Shown here piece after piece: positions 1-32,824 of a stretch of DNA of 32,824 nt. The position numbers were made by a program, and so were the translations under genes. How positions within the stretch are numbered: position 1 is the first letter of the stretch; each line of letters opens with the position of its first letter. Below the pieces are notes generated by a model. It did not search any database. It was not told where the DNA came from and saw nothing but the letters and a program-made list of their open reading frames with translations. The DNA is from a virus. The stretch covers positions 1 through 32,824 of IMG/VR virus record IMGVR_UViG_3300031841_003252; one strand, 5' to 3'.

Positions 1-450
1 AGCTGATTTTCCGCCTTGCATTAATAATGCAGCTACAATTACTGTATGTATCAATTCAGCCACTTTATGAGCTTTCTTTTTATCTTTGACGCCGGCTTTC
101 ATTAATGCTTTTTCAATACCTCCAATGATAACATGATGATATTTTTCTCCAATGGCTACCAATTTTTCTCCTGATAAAAATTTCAATCCAGGTATTTTAC
201 CTAACAAGTTTATGAATTTACCAACTAATTTAACAATTGAACCTAATGATAAAGCTACTCCTGCCAGAGTCATAGCGCCTAATGCTTCGGTTTGCAGATC
301 ATCTTCATCTGCTTCCAAATCAACTGATTTCAAATCCTGAGCCAGATCTTTAACCTCGTCTTCAACATCGGCAGCTGCAGTATCAATATCTTCTTCTGAT
401 AATAATTGTTCGTTGATTATTTCATCAACTATTGTCTTCAATTTTTTCAT
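1..450 (-). CDS. Putative capsid-internal head protein, N-terminal 150 residues (gene runs off the left edge)
   Basis: An open frame starts at the ATG complementary to 448-450 and stays open to base 1, so the C-terminus lies outside the window. I do not recognise a family. The N-terminus is basic and helical and contains I-I-N-E-Q at residues 11-15. This resembles the (I/L)-x-E cleavage consensus of T4-type prohead proteases, although Q after the cut is less usual than A, G or S. An acidic stretch rich in D, E and A follows (about 18-55). Next comes a hydrophobic, glycine-rich helical region (about 56-100) and a second hydrophobic helix near 133-146. The start overlaps the end of the preceding zinc-ribbon gene by 26 bases, which implies coupled translation. 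Neighbouring genes carry similar leader peptides, so an internal head or prohead core protein is a reasonable inference. A membrane-active protein is the alternative, given the hydrophobic stretches. Confidence 0.6.
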   Translation of the reverse strand, partial: MKKLKTIVDEIINEQLLSEEDIDTAAADVEDEVKDLAQDLKSVDLEADEDDLQTEALGAMTLAGVALSLGSIVKLVGKFINLLGKIPGLKFLSGEKLVAIGEKYHHVIIGGIEKALMKAGVKDKKKAHKVAELIHTVIVAALLMQGGKSA

Positions 451-1078
451 TGTCAGGTTCCGCTAAATTTTTTCTAATAGTTTCTTTTAACTCATTGTAA
501 TCATTTTCCATTCGTTCAACGAATTGTGTAATGTCAATTTCATCCGATCTGCCATCGGCATTATGCCAATATGCTTCTTTGACCTGATTTTTCAAAATGC
601 CTACTTCAATATCACAATCTTTGAACCAAGCCTCTGCATTTTCAGACATGATTTTACGTTGATAAGCATCCCATGCATCTTCACCCTGCTGACGTATCTG
701 ACGTTCTTCTTTCAATACACATGAAAAACATTTTTTACGACTAAAATAAAATTTAAGATTTAACTGCTTTTCATCGCCTTTCATATGTTCACCACATTCA
801 GGACAATGATCCGGAGCTGTCAAAATGTCCTTGATGGATGATAACAATGAATTTGCCGACTCTTTTACCCGATAACCTTCTTTCTGTGTCCATTTGTGTC
901 TAGTTCCTTTGGCATCTGTTTCATACCAAACCTTTGGCGAACCATCTTCAAATGTCTCAACTACATCCAAATCCTTTTCAGGGCCTTTGGAAAATGTGAA
1001 TGTTTTTCTGGTTTGCGTTCTGTGCTTACCAGCAAGCAGATCACGTACTGCTTTTACGTTTTGTAACTTTTTAGACAT
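425..1078 (-). CDS. Zinc-ribbon phage protein of unknown function
   Basis: A 217-residue protein that I cannot assign to a named family. The N-terminal third is basic (K/R-rich, residues 1-30). The centre has a two-pair cysteine arrangement typical of a zinc ribbon: CPEC near residues 93-96 and CFSC near 117-120. The C-terminal half is predicted helical and charged, with many E, K and N residues. A zinc ribbon beside basic residues suggests nucleic-acid or protein binding, but no catalytic motif is visible. The start lies 1 base beyond the upstream stop and has a GAAG-like ribosome binding site. The end overlaps the next gene by 26 bases. It therefore sits in the head-protein block downstream of two proteins with capsid-targeting-like leaders, but its own N-terminus lacks such a leader. 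An assembly or regulatory factor is as likely as a virion component. Confidence 0.8.
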   Translation of the reverse strand: MSKKLQNVKAVRDLLAGKHRTQTRKTFTFSKGPEKDLDVVETFEDGSPKVWYETDAKGTRHKWTQKEGYRVKESANSLLSSIKDILTAPDHCPECGEHMKGDEKQLNLKFYFSRKKCFSCVLKEERQIRQQGEDAWDAYQRKIMSENAEAWFKDCDIEVGILKNQVKEAYWHNADGRSDEIDITQFVERMENDYNELKETIRKNLAEPDNEKIEDNS

Positions 1079-1079
1079 A

Positions 1080-1643
1080 TTATACTTCGAATTCTTGTCT
1101 GAACTTCATTCGTATTCTTTGTTTTGCTGCATCATCTAATGGCAATGCATTTAACATGGCGAATACATAATCAACTTGCTGAGTGGCAGGTCTGCCTTCT
1201 AATGCTTTTAGTAACATTTTATAGGCAATAGTTTTTTCCATTTTCTCTTTGCGAGTGGTTAATGCGCCTTTCAGATCTTCTCCTTCCTCCTGTTCTTTGA
1301 TGGATTCTGTTTGTGGAGGAGCAGTCACTGACTGACGGATTGATTTCATTTGCAATCTCTGTTTCAGTTTGTTAACAGCTTGAGCGTCATTACCAATAAG
1401 TTTCTGAATAATCATTAGAGTTGCAGCAGCCTTCTGTTGAGCCGATCCTACCTGCATTGATTTTTGCAGTGCTCTCATATACGGTGTATTAACTAATCTG
1501 TCTAATCGACTAGTTGCGGTTTTTGTTGCACGGCCAATATTTTCATTAGCTTCGTTATCCTTTTTGCCGTAATCACCTTCATTCAATGTCGCACGAACAA
1601 TACGTCTAATTTCCTGACGTAAAATTTTTTCTTTTCGATTCAT
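1080..1643 (-). CDS. Putative capsid-internal protein with prohead-protease-type leader
   Basis: A 187-residue, strongly basic and helical protein. Residues 1-23 form a K/R-rich amphipathic helix ending in L20-N21-E22-G23. This fits the (L/I)-x-E | (G/A/S) cleavage consensus of the T4 gp21-type prohead protease. In T4, such N-terminal peptides (capsid targeting sequences) direct internal proteins into the prohead and are then removed. The remainder is rich in A, K, R and Q and is probably all alpha-helical. It has no enzymatic motif and resembles small scaffold or DNA-associated internal head proteins in composition. A clear GGAGC ribosome binding site (minus strand, complement of 1651-1655) sits 7 bases before the ATG. 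The promoter-like motif ATATTTAT lies upstream of that. The assignment is inferred from leader, composition and context, not from a recognised family. Confidence 0.7.
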   Translation of the reverse strand: MNRKEKILRQEIRRIVRATLNEGDYGKKDNEANENIGRATKTATSRLDRLVNTPYMRALQKSMQVGSAQQKAAATLMIIQKLIGNDAQAVNKLKQRLQMKSIRQSVTAPPQTESIKEQEEGEDLKGALTTRKEKMEKTIAYKMLLKALEGRPATQQVDYVFAMLNALPLDDAAKQRIRMKFRQEFEV

Positions 1644-1666
1644 TTCAAATGCTCCGTTTTAGTTTT

Positions 1667-1676
1667 ATATAAATAT
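1667..1676 (-). promoter_or_regulatory. Candidate late promoter-like element, ATATTTATAT in sense orientation
   Basis: One of six copies of a conserved ATATTTAT core (sense strand) found at gene junctions in this window. This copy lies in the 37-base gap before the 187-residue head protein, 23 bases upstream of its ATG, with a GGAGC ribosome binding site in between. That arrangement suits a promoter -10 element. The reverse complement contains TATAAATA, the T4 late promoter sequence, so the orientation is opposite to T4. Confidence 0.4.
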
Positions 1677-1680
1677 ATCG

Positions 1681-4023
1681 TTATCTGGAATACCTTGTCA
1701 AACCTAACAATTGATTTACTGGCGCAAATAATCCAGTTAATTTATATGTTTTACCTTTGTATACAAATACAATACCTTCCGTAGGAACCAATTTTTTAAA
1801 TCCGCCGGCAGCTTCTATACGTTTTAACTGTGTTTTCATTTTATCCAATGATGTTATATCATCACTATCTTTCAAATCTCGGACTGTATCAGCAATTTGT
1901 CTACGCAGATCCTTCACTGTATCATTTGGATTAGCAGATAAAAATTCTGATGCATTACTTAATACTTCAGTACCAAGTTTCAAAAATATGTCTTCAAATT
2001 TCACAATGTTTGCTTTGTTCAATTTGGTCATATCTTGTTTGTCAATATCCGTTACACGTTTCAGTGTTTCTGGATCTGTGATATTTTTAGCATTTAATCT
2101 GAATGATTTATCATTATATGCCCATCGACGAATTAGTCCATCTCGTTCTTCTGGTGTCAGATCTGGTAAATTTGAATCCAGATAATTTTCCCACCACCGC
2201 TGATGATACATCACAACTTCATCTGAATCTTTTAGTCCATACTCTTTCTGAAGTTGATTTATTCTATTGATATAATAACTTTCCTTTTCATCAAAATCTG
2301 GAAGTTTAGATAATGTTATAACTTTTGGCGGAATGATTTTGAAATGCTCTTGAGTATCTGCATTTACATCTGAAATCATTTTTTGTAACTGAGCACCATA
2401 TTCAGGCAGCGAATCTACTTTTGTAGCCGATTCCAAATCAAATTCATTCAGGCCATGAAACTGTAAATAAGCTTTTGGTCCATATGTTATCACATTTGCT
2501 GTGGCTGGATATATGATTTCCAGATTCACAAATCTTCGGCCGTTCTGAAACATTTCATCTCTTTGGTCTGGTGATAACGCAAGTATCGCCTTTTCCAAAT
2601 CTTCCATTGCAAATGCAAATGCATCTGATATGTCTCCTCTACCGCCAAATTTCATTTTCACAGCATCTATGTCCATTGGCTGTCTGATAGTGGCTTTGTT
2701 ACGAGCTGCTCCTACTTTACCATCTTTGAAAGTGACATTCAGATTTTGTCCATCTGTTTTTTCTGTAACATCTGATTCTCTGTTCAACTCTCCTTGCAGT
2801 GACATACGAACCAGTTCCTTCATTTCTGCAAATGTAAGATCTCTGTCATCAAATGGATGATTCATATGACCAGAAGCTCCGCCTTCTGTTATCAGTGTTC
2901 TGAATTTACCAGCCCACCATTCCTTAGTAAGTGATTCTGTCAGTGTTGCCTCAGCTTTAGTCATCGGTTCGTTCTCTGTAGAATCAATTGCTTCCTCAGC
3001 TCCTAAGAAGTTGAGAAATTTATAACCTACCCGTTCTGCTACACCTGTTATATAGTTCTGCCAACGCTTATATCCAGAAGTACCTCTGAGTTCTTTGGTG
3101 TAATTGGTACCAGAACCTATTGCTCCTACTTTACCTGTTGGGAAAAATGAAACTGTATCAACTGGCCCGGCTGGCCACATATCATTATGATTTTCAAGTT
3201 CCTGATCTGTGTTAAGAATATAATTCATAACTTTGAAACCTAACCGTTCAGCCATGGCTGCAGTCTTCTTTTGATAGGTTTTCTGATTACCATAGAAATA
3301 TCTAGGACCATCATCCACATCTGCTTTACTGCCTCCTGCGAATGATATTTCTGATATAATAGTAGTATTGCTAACGAAATTACCTATCTGTTCTGCAACT
3401 AACACACTGAATTTGTCTCTGAGTAAATTGAATATCTTGTCATCATAAAAGCCCATCACAGTTTCAAACTCTTCAGGCGATGCTGTTGCCAACACCTGTC
3501 TCAGTACTGTACCTGACATATCTCCATATCCTGGTACTCTGATTGACACGTGAGGTGCCACATACAGATAACCGTGTTTCGTGTAAGGTTGAAGATTGCC
3601 TTTGTTATCATCATAATATTGAAAAAATGTAGGTTCACCATTTCGTTTTGTGCCTACTCGAAAGCGAGGATCTTCGTCCATGTCCTTCTTACCAACTGCA
3701 AATATCACTGCAGTGGTTTCAGGATTGTATTTACCAAGTATTTCAGTGGCTTGATATGGATTGCGGACTTGTACCACATTGGTGATGTCATGAGCATTGA
3801 TCACTTGCTGCTTTTCAGAGAAATCCAAAGGCGACTTAGGCAGTTTCACTTTGTCAGAAGTGGCGACATAGGTATTGCTTTTTCCAAATCTACTTGCAAG
3901 TTTCTTGTAAACTTCAGCATGATGTTTGCCCATTGGTTGAAACCGGCCCGGATATATCACAACTATGTCACGTATATCAGCTTCATTAAGAATTGCAGAA
4001 GCTATACTTTTACCTAAATTCAT
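1681..4023 (-). CDS. Putative packaged bifunctional enzyme: NMN-adenylyltransferase-like domain plus RNA-ligase-like domain
   Basis: A 780-residue multidomain protein. Residues 1-14 form a leader ending L12-N13-E14 before A15, fitting T4-type prohead-protease cleavage. Residues about 18-215 match the HIGH-superfamily nucleotidyltransferases (NMNAT/cytidylyltransferase). The GRFQP motif is at 26-30 with H34/H35, and a second motif resembling ISGTxxR is at S170-G-T-x-x-R175. Residues about 230-345 form an unrecognised domain with two similar segments. A second protease-like site, I378-T-E380 before G381, precedes the C-terminal half. That half carries covalent-nucleotidyltransferase (RNA/DNA ligase) motifs: K422-T-D-G425 (motif I, lysine 422 the predicted AMP acceptor), L501-E502 (motif III-like), E749-G-I-V752 (motif IV) and K758/K761 (motif V). 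The inferred role is NAD or RNA metabolism in the infected cell, delivered with the DNA. No Shine-Dalgarno site is visible. The ATG is preceded 2 bases away by the recurring ATATTTATAG motif, and an in-frame stop upstream rules out a longer start. Confidence 0.8.
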   Translation of the reverse strand: MNLGKSIASAILNEADIRDIVVIYPGRFQPMGKHHAEVYKKLASRFGKSNTYVATSDKVKLPKSPLDFSEKQQVINAHDITNVVQVRNPYQATEILGKYNPETTAVIFAVGKKDMDEDPRFRVGTKRNGEPTFFQYYDDNKGNLQPYTKHGYLYVAPHVSIRVPGYGDMSGTVLRQVLATASPEEFETVMGFYDDKIFNLLRDKFSVLVAEQIGNFVSNTTIISEISFAGGSKADVDDGPRYFYGNQKTYQKKTAAMAERLGFKVMNYILNTDQELENHNDMWPAGPVDTVSFFPTGKVGAIGSGTNYTKELRGTSGYKRWQNYITGVAERVGYKFLNFLGAEEAIDSTENEPMTKAEATLTESLTKEWWAGKFRTLITEGGASGHMNHPFDDRDLTFAEMKELVRMSLQGELNRESDVTEKTDGQNLNVTFKDGKVGAARNKATIRQPMDIDAVKMKFGGRGDISDAFAFAMEDLEKAILALSPDQRDEMFQNGRRFVNLEIIYPATANVITYGPKAYLQFHGLNEFDLESATKVDSLPEYGAQLQKMISDVNADTQEHFKIIPPKVITLSKLPDFDEKESYYINRINQLQKEYGLKDSDEVVMYHQRWWENYLDSNLPDLTPEERDGLIRRWAYNDKSFRLNAKNITDPETLKRVTDIDKQDMTKLNKANIVKFEDIFLKLGTEVLSNASEFLSANPNDTVKDLRRQIADTVRDLKDSDDITSLDKMKTQLKRIEAAGGFKKLVPTEGIVFVYKGKTYKLTGLFAPVNQLLGLTRYSR

Positions 4024-4025
4024 AT

Positions 4026-4035
4026 CTATAAATAT
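4026..4035 (-). promoter_or_regulatory. Candidate late promoter-like element, ATATTTATAG in sense orientation
   Basis: This copy of the recurrent motif lies in the 24-base gap between the 94-residue gene and the 780-residue enzyme gene. It ends only 2 bases before the ATG. As a -10 element it would give a leaderless or internally started transcript. Either initiation here is unusual, or the motif is not a simple promoter for this gene. Confidence 0.35.
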
Positions 4036-4047
4036 AAGTAATTTTTA

Positions 4048-4332
4048 TCAAAGTTCAAAATTAATTTCATCATGTCCTACATCAAATCCAGCTACTATAG
4101 CTTCTGCTTCAGTGTAAGAAGTTACCCCATTAAATACAGAACCAGTTATAAATGATTGAATGTCGTCCTCATATTGAACAACACATCTTAGATCTGTGCT
4201 TCCTGTATGAGGAAATACACTATAGGCATACAAAGATGTTCTTTGATCTCTCGGAGGAGCGTTCAGATCATAAACATCTGCAGATGCTTCATATGCCGAG
4301 CCTGAGTTTGGATATTCGTAATATAAATGCAT
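4048..4332 (-). CDS. Small protein of unknown function, downstream of fibre genes
   Basis: A 94-residue acidic protein rich in Y, D, S and E. It has no signal peptide, membrane segment or recognised motif. The composition (alternating aromatic and small residues, many T/S/Y) suggests a beta-rich fold. The gene follows the stop of the arabinofuranosidase-fold gene by 3 bases and is the last in a run that starts with the 1002-residue fibre-like protein. A 24-base gap with the ATATTTATAG motif separates it from the next gene. By position it could be a small adsorption-structure component or a chaperone for the fibre genes before it, but nothing in the sequence shows which. Confidence 0.65.
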   Translation of the reverse strand: MHLYYEYPNSGSAYEASADVYDLNAPPRDQRTSLYAYSVFPHTGSTDLRCVVQYEDDIQSFITGSVFNGVTSYTEAEAIVAGFDVGHDEINFEL

Positions 4333-4335
4333 AAT

Positions 4336-5175
4336 TTAAGTATAGATTGTGTAATGATCATTTATTGCTGTTTCTATATCAGATTGAATACTAGATTTAT
4401 CGCCTTCATAAACTAAGAATTCCTGCATGTCCCACATATCCCAATTATTAAAGCTGTAACCAAGTCTAAAATTAGGAGCAGTTCCTGATCTTGTTAAATT
4501 TCCATCAACTGTTATTAAAGTCTGTGAAGTATTATCATCATGTAAAACATTACGATTGCTTGGTGAGTATGCAGCACCATTTCTTCGATAGGTATCAGTA
4601 GAATAATTACTACTTTTTATTGCTGTTGACGTGCTTCCATCTTGAGCAGCAAATTGCCATCTGTTAGGTTGATTTTCAGCATATAATATTGATCGAACAT
4701 TAGTGTTACAAACAGAGAAAAAGAAATATTGACCTGTTGATGGTATGTAATCATTTTTAGGTAAAAGAAGGTCAAGGTGTACTGCAGAACTAGCATTATT
4801 ACTCTCAATAACAGGCTTGCCGTTACTCTTTATTACTGTGCCGCTTGATACAATTTGTGGTTGTTCAGAGGTAGTTGCATTTTGCATATTACCACTCTGA
4901 CCACTTTGATCATACCAAGTGACTATGAATCCGTTATTTGAACCAACATGAGATAACAATGCTGATTCATCTAAATTACCATTAGAATCAAATCCAATAT
5001 CGGCTTCAGTATTACCTGATGATTCTCTTACTCTAATAGCATTTCCTGAATATGTGGAGGATAGTTTTCTTAAAGAATATGCTAATACTATATCAGCTCC
5101 ATACTCATCTAATAAAAATGTTTGTGATGCTTCTACTTTAGCAGTTGCACTAAAAAATGCTGCTATCATTGACAT
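4336..5175 (-). CDS. Tail/fibre protein with arabinofuranosidase B (GH54)-like catalytic-domain fold
   Basis: A 279-residue protein. Residues about 25-115 closely follow the pattern of the alpha-L-arabinofuranosidase B catalytic domain (ArabFuran-catal, GH54): AYSLRKLSS at 32-40, the AIRVRESS segment at 46-53, DIGF at 59-62 and the VTWYDQSG segment at 85-92. The family fold is a concanavalin-like beta-sandwich that binds or cleaves sugars. Phage versions often serve as receptor-binding modules, and I cannot confirm that the catalytic acids are kept. The C-terminal half (about 115-279) is rich in N, S and T with several aromatics and matches the remainder of a LamG-like sandwich. The ATG overlaps the stop of the 1002-residue fibre-like gene (TAATG), with an AGGAA ribosome binding site. 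The two products are therefore probably made together and assembled into the same adsorption structure. Confidence 0.75.
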   Translation of the reverse strand: MSMIAAFFSATAKVEASQTFLLDEYGADIVLAYSLRKLSSTYSGNAIRVRESSGNTEADIGFDSNGNLDESALLSHVGSNNGFIVTWYDQSGQSGNMQNATTSEQPQIVSSGTVIKSNGKPVIESNNASSAVHLDLLLPKNDYIPSTGQYFFFSVCNTNVRSILYAENQPNRWQFAAQDGSTSTAIKSSNYSTDTYRRNGAAYSPSNRNVLHDDNTSQTLITVDGNLTRSGTAPNFRLGYSFNNWDMWDMQEFLVYEGDKSSIQSDIETAINDHYTIYT

Positions 5176-8100
5176 TATGATTCCTGATTGATTGTAACTA
5201 ATGCAGTGTTATTGCCTATGTAATGATAATACACATAATTTCTTTTAGTAGTATCAAATGTACCATTTAAAATTTTAAATTCGGAACCTGTCAAATACAG
5301 ACCAACTGATGATGAGACATCAGTCATTATAACATTCCCTAATACAGCAAGATCTGCGTCAATAGACATTGTTAATGCTGAACCTGTGGTAACTGACATT
5401 ATTCTATTTGCTCTGAAATCTAATGTTGTATCAAATGAGGATGAATATGTGAATGATGTTTTTGATGTACTACCTGACAGAGCATATGATGCTTCTAGAT
5501 GTGTAGCTCTCATAGGTAATGACGGAGATACTGTATGCACATCAATGAAATCAGATATCTCTATGCTAGGACCATCTCCTGATTCAAGTGTTAGAGTTCC
5601 GACTGCAGATCCTACAGCAGTCACTACACTTGCTGTTACTGATCCAAGATCTCCTGCTCCGGAAAATACTGATGTGCTAGATGTGGTAAATGTTATACCT
5701 CCTATCTGGAAATTTGTCGGCCTGATATCAAGCTTGTTCTGATCAGATCTCAATGATATGAAAGAACTTGTATTTGCAAAAAATTCAAAACCTACACCGT
5801 TATATTCATCTCCTGAATCAGGTAATGCAGATCCTGAATAAAACATGAATCCTGGTGAAGCTGTGCCAGCAGATGCTGATGCAAAACCTTTATAGCCTAC
5901 TGATCTGATAAATGCAGATCCTCCATGCATTTCAATACCACTTCCAGGTGTAGAACTTAAAAACAATGATCCTGACACTATGTTGTTAACGCCGGTGATC
6001 ACTGTGTTCTCACCTTTGAATGTTACTGGATATATATATGACTCCATATCAGCAATGTTGTTGCGATAATCCAAATATTGAAATCTGAATGTGAGAGGAG
6101 TATCAAAATATGTTCTAGGTATGCGTTTGTTTATTCTTGCAACATTTGGCGTGAAACCTGTCTCTTTCACTGCCACCAATGATATATCTGCCAATGTCCA
6201 TTGACCTCTTCTGATCACAAAGAATATGTCAGCTGTATCATCATCATTTGACAGAAAATTGAATGCAACATCATTTATACTTTGACTAACATTGAATTCA
6301 ACACTGCCTAATCGTTTACCAAAAGTATTATTGTCTTCAAATATATCCTGCAAACTATCAGTCAATTGTGTCTGACTGCTTCTGACTACATATGCTGAAT
6401 TTCTAGTAGCATCGTCTGGCACGGAAATTGCATTTCTTGTGCTACCTGAAACATATACATCTACTCTTGGGAAAACAACATTAGGATCAGACGATGCTGG
6501 ATTGTCAGTGGCATGTGCCTTGAACTGTAATTTATATATTGTATCTGCTTTGAGATCTGCATGATATTGTGATGATGATATATGTATATATGCAAATCGT
6601 CTATTTGTCGCATTGAACGTATTTTCTGCTCTTATCTGAACTCCCGATACAATGTTACTAGGATTGAATACAGTGCTAACACCTTGTTCAGGTAATGTAT
6701 TTGCCCCGGAACCTGTCCAATACGTTTCAAAATCTTGTAAACTAGTAAAAAATCCAATTCTATTTTTTATAACACCATTTACATTGGAAATTTCTAAATT
6801 ATCAGGATCTTCTAATAATTCAAATTCTTCTAATACTGTATCACCTAGATCTTCAAAATCTCCAAAAAGTCCTCCGGCTTTAAACAATGTTTTTATCTTA
6901 TAGACATCACCGGTGGCTGGAGATAAATTTTCTATACGTATTTCTGCAAATGACTGTGATTGTTCTGTTACTGCTGTGGTAGGTGGTCTGAAATAACTTG
7001 CTGTGAAATTATCACTGCTTTCTATCCTATTCAAAGTATGAACTGTCCTCTGTCCACTACTATTTCTTTGTACGTATGGAAATTCAAAACTACCATTTGT
7101 ATTCAAAGCAGGGTCTCTGAAACCTGATATCTGAGCAACCTTTGCTTGTGTTGAATTCAAAACTTCTGTTATCAAAAACTCAAAACTTCCAGATGCAATT
7201 GTAGGAGCTGTTATCGTTAATGCTGGAAAACTTTGTGGATTATCTGAAGGTAATAATTCACTGTCCTGTATTTCAAAACTTGATCCTGCCGCATTAGTAG
7301 TAATGTTTATGGCAGGATCAGATATAGTAATAGTACCTCCTACCATTTCAGGTAATAATGCGAATCCATTAGACTCCAACAATGAAAAACTATTGACTGT
7401 AAATATTGGATTAGTTTGTGCAGCTGTAGGACCATTGAAGTTTTCAGCTGTTACTAATGGTTGTTGTAAAAATTGTGATCCATAATTACTAGGAGGTGAA
7501 CCGGCGGTACCGCCTCCTTGGTATGGTATTGCTGGCCCACCACCTGTATATGAAACAGCTGATCCATATGGTCTGATTGTAACTGTACCAGATCCTGATT
7601 GTGCTAGGTTAATACCTCGTAGATTTGTTATCTGCAGATAAGGTTGTGTAACTTCTTCTATGATAACTGTTGGCTGTTGTAAAAATATTATCTCAGTATC
7701 ATTTCTAAGCTCCGGTGCTACGGTTACAGTTCTTGACCATATTAAATTCGGTGATCGAACTCCATTTATTCTGTCATCCGGATCTGTGGAATATGGATAC
7801 TGTAACTGAGTTTCTTCATCATATGCTGCTCTAGAGGCTACATATACTACAGCAGGTCCAGGAGCTGTATCTGGATATATCCATACTGATACAACTCTCG
7901 TACCATCGTGTTCTGCATAATTTACAACCTCATGATAAATCGGATCTCCGTTGAAATCTAATATTTCAACATATATAGGAGCTCTATCGACTAATGTACC
8001 TGCCGCGGCCTTTATCTTAAATAAATTTTTACCTGATGTAAATTTTTCTGGAAAATCTACAATGTTAAAAAATTTTTCAGATGTTAAGGATGTATCAAAG

Positions 8101-8183
8101 ATTTGAAGTGACTGAGCATTACGTAAATCTAGTTTTTTACGTCTATGTGGAAATGTTTGCTGATTATATGTAACTCCGGCCAT
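5175..8183 (-). CDS. Long tail-fibre-like virion structural protein
   Basis: A 1002-residue protein with the composition of a beta-structured phage fibre (rich in S, T, G, N; few cysteines). The N-terminal region (about 1-170) resembles the first domain of large structural proteins in T4-like marine phages: a conserved F-K-I-K segment near 54-57, then paired beta-strands with W-I-Y-P-D-T near 101-106. This is probably the virion attachment domain. A glycine/tyrosine-rich linker (about 205-235) follows. The central and C-terminal regions contain several putative beta-sandwich domains and a serine-rich stretch of alternating short motifs ending in a polar C-terminus. No enzymatic motif is visible. 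The next gene overlaps its stop. The upstream sequence carries the ATATTTAT motif 13 bases before the ATG, with only a weak ribosome binding site. Confidence 0.75.
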   Translation of the reverse strand: MAGVTYNQQTFPHRRKKLDLRNAQSLQIFDTSLTSEKFFNIVDFPEKFTSGKNLFKIKAAAGTLVDRAPIYVEILDFNGDPIYHEVVNYAEHDGTRVVSVWIYPDTAPGPAVVYVASRAAYDEETQLQYPYSTDPDDRINGVRSPNLIWSRTVTVAPELRNDTEIIFLQQPTVIIEEVTQPYLQITNLRGINLAQSGSGTVTIRPYGSAVSYTGGGPAIPYQGGGTAGSPPSNYGSQFLQQPLVTAENFNGPTAAQTNPIFTVNSFSLLESNGFALLPEMVGGTITISDPAINITTNAAGSSFEIQDSELLPSDNPQSFPALTITAPTIASGSFEFLITEVLNSTQAKVAQISGFRDPALNTNGSFEFPYVQRNSSGQRTVHTLNRIESSDNFTASYFRPPTTAVTEQSQSFAEIRIENLSPATGDVYKIKTLFKAGGLFGDFEDLGDTVLEEFELLEDPDNLEISNVNGVIKNRIGFFTSLQDFETYWTGSGANTLPEQGVSTVFNPSNIVSGVQIRAENTFNATNRRFAYIHISSSQYHADLKADTIYKLQFKAHATDNPASSDPNVVFPRVDVYVSGSTRNAISVPDDATRNSAYVVRSSQTQLTDSLQDIFEDNNTFGKRLGSVEFNVSQSINDVAFNFLSNDDDTADIFFVIRRGQWTLADISLVAVKETGFTPNVARINKRIPRTYFDTPLTFRFQYLDYRNNIADMESYIYPVTFKGENTVITGVNNIVSGSLFLSSTPGSGIEMHGGSAFIRSVGYKGFASASAGTASPGFMFYSGSALPDSGDEYNGVGFEFFANTSSFISLRSDQNKLDIRPTNFQIGGITFTTSSTSVFSGAGDLGSVTASVVTAVGSAVGTLTLESGDGPSIEISDFIDVHTVSPSLPMRATHLEASYALSGSTSKTSFTYSSSFDTTLDFRANRIMSVTTGSALTMSIDADLAVLGNVIMTDVSSSVGLYLTGSEFKILNGTFDTTKRNYVYYHYIGNNTALVTINQES

Positions 8184-8195
8184 CAGTATACTTTA

Positions 8196-11100
8196 TCATA
8201 AATATTGTATTTTTGAATAACCACCTGTCTTTTTGATTTCAATAAGCTTATCAACAATGTCTCGCATTGCATCAATATGTGATATACACATTATGAAACC
8301 AAATTGTGTTTTCAGATAATCAAACAACATGTACATGGAGTTCAGATTGTCAGAGTCTAACACGCCAAATCCTTCATCAATTGCCAAGAAATTAGGTCTC
8401 GGTAGATTTGAAACATTGATCAGAGATGTCCGTATTGCCAGAGATGAAACAAATTTCTCCATACCAGATGTGAGTTCCAATGGCCAATAGTTATCTTCAT
8501 CATATACTATAAAGGCATTGATGTTCTTACCATCAGTTTGTAATAATATAGTGAAATTCACAATCTGTGTCAATATATTGTTTATTTCAGCTTCAATCTT
8601 TGGTAAAGCCTTTGATATCAGATAATATGGAACACCGTCACGTTTCACAGCCTTCATATAATATTCGTAACCTTGATACTGTTTTTCCAAATCTTTCAAA
8701 CGTTGAATATCTGCCTTTGTGTCAGCAATTTTCTGATTAGCAACGCTTAGCTTACCGGAAACATCAATGAGCTGCTGATCAATGTCATTGATTTCGCGTT
8801 CAATGAACGTCAATTCATTCTTATGTTCATTTATATCATTGTTAAGTTTCTGATTATGCTCAATGTATTCAATTTGTTGCAATGATTTATTCAAACTCTC
8901 ATTTAATGAATTCATTTCACTTTTCAAGTCATAATTCTGACGTTCACATTGATCCAATGATGTATTAACGTTGTAAACATTATCTCGAATTTTTCTTTTC
9001 TTGTCTTCCAGATTATCATACTCGCTCAGTTTGTTCTTGACACTATCAATATCAATTTTCTTCAGATTATCCTGTATGAATTTAACTTGATTGTTAATTA
9101 TACCTAATCTGTTCTGGAGTTCAGGTAATTTTTCGGCAATGGTCTTAGTTTCATGTAACCATGGATTTGCCATACAGTATTCACAGTCAGGATTCCATTT
9201 ATGATCATCGAGTTTAGATGTCATTCGCTGAGCATGTTCAATTTCTTTTTTCAATGACATCTGATTATACTCCATATCAGATAATTCAATTCTGCGTTGT
9301 TCGTGCAAATTGATCAATTGTTGTAAATTAGATTTATCAATTTCTGATAATTGCACATCGATATCTTTAAGCTTCTCATTTGCCTTTGATATGAATCCTG
9401 AATATTCAGTTATCTGTTTATCATTGTTTTCTAAGTCTAAATCAATTGATCTAATCTTTTCTTTGATATCTTCTGGATTTTCCAGATCATATATCTCATA
9501 TAATTGTTGTGACAATGTTATGATTATCTCATTGAGATTGCGTCGCATTTCATTGTGATCTGCTTTATCTTTTGATATTTTATCAGAAATCTTTTGATAT
9601 GTTTCACTATCTAACTCAGCGTCTGACAGATCCTTTGACAGATCTTTCTTTTTATATTCGCGAATTAATGCTGCCGTTTCTTTAATATCTTCATGACCAA
9701 TCAGATACTGTTGTTCAAAAATTTCAATGTCAAGAAACTGTGACAAAAGATCTTTACGTTCTCTCTGTGTTTTGTCAATGAAACCTGTATTATTGTTTTG
9801 TAATGATAGTGCAGTTAAAACAAAATCTTCATATGTACCAAGATAGTCTCTGATGTTTTTGTTTGTACTATCTCGTTGATCACCGTTTAGATTTTCTTCG
9901 TTGCCATTTACGTCATAACGATAGAAATTAACTGTGACTTTGACGTGATCATTGCTTTGTTTCTTACCAGAACGTTCTACACAATATGTATGTTTACCTA
10001 GTTCAAATTCAAACTTGCTCTGAAAGTTACTGCATTTATTATTGAGTACATGTGCTGCTTTTTTAGTTCGACTACATTTATCAAAACAACAAAATGCCAA
10101 AGCATCTAACAAAGTAGATTTACCAGACGCATTAGGAGCAAATAAACCATATGATCCTTGCAGTGATCCAAAATCTATAACATTGTCAGTACCATAACTG
10201 AACATGTTTGAAAATTCAAATCGTTTCGGTACCCAGGTAGTGTTTCTTGCTTGTTTGTCTAATACAAGTTTACTATGAACTGTCCTATTAATATAACGAA
10301 CAATGTCCATCATTTTATCATCTACACCATGCTCAGCTGTCAGATATTCTGATATCACATTGTTTTGCCATTCCACATCTCTGACACTACCGAAATTAAT
10401 TTTGTTAGCAGTATTTGTGGTATTGATCTCATTAACACGTTGTATTGTAATATCTTGTACTTTACATTTGCTGCGTATATGTGACGTAACAGCTTTTATA
10501 TCCGCAGCGTCAGTATTTTTAACTTTCAGTCTCAGTCTAGGCCTCAATGGTATATTTGAAATATCTGTTTTCAGTTCACCATCTTCTACATATGCTGTGT
10601 AATAACCATAGTCATTTTTTATCTCAACAAATTCAGAAGTCCTTGTTTTAACATCCCAAACCAATATACCATGTACCAGACCTTCGCCATGATTCTGTTG
10701 AATCAATGAACCTGCATATGCAATTGTCTTATCATTATCAAGATATTGCGTTTTATGAATATCTCCTAACAATGTCATGTCATGGCCATCAAATATAGTT
10801 GTTGTGACATGATCATTCTGTAGAACAAAACCGGCATCTGTGCTAGCATTATTAACTGCACCATGGTGTAATGCAATCTTTGTTTCGGCAGTTAGTTTGT
10901 GAGCTTTTATGAAATCAACCGGTTTGTCAAACACGGACATAACGTTAAAGTCCACATCGGCCAATCTATATATACCCGTGTCTTTAAGATAGTGTAAATC
11001 AGTGTGTTTGATAGCCTTAACGATAGGATAAAGAGCGTCTAAGCGATCTGAATTATTTAGGTTGCAATCGTGGTTACCGGTGATCACAATGGTAGGGGAT

Positions 11101-11348
11101 ATATCTGCCAGAGATCTGAAAAAATCAGACACCATGTCAATAAGTTCTGGCGACATATCTGTTTTGGCATGTACAATATCACCTGCCACATATATCACAG
11201 AATTAGGTGTAGCATTCTTTTTTATATAAGAATACAATCGTTTGAATACTATCTTGTATTCTTTATGACGTTTCACGTTTCGGATATGAACATCTGCAAT
11301 ATGAAAAATCTTGTCAATCTGTTTTATGTCTGTTTTTATAACGTACAT
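8196..11348 (-). CDS. gp47/gp46: Single-chain Mre11-Rad50 (SbcD-SbcC; T4 gp47-gp46) recombination nuclease fusion
   Basis: A 1050-residue protein joining both subunits of the DNA end-processing complex. Residues 1-345 are an Mre11/SbcD-type phosphoesterase with all metal-binding motifs: D19-x-H21, G56-D57, G91-N-H-D94, H161-H162 and G195-D-x-H198. After a short linker, the rest is a Rad50/SbcC-type ATPase. It has a Walker A near residues 400-410 (A-P-N-A-S-G-K-S-T), a long coiled coil, a zinc hook C-E-Y-C near 720, a second coiled-coil arm, a degenerate ABC signature (L-T-S-G-M-E-K near 960) and a Walker B (F-L-A-I-D-E-G near 990). In T4 these are separate proteins that resect DNA ends for recombination-dependent replication and degrade host DNA. 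Here one frame encodes both. The start overlaps the primase gene by 13 bases, with a GGAAG ribosome binding site. Confidence 0.93.
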   Translation of the reverse strand: MYVIKTDIKQIDKIFHIADVHIRNVKRHKEYKIVFKRLYSYIKKNATPNSVIYVAGDIVHAKTDMSPELIDMVSDFFRSLADISPTIVITGNHDCNLNNSDRLDALYPIVKAIKHTDLHYLKDTGIYRLADVDFNVMSVFDKPVDFIKAHKLTAETKIALHHGAVNNASTDAGFVLQNDHVTTTIFDGHDMTLLGDIHKTQYLDNDKTIAYAGSLIQQNHGEGLVHGILVWDVKTRTSEFVEIKNDYGYYTAYVEDGELKTDISNIPLRPRLRLKVKNTDAADIKAVTSHIRSKCKVQDITIQRVNEINTTNTANKINFGSVRDVEWQNNVISEYLTAEHGVDDKMMDIVRYINRTVHSKLVLDKQARNTTWVPKRFEFSNMFSYGTDNVIDFGSLQGSYGLFAPNASGKSTLLDALAFCCFDKCSRTKKAAHVLNNKCSNFQSKFEFELGKHTYCVERSGKKQSNDHVKVTVNFYRYDVNGNEENLNGDQRDSTNKNIRDYLGTYEDFVLTALSLQNNNTGFIDKTQRERKDLLSQFLDIEIFEQQYLIGHEDIKETAALIREYKKKDLSKDLSDAELDSETYQKISDKISKDKADHNEMRRNLNEIIITLSQQLYEIYDLENPEDIKEKIRSIDLDLENNDKQITEYSGFISKANEKLKDIDVQLSEIDKSNLQQLINLHEQRRIELSDMEYNQMSLKKEIEHAQRMTSKLDDHKWNPDCEYCMANPWLHETKTIAEKLPELQNRLGIINNQVKFIQDNLKKIDIDSVKNKLSEYDNLEDKKRKIRDNVYNVNTSLDQCERQNYDLKSEMNSLNESLNKSLQQIEYIEHNQKLNNDINEHKNELTFIEREINDIDQQLIDVSGKLSVANQKIADTKADIQRLKDLEKQYQGYEYYMKAVKRDGVPYYLISKALPKIEAEINNILTQIVNFTILLQTDGKNINAFIVYDEDNYWPLELTSGMEKFVSSLAIRTSLINVSNLPRPNFLAIDEGFGVLDSDNLNSMYMLFDYLKTQFGFIMCISHIDAMRDIVDKLIEIKKTGGYSKIQYL
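8197..8206 (-). promoter_or_regulatory. Candidate late promoter-like element, ATATTTATGA in sense orientation
   Basis: The motif core ATATTTAT overlaps the last codons of the recombination-nuclease fusion gene and lies 13 bases before the ATG of the 1002-residue fibre-like protein. It is the most divergent of the six copies after the core (GA instead of AG). It separates the DNA-metabolism island from the next structural genes. Confidence 0.35.
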
Positions 11349-12259
11349 AATATTTTTTCTTCCATTAATTTGAATTCAGACAATTCTGATGTCTGATCTA
11401 TAACTTCATGTATTTTCTGAAATCCTAGATCTGCTGGATCTGAATCTGGGAGATCGACGAAATATACATGTATACCATTTGCCATGAAATACTCAGCTGC
11501 TTCCAATGCTTGTTTGCGTGCATCTTGATCTAAGCATATGTAAATGTGTTTAACTGATTTTTCTACAAGTCTCAGTTTTAGTACATCTGATATAGTTTTA
11601 CCAAATAAAGGAATGGCATTGCGTCGAATTGCAATCGCGTCAAATACTCCTTCGACTAAAACGATAGGCTGTTTCCAATCGACATGTAGTTCAAATCCAA
11701 CCACATTCTTTGATATGGATGGATTCTTATATTTCAATGTATCATCTTTGTAATATGCTCTAGCAACAAAATAATTCAGGTTAGCAGCATCATCATAGCT
11801 TGGTATAATGATCTTACCTCCATATTGACCTGAATCACAGTATCCTATTCTGTATTTCAGAATATCAGTAAGCGTGATTCCTCGTTTAGCAAGATAATGA
11901 AATGCATTACGAAACTCTGGATCAGTTCGTTGCTTCCATAATGGTTTGAATTCTGATGGTAATGTTACGACCGGAGTATTAGTAGATGTATATTTTGATT
12001 TGATCTGAACATCTTCTATGAGTTCAGCTAATCGTACAAATTTATTTCTGTCTACTTTCAGTTTACGAAACAGTGTATGTATCTTTCTACCTGCTGCATT
12101 ACATACCCAGCAATGCCAATGCTGTGTGACGATGTTAACTTCCAGCTTTCGTTTATGGTGATTACAGAAAGGACAGTGATAAGGAATGTTATCAGATTTC
12201 TGTTTACCAGAAGAACCAAGCACAGAGTCTAAGAGAGAAATAACAGCATATCTGCTCAT
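11336..12259 (-). CDS. DNA primase with zinc-finger and TOPRIM domains
   Basis: A 307-residue primase, which makes RNA primers for lagging-strand replication. Residues 29-53 form a zinc finger: C29-P-F-C32, then histidines 34/35, then C50-W-V-C53. This matches the template-recognition finger of DnaG/T7 gp4-type primases. The TOPRIM core follows: glutamate 203 in L-V-E-G-V-F-D (201-207), then L-D-Q-D (243-246), with D-P-A-D-L-G near 274-279. No helicase domain is fused, so it is a stand-alone primase like T4 gp61, with an arrangement nearer to the DnaG/T7 type. Its 3' end overlaps the recombination-nuclease fusion by 13 bases. It is preceded by the only long non-coding gap in the window (158 bases). 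No strong ribosome binding site is visible before the ATG. Confidence 0.92.
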   Translation of the reverse strand: MSRYAVISLLDSVLGSSGKQKSDNIPYHCPFCNHHKRKLEVNIVTQHWHCWVCNAAGRKIHTLFRKLKVDRNKFVRLAELIEDVQIKSKYTSTNTPVVTLPSEFKPLWKQRTDPEFRNAFHYLAKRGITLTDILKYRIGYCDSGQYGGKIIIPSYDDAANLNYFVARAYYKDDTLKYKNPSISKNVVGFELHVDWKQPIVLVEGVFDAIAIRRNAIPLFGKTISDVLKLRLVEKSVKHIYICLDQDARKQALEAAEYFMANGIHVYFVDLPDSDPADLGFQKIHEVIDQTSELSEFKLMEEKILCTL

Positions 12260-12417
12260 GTATATAATTAATATTATATTATATTAGCATTGACATTAAC
12301 ATATCAATGTTTCATTATTCAATAACTTTCAAATGAAAATTTATTAATTAAAAATAATAAAAATTTTTCAAAAGGTCAACCTTTTTGCCAACTTTTTTCA
12401 AAGTTTTTTTCAACGGC
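12260..12417. other. Non-coding gap between resolvase and primase genes
   Basis: This is the longest intergenic stretch in the window. It is extremely AT-rich and contains two short inverted repeats next to the resolvase stop (listed separately). It also has a run of AT-only sequence (about 12265-12288) directly before the primase ATG. That run could act as an unwinding or promoter region for the primase gene, but it lacks the ATATTTAT motif found in the other gaps. No small gene or RNA could be supported. Confidence 0.5.
12370..12405 (-). terminator. Weak possible terminator: two tandem short hairpins after the resolvase gene
   Basis: In sense orientation, two 6-bp hairpins with 4-base loops follow the resolvase stop. 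The first is AACTTT-GAAA-AAAGTT (complement of 12390-12405). The second is AAAAGG-TTGA-CCTTTT (complement of 12370-12385), with a T-rich stretch a few bases further on. Stems are short and GC-poor, and the T-run is not immediately adjacent. On the plus strand the AACTTT hairpin is followed directly by T7, so a terminator for antisense transcription is equally possible. Confidence 0.3.
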
Positions 12418-12831
12418 TCAAACTTTTAACCATTCATTTGGAATTTGTTTTTCTGACCATGCAATTCCATGCTTGTCACAAAAGTCCCCGTAGGTGGTTT
12501 TGGAACCTTTTCTGATCTTTGTTTTTGCTGATTGAAACACTATTCTGATATCAAGTTCTGGATGTTGTTTCTTTATCAACAAATGTTTTTTACGATCTTC
12601 TGTGGTCCACCGTCCTTTAGTTTCAATCAATATACCATTAGGTAATGTGAAATCGACTGTATAAGTACTTTGTCTCTCAGGTATAATATAATTAATTTTT
12701 GTCGTTTCATAAACCTTTTTCGGATCTATTTTCTGTTCAGTAAGCTGATCTGCTATCTTAACTTCAAATCCTGATCTATAACCCGACTTCAACGCATCGC
12801 GTCGTGTCTTACTTCGACTTCTCCAGCCCAT
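12418..12831 (-). CDS. Endonuclease I-type Holliday-junction resolvase
   Basis: A 137-residue nuclease of the T7 endonuclease I family (Phage_endo_I, T7 gp3). Its restriction-enzyme-like active site is intact: E23 in the S-G-F-E-V segment, D60 in T-V-D-F, and E70-x-K72 in I-E-T-K-G-R-W. The D-to-E-to-K spacing (10 and 2 residues) equals that of T7 endonuclease I (D55, E65, K67). The family cuts branched DNA, including Holliday junctions and replication forks, and debranches DNA before packaging. In T4 this job belongs to endonuclease VII (gp49), so the T7-type enzyme may substitute for it here. The length is close to the T7 enzyme (149 residues). The ATG is directly adjacent to the stop of the LamG structural gene, with a GGGA ribosome binding site inside that gene, so expression is tied to late structural transcription. 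Confidence 0.93.
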   Translation of the reverse strand: MGWRSRSKTRRDALKSGYRSGFEVKIADQLTEQKIDPKKVYETTKINYIIPERQSTYTVDFTLPNGILIETKGRWTTEDRKKHLLIKKQHPELDIRIVFQSAKTKIRKGSKTTYGDFCDKHGIAWSEKQIPNEWLKV

Positions 12832-14997
12832 CTAGTAGTCCCATCTTAAAATAATGTTAGTATCTATGTCCGGTCTTTTTTGCACTGCCTGAGACATTTT
12901 ACCAACTGCTAATAACTGTCTATATCTGTTATATAATCCGATGGTAGTTACGTACGGATTTGCTGTCCCAGATATGAACATTGTTTTGATATGATTTCCT
13001 GGCATGGATAATATTTCATTAGGTAAACATGGATCTGTACCTTTTGTTGTTTTTCTATACGTTGCTGTAGGATTTGTACTTACATTCAATTTACCTGCAG
13101 GAATCCTCACCATTACTTCATTTTCATATATAGTATGTATACCACGATATCTTAAATCAAAACTTCCAGTCTCTTCTGGAAAAAATACACCAGAACCGGT
13201 TGTATGTTTTTTCAATGGTGATGTCACAACAACAGATCCTTGATTATAGAACACATTACCCATTACACTACTTTGATATAATGAAGCTGATAGATAATGT
13301 CTATTTGTCAATGAGTTTATTGCTTTGGTAGATACTGCATAATCATACATTCTAAGTTCAGCTATATCAAATGGATTATGATAAATGTCACCATCACCTG
13401 ATACTCTGGAATCAAAAATTAATTCTGCATTCCCTTCTAATGTAACTTCGGCTGACCCATTGAGTATTAAATTAGTAGCTACATAAACTTGAGCATCTGG
13501 TTCGATAATGATATTAGCAGCATCCTCTAATGTTAAACTTCCATTAATGATCAAAACTGTGTTAGTAGGAACTGTTAATGTGATACCATTGTTTATAACA
13601 AGATCTGTATTTGAATATCTCGTAACATTGGTCGGTAAAGTGAGATCTGAACTAACAGGATTTGGGATATTACTTGACCCCGATGGTGTCGGTGGCACTA
13701 ATGTTGTAAATGCTGCTAATGAACCTAAGACAATATCATATTGATTACCTAAATTACCTTTTGGCAATGAACCACTGTCAACAAGTGTTCCATTGATATA
13801 AAGTTCAGCTAACGAATTACTATTTCTGATCAATATATGATCCCAACTAGTATTCACATCGCCGGTAGTTGTTATTTTAGATCCTGATAAATGTAATGAT
13901 TTTGAACCATTACTAGCTTGAAAATGATAAGCTGTATTATCAGATCCATCACATACCATACCAATTGAAAACGGTGTTCTATATTTATCAAAATTCTGAT
14001 TAATGGCAGGCGCTTCATAAACTACATCACGTAATTCAAATGTATTATCTGCTGTATTATATACACGTTCTCGTTTAATCGTACTTTTACTTAAAATAGA
14101 ATATGGACCAGTATCATTAGAACCTTTTTTGATCCAGAAAGCTATTGTATAATCATCACAGAATCCAAATCTATCAAAAAGATTACCATTACTACGTCTG
14201 TCCGGATCTGTAGGTATTCCATTTTCATAATGAGCAATTCTAATGAATGATGAAGAATCGATAAATCTAGCAGCAAGGCCAGATGGTTGATCTATACCCG
14301 TTGTTCGAACTCCATTGACAATTTGTATGTTATTGAAATCATAAACAGAATTTGTTTGTTTCTGATAATGATCTAGATTTGTGGGAGCACCTTTAAAGTA
14401 ATATTTGAATCTATCAACCGCTGCCTCTTCCAATTTACCTTGCGAAAATCTTAATTGACGATATTCGTCATTGAATGATAAATGTAACAAACTCCTACTA
14501 GATGATGCAAAACTCGAACTGTCAATCTGATGATCTCTCAGATTGCCATAACCATCATCCTTTGCAATGTAATTTATATCACCTGGTCCAGTAACTGTTA
14601 ATGATACACTTTCTTTTTTTATGCCTTCGCCCATTTCAAAATATGGTATAGACATCACAGATGCTGAAAACCAAAGAAATTTTTCAGTATTTTCTATATC
14701 ATATAGTTCTTGAGTCTTTGTTGGATCAAAAGGTTTATCATAATATCTATGATCTATTCCATGCCATATAACATGTTTGTTTACTTTTGTTTCACTGTTT
14801 ATGGTGTAATTATATGTAGGATCTCCTACATTTACTTCTGGGTATTTACGTCCTAGATATATTGCATCATATCTAGTATAACCACTGCTAGTAGCAAACG
14901 ACTCGTTATTGATACCATAATGTTTATACGTCTTTACAGGTCGTTGATGTATATCCCTGCTTTTTACTGGATGATATATGTAAGGACGTGTTGCCAT
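12832..14997 (-). CDS. Virion structural protein with LamG domain split by a beta-solenoid-like insertion
   Basis: A 721-residue structural protein. The N-terminal about 250 residues are tyrosine-rich and resemble structural proteins of T4-like phages. A LamG/concanavalin-type beta-sandwich follows: T-I-A-F-W-I-K near 280 and E-L-Y-I-N-G-T near 402, with the last strand (I-A-E-L-R-M-Y-D-Y) near 545. Between the last two lies an insertion of roughly 100 residues (about 430-535). It has regularly spaced hydrophobic and N/G residues (N-N-G-I-T-L, I-N-G-S-L, L-N-G-S-A, L-E-G-N-A), typical of short beta-solenoid rungs. The C-terminus (about 640-721) shares a module with the adjacent 449-residue protein. 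LamG domains bind glycans, so a receptor-binding or capsule-binding role is likely. The start follows the preceding stop by 18 bases. Confidence 0.75.
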   Translation of the reverse strand: MATRPYIYHPVKSRDIHQRPVKTYKHYGINNESFATSSGYTRYDAIYLGRKYPEVNVGDPTYNYTINSETKVNKHVIWHGIDHRYYDKPFDPTKTQELYDIENTEKFLWFSASVMSIPYFEMGEGIKKESVSLTVTGPGDINYIAKDDGYGNLRDHQIDSSSFASSSRSLLHLSFNDEYRQLRFSQGKLEEAAVDRFKYYFKGAPTNLDHYQKQTNSVYDFNNIQIVNGVRTTGIDQPSGLAARFIDSSSFIRIAHYENGIPTDPDRRSNGNLFDRFGFCDDYTIAFWIKKGSNDTGPYSILSKSTIKRERVYNTADNTFELRDVVYEAPAINQNFDKYRTPFSIGMVCDGSDNTAYHFQASNGSKSLHLSGSKITTTGDVNTSWDHILIRNSNSLAELYINGTLVDSGSLPKGNLGNQYDIVLGSLAAFTTLVPPTPSGSSNIPNPVSSDLTLPTNVTRYSNTDLVINNGITLTVPTNTVLIINGSLTLEDAANIIIEPDAQVYVATNLILNGSAEVTLEGNAELIFDSRVSGDGDIYHNPFDIAELRMYDYAVSTKAINSLTNRHYLSASLYQSSVMGNVFYNQGSVVVTSPLKKHTTGSGVFFPEETGSFDLRYRGIHTIYENEVMVRIPAGKLNVSTNPTATYRKTTKGTDPCLPNEILSMPGNHIKTMFISGTANPYVTTIGLYNRYRQLLAVGKMSQAVQKRPDIDTNIILRWDY

Positions 14998-15015
14998 TCA
15001 ACATTGATTTTCAGG

Positions 15016-16365
15016 TTAGAAATTTAACTTCACCTTAATCAATGCTTCTCTAGTAAAGTTTTTCAAGATAGGTTGACTCAATTTAGCTACTGCTAATAAT
15101 TCTCTGTTATCATTATACATACCAACGGTTGTGATATAAACTTGGGGATTATCAGCGAAAGATTGATAAGCTACAGCTCCTGATCCCGTTGTAAATGATT
15201 TATTATTGGAATAATTATATTCTGCATTTCGAACCCTACAAAAATAGTAACTAGCTTTCACACGTTCCATTGATCTGGCCTGAATACCACCATTGATATT
15301 AACAGGAGTCATACCATTCGATGATGATAATGCAGTGAATAATTTTACGGCATTATCACCCTGAACCTGTGATCCTGTAACTGAATTGAAGTTAAGACCT
15401 CCATTAGAATAATCCTGATCTAACTTTTCAGCATTTAATATCGCAATACCTAGATGAGGATATAACAAACCATAATGTATAGGATTTCCTGGGTTATGTA
15501 TAAGTTGTCCTTGAGTAGTGTTATCCAATGTCCCTGATACCAAATTATATATAGGACCAAATTGACCAACGGTTGGATTGTTAGCAGATGAATCATCTAC
15601 AATTTGATAATATTGACCGTATTGTGCAATTCGTACATTTGATCCAGTATGGCCAGCATTGGAAACTTCATCTCCGATTGATCCTGATAATCGAGCTAAT
15701 GTAATTTCAAAGTTTCCAGCATCAATACGCTCTCTGAATCTAGCACGATTAAAATTCAATACGTAAATAGAATCACTATCAGTACCATCAAATGAAAACT
15801 TACGATCACCTGGATCTAATAATAACTGAGCATATTGTGAATAAATACCTCTACTAGGTGTATCATTGTTAAGATTGCCTGTCAAATCTCGAGATCCAGA
15901 TCCTCCTACATGTCCATATGCAATTGATAGTTCTGAAACAGCATCGTTTGTCAAAGCCGGATCACCATATGAATGTAGTTCCTGATAATATGTTTTCTGA
16001 GTAGCAGTAAGTAATGAACTGGTAAACATGTTAACAAAACTACCAGTATTACCTGAAAACAAACCTCTGGTCACTTCTTCCTGTACATCTGTCAATACAT
16101 CATTATTGAAATCAAATGGAGTATAAACATTTGAAAGACCGCCTGCAATTGTCCCAGGCCCGAATGGATTTAAAGCCTGTCCTGCGAATTGATTGGCAGC
16201 ATTGTTTTGTGGATTAAGAAATCCTTGCTGTATTATAGGAGAATTAGGATTATATGTTCCTGGTACTAATCTGCTACCTGGTCTTGTTCCTCCTACATTT
16301 GCGACGAAATGCATGGGCATTCTCTGTCCAAATTGTTCAAGTGCTAATGAAAAAGCTGTTTGCAT
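15016..16365 (-). CDS. Virion structural protein with conserved C-terminal module
   Basis: A 449-residue protein rich in N, G, S and Q, with no enzymatic motif. The N-terminal part (about 1-110) has the low-complexity N/G/P character of a flexible virion-attachment region. The centre is beta-rich. The C-terminal about 75 residues contain an R-x-R-N-A-E-Y-N-Y-S-N-N segment followed by Y-I-T-T-V-G-M-Y-N and L-L-A-V-A-K-L-S-Q. This pattern recurs in structural proteins of many T4-like environmental phages and in the next gene here. It is probably a trimerisation or docking module shared by proteins of one tail or baseplate structure. The gene lies 14 bases after the stop of the 216-residue gene, within a co-oriented structural run. 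Its ribosome binding site is weak (AAAGAT). Confidence 0.72.
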   Translation of the reverse strand: MQTAFSLALEQFGQRMPMHFVANVGGTRPGSRLVPGTYNPNSPIIQQGFLNPQNNAANQFAGQALNPFGPGTIAGGLSNVYTPFDFNNDVLTDVQEEVTRGLFSGNTGSFVNMFTSSLLTATQKTYYQELHSYGDPALTNDAVSELSIAYGHVGGSGSRDLTGNLNNDTPSRGIYSQYAQLLLDPGDRKFSFDGTDSDSIYVLNFNRARFRERIDAGNFEITLARLSGSIGDEVSNAGHTGSNVRIAQYGQYYQIVDDSSANNPTVGQFGPIYNLVSGTLDNTTQGQLIHNPGNPIHYGLLYPHLGIAILNAEKLDQDYSNGGLNFNSVTGSQVQGDNAVKLFTALSSSNGMTPVNINGGIQARSMERVKASYYFCRVRNAEYNYSNNKSFTTGSGAVAYQSFADNPQVYITTVGMYNDNRELLAVAKLSQPILKNFTREALIKVKLNF

Positions 16366-16379
16366 GTTAATATCTTTTT

Positions 16380-17030
16380 TTATAATGTAGGTCTAATTGT
16401 TATAGGCAATGTAGCTTGACCGCCCGTAGCATTTCCGATAAATGTTATAGATGTCTGCCTAGGAGCTGCTGCCTGATTACCTGCATCTGGATGTCTTAGA
16501 GAGAAGTTAAATGTTACTCCTTGAATTTGAACTGATGTTCCAGCATCGCCAATGAACGAAGCTACAGTTGCGTTAGGAGTTTGTGCTGCTCCGAATCCTT
16601 GACCTGTACCTACAACAAGACTAGAATCGGCTATAATAGCTGTATATCCAAGACCTCCGTCATCTGAACCAGGTAAGTTTGCTGTGATAGGACTTATTGT
16701 AAAAGTCTGTCCAGAAGCTCCATTAATGGATGGGACGCCTAAATCAACAAATGGTAATCGATTTGATCCGCGCGGCAAAGTGATGAGCTTGTATTTCATC
16801 ATCTGAGCCTCATCTGTTAATGCTTCAGTCATTGGAAGATTCTCAATGGCAGCACCATAAAATGCTGTACCTAATGGATGATCCGGATTATATAGATCAT
16901 AATCAATTTCATCATCTGCTAATGCAAATTGTGTTATACGAAACTGATCAGTTCCTCGAGCTAATATCTCTCTACCTTTCTTTGTGAGAATTGCATCAAC
17001 TGTTATCGTAGAATTATTTAGATATCCCAT
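16380..17030 (-). CDS. Conserved structural protein, probable tail or baseplate component
   Basis: A 216-residue protein. The first 95 residues are highly patterned: the N-terminal M-G-Y-L-N-N-S-T-I-T-V-D, then I-L-T-K-K-G-R-E near 14-21, F-A-L-A-D-D-E-I-D-Y near 36-45 and Y-N-P-D-H-P near 47-52. I recognise this pattern from structural proteins of environmental T4-like phages, but I know of no experimentally defined role. The C-terminal half is G/A/T-rich and beta-prone, suggesting an exposed domain. The ATG is preceded by a 40-base gap containing ATATTTATAG 15 bases upstream, so this gene probably begins a transcription unit that runs on through the 449- and 721-residue structural genes and the resolvase. 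Confidence 0.72.
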   Translation of the reverse strand: MGYLNNSTITVDAILTKKGREILARGTDQFRITQFALADDEIDYDLYNPDHPLGTAFYGAAIENLPMTEALTDEAQMMKYKLITLPRGSNRLPFVDLGVPSINGASGQTFTISPITANLPGSDDGGLGYTAIIADSSLVVGTGQGFGAAQTPNATVASFIGDAGTSVQIQGVTFNFSLRHPDAGNQAAAPRQTSITFIGNATGGQATLPITIRPTL

Positions 17031-17045
17031 ATTCTATTCTGTTTA

Positions 17046-17055
17046 CTATAAATAT
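17046..17055 (-). promoter_or_regulatory. Candidate late promoter-like element, ATATTTATAG in sense orientation
   Basis: This copy lies in the 40-base gap between the 1596-residue structural gene and the 216-residue structural gene, 15 bases before the ATG. The bases after it (TAAA) match those after the 28643-28652 copy. No clear Shine-Dalgarno sequence lies between the motif and the start. Confidence 0.4.
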
Positions 17056-17070
17056 ACTTTAACAAGGAAA

Positions 17071-20000
17071 TTAACCTCCATATCCTGTGTTTTGTCCCGT
17101 AGTATTAGATTGACCTGGATTTGCACGCTGCGGACCGGTGTTACCTGGTCTAGGTGGTCCATATACTGGAGTAGGCCTAGTTGTTCCACCTCCTGACACA
17201 ACTATGTTACCTGCAGCCGTAGTTGCTGTAGGTGCTGTAGGATTGTAAATCATTTGATTTGGATTCACGATGAATATTTCAACAGGTGATCCTGCTGCTC
17301 CTGTACCGGTGAAATTACCAATACCTACAATACTAAATCCACCAGGACTCGGTACACCATTAACAGCAGTACCAATATTTTTCATTCCTTCATATCTTTG
17401 AAGTTCTTCAATAGCGAAGAAATCATCCATGTAACAAGCTGTTTCCAATGACTGACTATAATATAATCCTAATGATTGACTAGTATATCTATCAGCATCT
17501 CTTTTGTATTTATCTGAGAAAGTGGCTTGCTGACTTCCAAAATGATAAACCTTTCTGCTATAAATTGTACTCGGTCTACATTTATCAACTATTTGTTGTA
17601 ATGGAGAATGACAAACTTCTGATATTGATTGTACTACATCAATTTTATTAATTCTAGGATCGATTGAATATGAACCAGTAACTGATAATTTGATATCAAT
17701 TGTCAAATCTGTGAATGCATTGACTTTCACATTTTTAAAAACAATTGCATCAGATCTGGTATCTGTATTTATATAATCACCAGTAACTTTCTTTTCTTGT
17801 ATAGGTGTGCCTACAAAACTACCGGATCTTCTAACTCTATATCTTGTTCCATCATAAAACCCTAATTGTTGGCCAGTTAAGTTATTTTTGTAATTAGGAT
17901 GATCAGAATTAACCTCATCATCAAAAACAGTCATTATAGCAGAATCCAATACAAATAATTTTTCTCCAGAACCTGCTTCATTTTTATGAGATATGTTGAC
18001 AGTGAAATCTCTTACTGTATCAAACATGTTATATGTTTTCAATTGTAATCGAATACTATCAGTACTACCAGTATCTGAATTAATGGTGTCAGCACTTGCG
18101 GACACACTATCAAATGCATTCATAGAACTCAACGATGTCCACGGAGAAGAAACGCTATTATTTTGTACAGTATAAATACTTTGTATAGAAGCTGTAACTG
18201 ATAATTTTTCATCAACGGGATAAACTGCTATAGTACAGTAATCAGCCGCACCTGTAGGAATCATTGGAATAGTACCAAATCTATTACCTATATCAAGTAT
18301 TCCATTATCATTCAGATGATATAACGTTTCTGATTCCACAACGTATGGCTTGTCGATGATACCTTCTCTTTCAGGTATTACATCAGATGTAGGAAATAAT
18401 GATGATGTTATATGTAATTCTGTTTCCAGAGCTAGATCTTCAACTTCTGGTAAACTAGTTATTCTTACTTTACTACGCTCCAATGCATGTGGCTCTATCA
18501 GAAGACCAGTTACGTCATCAACACGTTCAGGTATTGTCTGCTGTATCTGCGTGAATATACTGAAATCAAACTGAGTGAAGACACGAATAAATGCGTTTAG
18601 ATCATTACGCTGATCAAATTTCTTCCAGTATTGTTTTGAAAAATGAAACAGATCTGGATATCCTTCGGTGAATTCGTGATCTGGATCTCCTACAAAATCA
18701 TCTAACGCTACATCGCCTACATGATTGAAAATATCTTTGTTAATTTGATCCGCCAATGAATAGAACAAACCTAATCGATTTGAATCCAATGGAGCTCTGT
18801 CAAATCTAGATTTTTCAGCACTTCTGTCAGGAGTCAATGTAGTAATAAGTTCATTTTCTTCCAATCTGATTTTCTGTGATCTTGGTACTGATCCGCCTAA
18901 TGAAACGCCCTGAACATAATAAGTCTCTTCAATGACTTCATAGTTGCCTCTCAATGGGTTATCAGGTGTTATGAAACCTGATGCGGTAGCATAAGTATTT
19001 CTGCCATCAGTGAATGATGGAGAATAATCTTTATTTTTTTGATCTGGATGAGAGGATGTGACAAAAAGACCTGCACCTTGTGATCTATCAACAGCTTTCA
19101 GATCTGTACCTAATGGATAATGTTTTACTAATGTATCAAATGATCCTGTAGCGGATAAACTTGAAACATAAGATGAAGGATTCAATGTGTGAATATCAAA
19201 AGATTTCTGTGAAAAATCTTCTATCCATTCTCTGTATTCTTGTACAGATCCGGTATACAGATTCAAAGGACCCATTAAATTAGTCAATTCTGAATTGATA
19301 TTGAATCTATCTGAACTACCTGTATTACCGCCTAGATATGAGAATGAGGAACTTCCTGCTGCCTCCATTGCAGGTGACAGTGACCAAGCTTCATAATGAT
19401 CAGAATATGTAGGTGAAATAGTTATGGAACCTGAATGTATTATCTTACCAACAATATAATCAGAAGCTTTCTGTACTTTAATATTATATGATGTATCTGT
19501 ATTAGATCCTGTATTGAAATGATCACCTGTAGTGACATAAAATTCAGTTACATTCCATACATCACCATCAAATAATGGAAGATATTCTGTAGATGCAGTT
19601 ATTGCTCCAACTGCTGATGTGCCTTTGGCTATGGCGTAATTTATTCTACCATATTGATTACTACCAGAATATGAACCTGTACGTTCAATAGCTATATGAG
19701 CTGTTGGAAATTCGGCTCCGGAGGCATCACGTTCAACTCTTGAATAAATAATTGAACTGCCTGATCTTGGTTTGATTCTGAACTCTCTTTTAATGACCGG
19801 CACTTCGCCTTTATCTAATCCAACACCGAAAAGTCCATAACTAGAACTAACATATTCATTGTTAATTTTAAGATGAGCACCTTGATTCACTTTCAATGCA
19901 TATCCAAATCGATCTTCGATGAGTACTGGCTCATCTTCACCTACCTTAGGTCCTCCATATTCTCTTATGCTTAGCAATGTTTGTGGTATACCATAAATGT

Positions 20001-21861
20001 TCATTATGGCATGTATTGCTCGTTTTGTACCTTTAGTTTTAAGAATGTATGGTAAGTTGTTATACATTCTTTGCCAAATTTCAGTAGTTAAATCTTTATT
20101 AGATTTAGAAAATAATGAACCTGTTTGTGCATATGCGCCGCTGCCAGAATCTACACCTAATGTATATTGTACTAATGATGTGGATTGATTACCATCTTGT
20201 AAATACCAACCTAATGATTCGGCTAATTCAACATAAATTCTAGGATCTTGTCCTAGTTTCGGATGTTCTTCATGTTTATACAGATTACTCAGATTGTTAA
20301 CATATGCATATAAGATATCAAAATGATGACCGATCATGTTAGTGAATAACAGATATTGATCATTATTTGGATCTGTTCTGACAAACTCTGGTATTGTATT
20401 TAGCAGTGCATTATCATTTTCGACATCAAACAATGATGCAGATGCTATTGTCGAATTAAACCAATCCGTGGCAATGCTAGATGTTGTATGATGGCGTACA
20501 AATTGACCATTAGATAAAAATTTTGGATAAGGTGGTATTCTGTAATTTTCTGCACCTATTAATCCGCCTTCCACAACGAATGGATCTTTTTCTTCATATA
20601 TAGATGGCTGATTTGTGAACAGACTAGATGTTTGTTCATAATATAACCAACGTTCGTATCCATCAAAACTACTGACTATACGATCTCTCAGTTTTTCATT
20701 GACCGTGATATTGTTAGCCATATAAGCTGCATCAGTATTTGCTGCATTCAATTGACCAATAGTATCATTATACAATTCAATGTATTCTAATTTATGTTTG
20801 AAGTTTCTAACTCGCTGTTCAGCAGATGAATAGAAAACAAAATTTTGAAAACCTGAATAGTCGATAGGAATTTTTGTACCAGTTCCTAATGAACCTGAAA
20901 ATATTGAATCAACAACTTGCTGTGCTATGGCAGGTGTGGCAGTTAACAACTGATTATAATTCTTAAAATCTGTTTCAGTAGTTGTACCAACTGTGAATGA
21001 TTCAAAATTTGGTCCAGCTAGCTCATTATATATTTCAGGCTCTGGTGTATTGCGTACTATTACATTGTCACTATATGAATCTGATAATTGATCTACTATA
21101 CATGCAAAGCTATCATTTTCATTGAAACTTTCAGGTAATGGTTGATAAAGTCGTACGACAAGATCATCACCCTCTACCCATGGCTTCACATTCACAATGC
21201 GATAAAGTTCGTTATCTCCTAAATTAAGAAACGTATGTGCATCTGATAAAGGAATGTTATTATATTCCAATATGATTGGATTACCAAAGGCATCAACTTC
21301 TACATACTGTTGATTTGTTATAGGATCTATTGCAGTTTGATATACATTCTGTTGATATGCTGGAGTTCCATAACTGTTAAGATAATTTTCAATATCAATT
21401 GGATATATGAAAGAACCTGGCCTTATTTTCAGATGAAGTTCTCTACGATCTGGCGAAATCTCCTTCACTATCAAAGGACGACTTGAATAATCTCCTATGA
21501 TGTTTCTATAGATGTTGATAATTACTTCAAAGTTACCTCTGGTGATACCAAAGTTTTTCATCACTTCAGTATAGTTAATCATCAATTCATTGCCGGTGAT
21601 CACAAAATCTTGTACAGGACCTCCTATGATTCTAGTATCACCAGTTACAGTCAATGAATTAGTACTAGGAGCATAAACATGCGCCTCCACAGTTATATCT
21701 GTACCCTGTAAATAAGGTAATCCAAAACCTACAGGGCCAGGTGTTAAAGATGTTGCGATAGGAGATAACACAGAGATATGCTCGGTTCTCCATGTAGAAG
21801 CTAACAATGGACCATCATTAGTAATAATGTCTGATATATTTGTGAATCTGTTTAACGACAT
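17071..21861 (-). CDS. Very large baseplate/tail structural protein with P2 gpI-like segment
   Basis: A 1596-residue protein, the largest here. The N-terminal 150 residues are beta-rich. Around residues 520-640 lies a helical segment resembling phage tail protein I (P2 gpI family) and peripheral wedge proteins: a Y-V-E-L-A-E-S-L-G-W stretch, then I-W-Q-R-M-Y-N-N-L-P, and T-K-G-T-K-R-A-I. The middle (about 690-950) contains LamG-like beta-sandwich features. The C-terminal 70 residues are a low-complexity P/G/T/N tail, typical of flexible virion termini. By position after gp25 and gp6 it occupies the place of T4 gp7/gp8/gp10-type peripheral baseplate proteins and probably links the wedge to the adsorption apparatus. 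It starts 5 bases after the preceding stop, with an AGAAG-like ribosome binding site. Assignment to a specific T4 gene product is not possible from sequence alone. Confidence 0.75.
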   Translation of the reverse strand: MSLNRFTNISDIITNDGPLLASTWRTEHISVLSPIATSLTPGPVGFGLPYLQGTDITVEAHVYAPSTNSLTVTGDTRIIGGPVQDFVITGNELMINYTEVMKNFGITRGNFEVIINIYRNIIGDYSSRPLIVKEISPDRRELHLKIRPGSFIYPIDIENYLNSYGTPAYQQNVYQTAIDPITNQQYVEVDAFGNPIILEYNNIPLSDAHTFLNLGDNELYRIVNVKPWVEGDDLVVRLYQPLPESFNENDSFACIVDQLSDSYSDNVIVRNTPEPEIYNELAGPNFESFTVGTTTETDFKNYNQLLTATPAIAQQVVDSIFSGSLGTGTKIPIDYSGFQNFVFYSSAEQRVRNFKHKLEYIELYNDTIGQLNAANTDAAYMANNITVNEKLRDRIVSSFDGYERWLYYEQTSSLFTNQPSIYEEKDPFVVEGGLIGAENYRIPPYPKFLSNGQFVRHHTTSSIATDWFNSTIASASLFDVENDNALLNTIPEFVRTDPNNDQYLLFTNMIGHHFDILYAYVNNLSNLYKHEEHPKLGQDPRIYVELAESLGWYLQDGNQSTSLVQYTLGVDSGSGAYAQTGSLFSKSNKDLTTEIWQRMYNNLPYILKTKGTKRAIHAIMNIYGIPQTLLSIREYGGPKVGEDEPVLIEDRFGYALKVNQGAHLKINNEYVSSSYGLFGVGLDKGEVPVIKREFRIKPRSGSSIIYSRVERDASGAEFPTAHIAIERTGSYSGSNQYGRINYAIAKGTSAVGAITASTEYLPLFDGDVWNVTEFYVTTGDHFNTGSNTDTSYNIKVQKASDYIVGKIIHSGSITISPTYSDHYEAWSLSPAMEAAGSSSFSYLGGNTGSSDRFNINSELTNLMGPLNLYTGSVQEYREWIEDFSQKSFDIHTLNPSSYVSSLSATGSFDTLVKHYPLGTDLKAVDRSQGAGLFVTSSHPDQKNKDYSPSFTDGRNTYATASGFITPDNPLRGNYEVIEETYYVQGVSLGGSVPRSQKIRLEENELITTLTPDRSAEKSRFDRAPLDSNRLGLFYSLADQINKDIFNHVGDVALDDFVGDPDHEFTEGYPDLFHFSKQYWKKFDQRNDLNAFIRVFTQFDFSIFTQIQQTIPERVDDVTGLLIEPHALERSKVRITSLPEVEDLALETELHITSSLFPTSDVIPEREGIIDKPYVVESETLYHLNDNGILDIGNRFGTIPMIPTGAADYCTIAVYPVDEKLSVTASIQSIYTVQNNSVSSPWTSLSSMNAFDSVSASADTINSDTGSTDSIRLQLKTYNMFDTVRDFTVNISHKNEAGSGEKLFVLDSAIMTVFDDEVNSDHPNYKNNLTGQQLGFYDGTRYRVRRSGSFVGTPIQEKKVTGDYINTDTRSDAIVFKNVKVNAFTDLTIDIKLSVTGSYSIDPRINKIDVVQSISEVCHSPLQQIVDKCRPSTIYSRKVYHFGSQQATFSDKYKRDADRYTSQSLGLYYSQSLETACYMDDFFAIEELQRYEGMKNIGTAVNGVPSPGGFSIVGIGNFTGTGAAGSPVEIFIVNPNQMIYNPTAPTATTAAGNIVVSGGGTTRPTPVYGPPRPGNTGPQRANPGQSNTTGQNTGYGG

Positions 21862-21866
21862 ATCTT

Positions 21867-24596
21867 CTACGTGTATATATAATTATCGAATGTTAAGGTA
21901 TTTGAATTACGTACATTTTGTAACAATACCTCTCTGCTACTGTTGGCCCATTTGATGAAGAAATCTTTTCCGCTTGTGTTTTCAAAAACTTTACGTCTAA
22001 TATATTGTATTGAATTATACTGTTTTTTCAATTCATTACTTACTAGATCATCTGTCGCCTGTATTATCACAAATGGTAAATAAATAACACCAATACCAGT
22101 ACCAGTAGATTGTAAATTGTTAAGGAAATTATCTAATGATATCACAGTCGATAACATTTCTTGTATAGCAGCAGTATCAGATGCGGCTCGTACAGTATCA
22201 TCAATAAGTTGTAGTACATTTTCTAAATTAGTCATCAATGTTCTAATATAACTTAGATATTGATCTAATTTATCTGCTGATTGTCTGATATTAGCATAAT
22301 CTGTTTTGATTTGATTGAAAATGATAGTTCTGAGATAATTATTCTGTTTTAATGCTCTACTTATCGTTCTTTCATTACAAATATATGTATCATCATTCAA
22401 ATAATTCGATGGCTCAAGTACTCCACCTTCATTTATATAATCTTGAACATCTGTAGGAACATCATATGTTACACGACCTCCAGCAGATGTATTCAATGCT
22501 GAAAAATTAGATGATGGAATTGTGGCAGGATTGATTATTGGACCATATCCCGGTAAATTGTTAACACTCAAATCATTGAGATCTGCTATGAACTGTTGCA
22601 CAGCCTGATTAACGCTAGACTCTAACAAATCTCCTTGCGATGTCCCGATAATTTGACTTTGATTATCTCGGTCAAATATCAAACCCCATTGATAATTACT
22701 GAGTAAATTATTTTTCTGATTATCTGACAATTTGTCACGTACATTGTTTTGATCACCATATGCTCTAAAGAAATTACCGTATTCAGTGATATCAACAATG
22801 TTGCCACGTCTTCCGCTTTTCTTACGTTTCACTTTGAATGGATCATTTGCCATAAATACGTTATATAATGGACCGCCAATACCTAATTTTTGATCTACAT
22901 AATTAACTAGACTTTGCGGTGTAGAATCAAATGCCGTCACAAGAGATTCTATTTTAGCTGCGATGGTCGGTATATAATCTAAAATTTGATCATTAACAGC
23001 AGTTATCTGAGCTTGCTGAACAGATTGCTGAGTCAATGCAATGAATCGATTTTCAGGATAGTATTTAATTGATCCAGGCGGTTCATATGGTTGAAGTTCG
23101 ACTACATTGAACATGTCATACCCATTGGATTCAAAATCTATATAACTGTTATATTCTGTTAAGTCCAGACCTGCAATACCATCATCACCGATATCAGTAC
23201 CAGCGTCGGAAGTTATAATATGCGGAAACTCATTCCATGCTGGTTCTAATTCTTGAGATGTGTCAGTTAAAGTAGGATCTATATTACCTTCTGGCGTCAA
23301 TGATCTAATTACTGTAACACCGCCATTGTCTGTTAGTATGTTAATCAGACCTGATTCTCCATATCTACCATCAGCGCCAATAACACCATTAGCCAGATCC
23401 GGCGCTACTTCGCCGTATCGTGATATGTCATAATTATTTTGATATGCATATTTTTTGATAACAAATACATCAGTCACTTGTTTCCAATGACCATGTACCA
23501 TCATTCGCAAATTATTAACTAGATCATCAACTTGAACATCGGTAAAGTTTGCAACAACCTGATCATCCCAATTACCGCCCAAGCTTGGCCAATCTAATAT
23601 GACCATCTGCCCTTCAAATCGTTCTCTCATTCGCTCTCGGAACGTTTGTTGCTGAAATGCCTTTTCATAATATCTCTGCTGTGGAGTCAATGATGTTATA
23701 GTATTAAATGTAGCACCGACTGGTACTGGTCTAATATAATCTCCTGGATCTCGTACAAATGGAGCTAATGGTCTATATCCACTTCGGAATCTGATACCAA
23801 TATTCCATTCAGATGATCGATCTAAAGTCATTTTCTGTATGAATTCATCATATGATGATAAAGTGTCATCATCCGCAATCTGACCGTCTATAGATAAATC
23901 ATATGTTTCAAAATCAGCTTGAGTAGCAATTTGTATTGCCCCATATGTCAATCCACGTTCAACTAACATTACTTCTAATGTCTTGTAATTAGGTATTGGT
24001 AATGCCTGCCCATGATTAATATAATAAACACAAAATACATTAGATACCTGATTATCACCCGCAGCTAAATTTTGAGGTCCTCGAGATATATATTGATCGT
24101 GTACATCGATTAAATCCAAACTTACTACATTAGCAAGATCTCCTCCAGCTACAATAAAAAGATCATTAGGAGCTGGTGTCACAGGTATATCTTCTTGAAC
24201 AAAGAAATCAAAAAATGGATCGACTATATCATCTAACACCTCTTGTCTCACAGTCGGCGATTGTTGTTGTAAATTATATACAACATATTGATCTTGAAAT
24301 TGATCTATTTCTGCTATATTATTATTGTTTCTATCTGCTAATTGCAAATCATATGGTGTTGCTGTATTAGCTAGTCCAGGATAATCTCCATGATACTGAC
24401 CTGGAGCCGGCGGAGCCTGAATCTGATCAGGCATATAATAAACAGTGCCATTAAGTACATGTTCGTGATATGCGCCTAAAGGTGAAACATTGATAGCAGC
24501 TTGTGCAGTAAAATATAATGGATAGTATCCATTGACTACAAATGGTTCTGCAGGTATTGCTTGCGGATTTGGATTAAATATAAATGTATTTGGCAT
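21867..24596 (-). CDS. Large virion structural protein, probable baseplate/tail component
   Basis: A 909-residue protein. The N-terminal about 75 residues contain a Y-Y-P-L-Y-F-T segment and a following Y-H-E-H-V-L-N-G-T-V-Y-Y-M-P-D motif. I recognise these from structural proteins of T4-like environmental phages, where they form a small attachment or adapter domain. The central region is mixed and rich in D, N, Q and Y. The C-terminal third (about 790-890) is alpha-helical with heptad-like spacing of I, L and V, suggesting a coiled-coil oligomerisation region. No enzymatic motif is seen. The ATG has an AAGG ribosome binding site and follows the DNRLRE-like gene by 4 bases, so the gene belongs to the baseplate-to-fibre run that begins with gp25 and gp6. 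Confidence 0.7.
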   Translation of the reverse strand: MPNTFIFNPNPQAIPAEPFVVNGYYPLYFTAQAAINVSPLGAYHEHVLNGTVYYMPDQIQAPPAPGQYHGDYPGLANTATPYDLQLADRNNNNIAEIDQFQDQYVVYNLQQQSPTVRQEVLDDIVDPFFDFFVQEDIPVTPAPNDLFIVAGGDLANVVSLDLIDVHDQYISRGPQNLAAGDNQVSNVFCVYYINHGQALPIPNYKTLEVMLVERGLTYGAIQIATQADFETYDLSIDGQIADDDTLSSYDEFIQKMTLDRSSEWNIGIRFRSGYRPLAPFVRDPGDYIRPVPVGATFNTITSLTPQQRYYEKAFQQQTFRERMRERFEGQMVILDWPSLGGNWDDQVVANFTDVQVDDLVNNLRMMVHGHWKQVTDVFVIKKYAYQNNYDISRYGEVAPDLANGVIGADGRYGESGLINILTDNGGVTVIRSLTPEGNIDPTLTDTSQELEPAWNEFPHIITSDAGTDIGDDGIAGLDLTEYNSYIDFESNGYDMFNVVELQPYEPPGSIKYYPENRFIALTQQSVQQAQITAVNDQILDYIPTIAAKIESLVTAFDSTPQSLVNYVDQKLGIGGPLYNVFMANDPFKVKRKKSGRRGNIVDITEYGNFFRAYGDQNNVRDKLSDNQKNNLLSNYQWGLIFDRDNQSQIIGTSQGDLLESSVNQAVQQFIADLNDLSVNNLPGYGPIINPATIPSSNFSALNTSAGGRVTYDVPTDVQDYINEGGVLEPSNYLNDDTYICNERTISRALKQNNYLRTIIFNQIKTDYANIRQSADKLDQYLSYIRTLMTNLENVLQLIDDTVRAASDTAAIQEMLSTVISLDNFLNNLQSTGTGIGVIYLPFVIIQATDDLVSNELKKQYNSIQYIRRKVFENTSGKDFFIKWANSSREVLLQNVRNSNTLTFDNYIYT

Positions 24597-24600
24597 AACC

Positions 24601-25710
24601 TTAATTTATAACTTTGAAATAGAAGTCATCAAATGTTTGAATGTCATCGCCGCCCTCTCTTTCTACCTTCAATTTAATTTTGTAATATCTATCTGGAAAA
24701 AATGAATCCATACGTAATTTGAAAAAACTGCCATTCACATCACAATCTATCTGTGTAGCATTTGTATCAAATGGTATGATGGTATCATTTGTTATAGAAT
24801 CACAAATACTGTAAAAACTAGATGTGGGTAATCTGTTTGTTGTGATAAAAAATGATGCAGTAGAATATGATTTGGTAGGAAATTCTGGACGGGCTCCTAT
24901 TCTAAACTTTGCTATATCTGTAGGTCGATATTCTGGTTTGATATTTTTAATGTATGGTACATATGTCTCAGTTGATATTTCAGCTGATGATGTGTTAGAA
25001 AATGATGCGTCATTCCATGCCACTTCAAGCCTAGGCACATAAACCGTATTTGTTTCTCTACTAAAGAACTTTATGGAACCTAAAATATCACCTGATAATT
25101 CGTCGTTTAAAGAACGTTTAACAATGAAACCATTGTTATCTATATCCTGATCAACCCAATGCTTGACTATGTCAGTAACATTCATTCTGATGTCAGGTAT
25201 TTCATTGTTAAATGATTGTGATGCTCTATACGTGGCTCCAGTTAACCAGGTACCACCTCCGATGTTTGTAGCAGATCCTGAACCAACTGATTCAGCTGAC
25301 CCGGTATTCCAAAATACTGCATTTGGCGTTCCAGACCTATAATACCATGATACTCCATTTCTCGTTTCTGGTTCATCTGAAAATAATCCATTTCCATTGG
25401 TCCATGATTCTGATACCGCATAAGCTTCTAATGTATATTGTTGTTTCAGATCATTAGATTGATTAGAAGTGATGGTCATATAAACTGATGATGTATCCAA
25501 ATTAGGTATACGACCAGCATTTATTTCAGTCCGTAATGTATCAATCTGACTTCCGAAGTCTACTAAAAATCTGGTATTGAATGTGTTACTGAAATCATCT
25601 GAAGCTGATGAGATCTTTGTCAATTCTAATATTTGATCGACACCAGTATTTCTTTCAGGGAACCGTTCATATATCGTGGCATCACGCTCAGCATAAAATA
25701 TTCTATACAT
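24601..25710 (-). CDS. Structural protein with DNRLRE-like beta-sandwich domain
   Basis: A 369-residue protein. Residues about 1-235 resemble the DNRLRE/CBM96-type beta-sandwich found in cell-surface and phage structural proteins. An early segment with A-T-I-Y-E-R-F-P and N-T-G-V-D (about 11-25) precedes a long loop. A D-I-V-K-H-W-V-D-Q segment then precedes N-N-G-F-I-V-K (about 183-201). Such domains often bind polysaccharides. The C-terminal about 130 residues form a separate beta-rich domain ending in F-Y-F-K-V-I-N. The ATG lies 1 base after the gp6 stop, with a strong AGGAG ribosome binding site located inside gp6, so it is translated from the same message. It is likely a peripheral baseplate or short fibre component. 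Function is inferred from fold resemblance and position only. Confidence 0.7.
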   Translation of the reverse strand: MYRIFYAERDATIYERFPERNTGVDQILELTKISSASDDFSNTFNTRFLVDFGSQIDTLRTEINAGRIPNLDTSSVYMTITSNQSNDLKQQYTLEAYAVSESWTNGNGLFSDEPETRNGVSWYYRSGTPNAVFWNTGSAESVGSGSATNIGGGTWLTGATYRASQSFNNEIPDIRMNVTDIVKHWVDQDIDNNGFIVKRSLNDELSGDILGSIKFFSRETNTVYVPRLEVAWNDASFSNTSSAEISTETYVPYIKNIKPEYRPTDIAKFRIGARPEFPTKSYSTASFFITTNRLPTSSFYSICDSITNDTIIPFDTNATQIDCDVNGSFFKLRMDSFFPDRYYKIKLKVEREGGDDIQTFDDFYFKVIN

Positions 25711-25711
25711 A

Positions 25712-27571
25712 TCAGTCTCCTATGGTTCTACCTTTTATATCTTGATTAGGATATTTCACTTCGAAAATACATGGATCTAAACTTGGATAAATGATTCCAT
25801 TTTTTGTAGCAGCTGTTATGTCATATACATTACCTGAATATCCTTGTGCTGTTGAATAAACGTTGGTAATATTCAAACTATTCACTGTCTGTACACCTTC
25901 TATTCGATCCAGATCAGCTTTTATGGCATTCATATCAATCGATCCATTGATTTGAGCTCGTTCATTTGACATCAGAAACTTGAGGCGTTCAATACATCTG
26001 AGCACTGTTTCTGAATTGCTATATGTAGGTCTTACTGTGATTTCAAAATCTATGGCTATGTTAATAATGAATGCGTCTTTGATATTCAAAGCATCTGTCA
26101 ACATTCTATATTCAGATAAATAAGTTCTTAGATTTTCCTTCAGAGCAACATTAGCTGATGTGAAATTACGATTCTCATCATATGTCAAAATGTACACGTT
26201 GAGGGCTAATGGATTTTGTATAGTATATGCTGGATATGCTGTCGTCCTAGTATCAATTTGAGTATCACCAATAACAAAGGCTTTTTCGACTGCCCCAAAT
26301 CTTGTTGGCATGGCATATATTCTGGATATGTAATCTTCTCTTGTAATGGCTCTGTTCTGCGCGGCAAACGATGCCATGGCATTTTGTCTTATATGCTCTA
26401 TATCCGTGAAATCATTTCCACCGGTGGCTGGTTCTTCATTTGTAACGGCCAATGTTTCTGCTATCAATTCAAAATTTAATGTATTATAACTTTGATTCAA
26501 TATGTTAAAACTTACTATGTTATTAATTGTATTAGCAGTTTGATTATCACCTATACCTCCACCGGTGGTGTATGTGACAGTTAATGATGTATTGTTAGGA
26601 GCTAATCCATAAGTACTGGTATACAGAAAATTGGATGGATCTAAATTATTTAATGTTTCTCTCCTAAGATATTCCAATCCCAAACCTACGTTTTTTGGAT
26701 TAGGTATGATTTCTTCATCAGCATCTGAACTGATACCAGAACCGAATTGAATCTCAACTCTATTATCATCTCGAGTTCTTGTAATGAATCTTCTAGGAGT
26801 TTTTCTAAGTTTCAGAATATAAGGCACAGATGATGCAAATTGACTCAATGAAGGATCATTGAAAGGTATGTTTAAAACATCTTCAAAGACTGTATCTTGT
26901 GCCAGATAATCTACTTCACGCCATGTATTATTTGATGTATCTACTATGGATACAATATCAACAACATCATCATCAGGTAAAACAATTTTTTCATATGGTT
27001 TAGGATCATTGAATTGAAATGACTCTGTTCTCACAGTACCTGACACGACTTGTACATGTTTTTTCAATAAGTAATTTACAGGATCGCCATTGCTATCCAG
27101 ATCATACACAGTTATTTCTGGATCTACTCTGAAATCAATAGGTTCTACGGTTCTGAATTCTATATTATTTTCAGAATTCACAACCATGCCAGCCTCTACA
27201 GATAATGCTTGTCGCATGTCCGGTTCAATGTTAGCGCCTGATCCAATACTTGAAACCAAATGATATACAGATAATGTACATGTTGCCGGCGTACGATTTC
27301 TTGGTTTATATCCAAATAACTGTGCCATCTCCATGACATTTTTTCTTTCATGTGCTAAAGATAATATAGATTCTCTGAAAGAAGTATCAGTATAAAATGA
27401 TAATACATCGCCTACATATGAAGCCATTTCCATGAACATCATACCAGGAGATGACTCATTGAAATCACCATATGTATCTGGAAAATATGTTTTTGTAAAA
27501 TTGATAAGATTCTGACGAAACTGTGCAAAATCTTTATTCAAATATCTTACGTCTTTTTTAACTATACTCAT
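25712..27571 (-). CDS. gp6: Baseplate wedge subunit, gp6-like (baseplate J family)
   Basis: A 619-residue homologue of T4 gp6, the wedge protein that forms the inner ring of the contractile baseplate; the family includes P2 gpJ. The diagnostic N-terminal region is present: a Y-L-N-K-D-F stretch near 10-15, N-E-S-S-P-G-M-M near 38-45, then M-A-S-Y-V-G-D-V-L-S-F-Y-T-D near 49-62. This is followed by M-A-Q-L-F-G-Y-K-P-R-N near 82-92, the hallmark of gp6-type proteins. The C-terminal domain includes the R-E-D-Y-I-S-R segment near 406 and the usual final beta-rich part. Length is close to T4 gp6 (660 residues). The gene follows gp25 by 9 bases with an AGGAA ribosome binding site, the same gp25-gp6 order seen in many T4-like phages. 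Confidence 0.92.
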   Translation of the reverse strand: MSIVKKDVRYLNKDFAQFRQNLINFTKTYFPDTYGDFNESSPGMMFMEMASYVGDVLSFYTDTSFRESILSLAHERKNVMEMAQLFGYKPRNRTPATCTLSVYHLVSSIGSGANIEPDMRQALSVEAGMVVNSENNIEFRTVEPIDFRVDPEITVYDLDSNGDPVNYLLKKHVQVVSGTVRTESFQFNDPKPYEKIVLPDDDVVDIVSIVDTSNNTWREVDYLAQDTVFEDVLNIPFNDPSLSQFASSVPYILKLRKTPRRFITRTRDDNRVEIQFGSGISSDADEEIIPNPKNVGLGLEYLRRETLNNLDPSNFLYTSTYGLAPNNTSLTVTYTTGGGIGDNQTANTINNIVSFNILNQSYNTLNFELIAETLAVTNEEPATGGNDFTDIEHIRQNAMASFAAQNRAITREDYISRIYAMPTRFGAVEKAFVIGDTQIDTRTTAYPAYTIQNPLALNVYILTYDENRNFTSANVALKENLRTYLSEYRMLTDALNIKDAFIINIAIDFEITVRPTYSNSETVLRCIERLKFLMSNERAQINGSIDMNAIKADLDRIEGVQTVNSLNITNVYSTAQGYSGNVYDITAATKNGIIYPSLDPCIFEVKYPNQDIKGRTIGD

Positions 27572-27580
27572 TTTTTATTC

Positions 27581-28213
27581 CTAATAAGAAAAACTAACAC
27601 TATTCGGATCAACTCCAGCTAACGGTGTACCGCCAGTAATGGAACCTCCATTGAAATTACCAACTGCCGTTAATTGCCCAACTGGGCCAGCGATTAGATT
27701 ACCTTGAGAATCAGTGACTGGAGTATTATCTTCTATTATTGATATGTTTTCATTTCCGGCTAAAATATTGATAACTCTATTAGCTCCTTGTGGATTGATT
27801 ACAACAGATAACTGAATCAGATATGATCCTTTATCGATATTTTCGAATAAACGCAGATCAGTTACTCCGATATATGGTAACCAGAAAGCAATTTTTTCTT
27901 TGATATTATTTTCCAGATAATCTTCCAAATCCTGTGTTATGTTTTCAAATAATGCATTGAAAATATCAGTGCCCAGATCTGGTTGCATAAATCTTTCACC
28001 TGTTCGTGTTAACAATAAACTTTTCAAATTTGAAACAGCTTGTTCCACAGTGTCATATGATGATTCAAATACCCCAGCACCATCTAATGATCCAGACGAA
28101 TAATTTTGAAATGGAGATCGGCCTCCGACTACACCTTTATTAAACGGTAACTTAATACCTAATGCAGTCCGACCAGCAGGTATCGGTTGATATGTAAATA
28201 CTGTCCGAGCCAA
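27581..28213 (-). CDS. gp25: Baseplate wedge subunit, gp25-like, TTG start
   Basis: A 210-residue homologue of T4 gp25 (GPW/gp25 lysozyme-like fold), the wedge protein that helps nucleate sheath assembly. The signature L-L-L-T-R-T-G-E-R-F-M at 66-76, followed by P-D-L-G-T-D-I near 78-84, is typical of the family. It is longer than T4 gp25 (132 residues), with about 30 extra residues at the N-terminus and a G/T-rich C-terminal extension of about 50. The start codon is TTG (complement of 28211-28213), directly abutting the TAA of the preceding gene, with an AGGGA-type ribosome binding site upstream. No ATG occurs before the conserved core in a suitable position, so TTG is the best choice. The gene is directly followed by gp6. 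Confidence 0.9.
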   Translation of the reverse strand: MARTVFTYQPIPAGRTALGIKLPFNKGVVGGRSPFQNYSSGSLDGAGVFESSYDTVEQAVSNLKSLLLTRTGERFMQPDLGTDIFNALFENITQDLEDYLENNIKEKIAFWLPYIGVTDLRLFENIDKGSYLIQLSVVINPQGANRVINILAGNENISIIEDNTPVTDSQGNLIAGPVGQLTAVGNFNGGSITGGTPLAGVDPNSVSFSY

Positions 28214-28630
28214 TTATACAATCCCTTTCTTCTTATCAATTGCTTTCATCAATCCAGAGTAGTCCTTATTCATAAGATTAAGAACATTTGCAACTGCTTC
28301 ATTTGATGTATCAACAGGACGGCCATCAATATCAGTCATTGGAGTGACATCAGGCTCTGAACTCATCATGCTCAATCCAGATTCTACTAATGGCCCTGAA
28401 TTCATTTCAGCAAAATTTGTAGACGTCGCTGTATCATTTAATAAATCATTCAGTATAGAATTTTTTGAAAATGTTTTCTTTGTCACAGGTTTTCTGCGTT
28501 GAGGTTTACTTGGCAATGTTTGCCGTTGTTCTACTAACACATCTTTCAGGATAGGCAGCAATTCTTCTGTGAGTACATCTCTCATTTCCTGCCTGATCAT
28601 TTGCCGTAAAGCTTGTGTAAATTTACCCAT
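28214..28630 (-). CDS. Small virion-associated protein with amphipathic N-terminal helix
   Basis: A 138-residue protein that I cannot assign to a named family. Residues 1-35 form a strongly amphipathic, charged helix (L-R-Q-M-I-R-Q-E-M-R near 8-17, then L20-T-E22). It is strikingly like the leader of the 187-residue head protein (L-R-Q at 8-10 and L-x-E at 20-22). The middle is K/R/S/T-rich and probably disordered, and the C-terminus (about 108-138) has a helical segment ending K-K-K-G-I-V. It lies between the M15 peptidase and gp25 genes, so a minor baseplate or tail component is the conservative reading. Packaging into the head is an alternative, suggested by the leader. The ATG is preceded by a 37-base gap with the ATATTTATAG motif 12 bases upstream. 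Confidence 0.65.
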   Translation of the reverse strand: MGKFTQALRQMIRQEMRDVLTEELLPILKDVLVEQRQTLPSKPQRRKPVTKKTFSKNSILNDLLNDTATSTNFAEMNSGPLVESGLSMMSSEPDVTPMTDIDGRPVDTSNEAVANVLNLMNKDYSGLMKAIDKKKGIV

Positions 28631-28642
28631 AGTACTATTTTA

Positions 28643-28652
28643 CTATAAATAT
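28643..28652 (-). promoter_or_regulatory. Candidate late promoter-like element, ATATTTATAG in sense orientation
   Basis: This copy lies in the 37-base gap between the M15 peptidase gene and the 138-residue gene, 12 bases before the ATG. It would head the gp25-gp6-structural gene run. It is followed by TAAAATAG, close to the sequence after the 17046-17055 copy. Confidence 0.4.
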
Positions 28653-28667
28653 GAATTGTAATGGAAT

Positions 28668-29813
28668 TTATACTATGTTTTGTTCGATAATCAAGGACTG
28701 TGTAGATTCCTCGAATACGTAAACTGCTGATGTGAATGGTCGATCTGGGACTGTACCATTGTCTACTAATCTTCTAGACTTTTCAGCGCGCGAAATTGAT
28801 TCCTTACTATCAGGCGGATCAGGATGTACAGATAAATGGAAATGTGCCGCAGATGCTGCAGCAGATGGGTGATTGTATTCATCTATGAATCTGAAAATAG
28901 GCTCACCATCTGCCCTGACATTACTCGGCGATCCGGATATACCATGTAAAATGTCTGCGACTCTTGGTATATTTCTTCCAGCAGGAAGTACTACAAAATC
29001 CATGGACATACCTCTGGTATGATTACTTGTATATCCTAAATCTTGATGAAATATGTCATTACCTCCTGTCATAGCAAGACTTACCTCTGGCATTTCTTGT
29101 TTTATCTCACTCAATGCAAATATGAGCCAATTGGCCATTAGATTTGATATATCACCACCATTGGACATTTCACCAACTGGTCGGCCGGTTCTGCGTTTAC
29201 CTTTTTCTCCATATTCTAAAGCTCTTAACACTCTACGTACTCTGTTAGCATTTGGATGACCTATACTATCTATCGGTAACCATTTTATACCAGAATAGTC
29301 TCCTTTATTGTAATCTTCTCGTTGTATTGAAGCAATACCCCATGATGGTATAAATGGCGGGACGCCAAAAGCAATAGGTGTGGCCTCCGCAGTACCTGTA
29401 CTGAACCATTGATGTATCGCATCAGCCATAGCCTTGGCACAGTCTTCCATAGATCTAGCTTCTGCCACATTCTGAGCCATCACTTTCTGTAACACTGTGT
29501 CTAATGGTTGAGGTGGTTTTGTACCTTTGTATAAAGGTAACATTCCTATAGCAACTCCTTGAGCAAATCTAGGCAATTGTTTTTCCAATATTGGTATACC
29601 GGCTGAAAAAAGACCACCTGGAAATTTGCTTAACACTCTTAAAATGGTTTTACCAAATGCATCTACAGTAGCCGATGGCGGTACTACGCCTCTGCTGTAT
29701 TCCACAATGGCTTCAAAGATCTGAATAAACTTGTCTTTGCTAGTAGCATTAACATCCAGATCAGAAAAAACAGCTACTAGACTTTCTGTCAATTTGTCTT
29801 TGTCTAATGGCAT
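28668..29813 (-). CDS. Baseplate-associated peptidoglycan peptidase, M15 (D-Ala-D-Ala carboxypeptidase/VanY)-like
   Basis: A 381-residue protein with a zinc-peptidase core at residues about 245-330. S263-N-H265-T-R-G-M-S-M-D272 fits the M15 consensus SxHxxGxAxD, with S in place of A. A second metal-binding H-F-H follows at H324-F-H326, with D311/E312 upstream as possible acid residues. H265, D272 and H326 would bind zinc. M15 enzymes cut D-Ala-D-Ala or stem-peptide bonds in peptidoglycan. Residues 1-150 are a separate helical domain, probably for virion attachment. The gene lies directly after the gp5-like spike gene, a position where T4 places its gp5 lysozyme domain. A peptidase for local cell-wall opening during injection is therefore the best reading. 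A free lysis endolysin is less likely, because the gene sits inside the baseplate cluster and has no signal peptide. Confidence 0.8.
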   Translation of the reverse strand: MPLDKDKLTESLVAVFSDLDVNATSKDKFIQIFEAIVEYSRGVVPPSATVDAFGKTILRVLSKFPGGLFSAGIPILEKQLPRFAQGVAIGMLPLYKGTKPPQPLDTVLQKVMAQNVAEARSMEDCAKAMADAIHQWFSTGTAEATPIAFGVPPFIPSWGIASIQREDYNKGDYSGIKWLPIDSIGHPNANRVRRVLRALEYGEKGKRRTGRPVGEMSNGGDISNLMANWLIFALSEIKQEMPEVSLAMTGGNDIFHQDLGYTSNHTRGMSMDFVVLPAGRNIPRVADILHGISGSPSNVRADGEPIFRFIDEYNHPSAAASAAHFHLSVHPDPPDSKESISRAEKSRRLVDNGTVPDRPFTSAVYVFEESTQSLIIEQNIV

Positions 29814-29817
29814 AACA

Positions 29818-30951
29818 TTATTGTCTCATGTTTCGTAAACTGCTTAACAGATCTTGTATCTTTGTAGCATTAGTAGCTGGCCCTGTAGGTCCTACTCCTG
29901 TAACAAAGGTAGCCTGTGCAGAAGTCAATGCAGCTAATTCAGTTAACATACCTTCTAATATATCAAACATCTTGTCCATGTCCATTGCCCAACCAGGCGT
30001 TGCAATGCCAACAGTTTTTCCGCCTGATAATAATATTTCATCTTGTTTGGAATTGAAAATCAAACGATCTGATGTTAATACTATCTGTGGACTTCTGTAA
30101 TCAGTTAATGGTGCAAAACCACGCAATCGTTTTGGTTGTGACAATGTCATGTTCTGTATGCGTTGATTACTAGATAACATGATAGTACTGTCATCGAGAT
30201 CTGGATTTTCTATAGAAAATTTTGTGTCAGGATCATTATCATTGATACCGCATGTGATGGCAATGAACGGATCATTTGTGGATTCACCTTTCCAATATGG
30301 ATACTTAACATATTCTTTGGTAGATTGATTGTTTATTGTATGTGTAGATGATAATCTTATAGCATTACCAAATCTACTCTGAAACAGATGATCACCTTGA
30401 AATGACTGCAGAGGTTTCACTTCTTTTTCTATGAATGATATCAATCTACGAGGATCTATCTGATTTCGTCGAGCTCGTTGTATACTATCTATACTTTCTT
30501 CATTGCCTGCATGTACATCTGGATTATCATATTGCGCATTTGGACTAGAAAATATTCCAATGCCTTTATCCAGATTAACCGAATTACGTACAGCCGAATC
30601 ATTTGATCTACCAGTAGTAGTTGCACGTGGCATTGGCCTAACATTATGATTAATGTTACCTAAAACGGATATAGCTGATATGTAATAATATGTTTGGCCA
30701 GGTGATACAGAACCCCCACCGCTCGGATCAGTGTTATAATATTCAGGACCGGTGAACAATATGACAGGTTCTCCAGGTAATGGAATATTAATTGTATTGA
30801 CAGATAATGGAAATGCGACTGCATATCCTGTCTCAGTAGCCACCGGTATCATACCATACTGAGTTTGATTGACAAAGTTATTATAATCAGCAGTATCTAA
30901 AACTGTACCAACTGACAATGTTAAGTTTCTACCTGTCGGATTCTGCTGCAT
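29818..30951 (-). CDS. Putative gp5-like baseplate hub/central spike protein
   Basis: A 377-residue protein. The N-terminal half contains an OB-fold-like region. Residues about 190-235 include a G-D-H-L-F-Q-S-R-F-G-N-A-I-R segment (near 193-206), which resembles the OB-fold of T4 gp5 and gpV-type spike proteins. The following region near 285-325 has the S-P-Q-I-V-L-T-S-D-R-L-I-F-N-S pattern, typical of the beta-helical spike transition. The C-terminal about 60 residues are helical and Q/T-rich. No lysozyme domain is present, in contrast to T4 gp5. The enzymatic activity appears instead to be supplied by the adjacent M15 peptidase gene. The start overlaps the preceding gene by 23 bases, which suggests coupled translation. 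Assignment rests on motif pattern and gene order. Confidence 0.65.
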   Translation of the reverse strand: MQQNPTGRNLTLSVGTVLDTADYNNFVNQTQYGMIPVATETGYAVAFPLSVNTINIPLPGEPVILFTGPEYYNTDPSGGGSVSPGQTYYYISAISVLGNINHNVRPMPRATTTGRSNDSAVRNSVNLDKGIGIFSSPNAQYDNPDVHAGNEESIDSIQRARRNQIDPRRLISFIEKEVKPLQSFQGDHLFQSRFGNAIRLSSTHTINNQSTKEYVKYPYWKGESTNDPFIAITCGINDNDPDTKFSIENPDLDDSTIMLSSNQRIQNMTLSQPKRLRGFAPLTDYRSPQIVLTSDRLIFNSKQDEILLSGGKTVGIATPGWAMDMDKMFDILEGMLTELAALTSAQATFVTGVGPTGPATNATKIQDLLSSLRNMRQ

Positions 30952-31324
30952 TTGAGTTTAGATTTTTATCAGTCTTGTTACTGTCCTTGATCTTTTCAAT
31001 TTCTTCCTCAGCTGTTTTCAATAACTGATCACGTTCTTCATCTGTCAATAACAAACTGCCTTCATCATCACGCTTATTGCCGGCAACTAATCGTTGCACA
31101 ACTGCTGCTAACTTTACTAGAGCATCATCATTTTTAACTGATACTTCTAAATAATCCTTGATCATAGGAACAATAACAGTGGCATCACCGACATTGTTTA
31201 TCATTGGCTGTAACTCCTTAATAAGACCTTCTATCTGTCTAGACTTTCGTTTAGAATTATGATAAATGTCCTTCATTAAGTCAGAAAAAGTAGTTCCTTT
31301 GAACAGTTCGAATTCAGTACTCAT
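30929..31324 (-). CDS. Small acidic helical protein, unknown function
   Basis: A 131-residue protein predicted to be almost entirely alpha-helical. The N-terminal half has a mixed-charge helix region with a K-R-K-S-R stretch near 26-30. The C-terminal half is strongly acidic (many D and E) and ends in a likely disordered K/N/S-rich tail. No motif or membrane segment is seen. It lies between the late sigma factor gene and the gp5-like gene, which it overlaps by 23 bases. It could be a hub assembly chaperone or a transcription accessory factor, and nothing in the sequence separates these. The ATATTTATAG motif is 10 bases before the ATG, with an AGAG ribosome binding site between. Confidence 0.6.
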   Translation of the reverse strand: MSTEFELFKGTTFSDLMKDIYHNSKRKSRQIEGLIKELQPMINNVGDATVIVPMIKDYLEVSVKNDDALVKLAAVVQRLVAGNKRDDEGSLLLTDEERDQLLKTAEEEIEKIKDSNKTDKNLNSNAAESDR

Positions 31325-31334
31325 AGACTCTTTT

Positions 31335-31344
31335 CTATAAATAT
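31335..31344 (-). promoter_or_regulatory. Candidate late promoter-like element, ATATTTATAG in sense orientation
   Basis: This copy sits in the 27-base gap between the late sigma factor gene and the 131-residue gene, 10 bases before the ATG. It lies directly after the sigma factor that would be expected to recognise late promoters. Confidence 0.4.
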
Positions 31345-31351
31345 GAAACCG

Positions 31352-32110
31352 TTATATTTCTGTTAACTGACCAGTGCGTAGATATTCTCTGTACATTTCT
31401 TCGAACTGAGACTTCATGATGTTCACAACTTTGGTAATGAATTGTGTCTTCATTCCTGTACGTTCTCTGATCAGAATATATAACGCCTTTTTATTGAAAC
31501 TTTCTAAGGTAGCGCGCAGCCGAAATAATTCTAAAACAGTATCTGCTATCTGTATATCTCGTTCATTTGTAAAATGTCTATTCAGATTAGCGTCATACCA
31601 AGCAACCCATTGATCAATGAAATCTCTTAGATTTTCTTGATGATCTGACAGATTCATTTCTGTGTCTAAATCACGTTCCATGTCAATGGCATCTGTTGTT
31701 GTTCGCGCTTTGAGTTTTTTGTAATTGGTATTATTCTGTATGATCAGATAGTTTCGCGCAATGATAGTGAAATAGGAAAAGGCTTTACCTTTACCTTTCT
31801 GAAACTTTCCGATTTTCTCTGTCATGAATGCCACAACTTCTTTCTGCACATCTTCATAAGGAACATCAAAATATGTGAACTTGAAAGTGTGATACACATT
31901 CTCCACCAACTTATGAAATGGATAATTGATATATTCTTTGAAGATTCTGTCGCGCTTATATTTGTTTTCTTCGCCATTGTAAGCATGAATAGCTTCCTCA
32001 GTTACAAAAGTGAAATATTGCCGCTTATATTTTTTATTTTTGGAAAGTTCCAGTTCTTTCTGACTGCCTTCAGTCCTATACCATTCATAAAATCTATCTA
32101 CACTACTCAT
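31352..32110 (-). CDS. gp55: Late transcription sigma factor, T4 gp55-like
   Basis: A 252-residue homologue of T4 gp55, the small divergent sigma-70-family factor that directs host RNA polymerase to late promoters. The core matches sigma region 2: a Y-E-D-V-Q-K-E segment near 83-89, K-G-K-A-F-S-Y-F-T-I-I-A-R-N-Y-L near 107-122 (the region 2.3/2.4-like helix), and a following basic N-N-T-N-Y-K-K stretch. The C-terminal part is a helical region with a further possible DNA-contacting helix (T-Q-F-I-T-K-V-V near 227). It is longer than T4 gp55 (185 residues), with extra residues at both ends. The ATG overlaps the stop of the membrane-protein gene (TAATG), with an AGGAAG ribosome binding site. Its product should control the structural genes downstream. 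Confidence 0.88.
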   Translation of the reverse strand: MSSVDRFYEWYRTEGSQKELELSKNKKYKRQYFTFVTEEAIHAYNGEENKYKRDRIFKEYINYPFHKLVENVYHTFKFTYFDVPYEDVQKEVVAFMTEKIGKFQKGKGKAFSYFTIIARNYLIIQNNTNYKKLKARTTTDAIDMERDLDTEMNLSDHQENLRDFIDQWVAWYDANLNRHFTNERDIQIADTVLELFRLRATLESFNKKALYILIRERTGMKTQFITKVVNIMKSQFEEMYREYLRTGQLTEI

Positions 32111-32394
32111 TAAAACTTCCTATTGAGTTCTTCTATTATCAATTTGATATCTTTGAATATGAAACCAATTTCATCATCTGATTCAAATGATCCTAAACGA
32201 TCAATTTGCCGCATACGAGAATATGATTCATTTGACATCTTTTTGAGATCATTATAAAATGTATAGTAATTGGTATTGGAATTTTCCAATTCTTCAATAT
32301 ATTCTTCTAATTTTTCTTGTTTACGCATCTGATTCAAATTTAGTAGAATCGATGTTATTAACAATGCTGATGTTGTGATTACTGCTGCTATCAT
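32110..32394 (-). CDS. Small membrane-anchored coiled-coil protein
   Basis: A 94-residue protein. Residues 1-20 form a hydrophobic N-terminal segment (I-A-A-V-I-T-T-S-A-L-L-I-T-S-I-L), a likely signal anchor. A charged coiled-coil (about 24-55) with many E, K and L follows. The conserved-looking C-terminal portion has G-S-F-E-S-D-D-E-I-G-F-I-F-K (about 68-81). I recognise this small protein as common next to the gp55 gene in T4-like environmental phages, but it has no established function. Overlapping stop/start with the sigma factor gene suggests co-expression. It is unlikely to be a holin, since it has only one membrane segment and a long charged domain. Confidence 0.78.
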   Translation of the reverse strand: MIAAVITTSALLITSILLNLNQMRKQEKLEEYIEELENSNTNYYTFYNDLKKMSNESYSRMRQIDRLGSFESDDEIGFIFKDIKLIIEELNRKF

Positions 32395-32397
32395 AAT

Positions 32398-32824
32398 TTA
32401 TCCAAATAGGTCATTGAACATATCTTTTGTGTTCATAGGTTTGTTAGATGATGAAATACTACTCTTACCTGTACGAGTAGAACGTTTAGGTATTGAAGTG
32501 GATGGCTTCTTGTCACGATATGCTTCATACTCTTTTCGTGATGCCATCATATCTGCCTGATGTAAGATCATCACCATGTTGGTTTTCAGTTTACTGGATT
32601 CTGATCTGGAAATGAAATATGGACGATTGCCTTCATCATATAGACCATCATGTATACGAATTGCCTGAAACTCATTCCATGACATTTCAACACCATATTT
32701 CTGTAACAACCAAATGCTCAGATCTGGAACCAAGGTGAATGGATTGTTCTCATTGATCTTATACATCCGACCTTGATTTTTTCTGTGCCATTCTGAGTCA
32801 TTAGGTTGATAAATTTCTCCACCA
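32398..32824 (-). CDS. C-terminal part of a possible HD-domain phosphohydrolase-like protein (gene runs off the right edge)
   Basis: The reading frame ends at 32398 and stays open to the right window edge, so its true start lies outside. An internal ATG at 32764-32766 exists, but 19 sense codons precede it in frame, including a W-H-R-K-N stretch, so it is probably not the start. The visible 141 residues contain D-G-L-Y-D-E-G-N-R (about 60-68) and a helical segment L-H-Q-A-D-M-M-A-S-R-K-E (about 87-98). The latter resembles the final helix of HD-superfamily phosphohydrolase-like proteins found in T4-like environmental phages. The last 40 residues are a S/T/K-rich disordered linker ending in a short F-N-D-L-F-G motif. 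An end motif of this kind often binds a partner; the T4 sliding clamp is one possibility. The metal-binding core is not visible here. Confidence 0.55.
   Translation of the reverse strand, partial: GGEIYQPNDSEWHRKNQGRMYKINENNPFTLVPDLSIWLLQKYGVEMSWNEFQAIRIHDGLYDEGNRPYFISRSESSKLKTNMVMILHQADMMASRKEYEAYRDKKPSTSIPKRSTRTGKSSISSSNKPMNTKDMFNDLFG

Follow-up and report, generated by a model that had tools for sequence, protein, structure and literature searches.

Single-chain fusions of Mre11 and Rad50 were described by Yoshida, Claverie and Ogata in 2011, who recognised such a protein in the Mimivirus gene product R555 and identified twelve further fusions in bacteria, plasmids, eukaryotes and the Bacillus phage 0305phi8-36 (PMC3175470). 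These fusions were found not to be monophyletic and were attributed to several separate fusion events (PMC3175470). The helix-loop-helix (HLH), with a joint nine to twelve residues long, was observed to fit the Thermotoga complex, R555 was noted to possess an Asp where the Pyrococcus protein has His206, and marine GOS scaffolds were reported on which R555 homologues lie beside genes for phage primases and T7-type endonucleases (PMC3175470). Beyond this study, our literature searches retrieved a single further paper naming R555 together with Mre11 and Rad50, and no experiment on any member of the family was found in the literature searched. The gene analysed here had been singled out in the original prediction for its fused state, but this state is not unusual, such fusions having already been described in 2011 (PMC3175470); the encoded protein is a real, ordinary example of an already known kind of fusion.

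The window, that is, the whole 32,824-nt stretch analysed here, corresponds to the IMG/VR record IMGVR_UViG_3300031841_003252. The fusion gene occupies positions 8196-11348 on its minus strand and comprises 1050 codons plus a stop, running uninterrupted from ATG to stop, while the plus strand of the same interval contains many stops and is not open. The original prediction had placed the open reading frame (ORF) at this position without naming a strand, which can now be given as minus, and it had proposed that a nuclease and an ATPase share one frame of 1050 residues. Both halves were indeed recovered in the same chain: Pfam searches matched Metallophos at residues 13-190 (3.8e-08) and AAA_23 at residues 380-596 (1.4e-12), the former in agreement with an NCBIfam match to SbcD (TIGR00619, 2.2e-09), and a PHROGs search matched the SbcC family phrog_77 at residues 281-1048 (1.6e-42). 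An AlphaFold2 model and structural alignments likewise support the assignment of the gene as an Mre11-Rad50 (SbcD-SbcC) fusion. A search with PADLOC returned only generic SMC-like matches (LmuB at 4.2e-24, mad3 and others), all weaker than the SbcC match in PHROGs, and a role as a defence system was rejected.

The model of the full chain (mean pLDDT 84) contains a phosphoesterase core, a capping domain extending to residue 304, an HLH, a joint, and a Rad50 head with its coiled coil; because its pTM is only 0.45, the placing of the two halves relative to each other is not confidently predicted. From the N-terminus, and always on the minus strand, the chain begins with the Mre11/SbcD phosphoesterase core and capping domain (residues 9-304; positions 10437-11324), which align with SbcD and Mre11 with Z scores of 23-24 (alignment over residues 6-304), the strands modelled at residues 247-304 matching the capping domain of SbcD (VIA-align). 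A tether (residues 305-324; 10377-10436), in which pLDDT falls below 50 at residues 306-317, as in a flexible loop, leads to the HLH, which in canonical complexes forms the Rad50-binding domain of Mre11 (residues 325-359; 10272-10376), modelled as helices at residues 325-340 and 344-359 and conserved in both homologue alignments (A1 and A2). The fusion joint itself is 12 residues long (residues 360-371; 10236-10271) and lies between the HLH and the equivalent of residue 1 of SbcC/Rad50, with which residue 372 of the model pairs (VIA-align). It is followed by the N-lobe of the Rad50/SbcC ATPase with AAA_23 and Walker A (residues 372-542; 9723-10235; Walker A at 10113-10139), an antiparallel coiled coil of modelled helices with a CxxC zinc hook (residues 543-901; 8646-9722; hook at 9174-9185), and the ATPase C-lobe, which carries the signature motif (8457-8471), Walker B, the D-loop and the H-switch (residues 902-1050; 8199-8645). 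Residues 372-1050 as a whole align with E. coli SbcC (7yzo) with a Z score of 30.4.

On the Rad50/SbcC side, the Walker A (residues 404-412), the hook CEYC (722-725), a signature-like motif and a Walker B ending in DE (991-992) were each located by residue in the one chain, as anticipated from the sequence, together with the H-switch (H1024) and the bipartite head. The signature, TSGME at residues 960-964 and called degenerate in the original prediction, differs from the canonical LSGGE type of E. coli SbcCD and Thermotoga Mre11:Rad50. The ATP motifs show little or no variation among homologues, and both hook cysteines are invariant in 65/65. On the nuclease side, motifs I-IV of canonical Mre11/SbcD (DxH, GD, GNHD, HxG) are all present, as DVH (19-21), GDIVH (56-60), GNHD (91-94) and HHG (161-163). 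All five phosphoesterase motifs had been claimed, which holds for these four; motif V, however, reads GDIH (195-198) rather than the canonical GHxH, and it does so in every one of the 65 homologues.

Nuclease activity is consequently not assured, since an Asp replaces the metal-binding His of motif V in all homologues, and the nuclease half might be degenerate, leaving a protein that works chiefly as a DNA tether driven by ATP; the same replacement is present in R555 (PMC3175470). A dead site would nevertheless be expected to decay, and the other residues of the metal site vary little or not at all in the homologue alignment (D19, D57, N92, H93, H162 and H198 invariant; H21 conserved at 90% or more). 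Moreover, Asp is itself able to bind metal. A mere tether is therefore an improbable description of the protein, and we infer that a nuclease operates with the GDIH site.

The span from E326 to F377, which covers the junction between HLH and Rad50, measures 52-53 residues in 65/65 homologues. A short linker had been foreseen at about residues 345-385; its shortness stands, but these limits overstate the joint, because most of that stretch belongs to helix 2 of the HLH and to the first strand of Rad50, the true joint being confined to residues 360-371. Since in-frame ATG codons occur near the joint (residues 346, 347 and 382), one could imagine that the single ORF gives rise to a working enzyme made of two proteins, through an internal start or through proteolytic processing at the joint. 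No Shine-Dalgarno-like stretch was found before these in-frame starts, though, and an internal start would still leave the upstream frame fused, while a joint that is short and of fixed length is what would be expected of a structural tie; we give such an arrangement very little credence and consider it more likely that the chain works in its fused form.

The search for further fused homologues called for by the original prediction was productive. A first scan of IMG/VR yielded 37 contigs, 32 of which encode the fusion according to a direct two-domain test, the other five either stopping within the nuclease half or close to the joint, or giving no more than a short match. A second, alignment-based scan retrieved at least 583 related stretches, the best 80 of which are all fused. 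One of these 80 had already been recovered in the first scan, which gives about 111 distinct fused contigs (32 plus the best 80 of at least 583), 41-97% identical to the window protein; as the ranking favours whole-query matches, unfused relatives may be under-counted, and the counts are no measure of their frequency. Among the contigs listed, the junction is open in every one long enough to reach it. Further fused copies were found in four MAG contigs, in Microcystis phage Mel-JY01 and in a 735-kb uncultured phage; no plasmid record covering 80% of the query was retrieved when plasmid fusions were sought. In phylogenetic trees the fused sequences are set apart from six unfused outgroups with support of 99-100, on long branches and with few outgroups and thin sampling.

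Comparison of the window gene with its 97%-identical relatives revealed 179-190 synonymous against 30-33 nonsynonymous codon changes (dN of about 0.015-0.018 and dS of about 0.40-0.43 against the nearest contigs), indicating that purifying selection at the codon level is strong across the fusion gene. Although many phages and bacteria have the two genes next to each other or overlapping (they overlap in Vibrio phage D254 and lie side by side in Ilyobacter), so that an indel could fuse them artificially, an assembly or sequencing error is refuted by the independent fused homologues, with a single frame in about 111 contigs of many metagenomes (including the best 80 of at least 583) and in the isolate Mel-JY01, by the constancy of the junction length and by the selection on codons, and it can be set aside. 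That the gene is a natural single-chain Mre11-Rad50 fusion is thus well supported, since it forms one frame in independent contigs and an isolate, evolves under purifying selection and has halves that match the structures of Mre11 and Rad50.

Three of the contigs surveyed display peculiarities of their own. One of them, CALBOT010000005.1 (11 kb), encodes the fusion at 63% identity; it is binned under Candidatus Nitrosopelagicus but is probably of phage origin and placed in the wrong bin. The fusion gene of an uncultured phage of 484 kb (LR756508.1, positions 3953-8178) contains, directly after motif V, an interruption of about 0.9 kb, within which an ORF (4674-5591) matches the HNH endonuclease phrog_1271 and a TnsA-like domain (PF08722); an intron, a homing insertion and a split protein are the candidate explanations, and a search of this interrupted copy for a group I intron gave no Rfam match. 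Finally, a contig binned as Bacteroidales (L138) encodes, at positions 6001-6834 and near a primase gene, a 277-residue SbcD-like protein with GHIH and without the HLH, beside which no adjacent SbcC was detected.

The genetic neighbourhood of the fusion is well conserved. Its start overlaps by 13 bases with a gene for a DnaG-type DNA primase with a CHC2 zinc finger and a Toprim domain (11336-12259, minus strand), and a primase lies upstream of the fusion in all 93 loci whose sequence extends 1.2 kb or more upstream, some of these loci being near-duplicates. Next upstream of the primase is a T7-type endonuclease I of the Holliday-junction resolvase family (12418-12831, minus strand; Pfam Phage_endo_I, 1.7e-52), which recurs in 69 of the 72 loci that extend 2.5 kb or more upstream, again including near-duplicates. 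On the downstream side, a homologue of the 1002-residue protein encoded in the window follows the fusion in 62/62 loci (some near-duplicates), and T4-type baseplate genes are located farther along the window. The minus strand also encodes, at positions 1681-4023, a 780-residue protein with a weakly cytidylyltransferase-like N-terminus (Pfam E-value 0.0032; phrog_395, 2.3e-04), in which a KTDG stretch also recalls the nucleotidyltransferase ligases; in several loci, homologues of this protein are found 5.8-8.2 kb after the fusion. Virion-region proteins with weak carbohydrate-related matches are encoded on the same strand at 4336-5175 and 12832-14997 (ArabFuran-catal, 2.8e-05; Laminin_G_3, 4.6e-06) and are possibly receptor-binding.

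Taken together, we consider it likely, with a probability of roughly 85%, that the protein is a fused Mre11-Rad50 machine from an aquatic, T4-like phage with a contractile tail, the phage counterpart of Mimivirus R555, which acts as an M2R2-like complex in a role like that of gp46/47. Two chains would most likely pair into the equivalent of M2R2, their nuclease parts forming the usual Mre11 dimer below two Rad50 heads that sandwich ATP. Each HLH would hold a Rad50 coiled coil at its root, presumably in cis, with the 12-residue joint bridging the small distance that separates the HLH from the Rad50 N-terminus. Binding and hydrolysis of ATP would then open and close the path by which DNA ends reach the nuclease, and the zinc hook would link the coiled coils. 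During infection, such a complex would probably resect DNA ends and thereby feed recombination-dependent replication and repair, as T4 gp46/47 do. The fusion might also fix a 1:1 stoichiometry, although the canonical M2R2 complex is already 1:1. A more far-reaching proposal, which we regard as doubtful, is that the fused form is the only one in a large clade of aquatic tailed phages, that the 52-53-residue junction is a mechanical element compelling each HLH to bind its own chain's coiled coil, and that GDIH changes the nuclease; were own-chain contact and a changed nuclease to hold, the ATP-gated movement of the halves would differ from that in two-protein Mre11-Rad50.

These observations give the marine R555-like sequences, orphans in the 2011 study, a recognisable setting among phage genes for primase, endonuclease I and tail proteins, and suggest that being fused is the rule in an abundant group of phages that includes a cultured relative. 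What is added to prior knowledge is a firm phage context, that cultured relative, the constant fusion in the sampled contigs and the conserved length of the joint. The protein also offers structural work a compact one-gene Mre11-Rad50, in which the chain itself sets the subunit ratio and the tethering of the HLH.

Among known systems, R555, compared here by its published description, is the closest in organisation. As in R555-type proteins, an Mre11-like part precedes a Rad50-like part in one chain, the capping domain and HLH are kept, the joint of 12 residues falls within the expected nine to twelve, an Asp stands at the first His of motif V, and primase and T7-type endonuclease genes lie nearby, as on the marine scaffolds of 2011. 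R555 is nevertheless longer (1351 residues against 1050), has a longer coiled coil and belongs to a giant virus rather than a tailed phage. The best structural matches in BFVD are giant-virus fusions from Tupanvirus (25% identity over 1320 columns), Harvfovirus, Yasminevirus and Catovirus; proteins of 1310-1318 residues from Tenacibaculum phage match over most of the length as well. The cultured relative, Microcystis phage Mel-JY01, on which no paper was found in literature searches, encodes the same fusion (WWT39521.1) downstream of a primase gene, 43% identical to the window protein over 99% of its length and annotated as an 'AAA domain containing protein' with no mention of the fusion. Its 190-kb genome, annotated as complete, contains a single Metallophos and a single AAA_23 match, both in the fusion; unlike in the window, its primase gene is separated from the fusion by a small ORF and has a GIY-YIG gene upstream. 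T4 gp47 and gp46 provide the same two activities by homology and have a similarly short coiled coil, but they show no close sequence similarity to the window protein, are encoded by separate genes (46 and 47) with two small ORFs between them instead of one ORF, and carry, like cyanophage gp47, GHFH rather than GDIH at motif V. With E. coli SbcCD and Thermotoga Mre11:Rad50, finally, the protein shares the fold of both halves, the HLH, the Rad50 heads and the hook, whereas those systems consist of two genes each and the coiled coil of SbcC is longer.
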